From: Thauera sp. JM12B12
Lineage (GTDB): Bacteria > Pseudomonadota > Gammaproteobacteria > Burkholderiales > Rhodocyclaceae
Assembly (NCBI RefSeq): GCF_039614725.1
Contig: NZ_CP154859.1
Span: 1,116,001-1,180,000, forward strand
Direction of reading: 5' to 3'
Length of the DNA stretch: 64,000 nt
The position numbers were made by a program, and so were the translations under genes. This document shows, piece by piece, positions 1 to 64,000 of this stretch (its first letter is position 1; every line of letters starts with the position of its first letter). A model generated the notes under the pieces. It worked only from the letters and a program-made list of their open reading frames with translations. It was not told the origin of the DNA and did not search any database.

Positions 1-33
1 GATGTGCTGATCATCCCGCAGAGCTGGTTCTGA
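1..33 (+). CDS. C-terminal end of a polysaccharide export protein (Wza/EpsE-like), partial
   Basis: The first ten codons read DVLIIPQSWF and then stop. This hydrophobic ending resembles the C-terminus of the exosortase-associated outer-membrane polysaccharide export proteins that normally precede the chain-length determinant gene. Only the tail is in the window, so the call rests on this short match and on the neighbour downstream. The 77 bases between this stop and the next start show no clear terminator, which fits one operon. Confidence 0.55.
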   Translation, partial: DVLIIPQSWF

Positions 34-110
34 CGCCGCTCTCCCGACTCACCCCGGGGCAGGCCTGCTGCGGTGCCGGCGGCTCTGCCTCGAACCTGCG
101 AAGCTGATTC

Positions 111-1655
111 ATGGAAGAACTCGTATCACAGATCACCGGCTACCTGCGCGGCATGTGGCGCTTCCGGTGGTGGGGCCTTGCGCTCGCCTGGGTCGTCGGC
201 ATCGTTGCGGGCGTCGTGATCTACAAGATGCCTGACAAGTACGAATCCAGCGCGCGCGTTTTCGTGGACACGCAGTCCGTGTTGCGCCCGCTGATGGCGG
301 GTCTTGCCGTGCAGCCCAACGTCGATCAACAGATCGCCATGCTCAGCCGAACCTTGATCAGTCGTCCCAACGTCGAGAAGCTGATCACCATGGCCGACCT
401 CGACCTGGAGGTGAACACGCCGGAGCAGCGGGAGGCGCTCATTACCGAGCTGTCCAAGGATCTTCGCATCGGATCCGCCGATCGCACCAACCTCTTCACC
501 TTGTCCTATGCCGATACTCGGCCTGAGCGGGCGCAGCGTGTGGTGCAGTCCCTGCTGTCGCTGTTCGTCGAGTCCGGCTTGGGCAGTAAGCGCCAGGATA
601 CGGATGCCGCGCGCCGATTCATCGAAGAGCAGATTCGCAGTTACGAACAAAAGCTCACCGAGGCCGAGAACCGTGTGAAGGAGTTCCGTTTGCGCAACAT
701 GGCTGTTCTTGGGGACGGCGCGCGCGACTATATCTCGCAGATCGGGGCCATGTCCGAGCAACTCCAGCAAGCCCAACTCGAACTTCGCGAAGCCGAGAAT
801 GCGCGCGAATCGCTGCAGCGACAGATTGTTGGCGAGGAGCCGGTACTTCTGCCGCAGACGCCTTCGGCGAATGCGGTGTCCATCCCCGAGATCGATGGAC
901 GTATCGATACACTCAAGCGCAACCTCGACGAGCTTCTCTTGCGCTATACCGACCAGCATCCCGACGTGTTAGGTACCCGTCGCCTGATCCAGGATCTTGA
1001 AGCACAGAAGATCCAGCAGATAGAGGCCATGCAGGCCGCGGGTGGTAGCCAGTTCGGTGCGCTGGATTCCAACCCGGTTTACCAGCAAATGAAGCTTGCA
1101 CTCGTACAGGCCGAGTCCAAGGTGGCCTCGTTGCGCGTGCGGGTCGGCGAGTTCCAGTCGAGGCTAGACCAGCTTCGTGACCAGGCGCGCATGGTCCCGC
1201 AGATCGAAGCCGAGATGGCCCAGCTCAACCGCGACTACAGCGTGCACAAGAGCAACTACGACGCGCTCGTGGCGCGCCGTGAGTCGGCCAACATCGCGGT
1301 CGACATGAACACGCAGACCGGTGTGGCGGACTTCCGCGTCATCGATCCGCCGACGTTGGCGACCAAACCCTCTGCGCCTAACCGCATCTTGCTGATTCCG
1401 CTCGCAGGACTTGCCGGTCTGGCGGCCGGCTTTGCGCTCACGTTTCTGGTCAGCCAGCTCCGTCCAGCATTCAGCGACGCGCGCTCCTTGCGCGAGATCA
1501 CGGGGGTGCCCGTTCTTGGCACGGTCTCCATGCTGCGCACGCCCGAGCGCTCAGCGGCTCGCAGGCGGGGGTTGTTCGCCTTTGGGCTTGGGATCGCGGC
1601 CTATGCGGGTGCGTTTGCCGCGGCGGCCTTTGCGTTGCGGCTGATCCAGGGTTGA
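111..1655 (+). CDS. XrtA-system polysaccharide chain length determinant protein (Wzz/GNVR family)
   Basis: This 514-residue inner-membrane co-polymerase probably sets exopolysaccharide chain length and works with the tyrosine kinase encoded next. A membrane segment lies near residues 20-40. A long periplasmic coiled coil rich in Gln, Glu and Arg covers roughly 150-400. A proline-containing segment near 415-445 returns to the membrane, and another hydrophobic stretch closes the protein near 490-510. Length and layout match the chain-length proteins of exosortase A loci. It lacks a fused kinase domain; that function is supplied by the following gene 13 bases downstream. ATG 111 is the first start in frame. 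Confidence 0.9.
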   Translation: MEELVSQITGYLRGMWRFRWWGLALAWVVGIVAGVVIYKMPDKYESSARVFVDTQSVLRPLMAGLAVQPNVDQQIAMLSRTLISRPNVEKLITMADLDLEVNTPEQREALITELSKDLRIGSADRTNLFTLSYADTRPERAQRVVQSLLSLFVESGLGSKRQDTDAARRFIEEQIRSYEQKLTEAENRVKEFRLRNMAVLGDGARDYISQIGAMSEQLQQAQLELREAENARESLQRQIVGEEPVLLPQTPSANAVSIPEIDGRIDTLKRNLDELLLRYTDQHPDVLGTRRLIQDLEAQKIQQIEAMQAAGGSQFGALDSNPVYQQMKLALVQAESKVASLRVRVGEFQSRLDQLRDQARMVPQIEAEMAQLNRDYSVHKSNYDALVARRESANIAVDMNTQTGVADFRVIDPPTLATKPSAPNRILLIPLAGLAGLAAGFALTFLVSQLRPAFSDARSLREITGVPVLGTVSMLRTPERSAARRRGLFAFGLGIAAYAGAFAAAAFALRLIQG

Positions 1656-1668
1656 ATGGGACATCACG

Positions 1669-2622
1669 ATGAGTCTTATTGAAAAAGCCGCGCAGCGACT
1701 CGATCAGCTCAAGCAGGCCTCAGCCGAGCCCGGCGACGAGGCTCTTGCGCCTGCACCGTCGGCGTCTGTCGTTGCCGTGTCCGAGCCCGCTGTCGCCGCC
1801 AAGGCGGCTACCAGGTCCTCCGAAGTTCCTTTGGCGACAGCCCATGAGCCTGCCGCGGCCGTGTCGCGGATGATTCAGATCGACCTCGCGGTACTTGCGG
1901 CAAAAGGGATGGTCTCGCCCGAGCATCCGCGCTCCCCAATCGCCGAGGAATACCGCGTCATCAAGCGTCCGCTGCTGCGCAACGCGACCGATGCCAGCTC
2001 GGCCCGCATCGACAACGCCAACCTGATCATGGTCACCAGCGCCCTACCGGGCGAGGGTAAGACTTTCAGCGCCATCAACCTGGCAGTCAGCATGGCGATG
2101 GAGCTCGACTACACCGTGCTGTTGGTCGATGCAGACGTGTCGCGACCTTCGGTCTTCCGACAACTCGGCCTGCCGCCAGAACGCGGTCTGATGGACGTGC
2201 TCGCCGGCGACGTGACCGATCTCAGCGACGTTCTGTTGCGCACCAACGTCGAGAAGCTGTCGATCCTGCCTGCCGGGATGCCGCACCAGCGCGCAACCGA
2301 GCTGCTTGCTTCCGAGAGCATGAACCGGCTCCTCAGGCAGATCGCCACACGCTACCCCGACCGCATCGTGGTGTTCGATTCGCCGCCCTTGCTGGTTACG
2401 ACCGAGTCGCGTGTGCTCGCCACCCACATGGGGCAGGTGGTCGTGGTCGTCGAGTCCGAGCGCACCACGCACGCTTCGGTCAAACAGGCGCTGGCCACGA
2501 TCGAAAGCTGTCCGATCAAGCTGATGCTGTTGAACAAGTCGCGTCAGGGCGGTCCGGGAGGCTACTACGGATATGGATACGGATATGGCTATGGCGAAAA
2601 GCCGCGCGACAACGCGGCCTGA
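1669..2622 (+). CDS. XrtA-associated tyrosine autokinase (BY-kinase, CpsD/Wzc C-terminal type)
   Basis: This 317-residue cytoplasmic bacterial tyrosine kinase would regulate polymerisation through its partner chain-length protein. Residues 1-90 form an Ala/Pro-rich linker. The Walker A motif LPGEGKT lies near 126-132, the Walker A' motif LLVDADVSRPS follows near 150, and the Walker B-like VVFDSPPLL near 240. The C-terminus carries six tyrosines in the alternating stretch YYGYGYGYGYG (about 299-309), the expected autophosphorylation cluster. The DNA coding this cluster is also read in another frame as the start of the next gene. Confidence 0.92.
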   Translation: MSLIEKAAQRLDQLKQASAEPGDEALAPAPSASVVAVSEPAVAAKAATRSSEVPLATAHEPAAAVSRMIQIDLAVLAAKGMVSPEHPRSPIAEEYRVIKRPLLRNATDASSARIDNANLIMVTSALPGEGKTFSAINLAVSMAMELDYTVLLVDADVSRPSVFRQLGLPPERGLMDVLAGDVTDLSDVLLRTNVEKLSILPAGMPHQRATELLASESMNRLLRQIATRYPDRIVVFDSPPLLVTTESRVLATHMGQVVVVVESERTTHASVKQALATIESCPIKLMLLNKSRQGGPGGYYGYGYGYGYGEKPRDNAA

Positions 2623-4132
2623 GATCGGCGCCCCGCGTCTCGCCCTGATTTCTGCGCTCCTCCTGTCGCTAACGGCAGCAGGTGCGGCGCAGGCACAGAC
2701 CGTGCGCATCCAGCCCACGCTGGATACGCGACTGACGTGGACCGACAACGTCGACACCGAAGAGAACGGCCAGCAAGACTGGATCGCCGAAATATCCCCC
2801 GGCGTGTCGATCAGCCGCGAGTCGGGCCGCTTCAGTGGCGGGCTCAACATGAGCCTGCGAAATACTGTCCACGCCGATCAGACAGAGGACAACGCCACCT
2901 ACCTCGACTTGCAGGGCAGGGGCACCATAGAGGCGATTGAGGATGCGTTCTTCGTCGATCTTGGGGCCTCGATCAGCCGCGACAACCGCTCAGCCTTTAC
3001 GGGCCGGTTTGCGGGCGACACGCTCGACAACGACGAGGACAACGAAACCCGCCTGTTCTCGATCGGGCCGCGTTTCGGCTTTCGCTTCGGTGAGAGCGGC
3101 GAGGGCAACATCGGTTACGAGGAGCGTTGGTTGACCGGAGGCTCCGATACCCTCGGCGACCAACGTACCGGCACCTTGCGGGCCAGCATTGCAGACCCCG
3201 TGTCCTTTCGCCTGTTTGGTTGGGGGCTGGACTATTCCCGTACCGACACCAGCTACGACGAGGGCGACAGCCGTGATGTCACGGAGGAGGTCGGCCGCGG
3301 CACGCTCTTCATCAACATTGATCCGCAGTTCCGGCTGCGCGCGATCGGCGGTTACGAGTCTAACGACTACGCCTTGATCCAGGGCGAGAGTGGTGCAATC
3401 TGGGGCGCGGGCTTCGACTGGTACCCCACCGATCGGACGGCCATATCGGCCACCAGCGAAGAACGCATCTTCGGTACCGGCTACAACGTCAGCGTTCAGC
3501 ATCGCATGGCGCGCTCCGTGTGGAGCCTGTCCGCGACGCGCGATATTTCGTCACAACTCGATGAGCTCGAAGAGGCCTATTTCCTAACCGACAGGTACCA
3601 GGACATTTTTGGTGCCCTTAAGGGGTCTCCTCTGGGCAATCGATTTACGGACGACGAGTTGCGCCTGCTCGCCCGCGATATCTATTTCCTCGACGACCCG
3701 GGTTCGATCCGAACCAACCGATACTACGTATCGCGAGGGATCACGGCGGGGGTCAGCCTCATCGGCGTGCGCAACACACTCACGTTCAGTGTGGGGCAGA
3801 CCGACCGGACTGCCTTGAACACCTTCGAGGGCACGGCTGATATTTCCGACGATTTCGATGGCCGCGAACGGATCAAGACTCGAACAGCGTCGGTCTCGCT
3901 CAGTCACCAATTGTCCGGGCTCTCGGCCCTCAATGTCAGCTTGATGCGCTCGGAAGGTGAGGGCGACGGCGCCGAGAACGACGAAACGGACCGCACTATG
4001 TTCACCCTCGGCGTCAGCCGCACCCTCAGCCCCAACGCCAGCGGCAGCCTCACCTATCGCCACATCAAGTCCGAGGGTGACGACAGCTACACCGAGAACG
4101 CCGTCACCGCCACGCTCGGCATGCGGTTCTGA
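2573..4132 (+). CDS. PEP-CTERM/XrtA system-associated outer membrane protein (TIGR03016-like)
   Basis: A signal peptide (hydrophobic LALISALLLSLTAAG, cleavage after AQAQ) is followed by about 470 residues of alternating strands, with a terminal phenylalanine (GMRF) typical of outer-membrane beta-barrels. It probably takes part in export of the polysaccharide. The start overlaps the kinase gene by 50 bases. ATGs at 2573, 2585 and 2591 are all possible; GGGAGG at 2556-2561 best supports 2573, which gives 519 residues. The first codons come from the GGATAT-type repeat that encodes the kinase tyrosine cluster in the other frame. Confidence 0.88.
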   Translation: MDTDMAMAKSRATTRPEIGAPRLALISALLLSLTAAGAAQAQTVRIQPTLDTRLTWTDNVDTEENGQQDWIAEISPGVSISRESGRFSGGLNMSLRNTVHADQTEDNATYLDLQGRGTIEAIEDAFFVDLGASISRDNRSAFTGRFAGDTLDNDEDNETRLFSIGPRFGFRFGESGEGNIGYEERWLTGGSDTLGDQRTGTLRASIADPVSFRLFGWGLDYSRTDTSYDEGDSRDVTEEVGRGTLFINIDPQFRLRAIGGYESNDYALIQGESGAIWGAGFDWYPTDRTAISATSEERIFGTGYNVSVQHRMARSVWSLSATRDISSQLDELEEAYFLTDRYQDIFGALKGSPLGNRFTDDELRLLARDIYFLDDPGSIRTNRYYVSRGITAGVSLIGVRNTLTFSVGQTDRTALNTFEGTADISDDFDGRERIKTRTASVSLSHQLSGLSALNVSLMRSEGEGDGAENDETDRTMFTLGVSRTLSPNASGSLTYRHIKSEGDDSYTENAVTATLGMRF

Positions 4133-4143
4133 GCAGGAACACG

Positions 4144-5229
4144 ATGTACGAATCATTCTTCAAGCTCCGCGGCAAACCCTTCCAGCTCAACCCGGATCCG
4201 GCCTTTTTCTACGGCAGCCGCGGGCACCGGCGGGCGATGGCCTACCTCGAGTACGGCCTGCACCAGAGCGAGGGCTTCATCGTCATCACCGGCGAGGTCG
4301 GTGCCGGCAAGACGACCATCGTGCGCAGCCTGCTCGAGCAGCTCGACCCCGAGCGCGTGGTCGCCGCCAACATCGTCAGCACCCAGATCGACGCCAACGA
4401 CATGCTGCGCATGGTGGCCGCCGCCTTCGGCGTGCCTGCCCGCAACCTCGACAAGGCCGGCCTGCTCCTGGCGATCGAGACCTATCTGGTGTCCATCGCC
4501 GCGGCGGGCAAGCGTGCGCTGCTGGTCGTCGATGAGGCGCAGAACCTCACCCCTTCGGCGGTCGAGGAGCTGCGCATGCTGTCCAACTTCCAGCTCGAGG
4601 ACCATGCGCTGCTGCAGAGCTTCCTGGTCGGGCAGCCGGAGTTCCGCGACATCATGCAGCGCGCCGAGATGCAGCAGCTGCGCCAGCGCGTGATCGCCTC
4701 CTACCACCTCGGCCCGCTCGACGCCGAGGAGACGCGCGGCTACATCGAGCACCGCCTCTCCCACGTCGGCTGGACCGACGACCCCATCTTCGATGCGGGC
4801 GCGTTCAACGCCATCTACGGCTACTCGGGCGGCATCCCGCGCAAGATCAACACCCTGTGCGACCGCCTCATGCTGGCGGCCTTCCTCGCCGAGCGTCACG
4901 TCGTCAGCGAGAACGACGTCCGCGAAGTCATCGACGAGCTCAAGGAAGAGTTCGCCTCGGCGCAGGCCCGTCCGGTGCACACGCCGCACTTTGCCACGAC
5001 CGGCGAGGCCGCCCCCGTGCTCCGGCTCGATGCGCTCGCGCTCGAGCGTCTGCGCGCCACGCCCGAGCTCGCCGCGCAGGCCGCCGGCCTCGCCGGCAGC
5101 TACGACCTGCAACGCATCGAGGCCCGCATCGCCGGCCTCGAGCAGTCGGTGTCGGCTACCCTCAACATCCTCAGCCAGCTCCTGGAGGCCGTGCGCCGCG
5201 ACGAGCCGGCAACGGACAAGACCCAATGA
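4144..5229 (+). CDS. XrtA/PEP-CTERM system-associated ATPase (ExeA/GspA-like AAA)
   Basis: A 361-residue AAA-type ATPase. The N-terminus MYESFFKLRGKPFQLNPDP is characteristic of the ExeA family. Walker A is GEVGAGKT (50-57) and Walker B is LLVVDEAQN (about 125-133). A C-terminal tail of roughly 90 residues may form a coiled coil. In exosortase loci this gene sits between the outer-membrane protein and the sugar-epimerase gene, as here. Its exact task is unknown; energising envelope assembly is an inference from ExeA. The stop overlaps the next start as ATGA. Confidence 0.9.
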   Translation: MYESFFKLRGKPFQLNPDPAFFYGSRGHRRAMAYLEYGLHQSEGFIVITGEVGAGKTTIVRSLLEQLDPERVVAANIVSTQIDANDMLRMVAAAFGVPARNLDKAGLLLAIETYLVSIAAAGKRALLVVDEAQNLTPSAVEELRMLSNFQLEDHALLQSFLVGQPEFRDIMQRAEMQQLRQRVIASYHLGPLDAEETRGYIEHRLSHVGWTDDPIFDAGAFNAIYGYSGGIPRKINTLCDRLMLAAFLAERHVVSENDVREVIDELKEEFASAQARPVHTPHFATTGEAAPVLRLDALALERLRATPELAAQAAGLAGSYDLQRIEARIAGLEQSVSATLNILSQLLEAVRRDEPATDKTQ

Positions 5230-6389
5230 ATGCTCCCGCCAACCGCCCCGCGCCGGTCATCTGTGTCGTCGGCGCGCGTCCCAACTACATGAAGGTCGCG
5301 CCCATCATCCGCGCCTTCGCTGCGCACAACCCGCCGATCCCCACGCTGCTGGTGCACACCGGCCAGCACTACGACCCGGCGATGAAGGACCGCCTGTTCG
5401 CCGATCTCGCGCTGCCCGAACCCGACGTCAACCTTGCCGTCGGCTCCGGCTCGCACGCCGTGCAGACTGCAGAGGTCATGAAACGCTTCGAGCCCGTCAT
5501 CGATGCGCACGGCGCGCGTGCGGTGCTGGTGGTGGGCGACGTCAATTCCACGCTCGCCTGCGCGCTGGTTGCCAGCAAGCGTCACATTCCGGTGGTACAT
5601 GTGGAGTCCGGCCTGCGCAGCAACGACCGGCGCATGCCCGAAGAGATCAACCGCATCCTCACCGACCAGATTTCCGACGTGCTGTACACCACCGAGCGTT
5701 CCGCCCACGACAACCTCGCGCGCGAGGGCATCGCGCCCGAGCGCGCGGTCTTCGTCGGCAACGTCATGATCGACAGCCTGCGCGCCAGCCTGCCCAAGGC
5801 GGTGCCCGCCGAGGTGCTGCTCGCCCAGGCCGGTCTCGACGCGCGGCGCATCGCCGGCGGCTACGGGGTGGTGACCCTCCACCGTCCGTCCAACGTCGAT
5901 CACCCCGAGGTGCTCGCCCCGATCATCGACGCCCTGCGCGAGGTCGCCGCCCGCCTGCCGCTGGTCGTCGCGCTGCATCCGCGTACGCGCAACAACCTCG
6001 AGCAGTTCGGCCTGTTCGGCCGTCTAGACACCCCGGACTTCCTGATCCTGCCGCCGCAGGGTTATCTCGAGATGCTCGGCCTGATGTCGGGCGCGCGCCT
6101 GGTGCTCACCGACTCCGGCGGCATTCAGGAAGAGACCACCGCGCTCGGCGTGCCCTGCGTCACCATCCGCGAGAACACCGAGCGCCCGATCACCGTCGAG
6201 CAGGGCACCAACACCCTGGTCGGCATCGACCCGCGCGCCATCGTCGCCGCCGCCCACGCGGTGCTCGACACCGGCGGCAAGGCCGGCCGCATCCCCGAGT
6301 ACTGGGACGGCCGCTGTGCCGAGCGCATCGCCGAACATCTGCACCGCTGGCTGCTCGATGCCGAGGGCGGCCCGCCGGCCGGGAGCTGA
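5226..6389 (+). CDS. wecB: UDP-N-acetylglucosamine 2-epimerase (non-hydrolysing)
   Basis: A 387-residue cytoplasmic enzyme that interconverts UDP-GlcNAc and UDP-ManNAc, supplying ManNAc or ManNAcA residues for the glycan. The family signatures GARPNYMKVAPI near the N-terminus, HVESGLRS in the middle and DSGGIQEE near residue 295 are all present. The start at 5226 (MNAPANRP) overlaps the ATPase stop as ATGA. A longer open frame extends upstream, but it is antisense-like to the ATPase codons and has no support. It directly precedes the deacetylase. Confidence 0.93.
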   Translation: MNAPANRPAPVICVVGARPNYMKVAPIIRAFAAHNPPIPTLLVHTGQHYDPAMKDRLFADLALPEPDVNLAVGSGSHAVQTAEVMKRFEPVIDAHGARAVLVVGDVNSTLACALVASKRHIPVVHVESGLRSNDRRMPEEINRILTDQISDVLYTTERSAHDNLAREGIAPERAVFVGNVMIDSLRASLPKAVPAEVLLAQAGLDARRIAGGYGVVTLHRPSNVDHPEVLAPIIDALREVAARLPLVVALHPRTRNNLEQFGLFGRLDTPDFLILPPQGYLEMLGLMSGARLVLTDSGGIQEETTALGVPCVTIRENTERPITVEQGTNTLVGIDPRAIVAAAHAVLDTGGKAGRIPEYWDGRCAERIAEHLHRWLLDAEGGPPAGS

Positions 6390-6390
6390 C

Positions 6391-7230
6391 ATGTCCGCGC
6401 GCATCACCAACGCCTTTACCTGCGACGTCGAGGACTACTTCCAGGTCTCCGCGCTCGCGCCGCATTTCCCGCGCGAGCAGTGGGACAGCGTGCCATGCCG
6501 GGTCGAGCGCAACGTGGAGCGCGTGCTCGAGCTCCTCGACGGCCACGGTGCGCGCGGCACCTTCTTCACCCTGGGCTGGATCGCCGAGCGCTTCCCGCAA
6601 CTCGTCCGGCGCATCGCCGATGCCGGTCACGAGGTCGCCAGCCATGGCTATGGTCACCAGCGCGCCAGCGAGCTGTCGCCTGGCTCGTTCTCGGCCGACA
6701 TCCGGCTCGCCAAGGCGATCCTCGAGGACATCACCGGCAAGGCCGTCACCGGCTACCGCGCGCCCAGCTTCTCGATCGGCAAGGCCAACCTGTGGGCGCA
6801 CGACTGCATCGCCGACGCGGGCTATCGCTACAGCTCCAGCGTCTACCCGGTCAAGCACGACCACTACGGCATCCCGGACGCGCCACGCTTCCCGTGGCGC
6901 CTGCCCAACGGCCTGGTCGAGGTGCCGATCACCACGCTCAGCATGCTCGGCCGCAACTGGCCCGCCGGCGGCGGCGGCTTCTTCCGGCTGCTGCCCTATG
7001 CGCTGTCGCGCTGGCAGATCGCGCGCGTGAACGCCGCCGACCAGCGCCCGGCGATCTTCTACTTCCACCCGTGGGAAATTGATCCGGATCAACCGCGCGT
7101 GACCGATGCCACGGCCAAAACCCGGTTCAGGCACTACATTAACCTCAAGCGCACCGAGGCCCGTCTGGATCGGCTGCTTTCTGATTTCGCCTGGGGGCGC
7201 GCCGACGATGTCTTTCGCGACGCCGCCTGA
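6391..7230 (+). CDS. XrtA-system polysaccharide deacetylase (NodB family, PEP-CTERM locus subfamily)
   Basis: A 279-residue NodB-homology enzyme that probably removes N-acetyl groups from sugar residues. The visible motifs are TCDVEDYFQV (catalytic Asp and metal-ligand region), SHGYGHQ (metal-binding His residues), GYRAPSFSI and HPWEID near the C-terminus. No signal peptide is seen, which suits the subfamily found in exosortase loci. The ATG at 6391 lies one base after the epimerase stop, so translation is probably coupled. Confidence 0.92.
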   Translation: MSARITNAFTCDVEDYFQVSALAPHFPREQWDSVPCRVERNVERVLELLDGHGARGTFFTLGWIAERFPQLVRRIADAGHEVASHGYGHQRASELSPGSFSADIRLAKAILEDITGKAVTGYRAPSFSIGKANLWAHDCIADAGYRYSSSVYPVKHDHYGIPDAPRFPWRLPNGLVEVPITTLSMLGRNWPAGGGGFFRLLPYALSRWQIARVNAADQRPAIFYFHPWEIDPDQPRVTDATAKTRFRHYINLKRTEARLDRLLSDFAWGRADDVFRDAA

Positions 7231-7245
7231 ACACATCGAGACTGG

Positions 7246-8304
7246 ATGGAACGCATGGACCGCCTGCCGATTCACGTCAGCCTGCTCACGTACCCGCAAC
7301 GCGAGCGGTGGGACGCGTTCGTCCAGCGCTGCCCGCAGGCCACCTTCTTTCACCTCTCGGCCTGGCAGGACATCCTCGAGGAAGTCTTCGATCATCGCAC
7401 CTTCTACCTCTACGCCGAGCGCGCGGGCGACATCGTCGCCGTGCTGCCGCTGGCCGAGGTCCGCAGCCGGCTCTTCGGCCATGCGCTGACCTCGCTGCCC
7501 TTCTGCGTCTATGGCGGCATCGCCGCCGACGTCGACGCCGGCCCCGAGGTGCTGCACGAGCTCGAAGCCAAGGCCGAGACCCTGGCCCGCGCCCTCGGTG
7601 TCGGCCACCTCGAGTACCGCAACGTCCAGCTTCGCCACCAGGACTGGCCGCGCCAGGAGCTCTACGTCACCTTCCGCAAGGAGATCCTGCCCGAGGTCGA
7701 GGCCAACATGCTCGCCATCCCGCGCAAGCAGCGCGCCATGGTGCGCAAGGGCATCAAGAACGGCCTGATCGGCGAGATCGACGCCGATGTCGACCGCTTC
7801 TTCGCCCTCTACGCCGATAACGTGCTGCGTCACGGCACGCCGGCGCTGTCGAAGAAGTTCTTCCAGCGTCTCAAGGACAGCTTCGGCGACGCCTGCGAAG
7901 TGCTCACCGTCACCTCGCCCGAGGGCAAGCCGCTCTCCAGCGTGCTCAGCTTCTACTTCCGCGACGAGGTGCTGCCGTACTACGCCGGCGACGACGTGGC
8001 CGCGCGCGACCTCGCCGCCAACGACTTCAAGTACTGGGAGCTCATGCGGCGCGCCTGCGAGCGCGGCTGCAGGGTCTTCGACTACGGCCGCAGCAAGGTC
8101 GGCACCGGTCCCTACAGCTTCAAGAAGAACTGGGGCTTCGAGCCGCAGCCGCTGTCCTACGAGTACCGCCTCTACAAGCGCGACAGCGTGCCGCAGAACA
8201 ACCCGATGAACCCCAAGTACCGCGCCTTCATCGCGATCTGGAAGCGCCTGCCCATCGGCGTCGCCAACCGGCTGGGGCCGCATATCGTGCGCAATCTCGG
8301 GTAG
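7246..8304 (+). CDS. FemAB-related XrtA/PEP-CTERM system protein (GNAT fold)
   Basis: A 352-residue protein of the FemAB/GNAT superfamily always found in exosortase A loci (TIGR03019 type). Two GNAT-like halves are visible: the N-terminal part contains HLSAWQDILEE, and the C-terminal part contains FDYGRSKVGTGPYSFKKNWG, a conserved block of this family. FemX relatives transfer aminoacyl groups from charged tRNA; whether this member does so is unknown. Transfer of an amino acid to a sugar is a reasonable inference. Starts at 7246 or 7255 are both possible. Confidence 0.88.
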   Translation: MERMDRLPIHVSLLTYPQRERWDAFVQRCPQATFFHLSAWQDILEEVFDHRTFYLYAERAGDIVAVLPLAEVRSRLFGHALTSLPFCVYGGIAADVDAGPEVLHELEAKAETLARALGVGHLEYRNVQLRHQDWPRQELYVTFRKEILPEVEANMLAIPRKQRAMVRKGIKNGLIGEIDADVDRFFALYADNVLRHGTPALSKKFFQRLKDSFGDACEVLTVTSPEGKPLSSVLSFYFRDEVLPYYAGDDVAARDLAANDFKYWELMRRACERGCRVFDYGRSKVGTGPYSFKKNWGFEPQPLSYEYRLYKRDSVPQNNPMNPKYRAFIAIWKRLPIGVANRLGPHIVRNLG

Positions 8305-8326
8305 GCGATACAGCCCGGCTACGCTA

Positions 8327-8399
8327 GAGCGGACTTGCCCGCGAGCAGCAGGCAGTCCAGCCCCAACGCCCACCCATTCGGGGGCAATCCCGCTCCCAT
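8327..8399. repeat. Degenerate inverted pair of REP elements
   Basis: A decayed copy of the REP palindrome (core GAGCGG..TTGCCCGCGAG, 8327-8345) is followed after about 30 bases by a decayed copy in the opposite orientation (8376-8399, ending CGCTCCCAT). It fills most of the gap between the FemAB-like gene and xrtA. It matches the better-preserved REP copies near 46.9, 53.2 and 57.5 kb. Confidence 0.6.
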
Positions 8400-8408
8400 A
8401 GTCCGGCC

Positions 8409-9926
8409 ATGTCAGCATCCAGAAGCTTTTCTTCCATCGTGCTCGCACTTACGCTCACCTTTTTGTGGGTTGTGGGCTGGTACTGGCACACAGCGACCGA
8501 GGTTGCGGGTATCTGGTGGCGATCCGATACATTCGCCCATGGCCTCGTAGTCTTGCCGGCCTTCGCGTGGCTGGTTTGGCGTGCTCGCGACCGGGTGGGA
8601 GAACTTCAGCCACAGCCAGTTGGTTGGATGGCGCTTGCGGTGCTGGTCGCCGGTTTGCTCTGGCTGCTTGGTGGCATGGTCAGCGTGGCTGCAGCACAGC
8701 ACCTCGCGTTGTTTGCGATGTTGGTGTCGGCGTTTGTCGGCGTGCTCGGCTGGCGCCTGAGTCGTGTGCTGCTCTTTCCGATGCTGTTTCTCTTTTTCGG
8801 CGTACCCATCGGCGACTTCATGCTGCCGACGCTCATGCACTACACCGCAGAGTTCACCGTTTGGGCGCTGCGCATGTCGGGCGTGCCGGTGTACCAGGAA
8901 GGACTGCATTTCATCGTGCCGAACGGTCGATGGTCGGTGGTCGAGGCCTGCAGCGGCGTGCGTTATCTCATCGCGTCTCTGTTCGTCGGCGCGCTATACG
9001 CCTACCTCAACTACACGAGTCTCAAACGTCGGCTGCTCTTCATGGTGGTGGCATTTGTCATGCCAATCCTGGCCAACTGGGTTCGTGCCTATTTCATCGT
9101 GATGCTCGGGTACCTCTCGGGCAACAAGATTGCGGTCGGGGTTGACCACATCCTTTATGGTTGGGTCTTCTTCGGAATCGTCATCTTCTTGATGTTCTGG
9201 ATCGGCAGTCGTTGGCACGAGGCGCCCACTTCGAGTGCCGCGCACACGGTTGCAGGGCTGCGTCCGGACTCGGGGCAAGCAAACTGGTTCGCTGCGCTGA
9301 TCATTGCGCTCGCTGTGGCAGTGTTCCCGCCCGCGCTCAAGGTGTTGGACGCCCCGATTCCCGAGTTTCCCGTTACGCTTTCGGCCCCAGCGCCTGCAGT
9401 GGGCTGGTTGGCTCCTGCACCCCAGCGCTTCGATTATCGACCTGTTTATCGTGGGGCACGTGCCGAGGCGGGCGAGACGTACGTCGCTGAGGGGGGCCTT
9501 GATCCGGTGGGGTTCCATGCTGCGTGGTACCTCGGGCAGCGCGAGGGGAGCGAGATGATCGCTTGGGGCAATGGGCCCGCCTCGTCAGCGGTCCACGGAG
9601 TCAGTCTGGTGCGCACTGCGCGTACGCTTGTTTTTGCAGATCGCCCCGTTCGGGAGAACTTGGTGAGCACAGAGCAGGGGAGGGTCCTCACCTGGCACTG
9701 GTACCGCATCAATGGACGGGCAGTTGTCGGGGATGTCGAGGCAAAGCTGCGTCTCGCCTTTGATCGCCTGCTCGGGCTGTCGGACGAGTCCGCGGTTGTC
9801 ATCGTATCCACCCCGGTGAATGCGGACGAAGATTCAGCGCGGGAGCGGCTGAAGGCCTTCCTTGAGCGGCACGGCGAAGCGATCGAGCAGGCGGTGCAGG
9901 CACCGGCTCGGCAGATCCCCCAATGA
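8409..9926 (+). CDS. xrtA: Exosortase A fused to an EpsI domain
   Basis: This inner-membrane cysteine transpeptidase-like enzyme is thought to cleave PEP-CTERM sorting signals and pass the proteins to the cell surface. It has 505 residues and about eight membrane segments in the first 280. The catalytic Cys181 lies in VVEACSGVRYL, the conserved Arg226 in NWVRAYF and His247 in VDHILYGW. The C-terminal 200 residues form the periplasmic EpsI domain usual for XrtA. The stop overlaps the next start as ATGA. One PEP-CTERM substrate is encoded in this window near 46 kb. Confidence 0.96.
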   Translation: MSASRSFSSIVLALTLTFLWVVGWYWHTATEVAGIWWRSDTFAHGLVVLPAFAWLVWRARDRVGELQPQPVGWMALAVLVAGLLWLLGGMVSVAAAQHLALFAMLVSAFVGVLGWRLSRVLLFPMLFLFFGVPIGDFMLPTLMHYTAEFTVWALRMSGVPVYQEGLHFIVPNGRWSVVEACSGVRYLIASLFVGALYAYLNYTSLKRRLLFMVVAFVMPILANWVRAYFIVMLGYLSGNKIAVGVDHILYGWVFFGIVIFLMFWIGSRWHEAPTSSAAHTVAGLRPDSGQANWFAALIIALAVAVFPPALKVLDAPIPEFPVTLSAPAPAVGWLAPAPQRFDYRPVYRGARAEAGETYVAEGGLDPVGFHAAWYLGQREGSEMIAWGNGPASSAVHGVSLVRTARTLVFADRPVRENLVSTEQGRVLTWHWYRINGRAVVGDVEAKLRLAFDRLLGLSDESAVVIVSTPVNADEDSARERLKAFLERHGEAIEQAVQAPARQIPQ

Positions 9927-11098
9927 ATCAGTCGTTTCCCGTTTCCTCGGGCGACCGCCGACCGCTCATCCTGCATGTGCTTTTCAGCTTCGACGTGGGT
10001 GGTCTGGAAAACGGCGTTGTGAACCTGATCAACCACATGTCCGCCGAGCGTTTCCGCCACGTCGTGGTCGCGCTTGCAAACTGCGCGCCCGCCTTCTGCG
10101 AGCGGGTGCGGCGCACCGATGTGCGCTTCATCTCGCTGCACAAGCCGCCCGGCCATGGCATCAAGCTCTACCCGCGCCTGTATCGCCTGTTTCGCGAGCT
10201 GCGCCCGGCCATCGTGCACACGCGCAACCTCGCGGCGCTGGAATTCACCGTGCCGGCGCGCTTCGCCGGCGTGCCCGCGCGCGTCCATGGCGAGCACGGC
10301 TGGGACACCTCCGACCCGGGCGGCACCTTGCGCAAGTACCAACTCCTGCGCCGCGTCTACAGCCCCTTCGTCAGCCGCTACGTCGCCCTCTCGGGCCAGA
10401 TCGAGTCCTACCTCACCGACCGCGTGGGCATCGCCCGTAGCCGCGTCGAGCGCATCTGCAACGGCGTCGACACCCTGCGCTTCCGGCCCGCCGTGGTGCG
10501 CGAGCGGCTGCCTGGCAGCCCATTTACCGACCCCTCGGCTGTCCTCGTCGGCACCGTGGGCCGGCTGCAGACGGTCAAGGACCAGGTCAATCTGGTGCGC
10601 GCGGTCGCGATCGCGCGCGCGCGCGGCGAGGGTGGCCAGGCCTTGCGCCTGGTCATCGCCGGCGACGGCCCGCAGCGCGGCGAGGTCGAGGCCGAGATCC
10701 GCGCCACCGGCATCGGCGACATCACCTGGCTCGCCGGCGAGCGCAGCGACGTGCCCGCGGTCATGCGCGCGCTCGACGTCTTTGCCCTCCCGTCGCGCGC
10801 CGAGGGCATCTCCAACACCATCCTCGAAGCCATGGCCAGCGGCCTGCCGGTGCTCGCCACCGAGGTCGGCGGTAACGCCGAGCTCGTCGCTGCCGGCACC
10901 ACCGGCCAGCTCGTCCCGGCGCAGGACCCGGACGCGATGGCGCAGGCATTACTGCGCTACACTTCGGATGCTGCGTTGCGGCATAACCATGGCGCCGCCG
11001 GCCGCCGGCGGGTCGAGCAGAACTTCAGCATCGACAACATGGTGACGCGTTACACCAGTCTCTACGAACAGTTGCTGCGCCCAACCGGCGCCCGATAA
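9923..11098 (+). CDS. XrtA/PEP-CTERM system glycosyltransferase, GT4 (TIGR03088-like)
   Basis: A 391-residue retaining GT4 glycosyltransferase with a GT-B fold. The N-terminus LHVLFSFDVGGLENGVVNLI is typical of the exosortase-specific subfamily immediately downstream of xrtA. The donor-binding motif SRAEGISNTILEAMASGLPV lies in the C-terminal half. It probably adds one sugar to the lipid-linked repeat unit on the cytoplasmic face. Donor and acceptor cannot be read from sequence. Confidence 0.92.
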   Translation: MNQSFPVSSGDRRPLILHVLFSFDVGGLENGVVNLINHMSAERFRHVVVALANCAPAFCERVRRTDVRFISLHKPPGHGIKLYPRLYRLFRELRPAIVHTRNLAALEFTVPARFAGVPARVHGEHGWDTSDPGGTLRKYQLLRRVYSPFVSRYVALSGQIESYLTDRVGIARSRVERICNGVDTLRFRPAVVRERLPGSPFTDPSAVLVGTVGRLQTVKDQVNLVRAVAIARARGEGGQALRLVIAGDGPQRGEVEAEIRATGIGDITWLAGERSDVPAVMRALDVFALPSRAEGISNTILEAMASGLPVLATEVGGNAELVAAGTTGQLVPAQDPDAMAQALLRYTSDAALRHNHGAAGRRRVEQNFSIDNMVTRYTSLYEQLLRPTGAR

Positions 11099-11113
11099 AG
11101 AGGACCTCCGATC

Positions 11114-13051
11114 ATGTGCGGCATTGCCGGCCTCTTCGACACCCGCGGCAAGCGCGACTTCGACCGCGCCCTCATGCAGCGCATGAACGACGTCCAGCAC
11201 CATCGCGGCCCGGACGAAGGCGGCTATCACTTCGAGCCGGGCGTTGCGCTTGCCCATCGGCGCCTGTCGATCATCGACCTCGCCACCGGCCAGCAGCCGC
11301 TGTTCAACGAGGACGGCTCGGTGGCGGTCGTCTTCAACGGCGAGATCTACAACTTCCAGGAACTCGTCCCCGAGCTCGAGGCCCTGGGCCACGTCTTCCA
11401 CACCCGCAGCGATACCGAGGTCATCGTCCACGCCTGGGAGGCCTGGGGCGAGGACTGCGTGCAGCGCTTCCGCGGCATGTTCGCGTTCGCGCTGCACGAC
11501 CGCAATCGCGACACCTTCTTCATGGCGCGCGACCGCCTCGCGGTCAAGCCGATGTTCTATGCGCTGCTGGCCGACGGCACGCTCGCCTTCGGCTCCGAGC
11601 TCAAGGTGCTGATGCAGCACCCCGATCTGGACCGCCGCATCGACCCGCTCGGCGTCGAGGAGTACTTCGCCCTCGGCTACGTCGCCGAGCCGCGCACCAT
11701 CTTCCTCGGCGCGAAGAAGCTCGGCCCCGGCGAGTCGCTCTGCATCCGCCGCGGCCAGCCCATCCCCGAGCCCAGGCAGTACTGGGACGTGCGCTTCACC
11801 CTCGACAACCACATCAGCCTCGAGGAAGCCACCGCCGAGCTCACCGATCGCCTGCGCGAATCCGTGCGTCTGCGCATGATCGCCGAGGTGCCGCTGGGCG
11901 CCTTCCTGTCGGGCGGGGTGGATTCCAGCGCGGTCGTCGCCACCATGGCGGGGCTCTCGAGCGAGCCGGTCAACACCTGCTCCATCGCCTTCGACGACCC
12001 CAAGTTCAACGAATCCGAGTTCGCCCAGAAGGTCGCCGACCGCTACAAGACCAACCACTTCGTCGAAACGGTCAAATCCGACGACTTCGACCTCATCGAC
12101 ACGCTGGCCGCGCTCTACGACGAGCCCTACGCCGACAGCTCCGCCATCCCCACCTACCGCGTGTGCCAGCTCGCGCGCAAGCGCGTCACCGTGGCCTTGT
12201 CGGGCGACGGCGGCGACGAGAGCTTCGGCGGCTACCGCCGCTACCGCATGCATCTGATGGAAGAGAAAATGCGCGCCGCGCTGCCGATGGGCGTGCGCAA
12301 GCCCGTCTTCGGCCTGCTCGGCCGCGTCTACCCCAAGGCCGACTGGGCGCCGCGCGTGTTCCGCGCCAAGACCACCTTCCAGGCCATGGCGCGCGACGCC
12401 ACCGAGGCCTACTTCCACAGCGTCTCCATCCTGCGCGGCGACATGCGCGAGAAGCTGTTCAGCCCCAACTTCCGCAATGAACTCGGCGGCTACGACGCGC
12501 TCGAGGTCTTCCGCCGCCACGCCGCCGCCGCGAACACCGACGACCCGCTTGCGCTCATCCAGTACCTCGACCTCAAGACCTACCTGGTCGGCGACATCAA
12601 CACCAAGGTCGACCGCGCCAGCATGGCCCACTCGCTCGAGGTGCGCGAACCACTGATGGACCACAAGCTGGTCGAGTGGCTCGCCACGCTGCCCTCCGGC
12701 CTCAAGATCCAGGGCAACGAAGGCAAGTACCTGTTCAAGAAGGCGATGGAGCCCTTCCTGCCCAGCGACGTGCTCTACCGCCCGAAGATGGGCTTCGCCG
12801 TCCCGCTCGCGCGCTGGTTCCGCGGCCCGCTCAAACAGCGCGTGCGTGACGCAGTGCTGGGCGAAACCCTGGCCGCCACCGGTATCTTCAACCGCGACTA
12901 CCTGGAGCATCTGGTCGAGGCCCACCAGTCCGGCGCCCGCGATTACAGCTCGCCGCTGTGGACGCTGTTGATGTTCGAAGCCTTCGTCCGCAACAACGGA
13001 TCAATGGCATCAATGGGGTCAGACTCGATTGATCGGCGTGTCCCTGCATGA
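11114..13051 (+). CDS. XrtA/PEP-CTERM system amidotransferase 1 (asparagine synthase family)
   Basis: A 645-residue protein with an N-terminal class II glutaminase domain (Cys2 in MCGIAGLFD) and a synthetase domain with the PP-loop SGGVDSS (266-272). It probably amidates a carboxyl group, for instance of a uronic acid, using glutamine and ATP; the substrate is not known. The last 18 residues after AFVRN read through a 25-bp dispersed repeat (13009-13033) and do not resemble a natural family ending, so the original C-terminus may have been replaced. A toxin-antitoxin pair follows. Confidence 0.92.
   Translation: MCGIAGLFDTRGKRDFDRALMQRMNDVQHHRGPDEGGYHFEPGVALAHRRLSIIDLATGQQPLFNEDGSVAVVFNGEIYNFQELVPELEALGHVFHTRSDTEVIVHAWEAWGEDCVQRFRGMFAFALHDRNRDTFFMARDRLAVKPMFYALLADGTLAFGSELKVLMQHPDLDRRIDPLGVEEYFALGYVAEPRTIFLGAKKLGPGESLCIRRGQPIPEPRQYWDVRFTLDNHISLEEATAELTDRLRESVRLRMIAEVPLGAFLSGGVDSSAVVATMAGLSSEPVNTCSIAFDDPKFNESEFAQKVADRYKTNHFVETVKSDDFDLIDTLAALYDEPYADSSAIPTYRVCQLARKRVTVALSGDGGDESFGGYRRYRMHLMEEKMRAALPMGVRKPVFGLLGRVYPKADWAPRVFRAKTTFQAMARDATEAYFHSVSILRGDMREKLFSPNFRNELGGYDALEVFRRHAAAANTDDPLALIQYLDLKTYLVGDINTKVDRASMAHSLEVREPLMDHKLVEWLATLPSGLKIQGNEGKYLFKKAMEPFLPSDVLYRPKMGFAVPLARWFRGPLKQRVRDAVLGETLAATGIFNRDYLEHLVEAHQSGARDYSSPLWTLLMFEAFVRNNGSMASMGSDSIDRRVPA
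13009..13033 (+). repeat. 25-bp dispersed repeat with ATCAAT/ATTGAT ends, copy 1
   Basis: The unit begins ATCAAT, ends ATTGAT (6-bp perfect inverted repeats) and has the core GGGGTCAGACTCG. It is the exact reverse complement of the copy at 41417-41441. It lies inside the last codons of amidotransferase 1 and 82 bases before a toxin-antitoxin pair. Read along the gene strand, it has the same orientation as the other gene-terminal copies. Confidence 0.85.
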
Positions 13052-13075
13052 GCGCCAAGTCGGTTGAATGAAGGA

Positions 13076-13091
13076 GCTATACTTGTATAGC
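13076..13091. promoter_or_regulatory. Perfect palindrome upstream of the RelBE-type pair, probable autoregulatory operator
   Basis: GCTATACTTGTATAGC has 7-bp perfect arms around a TT centre and lies 24 bases before the antitoxin ATG. Ribbon-helix-helix antitoxins bind short palindromes of this kind in their own promoter, so an autoregulation role is likely but inferred. Confidence 0.6.
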
Positions 13092-13114
13092 ACTAACGAC
13101 AGAGAGGCTGGAAA

Positions 13115-13339
13115 ATGCTTGCCATCAGATTACCGCCAGACGTCGAGGCGCGCCTTGACGCGCTTGCAAAGGCGACCGGGCGCACCAAAACCTTCTACGC
13201 GCGCGAGGCGATCCTTGAGCATCTCGACGACCTCGAAGATCTTTATCTTGCTGAACAACGGCTCATTGCCAACCGATCAGGAGAGTCTGCGACCTACTCC
13301 TTAGACGACGTGGAGCGCATCCTTGGCCTGGAAGATTGA
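13115..13339 (+). CDS. RelB/ribbon-helix-helix antitoxin
   Basis: A 74-residue antitoxin. The N-terminus [20 protein letters not shown] matches ribbon-helix-helix DNA-binding domains, followed by [19 protein letters not shown], the second-helix signature of RelB/DinJ-like antitoxins. The C-terminal 30 residues would wrap the toxin. It overlaps the toxin gene by 17 bases and has a palindrome just upstream. The pair splits an otherwise continuous exopolysaccharide operon. Confidence 0.85.
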
Positions 13340-13595
13340 GTTCGACCGTGCCGCGCTCAAGGACCTTTCGGGGCTCGACAAGCCTGTCGCACGTCGGATC
13401 ACACGATTCCTGCGTGACCGCGTGGCTGCGCTGGAAGATCCAAGGCGTATCGGGGAGGCGCTCACGGGGCCTGCGCTGGGTGAGTTCTGGAAATACCGTG
13501 TCGGGGACTATCGAATCATTTGCACCATTCAGGACAGCATCCTGACCATCCTTGTTGTGCGGGTCGGTAACCGCCGCGAGGTTTATCGGAAGTAG
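13323..13595 (+). CDS. RelE/ParE-family toxin
   Basis: A 90-residue RelE-fold protein. [20 protein letters not shown] at the N-terminus and [17 protein letters not shown], then [13 protein letters not shown], at the C-terminus are standard RelE features, including the conserved Arg and Tyr residues linked to ribosome-dependent mRNA cleavage. The start is a TTG (13323) inside the antitoxin gene, since no ATG or GTG lies in a better place. The reading frame is intact, so the module could be functional. Confidence 0.85.
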
Positions 13596-13615
13596 CGGAA
13601 AGTAAGTGTCGGCCC

Positions 13616-14833
13616 ATGCGCATCCTCCACATCCTCGATCACTCCCTCCCGCTGCACAGCGGCTACACCTTCCGCACCGCGGCCATCCTGCGTGAGCAGC
13701 GGGCGTTGGGCTGGGAGACGTTTCACCTGACCACGCCGAAGCAAGGTTTCTCGACGGTCGAGGTGGAAGAGGCCGATGGCCTGCGCTTCTACCGCACGCC
13801 GGCGCCCGAGGGCACGGGACTGGTGGCGCAGATGCGTGTCACCGCGCGCCGCATCGACCAGCTCGTCGACCAGCTGCAGCCCGACCTCATTCACGCCCAT
13901 TCCCCGGTGCTCAACGCGCTGCCGGCCGAATGGGTTGGCCGCAAGCGCCGCCTGCCAGTGGTGTATGAAATGCGCGCCTCGTGGGAAGATGCCGCGGTCG
14001 ACCACGGCACCACCACCGAAGGCAGCCTGCGCTACCGCGTTTCGCGTGCGCTCGAGAGCTTCGCGCTGCGCCACGCCGACCAGATCACCACCATCTGCGA
14101 GGGCCTGCGCGGCGACATCCAGGTGCGCGGCATTCCGGCCGACAAGATCACCGTCATCCCCAACGCGGTCGATGCCAATGCCTTCCAGTTCGGCGCCGAG
14201 CCCGACGCCGCGCTGCGCAGCGAGCTCGGCCTCGACGGCTGCACCGTGCTCGGCTTTGCCGGCTCGTTCTACGGCTACGAGGGGCTGGATCTGCTGGTGG
14301 CGGCCACCGCAAAGCTGGCGGCGCGCGACCCGCAGATCCGTCTGCTGCTGGTCGGTGGCGGCGTGCAGGAAGCCAACCTCCGCAGCCAGGCCGCCGAGCT
14401 CGGCATTGCCGACCGCGTCATCTTCACCGGCCGCGTGCCGCACAGCCGCGTGCAGAAGTACTACGAGCTCATCGACGTGCTGGCCTATCCGCGCCTGCCG
14501 ATCCGCCTCACCGAACTGGTCACGCCGCTCAAGCCGCTCGAAGCCATGGCGCAGGGCCGCATGTTCGTCGCCTCGGACGTCGGCGGCCACCGCGAGCTTG
14601 TCCGCCATGGCGAAACCGGCTTTCTGTGCCAGGCCGGCAGCGCTGAAGCGCTGGCCGAAGCCATCGCCGACATCCTCGCCCACCGCGAGCGCTGGCCCGC
14701 CATCCGCCGCCAGGCGCGCGATTTCGTCGAGCGCGAACGCACTTGGGCCAACAGCGTGGCCCGCTACCGCGAGGTGTACCGCCGCGCGCTCGCCACCCGC
14801 GGGCGCGAATCCATCCTCGCCGAGGCGTCCTGA
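13616..14833 (+). CDS. XrtA/PEP-CTERM system glycosyltransferase, exosortase A-associated (TIGR04063-like)
   Basis: A 405-residue GT4 enzyme. The N-terminus ILHILDHSLPLHSGYTFRT is characteristic of an exosortase-specific subfamily. The C-terminal domain contains GFAGSFYGYEGLDLL and the donor site region KPLEAMAQGRMFVASDVGG. It most likely adds a sugar to the repeat unit at the inner face of the membrane. It ends two bases before the next amidotransferase start, so the two are coupled. Confidence 0.92.
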   Translation: MRILHILDHSLPLHSGYTFRTAAILREQRALGWETFHLTTPKQGFSTVEVEEADGLRFYRTPAPEGTGLVAQMRVTARRIDQLVDQLQPDLIHAHSPVLNALPAEWVGRKRRLPVVYEMRASWEDAAVDHGTTTEGSLRYRVSRALESFALRHADQITTICEGLRGDIQVRGIPADKITVIPNAVDANAFQFGAEPDAALRSELGLDGCTVLGFAGSFYGYEGLDLLVAATAKLAARDPQIRLLLVGGGVQEANLRSQAAELGIADRVIFTGRVPHSRVQKYYELIDVLAYPRLPIRLTELVTPLKPLEAMAQGRMFVASDVGGHRELVRHGETGFLCQAGSAEALAEAIADILAHRERWPAIRRQARDFVERERTWANSVARYREVYRRALATRGRESILAEAS

Positions 14834-14835
14834 TC

Positions 14836-16764
14836 ATGTGCGGCATCCACGGCCTTTATCGCCTCGACGGTGCGCGCGTCGAACCTGGCCAGCTCAGCGC
14901 CATGGGCAATGTCACCGCCCACCGCGGGCCGGATGACGAAGGCCAGCACATCACGCCCGACGGCCGTTGCGGCATCGCCATGCGCCGGCTGTCGATCATC
15001 GACCTCGAAGGCGGCCACCAGCCCATCTCCAGCGCCGACGAAAGCCTGTGGGTGGTGTGCAACGGCGAGATCTACAACTTCCGCGAGCTGCGCAGCGACC
15101 TGCAAGCGCGCGGCTACCGCTTCAAGACCGGCTCCGACAGCGAAGTCCTGCTGCACCTGTACGACCTGCACGGCGACGACTTCGTGCACCGGCTCGACGG
15201 CATGTTCAACTTCGCGCTGTGGGACAACCGTCGCAAGCGCCTGCTCATCGGCCGCGACCACCTTGGCGTCAAGCCGCTGTACGTGCATCAGTCGGCCGGC
15301 ATGCTCGGCTTTGCCACCGAGGCCAAGGCGCTGCTGCAACTGCCCGGTGTGCACGCCGAACTCAACCGCGAGGTGCTCGGCGACTATCTGCACCTGGGCT
15401 ACGTGCCCGCGCCGCATTCACTGTTCAAGGGTATCCGCAAGCTGCCGCCGGCCACGCTGCTGGCGGTGGAAGATGGCCAGATCCGCGAATGGCGCTACTG
15501 GCGCCTGCCGTCGCGCATCGACCGCGCGACCTCCGAGGCCGAGTGGATCGAACGCATCGGCGCCGGCATGGAAGCCGCCGTGCTGCGCCAGATGGTGTCC
15601 GACGTGCCGATCGGCGCCTTCCTCTCGGGCGGCGTCGACTCCAGCGCCGTGGTTGCCTACATGGCCCGGCACTCCGACCAGCCCATTCGCACCTACGCCA
15701 TCGGTTTCGAAGGCGGCGAGGCCGAGCGCCTGTACAACGAGCTCCCCTACGCCCGCCAGGTCGCCACCCTGCTCGGCACCGAGCACCACGAGATCGTCGT
15801 CAAGCCCGACGTCGTCGGCCTGCTGCCCACGCTGCTGTGGCACATGGACGAGCCGGTTTCCGACTCGGCCTTCCTCACCACCTATCTGGTGTCGGAGTTC
15901 GCCCGCCAGGACGTCAAGGTCATCCTGTCCGGCGTCGGTGGCGACGAGCTCTTCGGCGGCTACCGCCGCTACCTGGGCGACCACTACGTGCGCAAGCTGC
16001 AGATGCTGCCGCGCTGGTCGCGCCTGCTGATGTCGCGCACCGCCGGCCTGCTGCCGAGCGACCGCCACTCCAAGCTGCTCAACACCCTGCGCCTGGCGCG
16101 CGGCTTCCTGGCCTCGGCCGAGCTGTCGCCCGACGATCGTTACCGCGCCTACCTGCAGGTGCTCGACCGCGACACCGTGTCCGCGCTCACCCGCGGCGCC
16201 ACCGGCAGCAGCGACGCGCTGGCCGCGGCCTTTGCCGGCGCGGGCTCTGATGACGCGCTCAACCGCATGTTCGCGGTCGATGCCGAGACCCAGCTCCCCG
16301 ACGACCTGCTGCTGCTCACCGACAAGATGAGCATGGCCGTGTCGCTCGAATGCCGCGTGCCCTTGCTCGACCGCGAGCTGGTCGAGCTCGCCGCCGCCAT
16401 CCCCGAGTCGCTCAAGGTCAAGAACGGCCGCCTCAAGCACCTGATGAAGAGCGCGCTCGCCGACATCCTTCCGCCCGACATCCTCGACCGCAAGAAGCGC
16501 GGCTTCGGCACGCCGATGGGTGCCTGGCTCAAGCGCGACCTTGCCCCGGTGCTGCACCGCCTGCTGGGGCGCGACGTGGTGCGCGACCGTGGCCTGTTCG
16601 ACCCCGACGTGGTCGCCCGCCTGGTTGCCGACCACGAAGCCGCCCGCATCGACGGCACCGACGCGCTGCTCGCCCTCATGAACCTCGAAATCTGGAGCCG
16701 GCTCTTTCTCGACCACCACTCGCCCGACGACGTCACCGCCGAGTTGAAGAGCCTCATCGCATGA
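14836..16764 (+). CDS. XrtA-locus amidotransferase 2 (asparagine synthase, glutamine-hydrolysing type)
   Basis: A 642-residue protein starting MCGIHGLYRLD with Cys2 as the glutaminase nucleophile and the PP-loop SGGVDSS at 264-270. It is clearly a separate gene from amidotransferase 1 rather than a recent tandem copy, as the sequences differ throughout. A role in amidating a sugar carboxylate is inferred from its place between glycosyltransferases. ATG 14836 follows the previous stop by two bases; the upstream open frame is a shadow of the glycosyltransferase. Confidence 0.9.
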   Translation: MCGIHGLYRLDGARVEPGQLSAMGNVTAHRGPDDEGQHITPDGRCGIAMRRLSIIDLEGGHQPISSADESLWVVCNGEIYNFRELRSDLQARGYRFKTGSDSEVLLHLYDLHGDDFVHRLDGMFNFALWDNRRKRLLIGRDHLGVKPLYVHQSAGMLGFATEAKALLQLPGVHAELNREVLGDYLHLGYVPAPHSLFKGIRKLPPATLLAVEDGQIREWRYWRLPSRIDRATSEAEWIERIGAGMEAAVLRQMVSDVPIGAFLSGGVDSSAVVAYMARHSDQPIRTYAIGFEGGEAERLYNELPYARQVATLLGTEHHEIVVKPDVVGLLPTLLWHMDEPVSDSAFLTTYLVSEFARQDVKVILSGVGGDELFGGYRRYLGDHYVRKLQMLPRWSRLLMSRTAGLLPSDRHSKLLNTLRLARGFLASAELSPDDRYRAYLQVLDRDTVSALTRGATGSSDALAAAFAGAGSDDALNRMFAVDAETQLPDDLLLLTDKMSMAVSLECRVPLLDRELVELAAAIPESLKVKNGRLKHLMKSALADILPPDILDRKKRGFGTPMGAWLKRDLAPVLHRLLGRDVVRDRGLFDPDVVARLVADHEAARIDGTDALLALMNLEIWSRLFLDHHSPDDVTAELKSLIA

Positions 16765-16777
16765 AGACGCTTATCGC

Positions 16778-17989
16778 ATGAAGATCCTCTACGTCTGCCA
16801 CCGCTTCCCGTTCCCGCCCAAGCGCGGCGGCAAGATCCGCCCCTTCAACATGATCCGCCACCTGTCGCAGAACCATGAGGTGACGGTGTGCTCGCTCGCC
16901 CGCAGCGAGGCCGAGGCGGAGGAGGGCCGTGGCATCGCGCCGCACTGCGCGCGCTTCGAGATGGCGGTGGTGTCCAACCCGTTGCAGACGCTGCGCATGG
17001 TCGCGCGCCTGCCCACGCCGGTGCCCTCGTCGATGGGCTATTTCTACTCGCCAGAGCTTGCCGCCAAGGTGGACGCGCTGCTCGCCAAGGAACGCTTCGA
17101 CCTCATCTTCGTGCACTGCTCCTCGGTGGCGCAGTACGTCGAGAACGTGCGCGGCATCCCCAAGATCCTCGACTTCGGCGACATGGATTCGCAGAAGTGG
17201 CTGGAGTACGTCAACTACAAGTCTTTCCCGCTCAACATGGGCTACTGGCTCGAGGGCACCAAGCTCGTGCGCGAGGAAAAGCGCCTCGCCCGCCAGTTCG
17301 ACCTGTGCACGGCCACCACCCGCGCCGAATGGGAAACGCTCGAGTCCTACCGCACCGGCGTGTCGTCCGACTGGTTCCCCAACGGTGTCGATGCCGGCTT
17401 CTTCAAGCCCGACGGCGAAGGCTACGACCCCGATACGATCAGCTTCATCGGGCGCATGGACTACTACCCCAACCAGGAGGCCATGTTCCGCTTCTGCGAT
17501 GATGTGTGGCCGCTGCTGCGCAGCAAGCGCCCCGACATGAAGCTGCTCATCGTCGGCGCCGACCCCATTCCCGCGGTACAGAAGCTGGCCGAACGCCCCG
17601 GCATCACCGTCACCGGTTCGGTGCCCGACGTGCGCCCGTTCATCCTGCGCTCGGCTGCCATGGTCGCCCCGCTCAACATCGCCCGCGGCACCCAGAACAA
17701 GATCCTCGAGGCCATGGCCATTGGCGTGCCGGTGGTGTCCAGCCGCATCGCAGCAGGCGGCGTCGACGCGGTGAGTGGGGAGCATTTCCTCGTTGCCGAC
17801 ACGGCCGAGGAGTACGCTCAGGCCATCAGCAGCATCGTCGACAACCCGGCCGAGCGCGCGCGTCTCGCCCAGTCCGGCCGCGACCGCATGCTGTCGCACC
17901 ACGCCTGGCCGCGGTCCATGGAACGGCTCGACGCCATCATCGACCGCTGCCTTACAGAATTTCGAAGCAAGCACGGAGCAACGCAATGA
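16778..17989 (+). CDS. XrtA/PEP-CTERM system glycosyltransferase (TIGR03087-like)
   Basis: A 403-residue GT4 protein beginning KILYVCHRFPFPPKRGGKIR, the hallmark of a third exosortase-specific glycosyltransferase subfamily. The C-terminal half has NKILEAMAIGVPVVSS, the nucleotide-sugar binding region. The ending overlaps the start of the dehydrogenase as ATGA. With the enzymes at 9923 and 13616 it completes the trio usually seen in exosortase A loci. Confidence 0.93.
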   Translation: MKILYVCHRFPFPPKRGGKIRPFNMIRHLSQNHEVTVCSLARSEAEAEEGRGIAPHCARFEMAVVSNPLQTLRMVARLPTPVPSSMGYFYSPELAAKVDALLAKERFDLIFVHCSSVAQYVENVRGIPKILDFGDMDSQKWLEYVNYKSFPLNMGYWLEGTKLVREEKRLARQFDLCTATTRAEWETLESYRTGVSSDWFPNGVDAGFFKPDGEGYDPDTISFIGRMDYYPNQEAMFRFCDDVWPLLRSKRPDMKLLIVGADPIPAVQKLAERPGITVTGSVPDVRPFILRSAAMVAPLNIARGTQNKILEAMAIGVPVVSSRIAAGGVDAVSGEHFLVADTAEEYAQAISSIVDNPAERARLAQSGRDRMLSHHAWPRSMERLDAIIDRCLTEFRSKHGATQ

Positions 17990-19302
17990 AGATCAGCATT
18001 TTCGGCCTCGGTTACGTCGGCGCAGTGTCGCTGGCCTGCCTCGCGCGTGAAGGTCACCAGGTCATCGGCGTCGATATCGATCAGACCAAGCTCGACCTCA
18101 TCAAGGCCGGCACCACCCCGGTGGTGGAAGAAGGCATGGTCGACCTCATGGCCAGCGTTGCCGCCAGCGGCCGCGTCAGCGTAACCACCGACGTCGGCCA
18201 GGCGCTCCTCGACAGCGACATCTCGCTCATCTGCGTCGGCACCCCTTCGGCCCCCAACGGCAGTCAGGACCAGGGCGCGGTGCTGCGACTGGCCGCCGAC
18301 CTCGGCAAGGCGATCGCGAAAAAGGCCGCACCGCATGTGCTGGTGTTCCGCTCCACGCTCGCCCCCGGCACCGTGGAAGAGACCCTGGTCCCCATCCTCG
18401 AGCGCGAATCCGGCAAGCGCGACGGCGAGGGCTTCCACACCTGCTTCCAGCCCGAGTTCCTGCGCGAAGGCTCGTCCATCCGCGACTACGACAAGCCGCC
18501 CTTCACCGTCATCGGCGCCAACCACGACTACCCGGTCGAGCGCCTGCGCGAGCTCTTCGGCCACCTGCCATGCAAGTTCCTGCGCACCTCGGTGCGTGCG
18601 GCCGAGATGATGAAATACGCGTGCAACAACTTCCACGCGCTCAAGATCACCTTCGCCAACGAGACCGCCCGCCTGTGCGAGGCGCTGGGCGTGAACCCCT
18701 TCGAGGTCATGGAGCTGGTCTGCCAGGACACCCAGCTCAACATCTCGCCCGCCTACCTCAAGCCCGGCTTCGCCTTCGGCGGCTCGTGCCTGCCCAAGGA
18801 CCTGCGCGCCACCACCTACCTGGCCAAGACGCACGACGTCGAGCTGCCCATGCTCGGCGGCATCATGCAGTCCAACCGCCAGCACATCGACCGCGCCATC
18901 GCCAAGGTGCTCGAATCCGGCTGCCGCAAGGTCGGCATGCTCGGCCTGTCGTTCAAGACCGGCACCGACGACCTGCGCGAAAGCCCGCTCGTCGTCCTTG
19001 CCGAGCAGCTCCTCGGCAAGGGCGTGCAACTGTCGATCTTCGACCCCGACGTGCAACTGTCGCGCCTGCTCGGCGCCAACCGCCGCTTTATCGAAACGCA
19101 ACTGCCGCACATCGGCGACCTGCTCAAGCCCGACCTCGACGCCATCATCGCCGAGGCCGACATGCTCATCGTCGGCGTGTCCAATCCGGCGATCTTCGAC
19201 GCGCTTGCCACCCACGCGCGGCCCGAGCAGAAGGTGCTGGACCTGGTGAACCTGCCCAAGGGCATCGCGCTGCGCGCCCAGGTGGAAGGGCTCTGCTGGT
19301 GA
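17986..19302 (+). CDS. Nucleotide-sugar 6-dehydrogenase (GDP-mannose/UDP-sugar type, AlgD-like)
   Basis: A 438-residue NAD-dependent enzyme that oxidises a sugar nucleotide to its uronic acid. The Rossmann motif is FGLGYVGAVSLACLA, and the active-site Cys lies in FAFGGSCLPKDL. The block ACNNFHALKITFANE is closer to GDP-mannose dehydrogenases (AlgD) than to the UDP-glucose enzyme at 39.9 kb, so GDP-mannuronate is the likely product; UDP-ManNAc oxidation is an alternative given the epimerase upstream. Its carboxyl group is a plausible substrate for the amidotransferases. Confidence 0.85.
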   Translation: MKISIFGLGYVGAVSLACLAREGHQVIGVDIDQTKLDLIKAGTTPVVEEGMVDLMASVAASGRVSVTTDVGQALLDSDISLICVGTPSAPNGSQDQGAVLRLAADLGKAIAKKAAPHVLVFRSTLAPGTVEETLVPILERESGKRDGEGFHTCFQPEFLREGSSIRDYDKPPFTVIGANHDYPVERLRELFGHLPCKFLRTSVRAAEMMKYACNNFHALKITFANETARLCEALGVNPFEVMELVCQDTQLNISPAYLKPGFAFGGSCLPKDLRATTYLAKTHDVELPMLGGIMQSNRQHIDRAIAKVLESGCRKVGMLGLSFKTGTDDLRESPLVVLAEQLLGKGVQLSIFDPDVQLSRLLGANRRFIETQLPHIGDLLKPDLDAIIAEADMLIVGVSNPAIFDALATHARPEQKVLDLVNLPKGIALRAQVEGLCW

Positions 19303-20342
19303 GCGCTGGCGCGGCACGGCCGGGCAGGGCGGGCGCGGCTCGCCTGTGGTTGCGACTGTTCTGGCTCAGCGCGCTGCTGACGCTGGCAGTCGGCGCCACC
19401 CTCGTGCCGCACCTGCGCGACTCCGCCGAGCTGGTGCGCATGCGCAACGCGCTGTTGCTGCAATCCGCACCCGCCGCATACGACTGGACGCCGGCCGCCG
19501 TGCCGGCTGACTTTGCGCGCGAGACGGCCGCGCCGCTGCCGCTCTACGCCGACATCGTCGCCGGCAACCAGCTCAAGGTCGCAGGTGACGACTGGGCCAC
19601 CGCGCTCGCCATCGGTCGCCACCTGCTGCCCGACGGCCGGCGCAGCGGCGGCGCCATCCAGGCCGACCTCACCGACACCTACACCCGCATCACGCAGCAG
19701 GGCGAAGGCTATTGCGGCGACTACGCCGACAGCTTCACCGGCTTTGCCACCGCGGCCGGGGTGTTCTCGCGGCCGTGGGCGTTTTCCTTCGACGGCTTCG
19801 GCGGGCATGGCCACATCCTCAACGAGATCTGGGACAGCCAGCGCGCGCGCTGGATCATGATCGACGTGTTCAACAACTTCTACGTCACCGACGCCAGCGG
19901 CCAGCCGCTGTCGGCGATGGCCTTTCGTGCGGCGCTGCAGGCGGGCGCGACCGACATCAAGCTGGTGCCGGTCGATCCGCTGGCGCGGCCGGGTTTCAAG
20001 ATTGAGGACAAGGCCATCGACTACTACCGCCGCGGCCTGCCCGAGTGGTACATGTGGTGGGGCAACAACGTGTTCGAGTACGACCAGGCGCCGCTGGTGC
20101 GGGCGCTAGGGGGTGTGCATCGGGCGGCGGAGCAGTTGGGCGGTGTGGCCTCCGGCGTTCATCCGGGCATCCGCATCCTTGCAACCGAGCAGAACACGGA
20201 ACGGCGCGAGGCCATGCAGTCCCTCAAGTGGCGGCTCCACGCTGCGGTGCTGCTAGGGGTCGCGAGCCTCGTCCTGCTGCTCGCTTGGGTGTTCGCGCGC
20301 GCTCGTTCGCGCAAGAGGCAAGGTTTGGAGGCCCGATCATGA
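19299..20342 (+). CDS. Membrane-anchored transglutaminase-like protein
   Basis: A 347-residue protein with an N-terminal membrane helix (about 16-35), a periplasmic domain and a C-terminal helix (about 310-330) ending in basic residues. The centre holds a transglutaminase-like Cys-His-Asp core: GEGYCGDYADSF, GGHGHILNEIWD and RWIMIDVFN. Such domains cut or transfer amide or ester bonds. The GTG start at 19299 overlaps the dehydrogenase stop and the stop overlaps the next ATG, so it belongs to the operon. It is not among the standard exosortase-locus genes known to me. A role in amide or ester modification of the glycan or of sorted proteins is an inference. Confidence 0.75.
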   Translation: MSAGAARPGRAGAARLWLRLFWLSALLTLAVGATLVPHLRDSAELVRMRNALLLQSAPAAYDWTPAAVPADFARETAAPLPLYADIVAGNQLKVAGDDWATALAIGRHLLPDGRRSGGAIQADLTDTYTRITQQGEGYCGDYADSFTGFATAAGVFSRPWAFSFDGFGGHGHILNEIWDSQRARWIMIDVFNNFYVTDASGQPLSAMAFRAALQAGATDIKLVPVDPLARPGFKIEDKAIDYYRRGLPEWYMWWGNNVFEYDQAPLVRALGGVHRAAEQLGGVASGVHPGIRILATEQNTERREAMQSLKWRLHAAVLLGVASLVLLLAWVFARARSRKRQGLEARS

Positions 20343-21610
20343 AGCGTGATTCAGGCGCCGCGCACGCTGTGCAGGACGAATCGGCCCAACTCCCTGCCAT
20401 CGCGGTTTATTCCGCCCTGTTCCCCAACGCACGCCAGCCAAACGCGGGGCTTTTCATTCGCGAACGCATGTTCCGCATGCGCCGCTATGCCCCGCTGATC
20501 GTCGTCTCGCCCCAGCCCTGGTTCCCGTTTCAGTCGCTCATCCGGCACTTCAAGCCCGGCTATCGGCCCATGCCGGCTGCACAGGAAGCACAGCAGGGTG
20601 TCACCGTGTTCTTCCCGCGCTTTCTCGCCATCCCGGGTTTGTTGCGCCGATTCGACGGGCTTTCAATGGCCGTCTGCACGTGGCCGCTGATGCGGCGGCT
20701 CAAACGCGAACAGGGCCTAGGCATCATCGACGCCCACTTTGCCTACCCGTGCGGCGAGGCAGCGACGCGGCTTGGCCGCTGGCTCGGGCTGCCCGTTACG
20801 ATCACCATGCGTGGCACCGAGTCGCGACACCTGCAGGATCCCGTGTTGCGGCCCAAGGTGCTTGCGGCGGTACGCGGTGCGAGCCGGGTGTTCAGCGTTT
20901 CAGATTCGCTGCGCCAGCTTGTGCTGTCGGCGGGCATCCCCCAAGACCACGTGCACGTCGTAGGCAACGGTGTCGATCTTGCCAAGTTCCGCCGCATACC
21001 ACAGGCCGAGGCACGCGCCGCGCTTGGGCTGAAGGCCGAAGGCCCGGTACTGATCTCGGTTGGTGGCCTGGTCGAACGCAAGGGATTCCACCGCGTCATC
21101 GAGCTCCTCCCCGAACTGGTCAAGCGTTTCCCGAGCCTGCATTACCTGGCGGTGGGCGGGCCCAGCCCCGAAGGCGACATGACCACCGAGCTGCGCGAGC
21201 AGGTCGCCCGTCTCGGGCTCGAGTCACACGTCACCTTCACCGGTCCACTGCCCCCCGACCGTCTGCATGTGCCGCTCAGCGCAGCCGACATATTCGTGCT
21301 GTCCACGCGCAACGAAGGCTGGGCCAATGTCTTCCTCGAAGCCATGGCCTGCGGATTGCCCGTCGTCACCACCGACGTGGGTGGCAATGCGGAGGTCGTC
21401 TGCACACCGGAACTTGGTCGCATCGTGCCGTTCGGCGACGCGGCCGCCTTGCGCGACGCACTCGCCGAAGCGGTCGAGCATCCATGGGATCGCGACCGCA
21501 TCGTGGCATACGCATGCGACAACACCTGGGACAAACGCATTGCGCTGCTGCTCGGACATTTCCGTCAATTGCTCGCCACTCACCCGAAGGCAACTGAACA
21601 CACCGCATGA
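20339..21610 (+). CDS. Glycosyltransferase family 4
   Basis: A 423-residue GT-B glycosyltransferase. The N-terminal domain has ALFPNARQPNAGLFIRERM, and DAHFAYPCGEAATRLGRWLG is typical of colanic-acid type WcaL/AmsK relatives. The donor-binding segment reads STRNEGWANVFLEAMACGLP. It probably adds a repeat-unit sugar. The ATG at 20339 overlaps the previous stop and the gene overlaps its successor as ATGA, which indicates strict translational coupling. Confidence 0.88.
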   Translation: MKRDSGAAHAVQDESAQLPAIAVYSALFPNARQPNAGLFIRERMFRMRRYAPLIVVSPQPWFPFQSLIRHFKPGYRPMPAAQEAQQGVTVFFPRFLAIPGLLRRFDGLSMAVCTWPLMRRLKREQGLGIIDAHFAYPCGEAATRLGRWLGLPVTITMRGTESRHLQDPVLRPKVLAAVRGASRVFSVSDSLRQLVLSAGIPQDHVHVVGNGVDLAKFRRIPQAEARAALGLKAEGPVLISVGGLVERKGFHRVIELLPELVKRFPSLHYLAVGGPSPEGDMTTELREQVARLGLESHVTFTGPLPPDRLHVPLSAADIFVLSTRNEGWANVFLEAMACGLPVVTTDVGGNAEVVCTPELGRIVPFGDAAALRDALAEAVEHPWDRDRIVAYACDNTWDKRIALLLGHFRQLLATHPKATEHTA

Positions 21611-22989
21611 GCACGCTCTACACCCGCATCGCCTCAGGTCTGCTGTTTCCCCTCCACGAGAAGCTCAAGGGCCACACTTCCGTCGAGCTTCGGCACAGCC
21701 TCGAAGAGAGCCAGTGGTGGCCAGCCAGCCGCATCGAGCAGCACCGTATCCAGCGATTGCGCGCCTTCCTTGGCCAGATCGGGCGGACGGTGCCGTATTA
21801 CCGCGACCTCTTCGCGCGCGAAGGCTTCGACCCTGCAGGCCTCGACTCGCTCGCGGCGCTCCAGCGTTTGCCCTTCCTCACCAAGCGCGTTATCCGCGCC
21901 AATGTCGAGCAGCTCAAGGCCGAAGGCCAGGGGCAGCTCAGCCGCTACAACACAGGCGGCTCATCCGGCGAGCCGCTGATCTTCTACATCGGCAAATCCC
22001 GCAAGAGCCACGACGTTGCCGCAAAGTGGCGCGCCACACGCTGGTGGGGCGTCGACATCGGCGACCCCGAACTGGTGGTCTGGGGCAGCCCGGTCGAACT
22101 CGGCGCCCAGGACCGCATCCGTCAGCTACGCGATGCGCTGATGCGCAGCCATCTTCTGCCTGCCTTCGAGATGTCGCCCGCCAACCTCGACCGCTTCGTC
22201 GACACCATCCGCCGCGTGCGGCCGGCGATGCTTTTCGGCTACCCGTCCAGCCTGTCGCTGATCGCCGAACATGCCCGCAAGAAGGGCATCGCGATGGACA
22301 CGCTCGGCATCAAGGTCGCCTTCGTCACCTCCGAAAAGCTCTACGACGAGCAGCGCCGCATCATCAGCGAAACCTACGGCTGCCCGGTGGCCAACGGCTA
22401 CGGCGCGCGCGACGCCGGCTTCATCGCCCACGAATGCCCCTCTGGCAGCCTGCACATCAGCGCCGAAGACATCATCGTCGAGACCGTACGCGCCGATGGC
22501 ACCCCCACCGCGCAGGGCGAGGCGGGCGAGATCGTCGTCACCCACATGGCGACTGCGGAATTCCCCTTCGTGCGCTACCGAACCGGCGACGTCGGTGTGC
22601 TCAGCGATGCACCTTGCGCCTGCGGGCGTGGCCTGCCAGTGCTGGCCGAAGTGCAAGGGCGAACCACCGACTTCGTCGTGGCACAGGACGGCACCATCAT
22701 GCACGGCCTTGCCCTCATCTATACGGTGCGTGACGTGCCAGGCGTGGAGCGCTTCAAGATCGTGCAGCATTCGCTTGACGTTACCGAGGTGCTGCTGGTG
22801 ACGAACCCGCAGTTCGATCCCGCTTCAGAAGACCGTATCGTCCGGGACTACCGGGCACGGCTGGGGAAGGCCGTTGTGGTGCGCATCACCCACGTCGCTG
22901 ATATTCCGCCGGAGAAGTCCGGTAAATATCGTTACGTAGTCAGCGCGGTCGCTGTCGATCGCAACAAGGAGTTTCCAGCACATGCGTGA
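21607..22989 (+). CDS. PaaK-like phenylacetate-CoA ligase family protein (CapK-type)
   Basis: A 460-residue adenylate-forming enzyme homologue. YNTGGSSGEPLIFY is the Ser/Thr/Gly-rich nucleotide-binding loop, NGYGARDAGFIAHE is the substrate-side motif, and FVRYRTGDVG is the adenylate hinge. PaaK relatives (CapK) are common in capsule and exopolysaccharide loci, where their substrates are unknown; true phenylacetate degradation is unlikely here as no paa genes are near. The C-terminus overlaps the ligase gene by eight bases. Confidence 0.85.
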   Translation: MSTLYTRIASGLLFPLHEKLKGHTSVELRHSLEESQWWPASRIEQHRIQRLRAFLGQIGRTVPYYRDLFAREGFDPAGLDSLAALQRLPFLTKRVIRANVEQLKAEGQGQLSRYNTGGSSGEPLIFYIGKSRKSHDVAAKWRATRWWGVDIGDPELVVWGSPVELGAQDRIRQLRDALMRSHLLPAFEMSPANLDRFVDTIRRVRPAMLFGYPSSLSLIAEHARKKGIAMDTLGIKVAFVTSEKLYDEQRRIISETYGCPVANGYGARDAGFIAHECPSGSLHISAEDIIVETVRADGTPTAQGEAGEIVVTHMATAEFPFVRYRTGDVGVLSDAPCACGRGLPVLAEVQGRTTDFVVAQDGTIMHGLALIYTVRDVPGVERFKIVQHSLDVTEVLLVTNPQFDPASEDRIVRDYRARLGKAVVVRITHVADIPPEKSGKYRYVVSAVAVDRNKEFPAHA

Positions 22990-24223
22990 CCTGCTCGTCA
23001 CTGGCATCGTGCTCGGCGCGCTGCCTTTCATCTTTAGAAACGCATGGATTGGGGTCCTTTTGTGGACCTGGTTGAGCCTGATGAATCCCCACAAACTTGC
23101 CTGGGGCTTTGCCACGAATGCGCCGTTTGCAGCACTCGCGGCAGGTGTGACGCTAATTGGTCTCGTCACCACCAAAGGTCCAGTTAGCCTGCCGAAGTCA
23201 AGTGTGATTTATTTTTTGATCGCATTTATTTTATGGATGGGGCTGACGACAGCCTTTTCCATATACCCCGAGTTATCGCTCGAACAATATATAAAAGTGC
23301 TAAAGATTCAATTGATGACGCTTGTTGCATTGGCGCTTTTACACGAGAAAAAACATATCCAATTGTTTGTATGGGTCAACGTGCTTTCGATCGGTTTTTT
23401 CGGTGTAAAAGGCGGTATCTATACGATACAAACGGCAGGTGGAGGCAGGGTTTGGGGGCCTGGCGGGTTCATCGGAGGGAACAATGAGATTGGCCTCGCC
23501 ATGCTCATTACCATCCCGTTGATGTACTACCTCTATCTCACCTCAGATGCAAAATGGATCAAGCGCGGCCTGATGGCGGCTATGCTGCTAACTGCCGTGG
23601 CGGTACTTGGAACGCAGTCTCGGGGGGCATTTCTGGCGATTGCCGCCATGGGTTTCGTTCTTTGGCTGCGATCGCCCCATAAAGCAAACTCAGCTTTCTT
23701 TATTGTTGTGATTGCGGCTGTTCTCCTGGCATTCATGCCGGATTCTTGGTTTGAAAGGATGGGGACAATAAGAACGTATCAGGAAGACGGCTCCGCGATG
23801 GGGCGTATCACCGCCTGGAAGATGACTTTCAATCTTGCAAATGACCTATTTTTTGGGGGTGGCTTTTATATATACACCCCATTTGTTTACGCTTTGTACC
23901 AGCCAGATTTTGTCAAATCGGTCGTTGCCCATAGTATCTACTTTTCCGTTCTTGGTGAGCATGGTTGGGTCGGTCTAGGATTGTTTCTGACTATCTGGTT
24001 CCTTGTCTGGCGAGATGCGGCATCACTGAGGAAAAGGGTAAAGGGTGTCGATGATCTGCTCTGGGTCCATCACCTCGCAGGAATGTGCCAAGTCGCTCTT
24101 GTCGGGTATCTGGTTGGCGGCGCTTTTCTTAGTTTGGCCTACTATGATTACCCATATAACCTCCTCGTAATCATCGCGGTGACCCAGCGCTGGTTGCTGG
24201 CTCACACACAGGTGCAGACGTAG
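22982..24223 (+). CDS. Putative O-glycosylation ligase, exosortase A system-associated (Wzy/WaaL type)
   Basis: A 413-residue polytopic membrane protein with about ten hydrophobic segments. The N-terminus IFRNAWIGVLLWTWLSLMNP is typical of the TIGR03097 family of exosortase loci. A large periplasmic loop contains SRGAF and YTPFVYALYQ, and HSIYFSVLGEHGWVGLGLF is the ligase-family signature with the conserved His. It would polymerise repeat units or transfer glycan to an acceptor. From about 23,200 the sequence becomes noticeably AT-richer than the operon before it. Confidence 0.88.
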   Translation: MRDLLVTGIVLGALPFIFRNAWIGVLLWTWLSLMNPHKLAWGFATNAPFAALAAGVTLIGLVTTKGPVSLPKSSVIYFLIAFILWMGLTTAFSIYPELSLEQYIKVLKIQLMTLVALALLHEKKHIQLFVWVNVLSIGFFGVKGGIYTIQTAGGGRVWGPGGFIGGNNEIGLAMLITIPLMYYLYLTSDAKWIKRGLMAAMLLTAVAVLGTQSRGAFLAIAAMGFVLWLRSPHKANSAFFIVVIAAVLLAFMPDSWFERMGTIRTYQEDGSAMGRITAWKMTFNLANDLFFGGGFYIYTPFVYALYQPDFVKSVVAHSIYFSVLGEHGWVGLGLFLTIWFLVWRDAASLRKRVKGVDDLLWVHHLAGMCQVALVGYLVGGAFLSLAYYDYPYNLLVIIAVTQRWLLAHTQVQT

Positions 24224-24289
24224 AGTCAGCCGCTCATTGGTGGGTGACCGGATCGTTTCGGGGGTTGTCTGGATAGGAGGTGCGGGGTC

Positions 24290-25783
24290 ATGTCGGTATT
24301 GAGATTGCGTGTCCTTGTTCTGGTTTTTGCATGTCTTGGTGTCGTCCAAGCATTCGCCCAAGTGCCTTTGACTGATCGCCCGGACGGAATGACGTGTCAT
24401 TACTATTCGGCAGGCGCAAAGCTCTCCTGGAAACAGAATGGCGGCGATTGGGTTGATCGTGAAGGGATCTTGTATGGGGTAAAGCCGTTCGATGTCAGAA
24501 GCGTCAAACGGCTCGACGCTCCCCAGATCATTCGTTGGGACGCGAGGACGCTCGTTGAAAAGTGGCTCAGTGGAGAAGGTGTCCCAGGCGTTTTTTTCCT
24601 ACGTCCAGTCGAGAGCCCGCTTTCGGGTGTAGTCGATTTCGTCAGTCGAGAGAGTTCGAATTCTTCGATGCATCCGACGCTCGCCATTGAGTGGGTCGAT
24701 GGGAAAAGCACCAGACTCTCCGTTCAAGCAGATACCAATTTTGCATGTCCAACTTACCGAAGTACAGGAAGCGCTGAAGTATTGAACGTCGGTGGAAAAC
24801 GCAGTGGCATTTTAGTTTTCCCGTTTAAGCCAGAGCATGGCAAGAAAGTGCGGTCCGCGGTCCTTGAGCTAACTGCGGTTAAACAGTACGGAAACGGTGC
24901 GCAGATTGGCCTGTTTAACGCAGACTTGCCGTGGACGCGAGAGGCAGAAGTATCTCGTGGCATAGCCTCGGGCTTCACACTTGACCGTGGTATCTCACAA
25001 CATGCTGAGGTTCTCTATGCGACAAGTTTTGAAAGCGAGTCGTGGCTATCCTCGTGGACGGATTTGAGGCCAACAAGTACCTTCGACCTTGTGGAGGACG
25101 ACGTCGAGAGCGGCTTTGAACCATTGGATGGCAAAGCGCTTCGCGTCAAGATTCTAGAAGGGCATAACACCGGGATCAGTGTCCACTACCGGTTTGCAAG
25201 TGCGTCTGGCGGTGAGCCTGATGAGGCGTATTTTCGTTACTACCTGCGGTTGGGTAATGACTGGAACCCGGTTGCAGACGGCGGAAAGCTGCCAGGTTTT
25301 GCCGGGACGTATGGGCGTGCAGGTTGGGGAATGAGGTCGTCCGACGGTTACAACGGATGGTCTGCAAGAGGCGCTTTCTTCAGGCAAGTCCCAGGCGAAT
25401 CTGCAGCGAGTGGTTTTCGAGGCATTGGGTCGTATGTGTACCAGGTCAAGGACTCGGGTGGTTCGGGTGAGCAAATCGGCTGGGACCAAGGCGTTTCGGG
25501 TTTGATTCGAAAGAATCAGTGGTACAGCGTTGAGCAATATGTGCGCATGAATACGCCGGGAAAAAGTGATGGTGTCTTGCGTGCCTGGATAGATGGACGG
25601 TTGGCGTTGGAAAGATTGGACATGCGCTACCGTGAAATAGATGATCTGCATATCGAATCGGTATGGATGGATATTTATCACGGAGGGACGGCCCGCGCAC
25701 CCCACACGATGACCCTGTATATCGATAACCTGGTTATTAGTAGAGGGTATGTCGGGCCGGTCGCTGCTTGGTCCAAGCGTTAA
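24290..25783 (+). CDS. Secreted polysaccharide lyase-like protein (PL14-type domain)
   Basis: A 497-residue protein with a signal peptide (LRVLVLVFACLGVVQAFAQ). Residues about 35-230 resemble a DNRLRE-type beta-sandwich: LVEKWLSGEG, then HPTLAIEWVDG. Residues about 240-490 resemble PL14 alginate/glucuronan lyases: FRYYLRLGNDWNPV, then GGKLPGFAG, VRMNTPGKSDGVLRAWIDG and YIDNLVISRG. A role in trimming or releasing the uronic-acid polymer is likely, but catalytic residues cannot be assigned with certainty. Base composition is lower in GC than the operon upstream, which suggests separate acquisition. Confidence 0.7.
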   Translation: MSVLRLRVLVLVFACLGVVQAFAQVPLTDRPDGMTCHYYSAGAKLSWKQNGGDWVDREGILYGVKPFDVRSVKRLDAPQIIRWDARTLVEKWLSGEGVPGVFFLRPVESPLSGVVDFVSRESSNSSMHPTLAIEWVDGKSTRLSVQADTNFACPTYRSTGSAEVLNVGGKRSGILVFPFKPEHGKKVRSAVLELTAVKQYGNGAQIGLFNADLPWTREAEVSRGIASGFTLDRGISQHAEVLYATSFESESWLSSWTDLRPTSTFDLVEDDVESGFEPLDGKALRVKILEGHNTGISVHYRFASASGGEPDEAYFRYYLRLGNDWNPVADGGKLPGFAGTYGRAGWGMRSSDGYNGWSARGAFFRQVPGESAASGFRGIGSYVYQVKDSGGSGEQIGWDQGVSGLIRKNQWYSVEQYVRMNTPGKSDGVLRAWIDGRLALERLDMRYREIDDLHIESVWMDIYHGGTARAPHTMTLYIDNLVISRGYVGPVAAWSKR

Positions 25784-25924
25784 GTTTTTGTATTAGACGC
25801 TCTTGCTTTCGGGGCAGCCGGGGTTTAAGGCCGGAGCGGACGATGGCCCGATTGAGTTTAGTCTTGGCTTCGTTCAACTGTGCCCAATCGGGTTCACTAG
25901 ATCAGTTATCACCGGAGGTTTAGA

Positions 25925-26893
25925 TTGCCCGGTAATTCACTAGAGCGGCTCATTTTCACTGTGCTCACGCGCCCCCGATCAGCGCGGGCGTTGAGTGTTT
26001 TGATCTTTCACCGTGTTCTGACCACACCTGATCCGCTCTTCCCCGGTGAAGTGGACAGCGAGCGCTTCGACGAGCTTCTCGACTGGATCGGCGGCGCCTT
26101 CAACGTAATGCCGCTCTCTACCGGGTTGGACGCGCTCAAAGCAGGCACCCTCCCGACTCGCGCCGCAGCCATCACCTTTGACGATGGATACGCCGACAAC
26201 CTCACGAACGCCGCGCCATTGCTCAAGGCCCATGGAATGTCGGCAACCTTCTTCATCGCAACGGGGTTTCTCGATGGCGGGATCATGTTCAACGACATGA
26301 TCATCGAGTCCGTGCGGCGGACGCCCCATGAGGCGCTCTCGCTTGAAGCGTTGGGGCTTGCGCACTTGCCCGTCAATACCACCGAAGACAAGCGCCGTGC
26401 CATTGATGCGATCCTGGACAAGGTGAAGTTCCTGCCGCAGGCACAACGGGCAGAAGCTGCAGCGCTAGTCCGTGATCGTGCGAGCGTCGAACTGCCCACT
26501 GACTTGATGCTCACCTCGACCGAGTTGATTCGCCTGCGCGATTGCGGCATGGAGATCGGTGCCCACACGATGACGCATCCAATCCTCACCCGCGTGAGTG
26601 CAGCGGTTGCGAAGGCAGAGATAGAGGATGGCCGTGATCGTCTTGAGGAACTGCTTGAACAGCGGATTCGCGTTTTTGCCTACCCAAATGGAAAGCGGGG
26701 GCGGGACTACGGTGACGAGCATGTGAAGATGGTGCGTGACGCCGGATTCGACTTCGCAGTGAGTACGGATTGGGGCGTTGCGCGCCAGGGGAGCGATCTA
26801 TTTCAATTGCCTCGCTTCACTCCATGGGACCGTAGCCGTCTGCGATTCAATGCGAGGCTGGCGAAAAATATGCTTCAGGCCAACAAGGTGTGA
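25925..26893 (+). CDS. Polysaccharide deacetylase family protein (NodB fold)
   Basis: A 322-residue protein with AITFDDGYADNLTNAAPLL, the metal-binding Asp-Asp motif of NodB deacetylases, EIGAHTMTHPILT with its two metal-ligand His residues, and a C-terminal FAYPNGKRG motif. No signal peptide is evident. The TTG at 25925 follows GGAGG by six bases, so it is preferred as start. It is the second deacetylase of the region and is unlike the exosortase-specific enzyme at 6.4 kb; the two may act on different residues. Confidence 0.85.
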   Translation: MPGNSLERLIFTVLTRPRSARALSVLIFHRVLTTPDPLFPGEVDSERFDELLDWIGGAFNVMPLSTGLDALKAGTLPTRAAAITFDDGYADNLTNAAPLLKAHGMSATFFIATGFLDGGIMFNDMIIESVRRTPHEALSLEALGLAHLPVNTTEDKRRAIDAILDKVKFLPQAQRAEAAALVRDRASVELPTDLMLTSTELIRLRDCGMEIGAHTMTHPILTRVSAAVAKAEIEDGRDRLEELLEQRIRVFAYPNGKRGRDYGDEHVKMVRDAGFDFAVSTDWGVARQGSDLFQLPRFTPWDRSRLRFNARLAKNMLQANKV

Positions 26894-26931
26894 TGGTCTG
26901 AAGGCGCGCAGGATAGAGCAGGAGCAGTGGG

Positions 26932-27993
26932 ATGCAAGACCCTATGGCGGGTGAAATCGTAGTGAAGGGCAAGTCGAACCCGTCGCGGATCGTCCAGCTC
27001 GATGCGCTTCGCGGGCTCGCTGCAATGGCTGTCGTGCTGTTTCACTTCACGACCAAGTTTCGCGAACTGTATGCCCCATCCGCGGAACTGCCTTTCGAAG
27101 TGTCCTGGGGGCACTACGGCGTCAACCTGTTCTTCATCATCAGTGGCTTCGTCATCTTCATGACATTGAGCCGATCGCGAGACTGGCGCGACTTTGTCGT
27201 ATCGAGATTCAGCCGGCTATATCCCGCCTACTGGTTTGCCGTTGCGCTGACCTTCACCGTTGTCGCGTGGCTCGGCTTGCCCGGCAAAGAGGTTGGCCTA
27301 TCCGATGCCGTGCTTAACCTGCTCATGTTCCAGACGTGGCTGAAGGTGCCGTCGGTTGACGGTGTTTACTGGACCCTCCTGGTTGAGTTGCACTTCTACG
27401 TTCTTGCGTTGCTCCTTTTTCTGTGCAACCAAATGCAGCAATGGGTGAGATGGATCTGGCTCTTGTTTCTGCTGCGGTTGGCTTACCGGCTGTCATCGCA
27501 CTTTCTCGGTATCGATCTGCCCTACATCGTCCAGTTTGCGCTGATCCTGGATTACATACCTTGGTTTGCGCTGGGCATCAGCGTGTACTTTCTGGTCGAG
27601 CGGACGAACTACGACCGGCGGTCGGTATGGATTACCGTGCTGGGGGCGCTCGCGTTGTTACTGCTTTCTGGTGGCTTGAAGCTCTTGCTGATTGCGATGG
27701 CGTGTTTTGCTGCCGTGCTGCTCGCCGCCCGCGGAAGGCTCGTGGGCAGCGGTGGTCCCATTCTTGTCTGGCTGGGTGCGATCTCTTACACCCTGTACCT
27801 GTTGCACGAGCATATCGGATGGGCCGTGATGCGGCAGATGTCCATCGCCGGCTATGACTACACGACCTTCATGCCGCTGGTGCTGCTACTTGTCCTGGCG
27901 CTCGCATGGGCGACGACCGTGTTTGTCGAGCGCCCTTCGATGTCGTGGATTCGGAGTCGGTACAAAACCGGAAGGCGACGTTCCGTTTCGTAG
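26932..27993 (+). CDS. Acyltransferase family 3 membrane protein (OafA/YrhL-like)
   Basis: A 353-residue polytopic protein with the classic N-terminus IVQLDALRGLAAMAVVLFHF (catalytic His after the first helix) and NLFFIISGFVIF. About ten membrane segments follow, ending in a short Arg/Lys-rich tail. These enzymes acetylate or succinylate surface sugars using cytoplasmic acyl donors. The gene is intact and lies just before a small, possibly truncated ORF. Confidence 0.9.
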   Translation: MQDPMAGEIVVKGKSNPSRIVQLDALRGLAAMAVVLFHFTTKFRELYAPSAELPFEVSWGHYGVNLFFIISGFVIFMTLSRSRDWRDFVVSRFSRLYPAYWFAVALTFTVVAWLGLPGKEVGLSDAVLNLLMFQTWLKVPSVDGVYWTLLVELHFYVLALLLFLCNQMQQWVRWIWLLFLLRLAYRLSSHFLGIDLPYIVQFALILDYIPWFALGISVYFLVERTNYDRRSVWITVLGALALLLLSGGLKLLLIAMACFAAVLLAARGRLVGSGGPILVWLGAISYTLYLLHEHIGWAVMRQMSIAGYDYTTFMPLVLLLVLALAWATTVFVERPSMSWIRSRYKTGRRRSVS

Positions 27994-28019
27994 ATCAGCG
28001 CGATGGAGGAGGATTCAGG

Positions 28020-28217
28020 ATGACACGGCGTGCCTTGATCGCCACCGCACTCGCAGCGCTGGCTGTGATGGCTGATCTGTCGCTGCATCACCTTTACAGA
28101 TCGAAGCTGCCAAAGCAGGACGATGTCGCGGAAAAGCTGAGTCGAATTCAAGTGCCACGGCCAGAGCTTGAACGCCCTTGCGGTGACCTCGACACTTTTA
28201 GAGATGTCGTTCTATAG
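28020..28217 (+). CDS. Small predicted membrane or secreted protein, possibly truncated
   Basis: A 65-residue ORF with a good ribosome site (GGAGGA, six to eight bases before ATG). The N-terminus MTRRALIATALAALAVMADL looks like a signal anchor, followed by a charged region. It lies 26 bases after the acyltransferase. The composition changes to AT-rich just beyond it, which suggests that its 3' part may have been lost when the downstream block arrived. I do not recognise a family. The 172 bases up to the next gene contain nothing I can assign. Confidence 0.45.
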   Translation: MTRRALIATALAALAVMADLSLHHLYRSKLPKQDDVAEKLSRIQVPRPELERPCGDLDTFRDVVL

Positions 28218-28389
28218 ATCGTTCGGGACTTCGAGCCAAATAGGTATTTCGGTTCCCTCTACTGATTGCACCGTGCCAGTGATGCGAGCGTTATGGGTAA
28301 TCGGGTGAAGGCTGCATGCGAACGCTCACAAGTTCCAATGGTGTCTCCTGAAGGCGAAAAGTTACGCCAGTCGGTCCTTTCACGTTCCG

Positions 28390-29643
28390 TTATGTTCGCA
28401 TTTCGCGAATTCGTTGCATTAGTATTGAGTATGTGTCGTCAATCTGGCGATCGGTTGCATCAGCGAGTGCAGAGCTAGTTGTGGTTGGGTTATGGCTGTT
28501 GTCGTGATTCATGGCACCAGTAATAAAAGTCAGAATTTTGTCCTTATTAAGTTCGTCCGCATCAAGGGATAGGTCTTGAACGCCAAAATGTTTTTCTAGT
28601 CCTTTAAATTTTTGGTGGTAATAGGTGCCGGAACTGATCGCTCGAACTGGTTTTGAGGACAAAAGAGAGAACAAGACAAAGTGGTAAGCAGATCCAATGC
28701 AGGCAGAGCAGAGATCTATATGGCCACGGATGACTCTAGGGTCGGGGGTGCTCACAATCTCAAGGAGTGGGTTGTTCTGTAACCTCTCGGCCCATTCTTT
28801 GTATGTTGAGATTTCATACTCGCTATTTTCGTGGAAGCAGAATAGCTTTACTCGGACTTCTCTTTCGATAAGGTATTTTACGGCTAAGAAAATTTCGGTT
28901 TCGTATGCTTTTGCTTGGGAGTGAAATTTTGATAGACGGAAGTGGATGCCGATTATTCTGGTGGGCGTATTTTTTGGTGGGGGTTGGTTGAGTGTTGCCA
29001 ATGATCCAGCATCGTCGAAGCCAGATTTAATGCGCTTTGCGTTCTGTGGGGACAGGTTGAGAGCAAGTTCGTACGACTTATGATCTCGTGTGTAAAGGAC
29101 TTGAGCATTTGCTATTACAAGCTTCAACAGTACGCGTGTAGTCAGGGTTTTTATTGGTCCGATGCCTTGCCCCGTGAGGACTACTGGCGTTCCTGAAAGA
29201 GATGCTAGGAGCGCTATTAGTAGCCTGTCCCGTGCTTCTAGAGCGCCTTCATCCGTCAAATATCCGCCTCCATTCATCCATACTGCATCCGATTCTCGGA
29301 TGCGTATCGCGATTTCTGCTTCGGTAAGGTGAGCTCGCGATAAAACGAATCTTGGTGCACGCAATAGCGTGGCGAAGATCATGGTTGATAGTGCGATGTA
29401 GATGGGCTTTAGGATTGGGTCAAGAAATGAAGGTAGTTGTAGAGTGCCGTAGCGCCCCCAGCAGTTAGATAAATTCGGTGTCGTCGTGACATGTAATTCT
29501 TCTTTAATTTCCTGCGGTAGATCGCTAACCGATAAAAAATCAGTTTCGGGGTTCTTCTGTAAAATTCGACCGCATACATTCATAAGCATTGCGCGGTCGC
29601 CTATGTTGCGAGATGTCCCGGTGTTCAAAAATAGAATGCGCAT
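28390..29643 (-). CDS. Polysaccharide pyruvyl transferase family protein
   Basis: A 417-residue member of the CsaB/WcaK family. NTGTSRNIGDRAMLM at the N-terminus, the central WMNGGGYLTDEG and VVLTGQGIGPI are typical. Such enzymes add pyruvate ketals from phosphoenolpyruvate to hexoses of surface polymers. It is strikingly AT-rich compared with its neighbours, and it is the last gene of the minus-strand glycan operon. Its end is convergent with the small ORF at 28.0 kb. Confidence 0.85.
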   Translation of the reverse strand: MRILFLNTGTSRNIGDRAMLMNVCGRILQKNPETDFLSVSDLPQEIKEELHVTTTPNLSNCWGRYGTLQLPSFLDPILKPIYIALSTMIFATLLRAPRFVLSRAHLTEAEIAIRIRESDAVWMNGGGYLTDEGALEARDRLLIALLASLSGTPVVLTGQGIGPIKTLTTRVLLKLVIANAQVLYTRDHKSYELALNLSPQNAKRIKSGFDDAGSLATLNQPPPKNTPTRIIGIHFRLSKFHSQAKAYETEIFLAVKYLIEREVRVKLFCFHENSEYEISTYKEWAERLQNNPLLEIVSTPDPRVIRGHIDLCSACIGSAYHFVLFSLLSSKPVRAISSGTYYHQKFKGLEKHFGVQDLSLDADELNKDKILTFITGAMNHDNSHNPTTTSSALADATDRQIDDTYSILMQRIREMRT

Positions 29644-29680
29644 TTTGTATTTCGGAGAATGTATTCTTGCTAAATTAAAA

Positions 29681-31129
29681 TTATTTATCGGTATTATTGC
29701 TGGTCTGAATTGGTTTTTTTTGCAATAGCCTTCTTAACTCGCTGGATAGTGGACTTTTTCCTCGCGTAATGATGAAAATCCACAGGGAACTGCAGCCCAG
29801 GGAGATGATGGTCAATTTAATGGAGTTACTAAGCTGTGCCGTCTGAACGAAATATGACAGAACAGATACCAGTAGCGTCGGAGCTGCCGCCCATTGGTAC
29901 GTGTACAGAAGGTCTGCAACTGAGAAATTTATTTGGCGGCGAAGCGTGAGCGTGCGGAGTACGGCAAGGATGAAAGAGCTGGCTGCATATGTTGCCGCTA
30001 TGGCGACGAGGCCAAATGGTGCGGCATAAATGATGAGGGCTACTCGCAGGGTTAAGCTGATCAAATCCAGGTTCATCACCGTGCGAACATGACCGCCAGC
30101 GGTCATTATCTGGCGGACGAGGCTTGCTGGACTGTCTAGCGCAGCAGCGATACACAAAATTTGAAGGATGGGGATTGACTCGCCCCATTGCGGGCCGAAT
30201 AGCGTAGGGATCGCGGATGGCGCGGATATGGCGAGCGTTGAGAAGAACGGGAGGGTTAAGGTATGGAGGATTGCAGTTGAGTTGCGCCAAGATTGAACGA
30301 AGGCAGTGCCGATGCGATTCTGTTCGGCGAAGTAAGGGAGGCTTACGGCACTAACTGCACGATTCAGCACGGTACCCAGAATGGTGGATAATCCATGAGC
30401 ACGGTTGAAATAGGCGACTGCTTCCATGCCCATGACCTTGCCGAGAAGAAGGTCAGATGCGGAGTAGTGGGCGAAATTTAGTAGTGAGGATCCCGATACA
30501 TAAGAGCTGAAGCTCAAAACTCGGCGCCATTCCGAAAGGCTCGGCTTCCATGGCAGCCCAGCCGGGCGGTAGAAGAGCACGCCAAGGACTGAAGTGAGAA
30601 TGCCGACCAGCGCCGACCAGGCGAGGCTCATGAATCCAAAGCCGAGCCACGCCAGCAGAACGGCGCAGGCGTTCTGGGCGACTGTGGATGTGAGGTCGAT
30701 TCGTGCGATGTCGCCGAAGCGCAGGTCGCGGCGCAGGAGTGACATGGTTGTGGCGCCGAAGGGCACGAGGAAAAAGCCCACCGCGACGATATTCAGGACG
30801 TCGGTGATACGAGGTTCGTTGTAGAAGCGGCCGGCGAATGCTGAGAGTGCGAGAAGGATGAGCGCACAGGCAAAGGAGATCAGCAACGAAATGCCGAAGG
30901 CCGTACGTATTCGCAGCGGGGTGAGCTCGGTCTCCTGGACCAGGTAGCTGCCCAGACCCATTTCGCGAATGGTGCGTAGCAAGCCTGCGAAGACGTAGGC
31001 GACCGAAAAGATCCCGATCTCTTCCGGGGTGAGAAGGCGGGAGATGAACAGGGACGCGATGAAGCTGATCACCATCATGCCGTTTGAGGACATGAGGGTG
31101 ATGATGAAGCCCCGTCTTACGTTCGACAT
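29681..31129 (-). CDS. Wzx-like oligosaccharide flippase (MOP superfamily)
   Basis: A 482-residue polytopic protein with roughly 12-14 membrane segments. The N-terminal FIITLMSSNGMMVISFIASLF and ISRLLTPEEIGIFSVAYVF are typical of MOP/PST flippases. It would move lipid-linked repeat units across the inner membrane. It lies nine bases after the WaaA-like gene, so it is in the same operon. GC content drops through its 3' half toward the pyruvyl transferase. This is the only flippase candidate in the window. Confidence 0.88.
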   Translation of the reverse strand: MSNVRRGFIITLMSSNGMMVISFIASLFISRLLTPEEIGIFSVAYVFAGLLRTIREMGLGSYLVQETELTPLRIRTAFGISLLISFACALILLALSAFAGRFYNEPRITDVLNIVAVGFFLVPFGATTMSLLRRDLRFGDIARIDLTSTVAQNACAVLLAWLGFGFMSLAWSALVGILTSVLGVLFYRPAGLPWKPSLSEWRRVLSFSSYVSGSSLLNFAHYSASDLLLGKVMGMEAVAYFNRAHGLSTILGTVLNRAVSAVSLPYFAEQNRIGTAFVQSWRNSTAILHTLTLPFFSTLAISAPSAIPTLFGPQWGESIPILQILCIAAALDSPASLVRQIMTAGGHVRTVMNLDLISLTLRVALIIYAAPFGLVAIAATYAASSFILAVLRTLTLRRQINFSVADLLYTYQWAAAPTLLVSVLSYFVQTAQLSNSIKLTIISLGCSSLWIFIITRGKSPLSSELRRLLQKKPIQTSNNTDK

Positions 31130-31138
31130 GGTTGAACC

Positions 31139-32461
31139 TTAGCGGTCGAGGGCTTGCAGTAAATTGTTGAGCACATTCAGGTGACGGTCGGCGGCGCCAC
31201 GCAGGGTGGCCAGGACAGCGCGCGCTTGTTCGTGATCGTGTTTCTGTTTGCCGGGTTGTAGATGGGTGAGCCATGCTGCGCACAGCTCATCCGCAGTGTG
31301 CGCTTCGTTTAAAACGGACTGCGCGTGCAAGAGGCTATACACGGGATACGAGGGGTAGGTGCTGTTCCAGCCTGGCGAGACGGTGACGGGTTTTTCGAAG
31401 CCGAGGGGCTCGAGGACGTTGTGATCGACGCCGACATGGGCAACCGCGGCGACTGCGTAGAAGTCTCGTAGCTCGCCCATGGTGTCCAGGACCAGGCAGG
31501 CTTGCTCGCCGGGTATGGGGTGGTCGGCGATCGAACTGCGGAGGCTGTAGGCAAGGGTGTGTGCTTTGAGCTGCGCGTCGATGGTTTGCATGTTGGCCGG
31601 GACTTCGGGGTGGCGCGGTGCGAGGACGAGCAATGCGTTGGGCTGTGATTGCTTGAGTCTTGCGAATGCGGCGATTGCGCGTTGCTGTTCGTCTTCGTCA
31701 GTCATGCAGCCGGCCACGATGACTGGGCGCTTACTTTCGATGAGATCGGTGAGCAGCTTTGGGCACTTGCTGTTGGCGGGCGTCCAGCCGGGTTGATGCA
31801 TGGCGTCGAACTTGAGGTTGCCCACAACGTGGATGTTATTGGCCGGCGCGCCTAGATCGATGAGGGTTTGGGCGACCTCTTCGGTTTGCGCGCAGATGGT
31901 GTCGATTGCGCTCAGGTAGTCGACGGCCAGGAGCCGCCGTTCGAGGTCGTCCAGCTTGCAGGCGGGGGCGTAGCCGTAAAGCCAGCCGTTGATGATGGCG
32001 ACCTGGGCGCCGGCGTTCTTGGCCGCGAAGACGAATGCGGACGAGAACCGACAAGGTGCTTCGGCCGGGTAGCAGGGGATTTCTGCAATGACGAGCGCCT
32101 TGGGTGGGTAATGCCGGACAAGTGCGCTGGCGTCGCGGGAGTGCCCGCGAGTGACGCAGAACACTGCGCCGGGATAGCGCGAGCGGTAGCTGTCGCGGTA
32201 GTGCGCATGGTCGCTGATGAGGACGAGTTGCAGGTGCTGGCTGCGCTGATGCAGGGTGCGCAACAGCGGTTCGACTGCGTTGAGTTCGCCGATTGTCGAG
32301 GCGAAGACCCAGAGTGCGGCCTTGGGCGTGGTCGGGATCTCAACGTCGAGCTGCCCGGCGGCCTCGTTGCCCTTGAGGTCGGAGAGCGCTTCGAGCGCTC
32401 TGAAGGCCGACCATTTGAGTTTGTGCGACCAGGTACTGGCGGCGCTGCTTGCCATGGTCAA
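31139..32461 (-). CDS. WaaA/KdtA-like Kdo transferase-family protein, divergent
   Basis: A 440-residue GT-B protein of the 3-deoxy-manno-octulosonic acid transferase family. WVFASTIGELNAVEPLL matches the N-terminal conserved Gly-Glu of WaaA, and NIHVVGNLKFDAM and VLAPRHPEVPANM are family blocks. The usual ELWPN motif is replaced by VIAEIPCYP, and the N-terminal membrane anchor is weak. It is therefore probably not the housekeeping lipid A enzyme. It overlaps kdsD by 4 bp as ATGA. Kdo transfer into the exopolysaccharide is an inference. Confidence 0.75.
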   Translation of the reverse strand: MTMASSAASTWSHKLKWSAFRALEALSDLKGNEAAGQLDVEIPTTPKAALWVFASTIGELNAVEPLLRTLHQRSQHLQLVLISDHAHYRDSYRSRYPGAVFCVTRGHSRDASALVRHYPPKALVIAEIPCYPAEAPCRFSSAFVFAAKNAGAQVAIINGWLYGYAPACKLDDLERRLLAVDYLSAIDTICAQTEEVAQTLIDLGAPANNIHVVGNLKFDAMHQPGWTPANSKCPKLLTDLIESKRPVIVAGCMTDEDEQQRAIAAFARLKQSQPNALLVLAPRHPEVPANMQTIDAQLKAHTLAYSLRSSIADHPIPGEQACLVLDTMGELRDFYAVAAVAHVGVDHNVLEPLGFEKPVTVSPGWNSTYPSYPVYSLLHAQSVLNEAHTADELCAAWLTHLQPGKQKHDHEQARAVLATLRGAADRHLNVLNNLLQALDR

Positions 32462-33462
32462 ACAACTCCCGCCTTGAACAGGTCGTGCATGTTGAGCGCG
32501 CCGACGAGGCGTTGATTCTGGTCCACCACGAGCAGGCCGTTGATGCGCCGGGTTTCCATGAGCCGGACGGCTTCGACGGCGAGTTTTTCGGGCGGCATGG
32601 TGAGCGGGTTGCGCTTCATGACGTCGACGATGTGTGCAGACCGCAGATCGGCGCCGGCTTCGAGCGCGCGGCGAAGGTCGCCGTCGGTGAACACGCCTTG
32701 CAACTGTCCTGCGCCATCGACGATCGCGGTCATGCCGAGGCCTTTTTCGCTCATCTCGATGAGCGCGGCGGCAAGGCTGGCTTGGTCGCTCACCTGGGGC
32801 AGGGCGCTGCCGCTGTGCATGACGTCGCTCAAGCGGACGAGCAAGCGTTTGCCGAGCTTGCCGCCGGGGTGCGAGCGGGCGAAGTCGTCGGCCCCGAATC
32901 CGCGTGCCTTGAGCAGTGCGATGGCGAGCGCGTCGCCCATGGCGAGGGTTACCGTGGTGCTGGCGGTGGGGGCGAGGTTGAGCGGGCAGGCCTCGCGCTC
33001 GACGGTGACCGGCAGGTGGACGTCGGCCTGGCTCGCGAGTGTGGATTTGGGCGAGCCGGTGATGCAGATGAGCTTGGTGCCCGCGCGCTTGATCAGCGGC
33101 ACGATGGCCACGAGCTCGTCACTCTCGCCAGAGTATGAGAGTGCGATCACCGCGTCGTCCTTGGTGATCATGCCCAGGTCGCCGTGGCTGGCTTCGGCGG
33201 GGTGGACAAAAAAGGCGGGTGTGCCGGTGCTCGCCAGGGTGGCGGCGATTTTCCGGCCGATGTGGCCGGATTTGCCGATGCCGCTGACGACGATGCGGCC
33301 GCTGCAGTTGAGCATGAGATTGACCGCGGCATCGAACTCGGGCCCGAGACGAGCCGCCTGGGCCAGCACGGCCTCAGCTTCGATGCGGAAGACCTCGGCG
33401 CCGGTTGCTATGAAGCTTTCGTGCGCATGCGCAGGGGCTGCGACCTGATCAGGATTGTTCAT
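32458..33462 (-). CDS. kdsD: Arabinose-5-phosphate isomerase (KpsF/GutQ/KdsD)
   Basis: A 334-residue enzyme with an N-terminal SIS domain and two C-terminal CBS domains. SGIGKSGHIGRKIAATLAST and HPAEASHGDLGMI mark the sugar-phosphate site; CBS repeats follow near 200-330. It converts ribulose-5-phosphate to arabinose-5-phosphate, the first step toward CMP-Kdo. The direct overlap with the Kdo transferase-like gene suggests a dedicated Kdo supply for this glycan, as in kpsF of capsule operons. Confidence 0.92.
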   Translation of the reverse strand: MNNPDQVAAPAHAHESFIATGAEVFRIEAEAVLAQAARLGPEFDAAVNLMLNCSGRIVVSGIGKSGHIGRKIAATLASTGTPAFFVHPAEASHGDLGMITKDDAVIALSYSGESDELVAIVPLIKRAGTKLICITGSPKSTLASQADVHLPVTVEREACPLNLAPTASTTVTLAMGDALAIALLKARGFGADDFARSHPGGKLGKRLLVRLSDVMHSGSALPQVSDQASLAAALIEMSEKGLGMTAIVDGAGQLQGVFTDGDLRRALEAGADLRSAHIVDVMKRNPLTMPPEKLAVEAVRLMETRRINGLLVVDQNQRLVGALNMHDLFKAGVV

Positions 33463-34525
33463 TTGCCGGTGTCTCGTCTGGTTGACTCGATGCGGTTGTG
33501 GACCGGTTGCGCAGCTTGTGGCGCAGGCCTTTGACGGCCTTTACGGCTGTCCAGCGGAAGAGGGTTGCGTGATAGAGCGTGCGCGCCTGATCGGTCCAGC
33601 GGGTATGCCATTCCATGACCTTGCCGTAGAACTCGATGCGTTTTGTCCTGCCCTCGGCCCAGAGCTGTGCGAACTGTTCCTCACGCATCAGGAAGGCGGG
33701 CGACAGGCTCTTGTCGCTGGCATCGTAGGTGGTTTTGAGGATGACCAGCATGTTGGCTGCTTCGATGCACAGGTCTACAGCAACGACTTGGCCATTGAGG
33801 CGATACCGATAAGCTACGCCGCGCCCGGCGCCGCAGAAAGCCTTGAGCATCTTGGCGTAGAAGCGGCCCTGATCGTTGTCGGCGGTGATGGCGGTGCCGG
33901 TGTCCGCTTTCCAGCTTGCGGCTTCGAGGGCGCCGTAGTCGCGGATGACCTGATCGATCTCGGCGGCGTCCCTGATGATCTCGAGCGTTGTCTCTGCGCT
34001 TTCTCTCGTCAGGCGGTTGCGCTGTTTGCGCATGTTCTGGCGCAGGTTCTTGCCGCGCGCATTCCAGTAGTCGTCGAAGCTGCCGGTGATGTCGACCCAG
34101 GCGGTATCGATGTAGTCGAGTGTTTCGATGGCACCTTGGCTGTCGGGGCGAGCAAGGTAAAGCGGGTCGAGCTGCGTCAGGCCGAGGCTCACGTTGATGC
34201 CGGGGAGCGCGGAGAGGAGCGTGGAGCCTAGTTCTTCAAGGTCGAGGCCGGGGCTTACCAGCAGGGGGCCGAGGGGTAGCTGGGAGGGCTGGAAGGTCTC
34301 CCAGCGGCCGGCCCCGACTTTGTGGACGATCGCGGCAGCGACCAGCTCGGAATCGCAACGGCACAAGGCGAGTTTTTCGTCGCCCGCCGAAAAGACCTCG
34401 AGCAGCGGGCCTATGAACCGCGAGTCGAGGAAAGGCAGGTTCGATGTGCGCTGATTAAGTGCGTCCCAGGCGGGGGCGAGTTCGTCGAATTGGTCGGGGG
34501 GGTAGAGCGTCCAGTCGAGTTTCAT
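33449..34525 (-). CDS. GNAT-family acyltransferase (CelD/BcsL-like)
   Basis: A 358-residue protein of the GNAT superfamily related to CelD/BcsL. The middle section GKNLRQNMRKQRNRLTRE and the segment RYRLNGQVVAVDLCIE are family features, with IEFYGKVMEWHTRWTD near the C-terminus. Members are frequent in exopolysaccharide and cellulose operons; acyl or aminoacyl transfer to a sugar is the usual guess. It overlaps kdsD by 14 bases. It is distinct from the FemAB-like protein at 7.2 kb. Confidence 0.8.
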   Translation of the reverse strand: MKLDWTLYPPDQFDELAPAWDALNQRTSNLPFLDSRFIGPLLEVFSAGDEKLALCRCDSELVAAAIVHKVGAGRWETFQPSQLPLGPLLVSPGLDLEELGSTLLSALPGINVSLGLTQLDPLYLARPDSQGAIETLDYIDTAWVDITGSFDDYWNARGKNLRQNMRKQRNRLTRESAETTLEIIRDAAEIDQVIRDYGALEAASWKADTGTAITADNDQGRFYAKMLKAFCGAGRGVAYRYRLNGQVVAVDLCIEAANMLVILKTTYDASDKSLSPAFLMREEQFAQLWAEGRTKRIEFYGKVMEWHTRWTDQARTLYHATLFRWTAVKAVKGLRHKLRNRSTTASSQPDETPANEQS

Positions 34526-34571
34526 TGTGTGCGTTGCTCGTCTTGATGGGTGTGTTGGCCGTGAGTCTGAC

Positions 34572-35813
34572 TTACGGGTGGCGCCCTTTCAGTGAGAGCG
34601 CCTTGTCGAATGTGCGGGCCAGTTGTTCAGTGCAGCGCCGCCGCGAGTAGGGTGCGTCGATTTGCTCTACGTCCGAGGGGCGGCGGATGGGTTGTGCCAG
34701 CCATCGCTGCAGAATGAGCCGGGTTTCGTCAGCGCGCTCGATGTTGGCCAGCAGGTGTTGGCCGTGCTGGGCGAGCACCTGTGCTGTGTCGCCTGCCGAA
34801 TCGGCGAGTGCAATGATTGGATGTCCGGTTCGAAGGTACTCGTAAATTTTTGCAGGTACTTGGTCATTACAACCGGCGGATTGGAGTATGAGCAAGCCTT
34901 GTGCTGCGAGCATTTCCGCGACCGCGAGTGGGTGGGGGATAGGTGGAAGGATCTTGACCTGTTCCGTCACGTTCTCCGTTTTGGCGAGTGCCATCACGAA
35001 ATCGTCGTGAGCGGGCGCCCTGAAGTGGATCCGGATGCTCGCCGCGCCTTCGTGGCCATCATCTATCAGCGAACGAAGGGCGCGGAACAGTGCTTGGGGG
35101 CTGCGCCACTCGGGGTATACCACGCCGCTGTGAAGCAGGACGCGCTGCCCGTTCGGAGTGGCGAACTGGTCGACGCGGTGGGTGGCTTGTTCGAAAAGGC
35201 CTTCGTCGAAGCCGTTCTCGATGATGTCGAGCCGCTCGTCCTGCCAGTGGTAGCGCTCCTGGTAGAGCTTGCGCGTGCCCGGTGTGGTGAATGTGGCGAG
35301 CGCTGCGTGACCGAACACCTTGCGTTCCACTCGTTCGAATGCGCGCCAGAGCTTTGGATCGGAGGGGTAGCCTTCGTGCGCCATGGGGTCGCGGAAGTCG
35401 GCAACCCAGGGGATACCGCTGAGCCTATGGAGTGTGTGGGCGATGAGATGGGCGGTGGGTATGGGGTAAGTGCTCCAGAGAATATCTGGTCGAACCTGCC
35501 TGATCACCTGCAGACCTATTGGTACGGCAAACAGCCACCAGCTCGCCCAGCGGTCCGGGCGCGCGATGAAGGCCGGGTAGCGACCGAGTATTGCCAGATG
35601 ACGGGCGCTGTCGAGCGCGAGTGCTCGATGCACGGGGTAGGCGGCTGTATCGGTGGTCGCCGTAGTCTGCTCGTAGGCGCCAGGCGTGGCGGTGAGCACC
35701 TCTGGTTGCCAGCCAAACTCCGGCAGGTATTGTGCAAAGCGTGTAGCGCGCTGGACGCCACTGGTGCCAGTGCAGGGTGGATGGTGAAAGGCGATCAGCA
35801 GAGCCCGCTTCAT
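34572..35813 (-). CDS. Glycosyltransferase family 4
   Basis: A 413-residue GT4 candidate. The start RALLIAFHHPPCTGTSGVQR matches glycosyltransferases that open with a PP-x-GG-type acceptor loop. The C-terminal donor region reads VPAKIYEYLRTGHPIIAL. An ATG eight codons upstream is possible, but 35813 gives a 4-bp ATGA overlap with the aminotransferase gene and is preferred. It probably adds a sugar to the second glycan made by this minus-strand operon. Confidence 0.83.
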   Translation of the reverse strand: MKRALLIAFHHPPCTGTSGVQRATRFAQYLPEFGWQPEVLTATPGAYEQTTATTDTAAYPVHRALALDSARHLAILGRYPAFIARPDRWASWWLFAVPIGLQVIRQVRPDILWSTYPIPTAHLIAHTLHRLSGIPWVADFRDPMAHEGYPSDPKLWRAFERVERKVFGHAALATFTTPGTRKLYQERYHWQDERLDIIENGFDEGLFEQATHRVDQFATPNGQRVLLHSGVVYPEWRSPQALFRALRSLIDDGHEGAASIRIHFRAPAHDDFVMALAKTENVTEQVKILPPIPHPLAVAEMLAAQGLLILQSAGCNDQVPAKIYEYLRTGHPIIALADSAGDTAQVLAQHGQHLLANIERADETRLILQRWLAQPIRRPSDVEQIDAPYSRRRCTEQLARTFDKALSLKGRHP

Positions 35814-37021
35814 GACTGCGTGCTGTGGGAGCCACAAACGTCCAGCACATTGCGCTGGATGGTGTCGAGGTCTTCCGGGCTGAGGTCTTGATGGCAGGGA
35901 AGCTGGAAAATCTGACTGGCCCAGACCAGGCCCATGTCCCCTTCGATGGTGGGTGTGTCAGGCCAGATCAGGTTCCACCGAAAAACCGGTATGCCACGGC
36001 GACGCAGTTCGCGGTGCTTGTCGTCGGGGTTCTGGACGCACAACGGAAAAACATAGGGAACGGCGTCCTCGGGCAGGTCGGGGCGCAAAGGTGCGAAGCC
36101 GGTGCGGCCCGAGAGCGTCCTGGCCAACTGCAGATAGTTTGCTCGGCGGCGTTCTGCGATTCGCGATGGGTTGACCGTGCGCGCCAGCACAGTGCTGATC
36201 CAGCATGGCTGCTTGTGGGCAAGATCGAGGTCGAAGGCTTGCATTTGAACAGGCGCGACCTGCATGGCCGAGGCGTCGCCAGAGCGGGATGTTTCAGCAG
36301 GCTGGCCGTTGCCGTGTCGCAGGGATCTGAGTTTGCGCTTGGTCGCAAAGAGTGCGTTAAGCGGTGTGCTCAGCCCCATGAGGCGGCGATAGCGGGAGGC
36401 AAGCTCAACCATGTCGATTGCGGCCTTGATGTTCTCGTTCAGGGGGCGCGGGGCGAGCTTGGGCATGCTCGCGTTCTCGGGGAGCCTGTTTGCGCGCAGC
36501 ACACCGCCGTCCGGGGCCGGGAAGAATTTGGTGATGCTGGCGATGGCGATGTCTCCCCATGCGCCGATGGGGCTTCCGTCTGCGCGGCCGAAGAACGCGT
36601 GGGCGCAGTCTTCGATGAGCGCGATGCGGTGCTCGTCGCAGAATGCCCGGATGCGCGTCATGGGCTGAGGCAGGCCGAAATAGTGCGGGACGAGCATGGC
36701 GGTCACCGGATGCTCGTCGTGTTGCTGGATATACTCCAGGTTTGGCGCGCCCGATGCGGTGAGCGGATAGAAGAGCGGCGTGCCACCCAACTTGACGATG
36801 GGTGCAATCATCGTGGGGCAGTGGTAGGTTGGCACCAGAACTTTATGGCCGGGGCTCACGCCCAGCAGTTCCAGCCCCAACGCAATGGCGGCTCGCCCGC
36901 TGGTGGTGAAGCATGTATGTTCGGCGCCGAGAACGGTGTCTGGTGTTGCTGCCGCGCCGTCGCTGAACATCTGCCAGCTTGCCAGGGGGAGGGCGGGAAC
37001 TTCGCAAGGAGTTGGCATCAA
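35810..37021 (-). CDS. DegT/DnrJ/EryC1-family sugar aminotransferase
   Basis: A 403-residue PLP-dependent fold type I protein. TTSGRAAIALGLELLGV, VLVPTYHCPTM, ALIEDCAHAF and the Lys-containing ASITKFFPAPDGGVL are the conserved segments. It would transfer an amino group to a keto-sugar nucleotide, giving an aminosugar for the glycan, though the region lacks an obvious dehydratase partner. It is the first gene of the minus-strand operon. The intergenic region to the divergent gene at 37151 should contain promoters for both, but no clear consensus was seen. Confidence 0.85.
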   Translation of the reverse strand: MMPTPCEVPALPLASWQMFSDGAAATPDTVLGAEHTCFTTSGRAAIALGLELLGVSPGHKVLVPTYHCPTMIAPIVKLGGTPLFYPLTASGAPNLEYIQQHDEHPVTAMLVPHYFGLPQPMTRIRAFCDEHRIALIEDCAHAFFGRADGSPIGAWGDIAIASITKFFPAPDGGVLRANRLPENASMPKLAPRPLNENIKAAIDMVELASRYRRLMGLSTPLNALFATKRKLRSLRHGNGQPAETSRSGDASAMQVAPVQMQAFDLDLAHKQPCWISTVLARTVNPSRIAERRRANYLQLARTLSGRTGFAPLRPDLPEDAVPYVFPLCVQNPDDKHRELRRRGIPVFRWNLIWPDTPTIEGDMGLVWASQIFQLPCHQDLSPEDLDTIQRNVLDVCGSHSTQS

Positions 37022-37150
37022 GGCTGCGGCGGTTTGGTGGTAGAAGAGTGGCTCAAGTTTAGGCCAGTCATAAGCTCGAATGCGTGAATAGTGCCGCTTC
37101 GGAGGCCTTTTCGCCTGAGATGACTGATTGTTGGTAGGAGTGTGAGACCT

Positions 37151-37810
37151 ATGTACTGGAAGAGAAAGTTGTTGCTTGTGGTAATGGGTTTTGTGGCGCT
37201 CGTCATGGCTCCGTTACCTGTCTTTGCGCAGGATCTGGGGCTTTGTGGGTCGTTGAACAATAGTTTCGGCCCGTTCGACTACCGCTACAAATCGTCGGTG
37301 CGCACAGAGCTTGGCGATGCGCACAAGATGGTCGAAGGGGCTCACTTTACAGCGGATGTCGAGCAACTCATCCGCGGGAAGTCGATGGCGCTTCCGGGTG
37401 GGGATATCGACTACACGCTTCGTGCCTTCCCGAATCACCATCGCGCCTTGCTCTCGATGTCGCGACTGGCATTGAGAGCAAAATCCGACCAGCCCCCCGA
37501 TATGCGGTACACCGCGACATGCTGGTTCGAGCGGGCGATGCGGTTTGCCCCGGATGACGGCATGGTGAGAATGCTTTATGGGCAGTATCTGCTGAAGGTG
37601 GGTAAGCAGCTCGAGGCTATCGAGCACCTGGAGGCGGCGGAGAAGCTTACTGAGGGCTCGGCGAACCTGCACTACAACCTTGGCTTGGCGTTCATCGAGG
37701 TGAAGCGCTACGACGATGCGCGACGGCATGCCCGCAAGGCCTATGCGCTTGGCTTTCCCCTGGCCGGCTTGCGTGAGCGGCTGAAGCGGCTCGGGCAGTG
37801 GAAGGACTAA
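37151..37810 (+). CDS. Secreted TPR-repeat protein of the XrtA locus
   Basis: A 219-residue protein with a signal peptide (KLLLVVMGFVALVMAPLPVFAQ). Two or three tetratricopeptide repeats follow, for example MLYGQYLLKVGKQLEAIEHL and LHYNLGLAFIEVKRYDDARR. A GTG nine bases upstream is possible, but ATG 37151 has a suitable GGAG before it. Its place before the acyl carrier protein and the exosortase-associated hydrolases suggests a scaffold in the envelope. No enzymatic motif is visible. Confidence 0.75.
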   Translation: MYWKRKLLLVVMGFVALVMAPLPVFAQDLGLCGSLNNSFGPFDYRYKSSVRTELGDAHKMVEGAHFTADVEQLIRGKSMALPGGDIDYTLRAFPNHHRALLSMSRLALRAKSDQPPDMRYTATCWFERAMRFAPDDGMVRMLYGQYLLKVGKQLEAIEHLEAAEKLTEGSANLHYNLGLAFIEVKRYDDARRHARKAYALGFPLAGLRERLKRLGQWKD

Positions 37811-37905
37811 CGCGTTGTGCAGCGCATATAATCCGGCGCTTCGACGCAGCCCTGCATGTAAGGACCAGGCGAGTGGCGTGCGTTTCAACAGGATAGGAGC
37901 CGATT

Positions 37906-38154
37906 TTGGATATCGAGCGTGAGTTGCTGGGGTTGATTGATGAGGTGCTCAGCTTGGGAGGGCGGGCGATGGCGTTCGAGCGCGATACGCCGCTGCTGGG
38001 TGCCGTACCCGAGTTGGACTCCATGGCGGTTGTTGGGCTGATCAACATGATGGAGGAGCACTTCGGCTTCATCGTCGAGGATGACGAGATCGATGGCTCG
38101 GCCTTTGCGACCGTGGGGACCCTGACGGAATTCGTGCAAGGGAAGCTCGCCTGA
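37906..38154 (+). CDS. Acyl carrier protein of the exosortase A-associated cluster
   Basis: An 82-residue acyl carrier protein. The phosphopantetheine attachment site is Ser39 in ELDSMAVVGLI, followed by helix III residues HFGFIVEDDEIDG. The TTG at 37906 is preferred because GGATAGGAG precedes it at the right distance. It lies directly before hydrolases 2 and 1 and would carry the acyl group activated by the exosortase-associated ligase at 54.6 kb. It is not the fatty acid synthesis AcpP: the sequence differs and no fab genes are near. Confidence 0.88.
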   Translation: MDIERELLGLIDEVLSLGGRAMAFERDTPLLGAVPELDSMAVVGLINMMEEHFGFIVEDDEIDGSAFATVGTLTEFVQGKLA

Positions 38155-38156
38155 GC

Positions 38157-38990
38157 ATGGCGGCTCTTCGCCGTGAGGCCTTCATCCTGCCTGGCAGCGG
38201 AGGGGGCCGCTTCTGCGTGGTTACCCGGCCGGACGGCGAGCCCAAGGGGCAGTTGCTATTGGCTCCGCCGTTTGCGGAAGAACTCAACAAGTCGCGCCGG
38301 ATGCTCGCGCTTGCGGCAGAGGCCTTTGCCGAACGCGGCTGGTTGGTGTTGCGTATTGATCTTTTTGGTTGTGGCGACAGTGCGGGTGATTTTGGTGACG
38401 CAGGCTGGGGCGACTGGCTTGACGACCTGGAGCTGGCGCATGACTGGCTCGCCGCGAACGCTGGTGCGCCGATTGGGGTGTGGAGTCTGCGGGCGGGCGG
38501 TTTGCTGGTCTCGGACTGGTTGGCTCGCTCGGGTCGGTCGTTGCCGTGGCTGGCGTGGCAGCCTGTGACCAATGGCAAGCAGCACCTCCAGCAGTTTCTC
38601 CGCTTGAAGGGTGTGAGCGAGATGCTCAATGAGGCTGACGTTAAAGAGACGATGTCGACCCTTCGTGCGCAAATCGCAGCGGGACAGCCGGTCGAGGTCG
38701 CCGGCTACACACTTTCTCCGGCGCTTGTTGCGGGCATGGATGCGGCGTCGTTGAGCCTGCCGCCCGGTTACGCGGCGCCGGTCAGCATCCTGGAGCTTTC
38801 GGGTCAGAGCGAGCCATCGTCCTCGCCTGCAGTTCGCATGCTTGTCGAGCGTACGAAAGCGTCGGGTGTCTCTGTTGATTCTGCTGCAATCCAGGGAGTC
38901 TCGTTCTGGCAGACGCAGGAGATCGAGGTTTCACAGCCGCTGATCGATGCGTCGTGTGCGGTGCTGGGCAGGTGGGCGCATGCACACTGA
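38157..38990 (+). CDS. Exosortase A system-associated hydrolase 2 (alpha/beta fold)
   Basis: A 277-residue alpha/beta-hydrolase fold protein of the TIGR03101 type. The N-terminal LLLAPPFAEELNKSRRM and LRIDLFGCGDSAGDF are its signatures. At the nucleophile elbow the sequence is WSLRAGG, with Arg112 where a catalytic Ser would be expected, so classical hydrolysis is doubtful. It follows the acyl carrier protein by two bases and overlaps hydrolase 1 by 11 bases, which are its usual partners. Confidence 0.88.
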   Translation: MAALRREAFILPGSGGGRFCVVTRPDGEPKGQLLLAPPFAEELNKSRRMLALAAEAFAERGWLVLRIDLFGCGDSAGDFGDAGWGDWLDDLELAHDWLAANAGAPIGVWSLRAGGLLVSDWLARSGRSLPWLAWQPVTNGKQHLQQFLRLKGVSEMLNEADVKETMSTLRAQIAAGQPVEVAGYTLSPALVAGMDAASLSLPPGYAAPVSILELSGQSEPSSSPAVRMLVERTKASGVSVDSAAIQGVSFWQTQEIEVSQPLIDASCAVLGRWAHAH

Positions 38991-39834
38991 ACGCGCGCTG
39001 GTGTTCGACTGCCGGGGTGAGACGCTGGTCGGCGTGGTTTCTGTCCCGGCGCACGCAGATGCTGTGGCTGCCCATACCGGCGTGCTGATCGTGGTTGGTG
39101 GGCCGCAGTATCGGGTGGGGAGCCATCGCCAGTTCGTGATGCTGGCGCGCTTTCTTGCCGACAATGGCGTGCCCTGCATGCGCTTCGACTATCGAGGCAT
39201 GGGGGACGCGAGCGGCGAGGCGCGTGATTTCGAGGCGGTGTCGGATGACATCGAGGCGGCGATCGCGGCATTTTCCCGCGAAGTGCCCGGGCTGAGGCGC
39301 GTCGTGCTATGGGGCTTGTGCGACGGCGCGAGTGCGATCTGCCTGAGCCTTGGTGGCAACCCACTGGTGGCGGGCGCCGTGCTGCTGAATCCGTGGGTGC
39401 GAACGGCCGAAACCCAGGCGCGCACCATGCTCAAGCACTATTACCTGCAGCGGCTGCTGGATCTGCGCTTCTGGCGCAAGCTGCTTGGCGGTGGCGTGAA
39501 TTTGCGCGGCGCGCTGGGTGGGGTTAAAGAGGCCGCCGGCGCGGCGGCAGGTGCAGGCAGTGTGCCGTCTGATCGGGAGGGGCCGGTGCCGAAGCGCATG
39601 CTGCGTGGGCTTCAGCGTTGCGACTTGCCTGTCGTGGTGTTTCTGAGTGGTCGTGACTACGTTGCGCGCGAGTTCGAGCAGTGTGTTGTCGGGGATGCGG
39701 AGTGGGGGGCGTTCATGGCTTCCGGACGCTGCCGGGTGCAGCACTTTGCAGAAGCGGATCACACGTTTTCTGCGGTGGCGCATAGCGAGGGCGTGGCTAG
39801 GGCTACGTTGGAGTGGATTTGTTCTCTTGGCTGA
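38980..39834 (+). CDS. Exosortase A system-associated hydrolase 1 (alpha/beta fold)
   Basis: A 284-residue alpha/beta-hydrolase of the TIGR03100 type. GGPQYRVGSHRQFVMLARFL and CMRFDYRGMGDASGE are typical. The nucleophile elbow WGLCDGAS places Cys114 at the catalytic position, and HFAEADHTF near the C-terminus supplies the His. It could release or transfer an acyl group from the carrier protein; the substrate is unknown. The start inside hydrolase 2 is chosen by the conserved N-terminus MHTERALVFDC. Confidence 0.88.
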   Translation: MHTERALVFDCRGETLVGVVSVPAHADAVAAHTGVLIVVGGPQYRVGSHRQFVMLARFLADNGVPCMRFDYRGMGDASGEARDFEAVSDDIEAAIAAFSREVPGLRRVVLWGLCDGASAICLSLGGNPLVAGAVLLNPWVRTAETQARTMLKHYYLQRLLDLRFWRKLLGGGVNLRGALGGVKEAAGAAAGAGSVPSDREGPVPKRMLRGLQRCDLPVVVFLSGRDYVAREFEQCVVGDAEWGAFMASGRCRVQHFAEADHTFSAVAHSEGVARATLEWICSLG

Positions 39835-39921
39835 AGTGGCGAGGAAGAGGGTGTAGAACTGCAAGCCCTCAAAAGTGGGCCAAGTCCCGTCAAGGCTCTG
39901 TGAAGGTGCGTGTAGGCTGAA

Positions 39922-41256
39922 TCAGCTCTGGCCACGGCCGACGCCAAAGTACTGCCAGCCGTCGCCTTGCAAACGGATGGGGCTGTAGAGGTTCCGCCCG
40001 TCCACAATCACCTTCCCCTTGAGCAGGCTTTCCATCTCCTCGAAATCCGGCGCGCGGAACTGCTGCCACTCCGTGCAGATCACCAGCGCGTCCGCGCCTT
40101 CCAGCGCGCTGTACTTGTTGCCGCACAGGGCCAGGTCGGACCGATCTCCGTAGATGCGCCGCGTCTCGTCCATCGCCACCGGATCGAAGGCCTGCACCTT
40201 TGCGCCCGCTTCCCATAGCGCTTCGATGAGTGTTCGGCTGGGGGCCTCGCGCATGTCGTCGGTGTTGGGCTTGAAGGCCAGGCCCCAGACGGCGATGGTC
40301 TTGCCGCGTAGCGCTTCGGCGCCGCCGAAGTGGCGGGCGAGTTTGGTGAAGAGGGTGGTCTTCTGGCGGTTGTTGACCGCTTCGACGGCCTTGAGCAGCG
40401 GGGCGTCGTAGCCGATCTGGTCGGCGGTGCGGCCCAGGGCCTGGACGTCCTTGGGGAAGCATGACCCGCCGTAACCGCAGCCGGGGTAGATGAAGTGGTA
40501 GCCGATGCGCGGGTCGGCGCCGATGCCTTTGCGTACCTCCTCGATGTCGGCACCGAGGATCTCGGCCATGTTGGCGAGCTCGTTCATGAAGCTGATCTTG
40601 GTGGCGAGCATGGCGTTGGCCGCGTACTTGGTGAGCTCGGCGCTCTTCACGTCCATGAACTGGGTGCGTTCGTGGTTGCGGTTGAAGGGCTCGTAGAGCT
40701 CGCGCATGCGCTCCTGCGCGCGTGCCGAGCGGGTGCCGATGATGATGCGGTCGGGCTTGAGGAAGTCGCCCACGGCAGCGCCTTCCTTGAGGAATTCAGG
40801 GTTGGAGACGACATCGAATGGGATCGCTTCGCCGCGCTCGGCGAGGATCTGCTCGATCTTGGCCTGGACCTTGTCGGCGGTTCCGACGGGGACGGTGGAT
40901 TTATTGACGATGACGCGGTAGCGCGGCATGTGGCGGGCGATGCTCTCGGCCACGGCGAGCACGTACTGCAGGTCGGCCGAGCCGTCTTCGTCGGGCGGGG
41001 TGCCGACGGCGATGAACTGCACTTCGGCGTGCTTGACGGCTTCTTCCACATCAGTGGTGAAGCGCAGCCGGCCTTCGGCGACGTTGCGGGTGACGATGGG
41101 TTCGAGGCCGGGCTCCCAGATGGGGATGACGCCGGCCTTGAGCTTGTCGATCTTGCCCTGGTCGACGTCCATGCAGACCACGGTGTGGCCGACTTCTGCG
41201 AGGCAGGCGCCGGTGACGAGGCCAACGTAGCCGGTGCCGAAAATAGTGAGTTTCAT
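39922..41256 (-). CDS. ugd: UDP-glucose 6-dehydrogenase
   Basis: A 444-residue NAD-dependent dehydrogenase forming UDP-glucuronate. The Rossmann motif [18 protein letters not shown] and the catalytic Cys in [13 protein letters not shown] are present, as is [15 protein letters not shown]. It is monocistronic on the minus strand and converges with hydrolase 1. A 40-codon remnant related to its C-terminal half lies near 47.2 kb, so a second copy once existed. It supplies the uronic acid that the amidotransferases or the lyase could act on. Confidence 0.95.
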
Positions 41257-41403
41257 GGGTGGCTCGTGCTTGCAGTGAATGGGGTGGGCATCCGCACGGG
41301 GCGTTGATGCAATGCCGCAAGCCTAGCGGGTATGGGGGGGCGCTTCAACGGGAGGCTGTCACGGTTGGGGGGAGATGGAAGGGGATGTGCCGAGCCTCTT
41401 CGC

Positions 41404-41889
41404 TCAATTGAGTGGAATCAATCGAGTCTGACCCCATTGATCACTTTCGCGCGCCTGGCCTTGGTGCGCGTCGACCAGGTAGGCGATCTGCTGGAAGGTG
41501 AAGAAGGAGATCGCCAGCAGCAGGATGATGGTGTCGAGGTGAAAGTCGGTGCCGGCGAGGGCGTTGAGGCTGCTGACCGTGAAGTTGGCGTATTTGTAGT
41601 AGCCGAGTAGGGCGAGGTTGAGGACGACGCCGGCGATCAGCCAGGCTTTGCCGGCGTGCTGGCGGCCCTGGCGGTGCGCCTTGCCGAGCAGGCTGCCGAG
41701 GCCGAAGTTGGCGAGCATCGACACGAGCAGCAACACCAGATAAACCGGCCGCCACCACGCATAGAAGAACAGCGAGGCCAGCACCAGCCAGACGATCGCC
41801 GGCTCATGCCCGCGACGGGCTATCCAGAAGTAGCCGGCGAGGGTGAGGGGCAGGAAGAGGAAGAGGAATTCGTAGGCGTTGAAGAGCAT
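41404..41889 (-). pseudogene. Truncated MBOAT (AlgI-like) O-acyltransferase gene
   Basis: The first about 148 codons encode a clean N-terminus of an AlgI-type MBOAT: MLFNAYEFLFLFLPLTLAG, LGYYKYANFTV and ISFFTFQQIAYLVDAHQGQ. Family members have about 470-520 residues, so roughly two thirds, including the catalytic His, is missing. Coding similarity stops at ARE; the last residues SDQWGQTRLIPLN are the translation of the 25-bp repeat at 41417-41441. The break at that repeat suggests recombination or insertion there. A functional protein is unlikely. Confidence 0.82.
41417..41441 (-). repeat. 25-bp dispersed repeat with ATCAAT/ATTGAT ends, copy 2
   Basis: The top strand reads ATCAAT, core CGAGTCTGACCCC, ATTGAT. 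It is identical (reverse-complemented) to the copy at 13009-13033. It marks the exact truncation point of the MBOAT gene and lies in the same sense relative to that gene as copy 1 does to amidotransferase 1. Confidence 0.85.
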
Positions 41890-41989
41890 CGGCGGGTGGG
41901 CGTGGCGGGGCGGCCCGAGGCGGGTGGCCGATGATGACCGATGCGGGGTGGGTTGTCAGTAGGCCTAAGCGGCGCTTGATCTTGCGACA

Positions 41990-42012
41990 TTCGCGGGCAA
42001 GCCCGCTCCCAC
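41990..42012 (-). repeat. Single REP element upstream of a toxin-antitoxin pair
   Basis: TTCGCGGGCAAGCCCGCTCC followed by CAC is one half of the REP/REPIN unit seen at 46.9 and 53.2 kb. The flanking TTGCGACA also matches the REPIN interior. It lies between the truncated MBOAT gene and the TA promoter. Confidence 0.8.
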
Positions 42013-42061
42013 AGCCCTTTGCTCCCACAGCGCAAAAGGGGGCGAACTCCATTGATTTTCT

Positions 42062-42099
42062 TTGCTTTCGTGCTGCACGAAAAGTAGAATGTCGTGCAG
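42062..42099 (+). promoter_or_regulatory. Probable sigma-70 promoter with inverted-repeat operator for the 42.1-kb TA pair
   Basis: TTGCTT (42062-42067) and TAGAAT (42085-42090) are spaced 17 bases, close to consensus. The inverted repeat CTGCACGA (42073-42080) and TCGTGCAG (42092-42099) brackets the -10 box, as expected for an autoregulated toxin-antitoxin promoter. The antitoxin ATG is 20 bases further on. Confidence 0.65.
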
Positions 42100-42119
42100 A
42101 ACAAACGCGGAGCATCATC

Positions 42120-42401
42120 ATGACCATCGCTGCACACTCTCCCACGGTCAAGGTCGTCGGTGCCAACGGTCAGATATCTCTGGGCAAGCAATACGCTGGT
42201 CGCCAGGTGCTGGTGGAAGAGCGCGAGCCCGGTGTCTGGATCGTACGCACTGCGACCGTAATCCCTGACAACGAGCGCTGGCTCCATGAGCCCAAGGCGG
42301 CAGATGATCTGCAAGCGGCGATGGCTTGGTCCGTCACCCATGCTGCATCGGATGCCGATGCCGACGACACGCTGAAGCGCCTGGAAAATGGCGAGCAGTG
42401 A
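42120..42401 (+). CDS. Putative antitoxin of a type II TA pair
   Basis: A 93-residue protein. The N-terminal half VKVVGANGQISLGKQYAGRQ, followed by VLVEEREPGVWIVRTATVIP, looks like a swapped-hairpin (AbrB/SpoVT-like) DNA-binding fold, and the C-terminal half is an acidic helix, as in antitoxins. The gene overlaps the next by 14 bases and has an operator-like promoter. The start at 42120 is chosen over upstream ATGs because the longer frame crosses a REP element. The family is familiar to me as a hypothetical protein; the TA role is inferred from pairing. Confidence 0.65.
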   Translation: MTIAAHSPTVKVVGANGQISLGKQYAGRQVLVEEREPGVWIVRTATVIPDNERWLHEPKAADDLQAAMAWSVTHAASDADADDTLKRLENGEQ

Positions 42402-42708
42402 CGCGAAGGTCAGGCTCGACCTGAACAACCCCGTCTTTCAGGCCAATCTGCTCACGCTGCAGAAGCCGGAGCGCCATGCTGCACTGGATACGCTCAACAA
42501 GATCCGCCAGCTGACCTGGAACCAGCTTTACCGCGATCAGGGGCTCAAGTGGGAGAAGATCACCAGCGCCAAGCCACCCGAGGGTATCGATGCGATTTAC
42601 TCCCTGCGCATTACCCAGGCACGCCGGGCCACCGCGTACCGTGACGCGGATTTCATTCGCCTGCTCACCATCGCGCCCGATCACGATGCGACCTATGGGA
42701 AGAAGTGA
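42388..42708 (+). CDS. Putative RelE-like toxin of the 42.1-kb TA pair
   Basis: A 106-residue basic protein. LRITQARRATAYRDADFIRL and the terminal TIAPDHDATYGKK resemble the C-terminal strands of RelE/Txe-like toxins, and the middle segment QLTWNQLYRDQGLKWEKI is distinctive of its own family. It overlaps the antitoxin gene by 14 bases. A copy of the 25-bp repeat starts 20 bases after the stop. The toxic activity is not established. Confidence 0.62.
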   Translation: MASSDAKVRLDLNNPVFQANLLTLQKPERHAALDTLNKIRQLTWNQLYRDQGLKWEKITSAKPPEGIDAIYSLRITQARRATAYRDADFIRLLTIAPDHDATYGKK

Positions 42709-42728
42709 GCTGCTCGGTTGGTTTCGCG

Positions 42729-42750
42729 ATCAATCGAGTCTGACCCCAAT
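42729..42750 (-). repeat. 25-bp dispersed repeat, copy 3 (one end altered)
   Basis: The top strand reads ATCAATCGAGTCTGACCCCA and then AT. It matches copies 1 and 2 except that the second terminal repeat is changed. It lies between the convergent ends of the TA toxin gene (42708) and higA (42785), and in the sense of higA it has the same orientation as at other genes. Confidence 0.8.
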
Positions 42751-42784
42751 CCTTCCCAACCCTTCCAATTCTCGACTTCTTGCT

Positions 42785-43078
42785 TCAGGCTGCGGCCAGT
42801 TCCAGCTTGCTCACCCGGGCAAGATCGGTGCTCTGGCGCGCAAGCCAGAGATCGTGCGCGTCCTGCATGGCCAGCCAGCTCTCGGGGCTGCGTCCCAGCG
42901 CTTTCGATAGCCGCAAGGCCATGTCGGGCGTGACGCGGCTGTTTCCTTTGAGTACGCGGCTCAAGGTCGATGGTGCGACATCCAGGCGGCTGGCCAATTC
43001 ACGACCACTGACGCCGTGAGGCGCGAGATAGATCTCGGTGATGAATTCGCCGGGGTGGGGGGGATTATGCATGGCCAT
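42785..43078 (-). CDS. higA: HigA-type antitoxin (HTH), orphan
   Basis: A 97-residue XRE-type regulator. PPHPGEFITEIYLAPHGVS, LASRLDVAPSTLSRVLKG and MALRLSKALGRSPESWLAMQ match HigA antitoxins of the HigBA family. Its ATG overlaps the stop of an internally deleted higB, so the antitoxin no longer has an intact toxin partner here. The rest of the long open frame upstream in this phase is a shadow of the membrane-protein gene on the other strand. Confidence 0.88.
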   Translation of the reverse strand: MAMHNPPHPGEFITEIYLAPHGVSGRELASRLDVAPSTLSRVLKGNSRVTPDMALRLSKALGRSPESWLAMQDAHDLWLARQSTDLARVSKLELAAA

Positions 43079-43179
43079 CAGTGGTAGTCCTCGTAGTCCA
43101 GAACGTAAGCATTGCCGTCGACAAACTCGAAGGTCATCCGCCAGTTGCGGAGGCCTTTGTGCCGAAAGGATTTGATCAT
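43078..43179 (-). pseudogene. higB: higB remnant with a large in-frame internal deletion
   Basis: The 33-codon ORF starts MIKSFRHKGL, the usual HigB N-terminus, and ends NWRMTFEF, then DGNAYVLDYEDYH, the usual HigB C-terminus. HigB proteins have about 92 residues, so some 58 central residues are missing while frame, start and stop survive. It overlaps higA exactly as an intact higB would. The catalytic fold cannot form, so the toxin is almost certainly dead. Confidence 0.82.
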
Positions 43180-43194
43180 GGCGTATCGTATCGC

Positions 43195-43211
43195 GTTGCG
43201 CAGCGCGCAAC
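43195..43211. promoter_or_regulatory. Inverted repeat upstream of the higBA remnant, possible HigA operator
   Basis: GTTGCGC and GCGCAAC form 7-bp perfect arms around a three-base centre, 16 bases before the higB remnant start. HigA proteins bind similar dyads in their promoters. A cross-check by binding is lacking. Confidence 0.45.
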
Positions 43212-43353
43212 AAACTTGGTTTGCTGGCGATATTACTTTCACTGACGGCAGATCGCCGGAGTGCGACCCCCGTTGACTCTTGATTCGCCATTGCTGACGT
43301 TGGCCGCCGGGATTGTTGGCTAGACTGAAGGCTGGTCGAGCGAGGGGTGGGCG

Positions 43354-45798
43354 GTGAGTATGGCGACGGATTCCAGTAGTGTGGGCAGCGTGGCGGTGGC
43401 GCGGATGGGCTGGGCCGTGCTGGCGCTGTGCGGGGCGCTGGGGCTGGCCGTATTTGCGCTGCGACATCCGTTTGGGGTGATGGCCGGGGGCGCGATTGCG
43501 GTGGTCTTTGTGGCGCTGATGAGCGTGCGGCGTGACGCCTGGTTGCTGTGTGTGCCCGCGCTGGCGCCAGTGGTGGATCTGGCGGGGTGGTCGGGGGGGA
43601 TTCATCTGACCGAGAGTGACGCGCTGGTGATGAGCGCGCTGCTGGCTGGGAGCGCGCAGGCGGTGATGCCGGCGGCGGCGCGGGTTGGCATGGAGGTAGC
43701 GGTGGGTGGGCGGCGCGCGCGGGCGTGGCGCTTCGGGGCGATCCAGATTGCGCTGGTGGGTGGGCTGGGGCTGAGCTACCTGGTGTCGACGCAGTGGTCG
43801 GCCGTGTGGGCGGCGGCGCAGGATGCTGGGCTGTGGATGGGCTACGGCACGGCGCTGAACGGGCCGCGGGTGGCCAAGGGCTTTGTGTGGGCGGTGTTGT
43901 TGCTGCCGCTTCTGACGCGGGCGCTCCGCGATCGGCCGCAGGTGGCGACACGCTGGCTGGTGTGGGGGCTGGTGGCGGGGGCGGTGCTGGTGTCCCTGGC
44001 GGCGATCTGGGAGCGCTGGGCGTTTACCGGGTTGTCGGATTTTGCGAGCGATTACCGCACCACGGCGCTGTTCTGGGAGATGAACGTGGGCGGCGCCACG
44101 CTTGACGGATGGCTGGCGCTGACGGTGCCGGTGGCGCTGTGGTGGGTGCTGGGCGAGCGCGATTCGCGCTGGTTGGGAGCGGGATTGGTGCTGCTGGCGG
44201 TGCTGGCGTACGCGAGCTTTACGACGTTTTCGCGGGGGCTGTATCTGGGCCTGACGGTGGGCGTCGTGGTGTTGCTGGCGGCGATGCTGCTCCGCGGCGC
44301 GTGGCGCGTTTCGGCAGCGGGGCTGGTGTCGTGGGTGGGCTTTGCAGCAGTGTTCGGGTGGCTGCTTGCCGGGGTGTTCCAGGCGGGGGGCTATCGGGGC
44401 ATGGGGGCGATGCTGGGCCTGGCGCTGGCGGCGTTCGGAGTGGCGCCGGTGATGGCGCTGGCGTCCGCGCGTGCGCTGGGCGGGGCGGTGCTGGTGGCCC
44501 TGGTCGGCGCGGCCGTGAGTGTGGTGGCGATGGTGGCAGTGCCCAAGGGGGTGTATCTGGCGTATGGCTTCAATGCCGTGCTGCTGGGCGGGGCCTTGTT
44601 CGTGCACCTGCCGGCGACGCTCGAGCGCATGGCGGTGGCACTGGTGCTGGGGTTGCTCGGCTGGCTGACGGTTAATGCGGTGCTGGTGACGCACTACTGG
44701 GCGGAGTCGGGTGGGCTGTTGCCGGCGCTGTGGTGTGTGTTGTGGCTGTTGCTGCCGCTGGCAGGGGTGCGGTTGCAGCCTGCGCGCTGCTGGCGCCCGA
44801 CGCCGCATGGCTGGGTGCTGGTGTCGATGTGCCTGGGCGCGGTGGCGGTGGGGGTGGTGAGTTTGAACACCTATTACGCTGCGACCCGGATGGGCAATGC
44901 CGCCGCCGATCTGGAGGGGCGTTTTGCGCATTGGTCCTACGCAGCTTCGCTGCCGCTGGCGCAGGATGCGCGGTGGCTGGGTGTGGGCGTGGGGCAGTTT
45001 GCCGAGGCGTACTTCTGGCATGCGCCGCAGGAGGTGTTCCCGGGCTCGCACACGCTGGGGCATGACGGCGCCAATCCGTACCTCAAGCTGGGCGCGCCGC
45101 GCCATGTGCTGGGGTTTGGCGAGCTGTACCGGGTGTCGCAGCGGGTGTCACCGAGCGTGGTGGCGCCCCTGCACCTGGCGCTGCGGGTGCGTGCGCCGGA
45201 TGCCGACGCGCGCCTGACGGTGGAGGTGTGCCGCAAGCATCTGCTCTACGAGGCGGGCTGCACGACCGGTGGCATCAAGGTGGCGAAGGGCTCGGACTGG
45301 ACGACGCAGCATCTGGTGCTGAGCCCCGCTCGCCTGGGCGGGTCGGGGCGGGGGCTGCCGCGGGTGACGGTGTTCTCGATTGCCAATGCCAGCCGGGCGC
45401 TGCTCGAGGTGGATGAGCTGAGCCTGGTCGATGCGCGCGGGCGCGAGCTGCTGGGCAACGGGGATTTTGCGCAGGGGGCGGGCCACTGGTTCTTCACCAG
45501 CGACCGCCATCACCTGCCCTGGCACGCCAAGAACCTGTGGCTGCACTTCTTCGTGGAGCAGGGCTGGGTCGGGCTGGTGGCGTTTTCGCTGCTGGGCGCA
45601 GCGGTGGTGTGGCGCCTGACGCTGGGGCGCGGTACTGGGCACCCGCTGGCGCCGCCGCTGCTCGGCGGGCTGACCGCATTCTTCATCGTCGGCGCCTTCG
45701 ACAGCCTGGTCGACGCGCCGAGGTTGGCGATGCTGGCGTTTGTGCTGATGTTTGTGGGGCTGGGAATACGCGGCACACCCCGGGTGAATGGAGCCTGA
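43354..45798 (+). CDS. O-antigen ligase/Wzy-like membrane protein with an inserted periplasmic domain
   Basis: An 814-residue protein with about 12 or more membrane segments in the first 520 residues, including the periplasmic-loop motif FTTFSRGLYLG of the O-antigen ligase family. Near 560 comes HTLGHDGANPYLKLG, then a soluble block of about 140 residues with beta-rich sequence and two cysteines. The ligase feature then resumes with LWLHFFVEQGWVGLVAF and three final helices. It could polymerise or ligate glycan. The GTG at 43354 has a well-placed GAGGGG; ATG 43360 is an alternative. Confidence 0.78.
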   Translation: MSMATDSSSVGSVAVARMGWAVLALCGALGLAVFALRHPFGVMAGGAIAVVFVALMSVRRDAWLLCVPALAPVVDLAGWSGGIHLTESDALVMSALLAGSAQAVMPAAARVGMEVAVGGRRARAWRFGAIQIALVGGLGLSYLVSTQWSAVWAAAQDAGLWMGYGTALNGPRVAKGFVWAVLLLPLLTRALRDRPQVATRWLVWGLVAGAVLVSLAAIWERWAFTGLSDFASDYRTTALFWEMNVGGATLDGWLALTVPVALWWVLGERDSRWLGAGLVLLAVLAYASFTTFSRGLYLGLTVGVVVLLAAMLLRGAWRVSAAGLVSWVGFAAVFGWLLAGVFQAGGYRGMGAMLGLALAAFGVAPVMALASARALGGAVLVALVGAAVSVVAMVAVPKGVYLAYGFNAVLLGGALFVHLPATLERMAVALVLGLLGWLTVNAVLVTHYWAESGGLLPALWCVLWLLLPLAGVRLQPARCWRPTPHGWVLVSMCLGAVAVGVVSLNTYYAATRMGNAAADLEGRFAHWSYAASLPLAQDARWLGVGVGQFAEAYFWHAPQEVFPGSHTLGHDGANPYLKLGAPRHVLGFGELYRVSQRVSPSVVAPLHLALRVRAPDADARLTVEVCRKHLLYEAGCTTGGIKVAKGSDWTTQHLVLSPARLGGSGRGLPRVTVFSIANASRALLEVDELSLVDARGRELLGNGDFAQGAGHWFFTSDRHHLPWHAKNLWLHFFVEQGWVGLVAFSLLGAAVVWRLTLGRGTGHPLAPPLLGGLTAFFIVGAFDSLVDAPRLAMLAFVLMFVGLGIRGTPRVNGA

Positions 45799-45957
45799 TC
45801 TCAATTCAGCTTCGAGCGGGGCAGGCTCACGCGTGCAAAGGTTCAGTGGGTAGTGTTCTGATCAGTGTGCAAAAGCCCGAACGGGCTTGCAGAGAAGGGT
45901 GGTCATGGTAAGAGGTTGATTGCGCAGATCGACCTTGACCCCTGAGGAGGGCAAACC

Positions 45958-46035
45958 ATGACCACGAGCACGAGCAATACGATGTCGTTATCGGTGAACG
46001 AGTGGGTGTCGGGCGACCGTGAGCTGATGAAGTAA
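45958..46035 (+). CDS. Possible 25-residue small ORF
   Basis: ATG 45958 follows GAGGAG by a suitable distance and opens 25 codons (MTTSTSNTMSLSVNEWVSGD and five more residues). I recognise no family; the phase could be chance or the head of a decayed gene. It ends 12 bases before the stop of the convergent PEP-CTERM gene. The rest of 45,799-46,046 shows nothing else. Confidence 0.22.
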   Translation: MTTSTSNTMSLSVNEWVSGDRELMK

Positions 46036-46046
46036 GCGCTTCAGGC

Positions 46047-46724
46047 TCAGCTCGCCCTGCGGCGCCGGCCAAGGCCAACGCCGGCGAGACCGATGCCGAG
46101 GAGCGCGAGCATGCCCGGTTCGGGTACGTCGATCACGACCGGGGGGGCGGACGATATTGCACCGACGGCGTCGATGTCCGCTCCGACCGTTGTCCCGGAG
46201 GTTGCACCCTCGCCCTTGACATCCGTCAGGCGGACGAAAGAGAAGAAATCGGACGTGCCGAAGCCGTAAGCGTCGATATCGATCCCGGAGGTGGAGCCAC
46301 CAACGGCGCCGACGCTGAACCAGGTGCTTCCATCCTTGCTGATGTCGACCGTGGTGTCCTCGACGTCCGGGCCGATCTCGAAAATCCACAAATCGAGGGC
46401 GGATGAGCCGCTGCCGGTCAGCGAGTTGTTGGTGAAGCGCAGAACGAGTTGTCCGCCGGCCCCAAGGCTGACATAGGAGATGGCGCCTACCGATGTGAAA
46501 TTCGGTGTGCCCAGCGCTTGGGTTGCGTCCTGGTAAGGCGCGGTGGGCACAGCGCCGCCGCCGAGGGCAGGGTCGTAAGAGACGACTGCGTCGGCAAAGG
46601 AGATGGCGCCACCTGGAAAGTCGACGCCGCCATAGGTAATGGCGAACGCTGATGCGCTTGTAAGCAGGCTGGCGGACAGAAGCAGCGGTTTCAGACCCTG
46701 GCGGACGAAATGTGCCTTCTTCAT
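46047..46724 (-). CDS. PEP-CTERM sorting-domain protein, probable exosortase A substrate
   Basis: A 225-residue exported protein. A signal peptide (PLLLSASLLTSASAFA) precedes a beta-rich domain with Gly/Thr/Asp-rich strands. The C-terminus is a full PEP-CTERM signal: VPEP at about 200-203, then a membrane helix (LALLGIGLAGVGLG) and the basic end RRRRAS. It would be cleaved at the PEP motif by XrtA and delivered with the exopolysaccharide. No sigma-54 site was seen upstream. It is the only such protein in the window. Confidence 0.93.
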   Translation of the reverse strand: MKKAHFVRQGLKPLLLSASLLTSASAFAITYGGVDFPGGAISFADAVVSYDPALGGGAVPTAPYQDATQALGTPNFTSVGAISYVSLGAGGQLVLRFTNNSLTGSGSSALDLWIFEIGPDVEDTTVDISKDGSTWFSVGAVGGSTSGIDIDAYGFGTSDFFSFVRLTDVKGEGATSGTTVGADIDAVGAISSAPPVVIDVPEPGMLALLGIGLAGVGLGRRRRAS

Positions 46725-46918
46725 GACAGATCTCCAATGTGTGTGTGGTGCGGCACATAAGCAGGATCAGGGCAAGCTTCGTAAAATATTGATTTGATGG
46801 ATCATATTGTTTTCGCGAAGCAATGATGGGTGAGAGGTGTAAGAAAAGCCGACGCATGCGCGTATGCCATGATCGAAGCTTCCTGTTGGGTGCAGGCAGG
46901 CTGTTGGAGCAGCAACCT

Positions 46919-47092
46919 GTGGGAGCGGGCTTGCCCGCGAATGTCGCAAGATCAGGCGCCGCTTTCGCGGCCAAGGCCGCTCCCACAGAGAGTTGCTCCC
47001 ACGGGCGCTGGGCCCGAGGTCCTCGTGGGAGCGGGCTTGCCCGCGAATGTCGCAGGATCAGGCGCCACTATCGCGGCCAAGGCCGCTCCCAC
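46919..47092. repeat. Two tandem REPIN doublets (68 bp each, period 106 bp)
   Basis: Each doublet (46919-46986 and 47025-47092) starts GTGGGAGCGGGCTTGCCCGC and ends with an inverted, slightly different REP (GCGGCCAAGGCCGCTCCCAC). The spacer between doublets is 38 bases. The same 68 + 38 layout is found at 53179-53352. Together with the neighbouring stretch 46,725-46,918, in which I see no gene, this fills the region upstream of the PEP-CTERM gene. Confidence 0.88.
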
Positions 47093-47114
47093 GGGGGAGT
47101 ACGCTCGGCTGGCT

Positions 47115-47234
47115 TCAGTGCTGGCGGTCGAATTGGATGCGCTGGCGCTCGTCCAACGCCACCGGGTCGAACGCGTGCACCTTGGCGGTGGCAGCCAATG
47201 ACGCCCCGAAGAGGGTGTGGCTGGGCGCCCTCAT
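47115..47234 (-). pseudogene. Remnant of a second UDP-glucose dehydrogenase gene (C-terminal part)
   Basis: On the minus strand, 39 codons read MRAPSHTLFG, then KVHAFDPVALDERQRI and a stop. This aligns with the intact ugd product ([16 protein letters not shown], then [16 protein letters not shown]), and the DNA is also visibly similar to 40151-40253. Nothing of the enzyme before or after is recognisable, so it is debris. The following 266 bases (47,235-47,500) hold no gene I can support. Confidence 0.78.
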
Positions 47235-47500
47235 TGATCCGTTGGCCGGCCTGCTTCGGTTCGGGGCGCAGACGGGCCGGCTGCTGGAGTGTCGAAATTC
47301 TTTACATTGCGGGCCTCGGCATGCCCGGTCGGGTCAGGCGACACGAGTGCCAACTTGCCGCAAGCCGCGGATACCAAACGCTGTTTCGCCGCCGGTCAAG
47401 TCTTGAGAACGCTTCTTGCTTGGCAATCGGAAAAATGGGCAGTTTCGATTGCCGGTCTCGCCGCATTCGCGTGCTCGAGCAGAATTGGAGAAGTGCCTTG

Positions 47501-47722
47501 ATGGAACAACGAACGCGGCATCGCTTGCGCCGGTTGATCGAACTGACCGTGCAGGCGGTCGAACGCGGCTTGATGCCGCTGCCCAAGGCGGCCGAGACGC
47601 TCGATGCCGCGGGTGCGCCTTTCGAGGTGGTGTGTCGGGTGTTGCTGCCCTTCAAGCATGGTGTGCCGGGCGGCACAGATGGAAAGCGCGCATCCGCTTG
47701 GGATGAGTTTGCACCGCGCTGA
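47501..47722 (+). CDS. Small hypothetical protein
   Basis: A 73-residue ORF with two amphipathic helices (RLRRLIELTVQAVERGLMPL, then APFEVVCRVLLPF) and a polar tail. Its pattern of an Arg/Leu-rich helix, a GLMPL turn and a CRVL segment recalls short uncharacterised proteins seen beside mobile or TA genes in related bacteria, but I cannot name it. It converges with the decarboxylase gene, ending six bases before it. No clear ribosome site is seen; the ATG follows a TTG. Confidence 0.42.
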   Translation: MEQRTRHRLRRLIELTVQAVERGLMPLPKAAETLDAAGAPFEVVCRVLLPFKHGVPGGTDGKRASAWDEFAPR

Positions 47723-47728
47723 GGCCCC

Positions 47729-48970
47729 TCAGACCAGCACTTCGACCACGCCCGGGTGGCCGAGGAAGCCTTGCGGGCTTGCAGTGGCGCCATAGGCGCC
47801 CGATTGATGGATCGCCACCAGGTCGCCCGCTTGTGCCACAGGCAGGGCCATGCGGTCGGCGAGGAGGTCGAGCGGCGTGCACAGCGGGCCGACGACCGAG
47901 ACCGTCTCCATCTCGCTGGCGTTCATGCGGTTGGCGATGGCGGCCGGATAGTTCTTGCGGATGACCTGGCCGAAGTTGCCCGAAGCCGACAGATGGTGGT
48001 GCAGGCCACCATCGGTGACCAGGTAGGTGTGGCCGCGCGAGACCTTCTTGTCCAGTACCTTGGCGACATACAAGCCCGCTTCGCCGACCAGGTAGCGTCC
48101 GAGTTCGATGACGATTTCCGCCTGCGGTAGCGCCGACTGTGCCTGCTCGACGATGGCGGCGAGGTTGGCGCCGATGGGGCCGAGCTCGAGCGGTTGCTCG
48201 CCCGGGAAGTAGGGAATGCCGAAGCCGCCGCCGAGGTTGAGGAACCTGACCGGCGAGGGCGCGTGCTCGGCCAGCAGGCAGGCGAGCGCGAAGCTCTTTT
48301 GCTGGGCCTCGACAATGGATTCGGGCTTGAGGTTCTGCGAGCCGGCGAAGAGGTGGAAGCCCTCGAAGGCCAGCCCGGCACGGCCGATGGCGGCAAGCAG
48401 CTCGGGCACCTGCTCGGCATCCACGCCGAACTGCTTGGGACCGCCGCCCATCTTCATGCCCGAGGACTTGAGCTCGAAGTCCGGATTGACGCGCACCGCG
48501 ACCCGCGCCGGCAGGCCGAGCGTCTGCTGCGCGGCGGCGAGGATCGGCAGCTCGCGGAAGGATTCGACGTTGATCAGGATGCCGGCGGCCACCGCCTGGT
48601 GGAGTTCGGCTTCGGTCTTGCCGGGGCCGGCAAAGCTGATCTCCTGCGGGTCGGCACCCGCATCCAGCGCCACCAGCAGCTCGCCGGCCGAGGCCACGTC
48701 GATGCCATCGACCAGGCGGGCCATGTGGCACACCAGCGCCGGCATGGGGTTGGCCTTCATCGCGTAGTGCAGCTTGACCGCGGCCGGCAGCGCCGCCCGC
48801 AGCTGCGCCACGCGTGCGTCGAGCAGGCTGCGGTCATACACATAGAACGGCGTGCGCCCCACCCGCGCGGCGATGCGGCTGATCGGCTGGCCGTTGACGA
48901 GCAGCTCGCCGTTCTCGCTGCGGAATTGCGACATCGGGGTGTGGACGGGGGGCTGGCGGGTTTCGGTCAT
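47729..48970 (-). CDS. PLP-dependent decarboxylase, exosortase A system-associated (TIGR03099-like)
   Basis: A 413-residue fold type III enzyme of the diaminopimelate/ornithine decarboxylase family. The PLP Lys72 lies in LHYAMKANPM; NLGGGFGIPYFPGEQP and the C-terminal VVGPLCTPLDLLADR with its active-site Cys are present. In exosortase loci it sits with the ligase, acyl carrier protein and hydrolases. It would decarboxylate an amino acid-like group; the substrate is unknown. The start at 48970 is chosen because the upstream frame is a shadow of the next gene. Confidence 0.92.
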   Translation of the reverse strand: MTETRQPPVHTPMSQFRSENGELLVNGQPISRIAARVGRTPFYVYDRSLLDARVAQLRAALPAAVKLHYAMKANPMPALVCHMARLVDGIDVASAGELLVALDAGADPQEISFAGPGKTEAELHQAVAAGILINVESFRELPILAAAQQTLGLPARVAVRVNPDFELKSSGMKMGGGPKQFGVDAEQVPELLAAIGRAGLAFEGFHLFAGSQNLKPESIVEAQQKSFALACLLAEHAPSPVRFLNLGGGFGIPYFPGEQPLELGPIGANLAAIVEQAQSALPQAEIVIELGRYLVGEAGLYVAKVLDKKVSRGHTYLVTDGGLHHHLSASGNFGQVIRKNYPAAIANRMNASEMETVSVVGPLCTPLDLLADRMALPVAQAGDLVAIHQSGAYGATASPQGFLGHPGVVEVLV

Positions 48971-49011
48971 GACGGGCTCGAAGAGTTGCAGTGCGGCGCA
49001 GATTGTAGCCG

Positions 49012-50121
49012 CTACACCGCCCGCCGACGCCCGCTGCGACCGACGGGCTGGCGGGCGCCGCGGATGACGCTGGCGATCATGGTGGCGATGAAGACGGCGA
49101 GCGTGGCGGCGTTGGCGAGCGCGCCCCATTGACGTAGCGCGAGGTTGTCGGCGACGCCGCCGAAAACCCGCAGCGCAAGCGACAGGTGCAGCAGCGCCAG
49201 CGGCACGTAGAAGAAGGGGTGGTAGGGGATCTTCACCTTGAGCACGGCCGGGAAGATGATGGCGGCGTGGCCGAAGACCATGGCGAACACGAAGCCGAGC
49301 GCGATGGCGTGCATTGCGCTGTCGTGCAGAGCGTGACCGGGCGCGAAGCCGCCGGCCAGCCCGGCGGCCGCCCCCGCGCCCAGCCACGCGTAGCCGGTGA
49401 GCAGGCAGATGCCGATGAAGCGGGTGAGGCCGTGCTGGCCGGCGGTGTGGCGGGCGATGTCGAAGACGAGCAACCAGATCGCCAGTGCGAGCAGTCCGGC
49501 GCCGAACAGCGTCATCCCGAGCGTGTCGGCAAGCGGCGTGATGAGCGCGCCTGCGAGGATGACGGCGCTGACTGCGACGAAGCTTGGCGCCGCGGCGGGA
49601 CGTGCGGGCAGGAAGCGCGTGAGTTCGAGCCGTTCGCCAGCGATCGTGATCACCAGGAAGGCGAGCCAGAGGGGCACCGCCCCATGCAGGTTGCCGGTGC
49701 CGATCCAGACCAGGTTGCCCGCCAGCCAGCAGCCCGCACCCACCGCGAGCATCGCGGTGAACAGCGCCAGTTGCTTCCTGGTAACGACCAGGCTGCCGCC
49801 CACGAGCACGCTCGATGCGAGCAAGAACAGGCTCTGCGCCACGACCAGCGGGCCGCCCAACAGCAGCAGCACGCCACCGCCGCCGGCGAGCGCAGGCCCG
49901 AGGTAGGGCCACAGCCCGCCCAGGGCGACGGCGCGTTCCAGGCAGATCACTGCGCCGAAGAAGGCGCTGATCATGAGCGCGGCATGGCTGCCGGCTTGAA
50001 TGGCGGCGACATCGGGCACGCTGATGCCGACACGCGCGAGCCCGGCGAGCACGCCGGTGACGAGCGAGGCGAGACCGAGCACCAGCAGCGGCACCCGGGC
50101 GAGCGGCGGAAGTGTGTTCAT
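49012..50121 (-). CDS. NnrS-like polytopic membrane protein
   Basis: A 369-residue protein with about 12 hydrophobic segments. HDSAMHAIALGFVFAMVFGH is the histidine-rich helix typical of NnrS-type heme proteins, followed by AAIIFPAVLKVKIPYHPF. NnrS proteins are linked to nitric oxide or copper/heme stress, but this member is unassigned. It lies between the exosortase-associated decarboxylase and a DUF59 gene, with no clear tie to exopolysaccharide. Confidence 0.6.
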   Translation of the reverse strand: MNTLPPLARVPLLVLGLASLVTGVLAGLARVGISVPDVAAIQAGSHAALMISAFFGAVICLERAVALGGLWPYLGPALAGGGGVLLLLGGPLVVAQSLFLLASSVLVGGSLVVTRKQLALFTAMLAVGAGCWLAGNLVWIGTGNLHGAVPLWLAFLVITIAGERLELTRFLPARPAAAPSFVAVSAVILAGALITPLADTLGMTLFGAGLLALAIWLLVFDIARHTAGQHGLTRFIGICLLTGYAWLGAGAAAGLAGGFAPGHALHDSAMHAIALGFVFAMVFGHAAIIFPAVLKVKIPYHPFFYVPLALLHLSLALRVFGGVADNLALRQWGALANAATLAVFIATMIASVIRGARQPVGRSGRRRAV

Positions 50122-50185
50122 TGACGCAGGCTGGGGTGTGAGAGGGCGTAACGCTGCGGCGGAAGGAGGGGGGCCGGGCGCGCGT

Positions 50186-50506
50186 TCATTTCTTCCAGCC
50201 GAAGTGCTCGCGCGCCTCGGGCGCCATCTTGTCCGGGCTCCAGGGCGGGTCCCAGACGATCTCGACGCGGATCTCCACCTCGGGCGGCACCAGCGGGTCG
50301 AGCACGCTGTCGATGTCGTCGAGGATCATGTCGGCGAGCGGGCAGGCGGGCGAGGTCATCGTCATCTCGATGTAGAGCTCGCCGGGCTTGCTTTCGACTT
50401 TGTAGATGAGGCCGAGGTCGACGATGTTCACGCCGACTTCGGGGTCCATCACGCGGCGCAGGGCGTGGCGGATGGCGTCGGGGTCGGGGGTGGGCGGGGT
50501 GCTCAC
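50186..50506 (-). CDS. MIP18/SufT-like metal-sulfur cluster assembly factor (DUF59)
   Basis: A 106-residue DUF59 protein: AIRHALRRVMDPEVGVNIVD, LGLIYKVE and MTSPACPLADMI (with the reactive Cys) are typical. The family helps iron-sulfur cluster maturation or transfer. The GTG at 50506 (VSTPPTPDP) is preferred because AAGGAG lies eight bases upstream; an ATG further up would add about 20 unconserved residues. It precedes the NnrS-like gene by 64 bases. Confidence 0.85.
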   Translation of the reverse strand: MSTPPTPDPDAIRHALRRVMDPEVGVNIVDLGLIYKVESKPGELYIEMTMTSPACPLADMILDDIDSVLDPLVPPEVEIRVEIVWDPPWSPDKMAPEAREHFGWKK

Positions 50507-50567
50507 GAGGGGCTCCTTGTCTTTACCCGGCATTGTGGGCGAGCTGGCGCGGCGCGCCATGAGCCGG

Positions 50568-50587
50568 ATCAATCGCGTCCGAGCCCA
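50568..50587 (-). repeat. 25-bp dispersed repeat, degenerate copy 4
   Basis: ATCAATCGCGTCCGAGCCCA matches the first 20 bases of the repeat at 17 positions. It starts 12 bases beyond the stop of the Uma2 gene and, along that gene's strand, has the same orientation as at other genes. The second terminal repeat is not recognisable. Confidence 0.55.
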
Positions 50588-50599
50588 CTGGAGTACGCG

Positions 50600-51163
50600 T
50601 CAGTCGTCGAGGTCCTCGAAGGCTTCGTCGGGCGAGAGCGCCAGGCCGACGCTTTCCAACTGCAGCGCGGGGCCGCCGGCTTCGCTGTCGAACATCAGCC
50701 AGTGGTCGGCCTCGCGCCGGTAGAGCTCGAGGCGGCGCTGGTCGATGTCGACGATGAGGTATTCCTGCAGGTCGGCGAGCTTGCGGTAGGCGGCGAACTT
50801 GGCGCCGCGGTCGTAGGCGGCGGTGGAGTCGGAGAGGACCTCGACGACCAGCTTCGGGTGCTCGATCGCGAGCTCGGCGCGGCGGTCGCGCTCGTCGCAG
50901 GTGACCATCACGTCGGGGTAGAAATAGGCGTCGGCGGCGGCGACGAAGAGCTTCATGTCGGCGATGAAGGTCTCGCAGCGAGATCCTTTGAGATGGGACC
51001 TGAGGTGGCTCGCGAGCGTCAGCGCGACCAGCGCATGTGCCCGCCGCACCCCCACCATCGCGAAGATTTCACCCGCGATGTATTCGTGCTTGTCCGGCTG
51101 CTCGGCTTCCCAGTCGAGGTAGGCCTGGCGATCGATCGGTGCGGCTTCCTGTGCGTGTCCCAT
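50600..51163 (-). CDS. Uma2-family PD-(D/E)XK nuclease-like protein (DUF820)
   Basis: A 187-residue protein. YLDWEAEQPDKHEYIAGEIF near the N-terminus, FYPDVMVTCDERD and HPKLVVEVLSDSTAAYDRG near the centre form the Asp/Glu-x-Lys-like nuclease core (PDVMV, LVVEVLS). The final Glu/Asp-rich segment is a normal ending. Uma2 proteins are widespread, often in large paralogous sets, and their substrates are unclear. It is flanked on both sides by degenerate copies of the 25-bp repeat. Confidence 0.85.
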   Translation of the reverse strand: MGHAQEAAPIDRQAYLDWEAEQPDKHEYIAGEIFAMVGVRRAHALVALTLASHLRSHLKGSRCETFIADMKLFVAAADAYFYPDVMVTCDERDRRAELAIEHPKLVVEVLSDSTAAYDRGAKFAAYRKLADLQEYLIVDIDQRRLELYRREADHWLMFDSEAGGPALQLESVGLALSPDEAFEDLDD

Positions 51164-51252
51164 CGGGCGGCTCCTGTTGATCTGCCGCCATTGTGGGCGA
51201 GCCGCGTGCTGCGTTCAATCTGGCGTGTGGCGATGGGGCGGGCCCATCGCGG

Positions 51253-51272
51253 ATCAATCCAGACGGACCCCG
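51253..51272 (-). repeat. 25-bp dispersed repeat, degenerate copy 5
   Basis: ATCAATCCAGACGGACCCCG matches the repeat at 16 of 20 positions. It contains the stop codon of amidotransferase 3 (GAT TGA on the minus strand). The match is weaker than for other copies, and chance cannot be excluded. Confidence 0.45.
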
Positions 51273-53062
51273 TCGAAGTGCTCGCGCAGCCAGAACTCCA
51301 TCATCATCAGGATCCACACCATCTCGCCGTAGTAGCCAGGGTGCTCGGGTAGATGCACCGAGAGCAACTCGTCGATGAAGCTCGGGCGGACGATGCCGCG
51401 CTGGCGGAAGCTGCCGAGCGCGTCGGCGGCGAGCGCCTTGAGGCCGGCGTGCTGGCAGGCCCATACGCCGAAGGGCAGGCCGAAGCCGTGCTTCTTCTTG
51501 GCGATGATCTCGTCGGGCAGGAAGCCGCGCAGCGCCTCCTTGAAGAACCAGCGCAGGGTCAGGCGCTTGAGCTTCCAGTCGGGCGGCAGCGTGGTGGAGA
51601 AGTCGGTGAGCTCGTCCGACAGCAGCGGAAAGGCCACGTCCACCCCGGCGAGCTGGGTGGTACCGATGACCTTGGGCAGGTCGTTGTCGGCGAGGGTGTA
51701 TTTCCAGTCGTAATTGAGCATCAGGTTGATGTGCGAGCGCGCGTTGGTCGCCTTCCACACTTCGCGCTGCTCGGCGTTCGGACGGCCGGTGTCGACGCGG
51801 GCGAGGAAGTCGGGTTCGAACACCGTGTCCAGCCCCAGGCGTACCAGCATGTTGTACATGTGGATGCGATCGGGCATGGGCACGCGCGCCTGTTCGACAT
51901 AGCTCTGGCCCTTGCGGGTGACCGGGATGCGGTCCATGCCGGGCAGCGCCAGTGCGGGCTCGAGCAGGCCGCGGCGCAGCACGCCGGGAACGCCGTCGTA
52001 CCAGCCGAACACGCGCTGCTTGGCATAGCGGCTGTTGCCGCCGAAGAGTTCGTCGCCGCCGTCGCCGGCGAGGATGCGCGCGACGCCGTCCTCGCGTGCG
52101 CGGGTGGCGCAGATCCAGCCCGGCAGCGCCGAGGAGTTGCCGAAGGGCTGGTCGTAGTGGGTGGCGACCTTGGGGATGCCGTCGACGAGGTCGGCGGGGG
52201 TGACGTAGTACTCGCGATGGTCGGCGCCGAAGCGTCTGGCGGCGATGCGGGCGTATTCCATCTCGTCGTAGCCGCTGGCGTCGAAGCCGATGGAGTAGGC
52301 GCGTGCGGGCTGGCCGAGCACCTTGCACAGCATGCCGGTGACGGTGGAACTGTCGGTGCCGCCGGACAGGAAGCAACCCACGCTGCTGCCGTCGACCTCG
52401 CGCCGCACGCCGTCCTCGATGATCTGCAGGAAGCGCGCCTTGGCCTCATCGAAACTCGGGGCGGCGTGCTCGTCGAACTGCGGATTCCACCAGCGGCGCA
52501 GTTCGGTCTTGCCGTTGTGCCACTTGAGCAGGTGGCCGTGGGGCAGTCGGGCGATGCCGTCGAAGATGGTCGTCGGCGCCGGGATCATGTGGAAGAAGAG
52601 GTATTCGAAGACGGCCTGCGGGGCGACCTTGCGCGCGATGCCGGGAACGGTGTCGGCGCGATCCGAGAAGTGCAGGCGGCCGTCGCGTTCGGCGTAGCAG
52701 ATCGGCCAGGTGCCGAAGCGGTCGGTGGCGAGCAAGGCTTCGCGGCCGTCGTTGGCCAGCATCACCACGCAGAAGCGGCCGCCGGCCTGCTGCACGGCGT
52801 CGTCGCCAAAGCGTGCGAAGGCCTGTGCCCAGGCTGCTGCGGGGCCTTGTGCGGCGTTGATCTGCTGCAGGGCGTCGTCGTGAAAGCGCGGCCGGCCAAG
52901 GGCGATGCAGACCCGGCCGCCTTCCTGGAAGGACTTCACCTCGGGCTGGTAAGCCAGCGCGCCGGCAGGGAACTGCAGGCGGGCTATCTGGCCGGGAAGG
53001 GAAGTCGCCGCGTCGGGCGTGCCAAAAACTCCACAGAAGCGTTCGCGCACAAGTCTCTCCAT
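51254..53062 (-). CDS. Amidotransferase 3, asparagine synthase-like, without N-terminal Cys nucleophile
   Basis: A 602-residue asparagine synthase-type protein. The synthetase PP-loop is SGGTDSS (233-239), followed by DGGDELFGGNSRY and the C-terminal RHPxFIDE-like segments. The N-terminal glutaminase domain starts MERLVRERFCGVFG instead of MCGI, so the N-terminal Cys nucleophile is missing and glutamine hydrolysis is unlikely; it may use ammonia or only bind. GGAAGG supports ATG 53062 over ATG 53089. It lies in the accessory part of the locus between the beta-helix and Uma2 genes. Confidence 0.88.
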   Translation of the reverse strand: MERLVRERFCGVFGTPDAATSLPGQIARLQFPAGALAYQPEVKSFQEGGRVCIALGRPRFHDDALQQINAAQGPAAAWAQAFARFGDDAVQQAGGRFCVVMLANDGREALLATDRFGTWPICYAERDGRLHFSDRADTVPGIARKVAPQAVFEYLFFHMIPAPTTIFDGIARLPHGHLLKWHNGKTELRRWWNPQFDEHAAPSFDEAKARFLQIIEDGVRREVDGSSVGCFLSGGTDSSTVTGMLCKVLGQPARAYSIGFDASGYDEMEYARIAARRFGADHREYYVTPADLVDGIPKVATHYDQPFGNSSALPGWICATRAREDGVARILAGDGGDELFGGNSRYAKQRVFGWYDGVPGVLRRGLLEPALALPGMDRIPVTRKGQSYVEQARVPMPDRIHMYNMLVRLGLDTVFEPDFLARVDTGRPNAEQREVWKATNARSHINLMLNYDWKYTLADNDLPKVIGTTQLAGVDVAFPLLSDELTDFSTTLPPDWKLKRLTLRWFFKEALRGFLPDEIIAKKKHGFGLPFGVWACQHAGLKALAADALGSFRQRGIVRPSFIDELLSVHLPEHPGYYGEMVWILMMMEFWLREHFDGVRLD

Positions 53063-53178
53063 CAGCCGCCTTCCGGGGCCGTATTGCATTGAACCGCCGG
53101 GATGATGCCCCATGCCGCACAGATTGTCAGTGAACTGTGGCGCAGGTGCTTCGGATGGGGGCGCTGGCGCGGATGGCA

Positions 53179-53352
53179 GTGGGAGCGAGCTTGCCCGCGA
53201 ACGTCGCAAGATCGAGCGTCGCTTTCGCGGCCAAGGCCGCTCCCACGGGCGCTGAGCCCGAAGTCCTCGTGGGCGCAACTGTCTGTGGGAGCGGGCTTGC
53301 CCGCGAACGTCGCAAGATCCAGCGTCGCTTTCGCGGCCAAGGCCGCTCCCAC
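53179..53352. repeat. Two tandem REPIN doublets (68 bp each, period 106 bp), second locus
   Basis: Doublets at 53179-53246 and 53285-53352 have the same internal structure as at 46.9 kb: GTGGGAGCG, then GCTTGCCCGC, a short middle with GTCGCAAGAT, then CGCGGCCAAGGCCGCTCCCAC split across it. The 38-base spacer carries the same GGGCGCTG and GTCCTC pieces but arranged in the other order. They fill the gap between amidotransferase 3 and the beta-helix gene; no gene is seen between 53,063 and 53,378. Confidence 0.88.
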
Positions 53353-53378
53353 AGTGCCGCTTGTGTTGAGGGCGCCGC

Positions 53379-54557
53379 TCAATAGCCTGTCTGCACGGCG
53401 CCGGGTAGCCAGCTGGCGGGCGGGGTGATCGGTCGGGTGCCGATCGGCAGCGCGAACTCGGCCGCGGGCTGCAGCGACACGCCGCGTGCCGCGCCTGCGG
53501 GCGCGGTGAAATGACGCAGCACGCTGGCGCCGCGCGGGCGGAAGTCGAGCGTGTCCGGGTCCTGCAGCGCGCCGGGCGGGAGCGGGACATTGCCGCGGTA
53601 GTCGCCACCGTTGATCAATGTGAGGCTGCCCAGGCCGACGCTCAGATTATTGATGCCCACGATTTCCGCGTTCGCCGGCAGGCGGTCGGACCAGGTGCGC
53701 AGGAACAGGGTGCCGGTGTGGCGGTCGCTGAGCAGGGTGTTGTGGGCGAGGTAGAGCGCGCTTTCGGGCCAGGCATTGCCCTCGGCGCCGTAGGCGATGA
53801 CGGTGGGGTTCTGCGTATTCGCGCTCTGGCCGATGATGTTGCCGACCACGAAGGCGAGCCCGCCGTTGGGTAGGTCGAGTTCGTAGGATGCCTCGCCCTG
53901 GGGGCCGTCGTAGAGCAGGTTGTAGCGGATGTCGTTGTAGCGTGCGCGCGACTTGAGCAGATGGCCGCGGTAGCCCTGGTGGAAGCGGCTACCGCTGACC
54001 ACGAAGCGGGCGATGCGGCCGACGTAGAGCAGGTGAGGCAGCGACTGCGTCTGTTGGGGGGCCTGGGCAAACAGGCTGTCGCGGACGATCAGTTCGGCGT
54101 CATCGAAGTTGGCGGCGAGGATGCCGGTCTGGTTGTCGATGAACACGCTGTTGCGCACTTCCAGGCGGCCGCGCTCGAAGCGGATGCCGGCGCCGTTGTG
54201 GTCGGCTGCACGCGCGCCACGGAATTCGATGTTGTCGACAAGGAAGTCACCGTCGGCAACTACCCAGATAGCCTTGCCCTGGGCGATCTTGCCATCGGCG
54301 TTCAGCACCGGGCGTTCGCCGATGCCGCGGATCGTGAGCCGCTTCTGCCGCCAGGTCGCCACGTCACCACGGTATTCGCCGGGCAGGATCTCGACGATGT
54401 CGCCATCCCTGGCCGCCTTGGCGGCCTCGGCGATGCGGGTGAAGGCCTCGCCGGGGCCGACACGCAGGATGTCGGCGTGAGCCGGGAGAGCGAGGGCGGC
54501 GATGATAATGGCAAGGCGCCGTGCCGTCTTGCAGGCCTTGGTGAAGTGCCGAGGCAC
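53379..54557 (-). CDS. Secreted right-handed parallel beta-helix protein (polysaccharide lyase/epimerase fold)
   Basis: A 392-residue protein with a signal peptide (RRLAIIIAALALPAHA). Repeating strands of the type RVGPGEAFTRIAEAAKAARD, then DGDIVEILPGEYRG, FLVDNIEFRGARAAD and LEVRNSVFIDNQTGILAA form a typical beta-helix. This fold serves pectate lyases and alginate epimerases, so action on an acidic polysaccharide is likely. The start is unclear: GTG 54557 is best in frame, and the sequence just upstream is a REP element. Confidence 0.75.
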   Translation of the reverse strand: MPRHFTKACKTARRLAIIIAALALPAHADILRVGPGEAFTRIAEAAKAARDGDIVEILPGEYRGDVATWRQKRLTIRGIGERPVLNADGKIAQGKAIWVVADGDFLVDNIEFRGARAADHNGAGIRFERGRLEVRNSVFIDNQTGILAANFDDAELIVRDSLFAQAPQQTQSLPHLLYVGRIARFVVSGSRFHQGYRGHLLKSRARYNDIRYNLLYDGPQGEASYELDLPNGGLAFVVGNIIGQSANTQNPTVIAYGAEGNAWPESALYLAHNTLLSDRHTGTLFLRTWSDRLPANAEIVGINNLSVGLGSLTLINGGDYRGNVPLPPGALQDPDTLDFRPRGASVLRHFTAPAGAARGVSLQPAAEFALPIGTRPITPPASWLPGAVQTGY

Positions 54558-54561
54558 TGCA

Positions 54562-54626
54562 TTCGCGGGCAAGCCCGCTCCCACGACGGCCGGTGCTGCC
54601 CCTGTGGGAGAGGGCTTGCCCGCGAA
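54562..54626. repeat. Inverted pair of REP elements at the beta-helix gene start
   Basis: A reverse-type REP (54562-54584, TTCGCGGGCAAGCCCGCTCC) and a forward-type REP (54604-54626, GTGGGAGAGGGCTTGCCCGC) lie 20 bases apart. They separate the acyl-CoA ligase gene from the beta-helix gene and overlap the likely translation start region of the latter. Confidence 0.8.
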
Positions 54627-54633
54627 CATCGCC

Positions 54634-56220
54634 TCAGTCTCCCAACTCGCTCGCCAGCGTCTTGCGGTCGATCTTGCCGTTTGGGTTGCGCGGCAGCGGG
54701 CCTTCGCGCACCTCGATGCGACCGGGCACCATGTAGGCCGGCATTCGCGTGCGGCATTCGGCAAGCAGCGCCGCGGTGTCGAGCGTGCCGTCGGCGGGCG
54801 GGGTGGCGATGACGACGATGCTCTGGCCCAGGGTGTCGTGGGCAATGCCGAAGGCTGCACATTCGCCGACCAGCCTGGTGGCGTAGAGGATCTCCTCCAC
54901 CTCGGTGGGGCTTACGCGGTAGCCCGAGGTCTTGATCATCTCGTCGCGGCGGCCGATGAAATAGAGGTAACCCTCCTCGTCGCGGCGCACGGTGTCGCCG
55001 GAGAACACCGCGATCTCGGGCAGGACCAGGCCGCTCTGCCGACCCGGGGCCTTGGTGGGCAGAGGCTTGAAGCGTTCGGCAGTCTTTTCCGGGTCGTTCC
55101 AGTAGCCCATCGCGACCAGCGCACCGCGCTGCACGAGTTCGCCCGGCTCGTTGGGCGCGCATTCGCTGCCATCCTCGCGCAGCACCATGATCTCGGCGTT
55201 GGGGATGGCCTTGCCGATCGAGTCGGGGCGGATGTCGGCCTGCGCCGGCGGCAGGTAGGTGGCGCGGAAGGCCTCGGTGAGGCCATACATCAGGAAGGGC
55301 TCCGTCCTGGGCAGCATGCCGCGCAGCTTGGTGAGCGTCTCCAGCGGCATGCGTCCGCCGGTGTTGGCGATGTAACGCAGGTGCTCGGTGATGGTGTCCG
55401 ACCACTGCAGTTGCGAGAGCTGGATCCACAATGGCGGCACTGCGGTGAGGCCGGTGACCTTTTCCTTCTCGACGGCCTTGAGGACGTCGCGCGGCATCAG
55501 ATAGTTGAGCAGCACCACGCGCGCGCCTGAATGAAACGCGGTGGTGAGCTGCGAGAAGCCGGCGTCGAAGGATAGCGGCAGTGCGGCGAGCAGGGTGTCG
55601 CCGGCGTGGTTCTCGAGGTACTGCGCGACGCTCTTGCCGCCCGCAACCATGTTCCGATGAGAGAGCACCACGCCCTTGGGCCGGCCGGTGCTGCCGGACG
55701 TATACAAAATGGCGGCCATGTCCGTGTCGATGATGCGGTGGCCGGCGGCGGGCGGCGCGGCGCAGAGTTCCTCCCAACGCACGACGCTGGCGCCGGGCAT
55801 TTCCGGCCGCGTATCCACCTTGCCGGTGAGCACCACGTGGCGCAGGTCGTGGCAGCTGGCGAGCGTGTCGCGCAGGGTGGCGAAACGTTCGGGCGAGGTC
55901 ACCAGCACGCGTACGTTGCAGTCCTGCAGGATGTAGCCGACCTGCTCGGCCTTCAGGATCGGGTTGACCGGTACGAAGACGCCCCCCGCCGCGCTGGTGC
56001 CGAAGATGGCGGTGACGGTTTCGGGGCGCTTGTCGAGGTAGATCGCTACGCGCTCGCTGCGCTCGAGGCCGAGTGCCAGGAGGCCGGCCGCGAACTGGGC
56101 TACGGCAGCGCCGAGTTCGGCGTAGCTCTGCGTGGCCCCGCCGAAGGTGAGCGCCGGCGCGGTGGGCGAACGCTGGGCAGATGCGCTGATCAGGTGGTGG
56201 AGCAGGGTGGTGTGGTTCAT
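54634..56220 (-). CDS. Acyl-CoA ligase (AMP-forming), exosortase A system-associated (TIGR03098-like)
   Basis: A 528-residue adenylate-forming enzyme. The AMP-binding loop ILYTSGSTGRPKGVVLSHRN, the motif MYGLTEAFRATYLPP and the hinge region SGYRVSPTEVEEI are all present, as is GKIDRKTL near the C-terminus with the catalytic Lys. It probably activates a carboxylic acid for loading onto the acyl carrier protein at 37.9 kb. The product and role in exosortase loci are unknown. It is divergent from dnaX and is the first gene of the minus-strand block. Confidence 0.92.
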   Translation of the reverse strand: MNHTTLLHHLISASAQRSPTAPALTFGGATQSYAELGAAVAQFAAGLLALGLERSERVAIYLDKRPETVTAIFGTSAAGGVFVPVNPILKAEQVGYILQDCNVRVLVTSPERFATLRDTLASCHDLRHVVLTGKVDTRPEMPGASVVRWEELCAAPPAAGHRIIDTDMAAILYTSGSTGRPKGVVLSHRNMVAGGKSVAQYLENHAGDTLLAALPLSFDAGFSQLTTAFHSGARVVLLNYLMPRDVLKAVEKEKVTGLTAVPPLWIQLSQLQWSDTITEHLRYIANTGGRMPLETLTKLRGMLPRTEPFLMYGLTEAFRATYLPPAQADIRPDSIGKAIPNAEIMVLREDGSECAPNEPGELVQRGALVAMGYWNDPEKTAERFKPLPTKAPGRQSGLVLPEIAVFSGDTVRRDEEGYLYFIGRRDEMIKTSGYRVSPTEVEEILYATRLVGECAAFGIAHDTLGQSIVVIATPPADGTLDTAALLAECRTRMPAYMVPGRIEVREGPLPRNPNGKIDRKTLASELGD

Positions 56221-56365
56221 GGCGGCCGGATGAACTGGGAACGGGCTGGTCTGCGTGCGACAGACCGGTGTGGAGCGATAACCCGCAGGAGGTTAGCGCG
56301 GCCGCCAAGCAATCACAACGGCGTACGTCACGCCGATGGCGCCCGGCCGAGCCCCGGTGCTCTGC

Positions 56366-56371
56366 TAGAAT
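56366..56371 (+). promoter_or_regulatory. Possible -10 box of dnaX
   Basis: TAGAAT sits only eight bases before the dnaX ATG. Transcription from it would begin at or near the start codon, giving an almost leaderless mRNA. No good -35 box is seen at 17 bases upstream, so this is tentative. Confidence 0.3.
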
Positions 56372-56379
56372 CGCCCGCC

Positions 56380-58659
56380 ATGAGCTATCAGGTCCTCGCA
56401 CGCAAGTGGCGGCCGAAATCCTTCGGCACGCTGGTCGGTCAGGAGCACGTCGTGCGTGCGCTGACGCACGCGCTCGCCACCGGGCGGCTGCATCACGCCT
56501 GGCTGTTCACCGGCACGCGCGGCGTGGGCAAGACCACGATCAGCCGCATCCTGGCCAAGGCGCTCAACTGCGAGACCGGCGTCACCGCCGAGCCTTGCGG
56601 GCAGTGCGATGCCTGTCGCGCGATCGACGCCGACCGCTTCCCCGACTACGTCGAGATGGACGCCGCCTCGAACCGCGGCGTGGACGACATGGCGGCGCTG
56701 CTCGACAAGGCGGTGTATGCGCCGGTGCAGGGGCGCTACAAGGTCTACATGATCGACGAAGTGCACATGCTCACCGGGCATGCGTTCAACGCGATGCTGA
56801 AGACGCTCGAGGAGCCGCCCGAGCACGTCAAGTTCATCCTCGCCACCACCGACCCGCAGAAGATCCCGGTGACGGTGCTGTCGCGCTGCCTGCAGTTCAA
56901 CCTCAAGCAGATGCCGCAGGGCCATATCGTCGAGCACCTGACGCGGATCCTGCAGGCCGAGGCGGTGCCCTTCGAGCCGGGCGCGCTGCGCCACCTCGCC
57001 AAGGCGGCGAGCGGGTCGATGCGCGACGCGCTGTCGCTGCTCGACCAGGCGATCGCGCACGGCGCGGGCAAGGTCGAGGAGGAGCAGGTCACCCACATGC
57101 TCGGTACGGTGGGCGACGACCACCTGTACGCGGTGCTCGATGCGCTCGCCGCGGGCGATGTCCCGGCGCTGCTCGCGGTGGCCGACGGGATGGAGGCGAG
57201 GAGCCTGTCCTTCGATGCGGCGCTGCAGGCGCTGGCGACGCTGCTGCACCGGATCGCACTCGCGCAGTACGCACCGGAGGCGATCGGTGACGAGGCGGAG
57301 CGCGCACGCATCCTGGCCTACGTGGATCGCTTCGACGCCGAGTTCCTGCAGCTCGCCTACCAGATCGCGATCCACGGCCGCGACGAGCTGGCGCTGGCGC
57401 CGGATGAATACACCGGCTTCACGATGACGCTGCTGCGCCTGCACGCCTTCCGTCCCGAGCAGCCGGCGGCGCTCGGCGGGCCCGGCGTGCAGCCCGGGCC
57501 GGCGGGGCGTGCGCGCGCAGTCGGGGGTGGGCAGGACGCGTTCGCGGGCAAGCCCGCTCCCACGGGGCGTGCTGCGCCGACGGGGCCGGCGTCTGCGACC
57601 GGGCAGGCGGCTCCGACCGGGCAGGCGGCTGCGACGGGGCCGGCGTCTGCGACCGGGCAGGCGTCTGCGACCGGGCAGGCGGCTGCGGAGGCGTCGGCAC
57701 CGCCGACCGTATCGGCGCCCCCGGCCGCATCGCCGCCGCCTGCTGCGGAAGCGAGCATACCCGCGACGCCGGCTCCCGGATCCGCCGCGGCTTCCGTGGG
57801 AGCGAGCTCGCCCGCGACTGCGCCGCCGCCGCGAGCGTCGGACCAATCGCCCACGGCCTCCGTGGGAGCGGGCTTGCCCGCGACTGCTGCGCCGCCGCGA
57901 CTTTCGGACCAATCGCCGCCTGCGGCCTCCGTGGGAGCGGGCTTGCCCGCGAATGCGGCGCCGGTCGCCGCGCCCCCCGAGCACGACGTGCCGCCCTGGG
58001 AAGACCTCCCCGCCGAGGCCTACGCCGAGGACGACGGCCGTCCCGCCCGCGCCGAGCGCGTGTCGATGGCGGACGAGGACCTCGCGCCGCGCCCGCGCGC
58101 AGTGCCTGCACCGCGCCCGTCCGCGCGGACGGATGCGCCGGCGGCCCGGCGCGCCAACGCACAGGGCGCCGCCGCTGCAGTACCGTCGGACGCCGCCGTC
58201 GCGGCAGCGTCCGCCCCCGCCACGCCCGCGCCCCCGCGGGCCAGCGGTCCGAGCGGTGACGCCGCCGCCTTGCTGGCACTCGGCGACTGGCGCGGGCTGA
58301 TCCGCGCGCTCGGCCTGGGCGGGCTGGTGCGCGAGCTGGCGCAGCACTGCGAATGGGTCGAGTGCGGCGAGGACGGCCTGCAGCTGCGGCTGTCGACCGC
58401 ACACCGTCACCTGCTCGACATGAACCGTGCCGCGGTCGATCGGCTCCAGGACCTGCTCACCGCAGCGCTCGGCCGGCCGCTGAAGCTGCGCATCGAGATC
58501 GGTGACATCGCCGGCGAGACGCCCGCCCAGCGCGACGAGCAGGAGCGGCGCGCGCGCCATGCCGAGGCGGTCGCCGCGCTCGAGGCCGATCCTTTCGTGC
58601 GCGAGCTGATCGAACGTTTCGACGCCACGCTCGTCGAGAGCACGGTGAAACCCCTATAG
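56380..58659 (+). CDS. dnaX: DNA polymerase III subunit gamma/tau with REP-derived linker
   Basis: A 759-residue clamp-loader subunit. Walker A is GTRGVGKTTISRI, the zinc-binding cysteines lie in CETGVTAEPCGQCDAC, and DEVHML and SRCLQF are the Walker B and sensor/Arg-finger regions. The C-terminal part resembles tau domain IV/V. Between about 385 and 560 is a Pro/Ala-rich linker containing four in-frame REP elements: FAGKPAPTG once and three SVGAGLPA-type copies. ATG 56380 is the family start. It forms an operon with ybaB and recR. Confidence 0.95.
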   Translation: MSYQVLARKWRPKSFGTLVGQEHVVRALTHALATGRLHHAWLFTGTRGVGKTTISRILAKALNCETGVTAEPCGQCDACRAIDADRFPDYVEMDAASNRGVDDMAALLDKAVYAPVQGRYKVYMIDEVHMLTGHAFNAMLKTLEEPPEHVKFILATTDPQKIPVTVLSRCLQFNLKQMPQGHIVEHLTRILQAEAVPFEPGALRHLAKAASGSMRDALSLLDQAIAHGAGKVEEEQVTHMLGTVGDDHLYAVLDALAAGDVPALLAVADGMEARSLSFDAALQALATLLHRIALAQYAPEAIGDEAERARILAYVDRFDAEFLQLAYQIAIHGRDELALAPDEYTGFTMTLLRLHAFRPEQPAALGGPGVQPGPAGRARAVGGGQDAFAGKPAPTGRAAPTGPASATGQAAPTGQAAATGPASATGQASATGQAAAEASAPPTVSAPPAASPPPAAEASIPATPAPGSAAASVGASSPATAPPPRASDQSPTASVGAGLPATAAPPRLSDQSPPAASVGAGLPANAAPVAAPPEHDVPPWEDLPAEAYAEDDGRPARAERVSMADEDLAPRPRAVPAPRPSARTDAPAARRANAQGAAAAVPSDAAVAAASAPATPAPPRASGPSGDAAALLALGDWRGLIRALGLGGLVRELAQHCEWVECGEDGLQLRLSTAHRHLLDMNRAAVDRLQDLLTAALGRPLKLRIEIGDIAGETPAQRDEQERRARHAEAVAALEADPFVRELIERFDATLVESTVKPL
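57541..57953 (+). repeat. In-frame REP elements and tandem repeats within dnaX
   Basis: A reverse-type REP at 57541-57563 runs into seven 18-base units (57556-57681; GCGTCTGCGACCGGGCAG type) that encode A-P/A-T-G-Q/P-A hexapeptides. Forward-type REPs lie at 57796-57818, 57862-57884 and 57931-57953; these are the heads of a 66/69-base tandem unit encoding SVGAGLPATAAPPRLSDQSP-like repeats. All keep the reading frame. Confidence 0.9.
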
Positions 58660-58740
58660 CCGCCGCGGCCGTCCGATGCGCGGCGGCGATGCGCGCGGGT
58701 ACCCCTTCAACCTTCCAATCGATCAACGGAGAGCTCCACC

Positions 58741-59064
58741 ATGATGAAAGGCGGAATCGCGGGCCTGATGAAGCAGGCCCAGCAGATGCAGGAAAACATG
58801 AAGAAGATGCAGGACCAGCTCGGCTCGATCGAGGTCGAGGGCCAGTCGGGTGCCGGCATGGTCAAGGTGCAGATGACCTGCAAGTACGACGTGCGCCGTG
58901 TCTCCATCGACGAGTCGGTGATGGACGACAAGGAGATGCTCGAGGACCTGGTCGCCGCCGCGCTCAACGATGCGGTGCGCAAGGTCGAGACCGCGACCCA
59001 GGAGAAGATGGCCAGCGTCACGGCCGGCCTGAATCTGCCGCCCGGCATGAAGCTGCCGTTCTGA
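58741..59064 (+). CDS. ybaB: YbaB/EbfC nucleoid-associated protein
   Basis: A 107-residue DNA-binding protein that forms dimers and shapes the nucleoid. [20 protein letters not shown] begins the coiled N-terminal helix, and [20 protein letters not shown] is the family beta-sheet. The final [12 protein letters not shown] is typical. It sits between dnaX and recR, as in most bacteria, 81 bases after dnaX with a GGAGAG ribosome site. Confidence 0.95.
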
Positions 59065-59077
59065 GCGCGCGTCCGCG

Positions 59078-59671
59078 ATGTCGCCCTCCAGCCTCGACGA
59101 GCTGATCGAGGCGCTGCGCTGCCTGCCGGGCGTGGGGCCGAAGTCGGCCCAGCGCATGGCCTACCATCTGCTGCAGCGCGACCAGCGCGGCGCGGCGCGG
59201 CTCGGCCAGGCCTTGCTGCACGCGCTCGAGGTGTTGCGCCACTGCGAGCGCTGCAACACCTTCACCGAGGAGGCGGTCTGCCAGCGCTGCGCCAATCCGC
59301 GCCGCGACGGCTCGCTGCTGTGCGTGGTGGAGATGCCCGCCGATCTGGCCATGATCGAGCAGACGCAGTCCTACAACGGCCTCTACTACGTCCTCATGGG
59401 CCGGCTGTCTCCGCTCGACGGCATCGGGCCGCGCGAACTTCGGCTCGACAAGCTGATCGCGCGCGCCACCGAGGAGGGTGTGCGTGAAGTCATCCTCGCC
59501 ACCAACTTCACCAATGAGGGCGAGGCGACCGCGCACACCGTGGCGACGCTGCTGTCCGCGCGCGGGGTCAAGGTCAGCCGGCTGTCGCGCGGCGTGCCCG
59601 TCGGCGGCGAGCTCGAGCACACCGACGCCGGCACGATCGCGCAGGCGCTGGTGGAGCGCAGATCGGTCTGA
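59078..59671 (+). CDS. recR: Recombination mediator protein RecR
   Basis: A 197-residue protein of RecF-pathway repair. The helix-hairpin-helix segment [20 protein letters not shown] opens the protein; four cysteines of the zinc finger are in [16 protein letters not shown]; the TOPRIM domain starts at [10 protein letters not shown]. It loads RecA with RecO on gapped DNA. The gene is 13 bases after ybaB and probably cotranscribed. Confidence 0.96.
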
Positions 59672-59786
59672 TTTGCCATGTTGCGTTGCAGAAAAGCGAC
59701 GCCTGTCCAGGCCGCGTTTTCGCCCGGAAAGCCTTGTTCTTGCTGGTGAAGCGCGGTTTGCGCTTTCTCTGTTGCGGTGTCTTCGA

Positions 59787-59792
59787 TATAAT
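59787..59792 (+). promoter_or_regulatory. Probable -10 box for petABC
   Basis: A perfect TATAAT lies 52 bases before the petA ATG within the 173-base gap after recR. A matching -35 element at the right spacing is weak (TTTCTC), so strength cannot be judged. Confidence 0.45.
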
Positions 59793-59844
59793 CGCGGGGT
59801 TATTTGTATCCAGGTCTTTCGTTTTCCTTTTTGGGAAGAGGGTC

Positions 59845-60438
59845 ATGAGCGTTGATCAAAAGATGGACAGCAGCCGCCGCACCCTGCTGCTGGCAACGTC
59901 CGCCGCTGGCGGCGTGGCCGCAGTGGCGACCGCGGTGCCGTTTGTTGCCAGCCTGACGCCGTCCGAGCGCGCCAAGGCAGCCGGTGCGCCGGTGGAAGTG
60001 GATGTGAGCAAGCTCGCGCCGGGCGAGATGATGACTGTGGAGTGGCGCGGCAAGCCCGTGTGGATCCTGCGTCGCACGCCCGAGATGCTGGCTTCGCTCG
60101 ACAAGACCGACGAGAAGGTCAGCGATCCGGCCTCCGAGAAGCCGCAGCAGCCCGACTACGCGAAGAACAAGCACCGCTCGATCAAGCCCGAGTATCTGGT
60201 TACGGTCGGCATCTGCACCCACCTCGGCTGCTCGCCGTCCGAGAAGTTCAAGATGGGCGCCGAGAGCGGCATGGGCGCGGATTGGCCGGGTGGCTTCCTG
60301 TGCCCCTGTCACGGCTCGATCTTCGATCTCGCCGGTCGCGTGTACAGCAGCATGCCCGCGCCGGACAACCTCGAGGTGCCGCCGCACCAGTACCTCGCGG
60401 ATACCACCATCCTTGTTGGCGATGACGGGAAGGCATAA
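59845..60438 (+). CDS. petA: Ubiquinol-cytochrome c reductase iron-sulfur subunit (Rieske)
   Basis: A 197-residue Rieske protein of the bc1 complex. The twin-arginine SSRRTLLLA begins a Tat-type membrane anchor. The cluster ligands are in CTHLGC and CPCHGS. It passes electrons from ubiquinol to cytochrome c1. GGGAAGAGGG precedes the ATG. petB begins three bases after the stop. Confidence 0.97.
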   Translation: MSVDQKMDSSRRTLLLATSAAGGVAAVATAVPFVASLTPSERAKAAGAPVEVDVSKLAPGEMMTVEWRGKPVWILRRTPEMLASLDKTDEKVSDPASEKPQQPDYAKNKHRSIKPEYLVTVGICTHLGCSPSEKFKMGAESGMGADWPGGFLCPCHGSIFDLAGRVYSSMPAPDNLEVPPHQYLADTTILVGDDGKA

Positions 60439-60441
60439 GCG

Positions 60442-61710
60442 ATGACGACCAAATCCCAAGCCGTGCTCAACTGGATCGACGAGCGCTTTCCGCTCACGTC
60501 GTCCATCAAGGGGCACCTGACCGAGTACTACGCGCCGAAGAACTTCAACTTCTGGTACTTCTTCGGTTCCCTGGCCCTGCTGGTGCTGGTCATCCAGATC
60601 CTCACCGGCATCTTCCTGGTCATGCACTACAAGCCGGATGCCTCGCTCAACGCCTCGGGTGTGCCGATCGCGTTCGCCAGCGTCGAGTACATCATGCGCG
60701 AGGTGCCGGGCGGCTGGCTGATCCGCTACCTGCACTCGACCGGCGCGTCTGCGTTCTTCGTCGTCGTGTACCTGCACATGTTCCGCGGCCTGCTCTACGG
60801 CTCCTACCGCAAGCCGCGCGAGCTGATCTGGATCTTCGGCACGCTGATCTTCCTGGTGCTGATGGCAGAGGCCTTCATGGGCTACCTGCTGCCCTGGGGA
60901 CAGATGTCGTTCTGGGGCGCCCAGGTGATCGTGAACCTGTTCTCGGCGATCCCGGTGATCGGTCCGGACCTGTCGCTGGTCATCCGCGGTGACTACGTCG
61001 TCTCCGACGCCACGCTGAACCGCTTCTTCTCGTTCCACGTCATCGCCGTGCCGCTGGTGCTGATCGGCCTGGTCGCCGCGCACATCGTCGCGCTGCACGA
61101 AGTGGGCTCGAACAACCCCGACGGCGTCGAGATCAAGAAGAAGAAGGATGCGACCGGCAAGCCGCTGGACGGCATCCCCTTCCACCCCTACTACACGGTG
61201 AAGGACATCGTCGGCGTCGTCGCCTTCCTGTTCTTCTTCAGTGCGGTGGTGTTCTTCGCGCCCGAAGGCGGTGGCTACTTCCTCGAGTTCAACAACTTCA
61301 TCCCGGCCGACCCGCTGAAGACCCCGCCGCATATCGCGCCGGTCTGGTACTTCACGCCCTTCTACTCGATCCTGCGCGCGGTGACCTACCCGCTGTTCGG
61401 TCTCGACGCGAAGTTCTGGGGCGTGGTCGCGATGGGTGCGTCGGTGATCATCATCGCCTTCCTGCCCTGGCTGGACCGCAGCCCGGTGAAGTCGATCCGC
61501 TACAAGGGTCCGATCTTCAAGATGGCCCTGGTGATCTTCGTGATCTCGTTCTTCATCCTGGGTTACCTCGGTGTGCTGCCCCCGACCCCGGGCCGCACGC
61601 TGGTGTCGCAGATCTGCTCGGTGATCTACTTCGCCTTCTTCCTGCTGATGCCGTGGTACAGCAAGCTCGACAAGTGCAAACCCGAACCGGAAAGGGTGAA
61701 CTTCAAATGA
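60442..61710 (+). CDS. petB: Ubiquinol-cytochrome c reductase cytochrome b subunit
   Basis: A 422-residue, eight- or nine-helix membrane subunit with two b hemes. The His ligands lie in RYLHSTGASAFFVVVYLHMF and FHVIAVPLVLIGLVAAHIVA. The quinol-oxidation site reads APVWYFTPFYSILRA; the PVWY variant, instead of PEWY, is the form known from beta- and gammaproteobacteria. The stop overlaps the cytochrome c1 ATG. Confidence 0.97.
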   Translation: MTTKSQAVLNWIDERFPLTSSIKGHLTEYYAPKNFNFWYFFGSLALLVLVIQILTGIFLVMHYKPDASLNASGVPIAFASVEYIMREVPGGWLIRYLHSTGASAFFVVVYLHMFRGLLYGSYRKPRELIWIFGTLIFLVLMAEAFMGYLLPWGQMSFWGAQVIVNLFSAIPVIGPDLSLVIRGDYVVSDATLNRFFSFHVIAVPLVLIGLVAAHIVALHEVGSNNPDGVEIKKKKDATGKPLDGIPFHPYYTVKDIVGVVAFLFFFSAVVFFAPEGGGYFLEFNNFIPADPLKTPPHIAPVWYFTPFYSILRAVTYPLFGLDAKFWGVVAMGASVIIIAFLPWLDRSPVKSIRYKGPIFKMALVIFVISFFILGYLGVLPPTPGRTLVSQICSVIYFAFFLLMPWYSKLDKCKPEPERVNFK

Positions 61711-62462
61711 AAATGCGCGTGATCAACCTCATCAAGCGGGCGGCAGCGGTGCTGCTGTTCGCCCCGGCGGTGGCGCTGGCGGCGGGTGCTTCGGTCCATC
61801 TCGACAAGGCGCCGGTCAGCACTGACCCGGCCGCGCTGCAGCATGGTGCCAAGCTGTTCGTCAATTACTGTCTGAACTGCCACAGCGCGAGCTTCACGCG
61901 CTACAACCAGCTCGAGAACATCGGCCTCGACGAGGCGTCGATCCGCGACAACCTGATGTTCACCGGTGAAAAGACCGGTGACCTGATGAAGATCGCCATG
62001 CGTCCGGCGGAGTCGAAAGCCTGGTTCGGCGTTGCGCCGCCCGACCTCACCCTGGTCGCGCGCCAGCGTGCGTCGGCAGACGGCAGCGGCGCGGACTGGC
62101 TGTACACCTACCTGCGCCAGTTCTACCGAGACCCGGCCCGTCCGACCGGCTGGAACAACGCGATCTTCTCGAACGTCGCCATGCCGCACGTGTTCTGGCA
62201 GCTCCAGGGCGAGCAGGTCGCCAAGGTGACGCAGAACGCCGACGGCAGCACCTCGACGACGCTCGAGCTGGTCAAGCCCGGCACCCTCACGCCCGCCGAA
62301 TACGACAAGGCCGTCGCCGACCTCGTCTCGTTCCTGGTGTGGATGGGCGAGCCGGTGGCCGAGAAGCGCAAGACGATCGGCACCGTCGTGCTGATCTTCC
62401 TCGCCGGCCTGTTCGTGCTCAGCTATGCGCTGAAGAAGAACTACTGGAAGGACATTCATTGA
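61707..62462 (+). CDS. petC: Ubiquinol-cytochrome c reductase cytochrome c1 subunit
   Basis: A 251-residue periplasmic c-type cytochrome. A signal peptide (RAAAVLLFAPAVALAAG) is followed by the heme site CLNCH and a Met ligand region FSNVAMPHVFW. A C-terminal helix (VVLIFLAGLFVLSYALKK) anchors it. The start at 61707 overlaps the petB stop. A strong terminator follows. Confidence 0.96.
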   Translation: MKMRVINLIKRAAAVLLFAPAVALAAGASVHLDKAPVSTDPAALQHGAKLFVNYCLNCHSASFTRYNQLENIGLDEASIRDNLMFTGEKTGDLMKIAMRPAESKAWFGVAPPDLTLVARQRASADGSGADWLYTYLRQFYRDPARPTGWNNAIFSNVAMPHVFWQLQGEQVAKVTQNADGSTSTTLELVKPGTLTPAEYDKAVADLVSFLVWMGEPVAEKRKTIGTVVLIFLAGLFVLSYALKKNYWKDIH

Positions 62463-62511
62463 TCCGATTCGCCACGGCCCGCCGGGCCGGATAGTGCGGT
62501 CCTGACCCAGA

Positions 62512-62550
62512 CGCACCACGCGGCCCCGCGTGGTGCGCTTTTGCTTTTGA
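62512..62550 (+). terminator. Intrinsic terminator of petABC
   Basis: A 12-bp GC-rich stem (CGCACCACGCGG with CCGCGTGGTGCG, two-base loop) is followed by CTTTTGCTTTTG. It lies 50 bases after petC and 20 bases before sspA. Confidence 0.85.
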
Positions 62551-62569
62551 ATTCCGGAGTCGCAACACC

Positions 62570-63166
62570 ATGATGAACCTGTATTCCGGCACGACCGACC
62601 CCTTCAGTCATCGTTGCCGAATCGTACTGTTCGAGAAGGGCATGGATTTCGAGGTCATCGACGTCGACCTCTACAACAAGCCCGAGGACATCGCCGTCAT
62701 CAACCCCTACAACCGCGTGCCGGTGCTCGTCGATCGCGACCTCGTCCTCTACGAGGCCAACATCATCAACGAATACATCGACGAGCGCTTCCCGCATCCG
62801 CAGCTGATGCCGCCCGACCCGATCATGCGCGCGCGTGCCCGCCAGTTGCTGCACACCTTCGAGCAGGAGCTGTTCACCCACCTCGAGGCCCTCGAGGCCG
62901 CGCAGAAGGGTGTCGACAAGGTCCGCGCCCATGTGCGCGACCACCTCACCCAGCTCGCGCCGGTGTTCACCAAGCAGAAGTACATGCTGGGCGAGGAGTT
63001 CTCCATGCTCGACGTCGCCATCGCACCGCTGCTGTGGCGCCTGGAGCACTACGGCATCGAGCTGCCCAAGGCCGCCGCGCCGCTGATGAAGTACGCCGAG
63101 CGCATCTTCAGCCGTCAGGGCTTCATCGACGCGCTCACCCCGTCCGAAAAGGTCATGCGTCGCTGA
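62570..63166 (+). CDS. sspA: Stringent starvation protein A (GST-fold)
   Basis: A 198-residue glutathione-S-transferase-like RNA polymerase-associated protein. The N-terminus YSGTTDPFSHRCRIVLFEKG and the interdomain VNPYNRVPVLVDRDLVLYEA-like segment are typical. SspA lacks GST activity and alters transcription during stationary phase. It precedes sspB, as in most beta- and gammaproteobacteria. Confidence 0.94.
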   Translation: MMNLYSGTTDPFSHRCRIVLFEKGMDFEVIDVDLYNKPEDIAVINPYNRVPVLVDRDLVLYEANIINEYIDERFPHPQLMPPDPIMRARARQLLHTFEQELFTHLEALEAAQKGVDKVRAHVRDHLTQLAPVFTKQKYMLGEEFSMLDVAIAPLLWRLEHYGIELPKAAAPLMKYAERIFSRQGFIDALTPSEKVMRR

Positions 63167-63230
63167 ATCGCATGATCGCAACGAGGCCATGCTGCGCCCA
63201 TCCGGGCGCCACATGGCCGCCGGAGACCCG

Positions 63231-63704
63231 ATGAGTACCGTCTCGACCAAGCCGTATCTGCTGCGCGCCATCTGGGAATGGTGCGTGGACCAGGGTTTCA
63301 CGCCCTATCTCGCCGCCCTGGTGGATGAGAACACCCGCGTTCCGCCCGGCTACGCCCACGACGGCCAGATCGTGCTGAACCTGTCGTCCGATGCCACCGG
63401 ACAGCTGCAGATGGCCAACGACTACATCAGCTTCCAGGCCCGCTTCGGCGGTGTGGCGCATTCGCTGGTGATTCCGGTGGCGAACGTGATCGCGATCTAT
63501 GCACGCGAGAACGGCCAGGGCATGGCCTTCGAGCCAGAGGGTCTCGCCGTCGAGGACGACGCCGGGGGCGCCGGCGCGGATGCGGCCGAGGTCGAGGACA
63601 TGGCCGAGGCCACCGCGGCGCTCCAGCGCGACGCCGTCGCGGAGGACGTCACCGAGGCGCCGCCGCGGCCGCCGCGCGGCAGCCACCTCAAGGTCGTCAA
63701 ATAA
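63231..63704 (+). CDS. sspB: ClpXP protease specificity-enhancing factor SspB
   Basis: A 157-residue adaptor that delivers ssrA-tagged proteins to ClpXP. The N-terminal domain has TKPYLLRAIWEWCVDQGFTP and SHxxSFQARFGG-like strands (YISFQARFGGVAHSL). The acidic linker and short C-terminal tail GSHLKVVK, which binds ClpX, are present. ATG 63231 (MSTVSTKPY) is preferred to an upstream ATG because it matches the family start. Confidence 0.93.
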   Translation: MSTVSTKPYLLRAIWEWCVDQGFTPYLAALVDENTRVPPGYAHDGQIVLNLSSDATGQLQMANDYISFQARFGGVAHSLVIPVANVIAIYARENGQGMAFEPEGLAVEDDAGGAGADAAEVEDMAEATAALQRDAVAEDVTEAPPRPPRGSHLKVVK

Positions 63705-63715
63705 GGAGCCGCCCC

Positions 63716-64000
63716 ATGCCCAGCCTCACCTGGAACGCCTCGCTCGCCAACGACCTCGCGCCGATGGATGCCACGCACCGCGAGTTCATCGAGTGCTACA
63801 ACGCGGCCGCCGCGGCCGCACCCGAGGCGTTCCTGCCTGCCTTCGACCGCCTGATCGAACACACGCAGGCGCACTTCGATCTGGAGAACGGCTGGATGGC
63901 GGCCGTGGACTTTCCCGGCTGCCATCGTGCGGAGCACGATCGTGTACTCGCCGTGATGCTCGACATCCGTAAGCGTGTCGAGCGCGGCGACCGCTTTCTT
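63716..64000 (+). CDS. Hemerythrin domain protein, partial (cut by window end)
   Basis: The first 95 codons of a bacteriohemerythrin-like protein. The diiron ligand pattern is visible: MDATHREFIE, LIEHTQAHFDLENGWM and CHRAEHDRVL. Such proteins bind oxygen or serve as oxygen or iron sensors. AAGGAG lies just before the ATG. The rest of the gene is beyond the window. Confidence 0.85.
   Translation, partial: MPSLTWNASLANDLAPMDATHREFIECYNAAAAAAPEAFLPAFDRLIEHTQAHFDLENGWMAAVDFPGCHRAEHDRVLAVMLDIRKRVERGDRFL

Follow-up and report, generated by a model that had tools for sequence, protein, structure and literature searches.

REP copies and tandem repeats within the tau linker of dnaX in Thauera

The window analysed here is a stretch of 64,000 nucleotides corresponding to positions 1,116,001-1,180,000 of a single-contig Thauera genome of 4,171,389 bases (G000). 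It carries dnaX (Table 1), whose product scores 422.7 bits against TIGR02397 (cut-off 250) and contains the Pfam domains DNA_pol3_delta2, DNAX_ATPase_lid, DNA_pol3_gamma3 and DNA_pol3_tau_5; the named dnaX records nearest to it are from Thauera. The gene codes for a full tau, with ATPase, lid and domain III reaching to about residue 357 and the alpha-binding domain V starting at residue 636. In the intervening linker pLDDT falls below 50 at residues 362-512, 514-544 and 549-623, and the low-confidence stretch thus extends to residue 623. Around residues 388-525, which are 32 % Ala and 20 % Pro, values are mostly 30-40. The structure model was based on a shallow alignment of 24 and its N-terminal ATPase is also largely poorly modelled, so only the contrast between linker and domain V was used; by that contrast the REP-bearing linker is predicted to be unstructured.

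Table 1. Features of the dnaX locus and of selected REP-associated arrays in G000. Plain numbers are window positions; positions with an L prefix refer to small loci fetched from the same genome.
Feature	Position	Strand	Basis or remark
REP pair, reverse then forward, starts 41 bp apart (54563/54604)	54563..54625		just past 3' end of ORF 54634-56220 (-)
dnaX ORF, DNA polymerase III gamma/tau, 759 aa	56380..58659	+	Pfam, TIGR02397
Ala/Pro/Gly-rich linker, aa 362-544, predicted unstructured	57463..58011	+	pLDDT
Reverse REP copy, 0 mismatches; F-A-G-K-P-A-P-T with edges	57542..57563	-	core match
Seven 18-bp units, A-P/A-T-G-x-A; first 12 bases of unit 1 = GTGG edge of reverse REP	57556..57681	+	sequence, TRF
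Decayed forward REP copy, 5 mismatches; A-E-A-S-I-P-A-T; dnaX base 1366	57745..57766	+	core match
66/69-base tandem unit bearing forward REP copies	57780..57980	+	repeat family D2, TRF
Forward REP copy, 2 mismatches; V-G-A-S-S-P-A	57796..57817	+	core match
Forward REP copy, 0 mismatches; V-G-A-G-L-P-A	57862..57883	+	core match
Forward REP copy, 0 mismatches; V-G-A-G-L-P-A-N	57931..57952	+	core match
Array with GTGGGAG REP edge, 11 bp x 10	L010:1554-1663		TRF
Array with GTGGGAG REP edge, 20 x 5	L194:313-412		TRF
Array with GTGGGAG REP edge, 15 x 4.3	L214:413-475		TRF
Array with GTGGGAG REP edge, 15 x 4.5	L227:413-479		TRF
Array with GTGGGAG REP edge	L228:355-410		TRF

A search with the 22-base REP core GTGGGAGCGGGCTTGCCCGCGA at up to 3 mismatches confirmed one reverse and three forward copies in the tau linker, as proposed by an earlier, sequence-only reading of this DNA; that reading had missed a fifth copy, forward and decayed. 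It had also placed the forward copies at the head of a 66/69-base tandem unit, in agreement with their spacings of 66 and 69 and with a TRF period of 66 x 2.7 copies at 57782-57963; the two later copies of the unit are 83 % and 68 % identical to the first. Intact copies read GTGG, GA, GCGGGC, TT and GCCCGC in succession, that is, a tetranucleotide followed by a GC-rich imperfect palindrome, and REPs of the GTAG/GTGG type are defined by just such a GT(A/G)G tetranucleotide and palindrome (PMC2817692). Their position inside dnaX is at odds with the extragenic location by which these elements are otherwise recognised. The statement that REPs are normally intergenic holds for most of them, but intragenic REPs, including those of Thauera genes, are already in print in PMC3733652, which lists such units and makes extragenic position no requirement. 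The dnaX repeats are REP DNA; the intact copies equal the genomic core, third codon positions included. All copies are in frame, as had been noted, but this says little alone since the core, read from its sequence, is stop-free in all six frames; its weight comes from the relatives described below.

The window holds 16 REP core matches at up to 3 mismatches (mean 0 and largest 0 in 100 shuffles), and the whole genome holds 256 (128 + 128) against 0 for a reversed-pattern control, which is the high copy number looked for in GTAG/GTGG REPs. The pair at 54563-54625 has the same geometry as the minimal dnaX pair of genome G013. Two further stretches of the window, 53179-53352 and 46919-47092, are four-REP clusters, each with two 46-bp pairs repeated at 106-bp spacing. 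REP doublets are the mobile unit in REPINs (PMC3116915) and are common in G000 too; among the matches listed, however, 14 of 17 exact-match pairs within 50 bp have GTGG outward, whereas the dnaX pair and the 54563-54625 pair have it inward. The two inverted REPs of dnaX stand at the short distance of 41 bp in G013, and the window halves are 203 bp apart.

G000 also encodes a RAYT (locus L112; G000:C1:1106173-1106496; NF047646, 141 bits, cut-off 80), with REP cores at 1195 (-), 1256 (+) and 1374 (+) on one side and at 2076 (+) and 2121 (-) on the other. The copies at 1374 and 2121 flank the gene in inverted orientation, yet the one at 2076 (+) is nearer. A second Y1 transposase candidate (L111) scores 79.2, just below the family cut-off, and its locus contains no core. 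A Thauera RAYT has likewise been described in PMC2817692 (2010), where the transposase and its Pseudomonas-like REPs look derived from Pseudomonas and are considered to have been horizontally acquired; unlike the dnaX case, REPs inside genes are not treated in the available text of that paper ("intragenic" has 0 occurrences). In G015 and G016 most of the matches listed are a variant REP, GTAGGAGCGGGCTTGACCGCGA, and by these sequences the REP type differs among Thauera lineages.

Relatives were sought among 84,980 species, each represented by a single genome; 129 were found and 80 dnaX loci were kept, of which six run off the contig before the stop and L069 ends prematurely. Two of the 80 loci, L031 and L034, both from Thauera, contain REP cores (up to 4 mismatches). 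The sequence-only reading had named the same peptides written with unrelated codons in distant dnaX genes as the finding that would speak against REP DNA, and a search for them among the 80 loci found none. A separate genus set comprised 29 genomes, in 28 of which dnaX was read; contigs end in or before the linker in G027, G001, G022 and G006, leaving 24 genes readable through it. In the remaining genome, G009 (rated 100 % complete, 680 contigs), only a weak N-terminal dnaX match was seen (E 9.3e-4), and the missing gene is probably an assembly gap.

REP copies at up to 5 mismatches occur in 5 of the 24 readable Thauera dnaX genes, namely in G000, G026 (= L034), the one-contig genome G025, G019 (= L031) and G013. 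Among these carriers the reverse copy is always in one frame, and all forward copies are likewise in one frame. The reverse-to-forward spacing is 113 in G026, G025 and G019 and the next spacing is 57 in all three, followed by 72 in G026 and G025 and by 69 in G026; the window has 203, 51, 66 and 69, where 203 equals 113 + 5x18, and G013 retains only a compact 41-bp pair. Spacing changes among carriers are multiples of 3. Copy number in G019 is unsure, as an assembly gap follows its REP copies. At the place of the reverse copy, G012 has an apparent decayed version of its peptide and protein P0003 a near-intact one, the G027 contig breaks off a few bases into the expected site, and no copies or remnant were found in dnaX of G014 and G017. 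The proposed colonisation of the dnaX coding region by REP DNA is supported by the sequence itself, by relatives at varied stages of decay and by other intragenic REPs in G000. A further protein, P0001, from a close relative, is 94 % identical to the window DnaX over residues 352-400 and has 3 array units against the window's 7 and one forward copy fewer. This single comparison suggests that array and copy number may vary within the species; a few odd residues in P0001 point to sequencing errors, and assemblies can collapse repeats.

The copies found at the same place in dnaX are best read as descending from one insertion, an argument that draws on their common spacing and frame and not on the tree. 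A DNA tree of dnaX does not group the five carriers in a single clade; their distribution takes 4 changes, and 126 of 500 shuffles of the labels score as low. This tree treats three genomes with contigs ending in the linker (G027, G022 and G001) as non-carriers and omits G008 (dropped for its long branch) and G009. The protein tree, from which G009, G017, G020, G028, P0001 and P0006 were dropped, is weak, and a single-clade origin shown by tree was rejected. No target duplication was seen in dnaX.

We are fairly confident that a REP pair entered the tau linker once in a Thauera ancestor, was split, copied in tandem and left to drift, and that it persists as a tolerated passenger. The pair, reverse then forward with GTGG ends facing, would have entered in the ancestor of one Thauera species group. 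It would have been retained because its core is stop-free in all frames, the frames give mostly small, linker-like residues and the length change preserves the frame; the frame is observed, and its tolerance is presumed. Growth of the linker then split the pair, the forward half was copied in tandem together with its flank (57, 72 and 69 bp), and the copies drifted, no selection on the peptide being detected at low power.

The alternative of several independent REP insertions, or of repeated gene conversion from genomic REPs, in place of one insertion and drift is in our judgement improbable, though it deserves serious weight. The mismatch pattern runs against the clock of a single insertion, with 0-4 mismatches in the copies of G025 and G026 and none in any of the three copies of G019, and REP-richer genomes hold more perfect dnaX copies: 3 of 5 in G000 (241 cores at up to 2 mismatches) and 3 of 3 in G019 (99 cores, 77 % complete), compared with 0 of 4 in G025 (51 cores), 1 of 5 in G026 (28, 81 % complete) and 0 of 2 in G013 (23, 68 % complete). 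Five genomes are, however, too few for a correlation between REP number and perfection. The tree, which gives no single carrier clade, would also suit multiple insertions, but these could hardly reproduce spacings of 113 and 57 that are identical in three species, a spacing of 72 shared by two, and the same frames throughout.

Selection on the encoded peptide was assessed by counting changes from the REP consensus as a per-site non-synonymous to synonymous ratio. Among the 14 forward copies 13 changes are synonymous and 23 non-synonymous (ratio 0.80, p 0.59); for the 6 reverse copies, G012 included, the numbers are 5 and 12 (ratio 1.01, p 1.0). These site counts detected no constraint on the REP-coded peptide and no synonymous excess, at the low power afforded by 20 related and partly duplicated copies, and selection on the peptide was set aside. 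That the peptides are selected tau linker motifs whose likeness to REPs is secondary might be argued from their recurrence in several species and from the preserved Ala/Pro/Gly make-up of the linker. We find this hardly credible: several copies have 0 mismatches over 22 bases to the genomic REP, third positions included, three genomes on the same branch (G012, G014 and G017) lack the peptides or have only decayed ones, and 72 of 74 stop-reaching dnaX loci have no REP core (up to 4 mismatches).

It is also very unlikely that the REP pair acts at the RNA or DNA level in dnaX, for example through a hairpin leading to a short gamma-like product or a ribosome pause. The segment 57537-57957 does fold as RNA with z = -5.3 against 100 shuffles, and the reverse and last forward copies pair along 24 bp, but such pairing is a by-product of inverted copies, and the copies decay in relatives. 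The zero frame of the dnaX ORF has no -1 slippery heptamer of the form X XXY YYZ, and the first other-frame stops past the linker REPs are at 58257 and 58298, that is, 304 and 345 bases downstream of 57953; for want of the heptamer, a frameshift or gamma-product role was set aside except as a weak rival. The REP element in DnaX is most likely a tolerated passenger without function in the protein.

REPs in other genes of G000 were surveyed by scanning with Pfam ten REP-spanning ORFs picked from 68 REP sites, and domains were found on both sides of the REP in two of the ten. In L002:1501-1564 (G000:C1:82023-82086) a REP pair lies between two fused UvrA units, at residues 500-521 of an ORF that is open at both locus ends. 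In L014:1466-1550 (G000:C1:280250-280334) a single in-frame REP stands just after the APH domain of an APH/AAA_33 protein. The insertion measures 63 bp and duplicates 22 bp of its target exactly. A pattern search recognised the empty site in G026, G019 and G013, three of 14 loci fetched, and in alignments the two flanks adjoin each other directly in 22 of 28 other genomes. We take the L014 insertion, with its target duplication and empty sites, as direct evidence that REPs enter coding sequence in frame in this genome. Less sure in its start is L015:1480-1522, where a REP and a 15-bp x 2.2 array occupy the probable N-terminal tail of a TlpA/ResA-like thioredoxin. An asparagine-synthase ORF of the window (51254-53608), L006, L010 and L027 were not counted as intragenic, as the REP precedes the domain and is probably upstream, and L009, L028 and the window ORF 53379-54860 gave no Pfam match.

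In-frame intragenic REPs are already known, and dnaX is a well-traced further case in a striking gene. Intragenic GTAG REPs were described in 2013, Thauera sp. MZ1T included, many of them in replication and repair genes (PMC3733652); they resemble the dnaX copies in belonging to the REP superfamily and in being inserted in frame in real genes. The same paper reports REP clusters that code for 43 to 82 amino acids in Thauera and R. conorii and clusters reiterated in tandem with flanking DNA, and considers that insertions in flexible linkers may be neutral. Its main text contains none of the terms "dnaX", "tau" and "DNA polymerase III", while its figures and ORF list (Additional file 3) may include dnaX. 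As far as that text goes, it differs from the present case in giving neither a species-by-species trace of one insertion nor short arrays at the GTAG end. Rickettsia palindromic elements (PMC10969869) are alike in being palindromic and inserted in frame in protein genes, and are set apart by their description as ten families of about 150 bp, compared with the 22-base GTGG core in dnaX. A literature search that left most subscription papers outside its scope found no paper describing REPs within dnaX or arrays beside GTAG/GTGG ends, and the tandem arrays at the GTGG end may be a new feature. The dnaX case allows one mobile-element insertion in an essential gene to be followed across species as a compact pair, a split pair, tandem copies and a decayed remnant.

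The seven 18-base units had been described as continuous with the end of the reverse REP, and they are, if the REP-edge unit is included among the seven. Unit 1 consists of GCTCCCACGGGG followed by CGTGCT and holds the GTGG edge of the reverse REP; at 57578-57687 TRF reports a period of 18 with 6.1 copies and one of 54 with 2.0 copies (96 % matches). Seeding by chance was considered and rejected. When compared with the six inner units, the 12 REP-edge bases of unit 1 match on average at 9.0 positions; 5 of 2,784 in-frame linker 12-mers do at least as well, and two of these are the same REP edge in other species. For the full 18 bases, 20 of 2,784 linker 18-mers do as well, and the two best are the REP edge of G026 with 6 bases and an 18-mer directly after the reverse copy of G025. 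This flanking 18-mer of G025 agrees with window unit 5 at 16 of 18 bases. The further claim that the repeat grew from the REP end is favoured by position, in that unit 1 holds the edge and GTGG ends are hot spots in G000; against it, an array-like 18-mer is plain flank in the sister species G025 and repeats arise in REP-free linkers. We regard the idea of seeding by the REP end as half right: the array grew at the REP edge, but a unit-like stretch was already present there as flank.

Tandem repeats without REPs are seen in the dnaX linkers of G004 (L128, a Ser-Gly run) and G008 (L137, a Gly-Asp-Ala run), and that of G012 (L119) has STPTAA repeats with at most an apparent decayed REP remnant. 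Judged from these sequences, the Thauera tau linker grows repeats easily.

Arrays at REP ends across G000 were examined for 181 of the 256 REPs, taken from the window and 77 small loci, with a TRF score of at least 50 and a period of 8-60; arrays of other periods were left out, as were REPs lying closer than about 120-140 bases to the end of a locus. Arrays touch 21 of 132 free GTGG-end sides and 0 of 31 free opposite sides (Fisher p 0.015, a comparison resting on 31 opposite sides only), and are present at 8 of 1,477 control sites (p 8e-18 against the GTGG ends). The reverse copy of dnaX is one of these 21. At a TRF score of 40 the counts are 22 of 132 GTGG ends, 0 of 31 opposite ends and 9 of 1,424 controls, and a cruder test with exact 12-base direct repeats gave 4 of 34 REP clusters and 3 of 431 controls (p 0.0007). 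Most units of GTGG-end arrays contain the REP edge (examples in Table 1). G000 has a hot spot of short tandem duplications at the GTGG edge of its REPs.

This is mainly a habit of G000. In four other Thauera genomes arrays touch 2 of 62 free sides at GTGG/GTAG ends and 1 of 46 at opposite ends, and general array growth at this end was accordingly discarded for them (G000 against the rest, p 0.009). By genome the GTGG/GTAG-end counts are 2/10 in G012, 0/14 in G013, 0/18 in G009 and 0/20 in G016, with opposite-end counts of 1/10, 0/6, 0/15 and 0/15. A few more arrays in these genomes are on sides where another REP is present, some of them at the opposite end; such sides in G000 carry, among others, arrays of 16 x 3.8 (L022) and 18 x 3 (L205).

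How the window's 18-bp array arose at the GTGG edge of the reverse copy, where it is now located, has two candidate answers, slippage provoked by a hairpin and cutting by the RAYT transposase. A nick-and-prime origin of arrays is conceivable in view of work on TnpA-REP proteins, which use the GTAG motif and cleave next to the stem at CT or CA (PMC8266576). More speculatively, and in our estimate with the chances against it, the GTGG end could actively make short tandem repeats (mostly 10-21 bp, most with the REP edge), possibly by repeated RAYT nicking and priming, and in a disordered linker this would act as a ratchet that writes new in-frame repeat peptides, turning a domesticated transposase system into a generator of linker length in an essential gene. 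The link between GTGG ends and arrays turns the printed remark on reiteration in tandem into a testable claim on where and how REP clusters grow. It also hints at how repeat peptides come to be added to bacterial linkers. Unit lengths that break the reading frame would not be expected to survive in dnaX. Array periods in G000 span 10 to 54 and take any length, and those placed inside genes are multiples of 3 (18, 54 and 66/69 in dnaX, 15 in L015).
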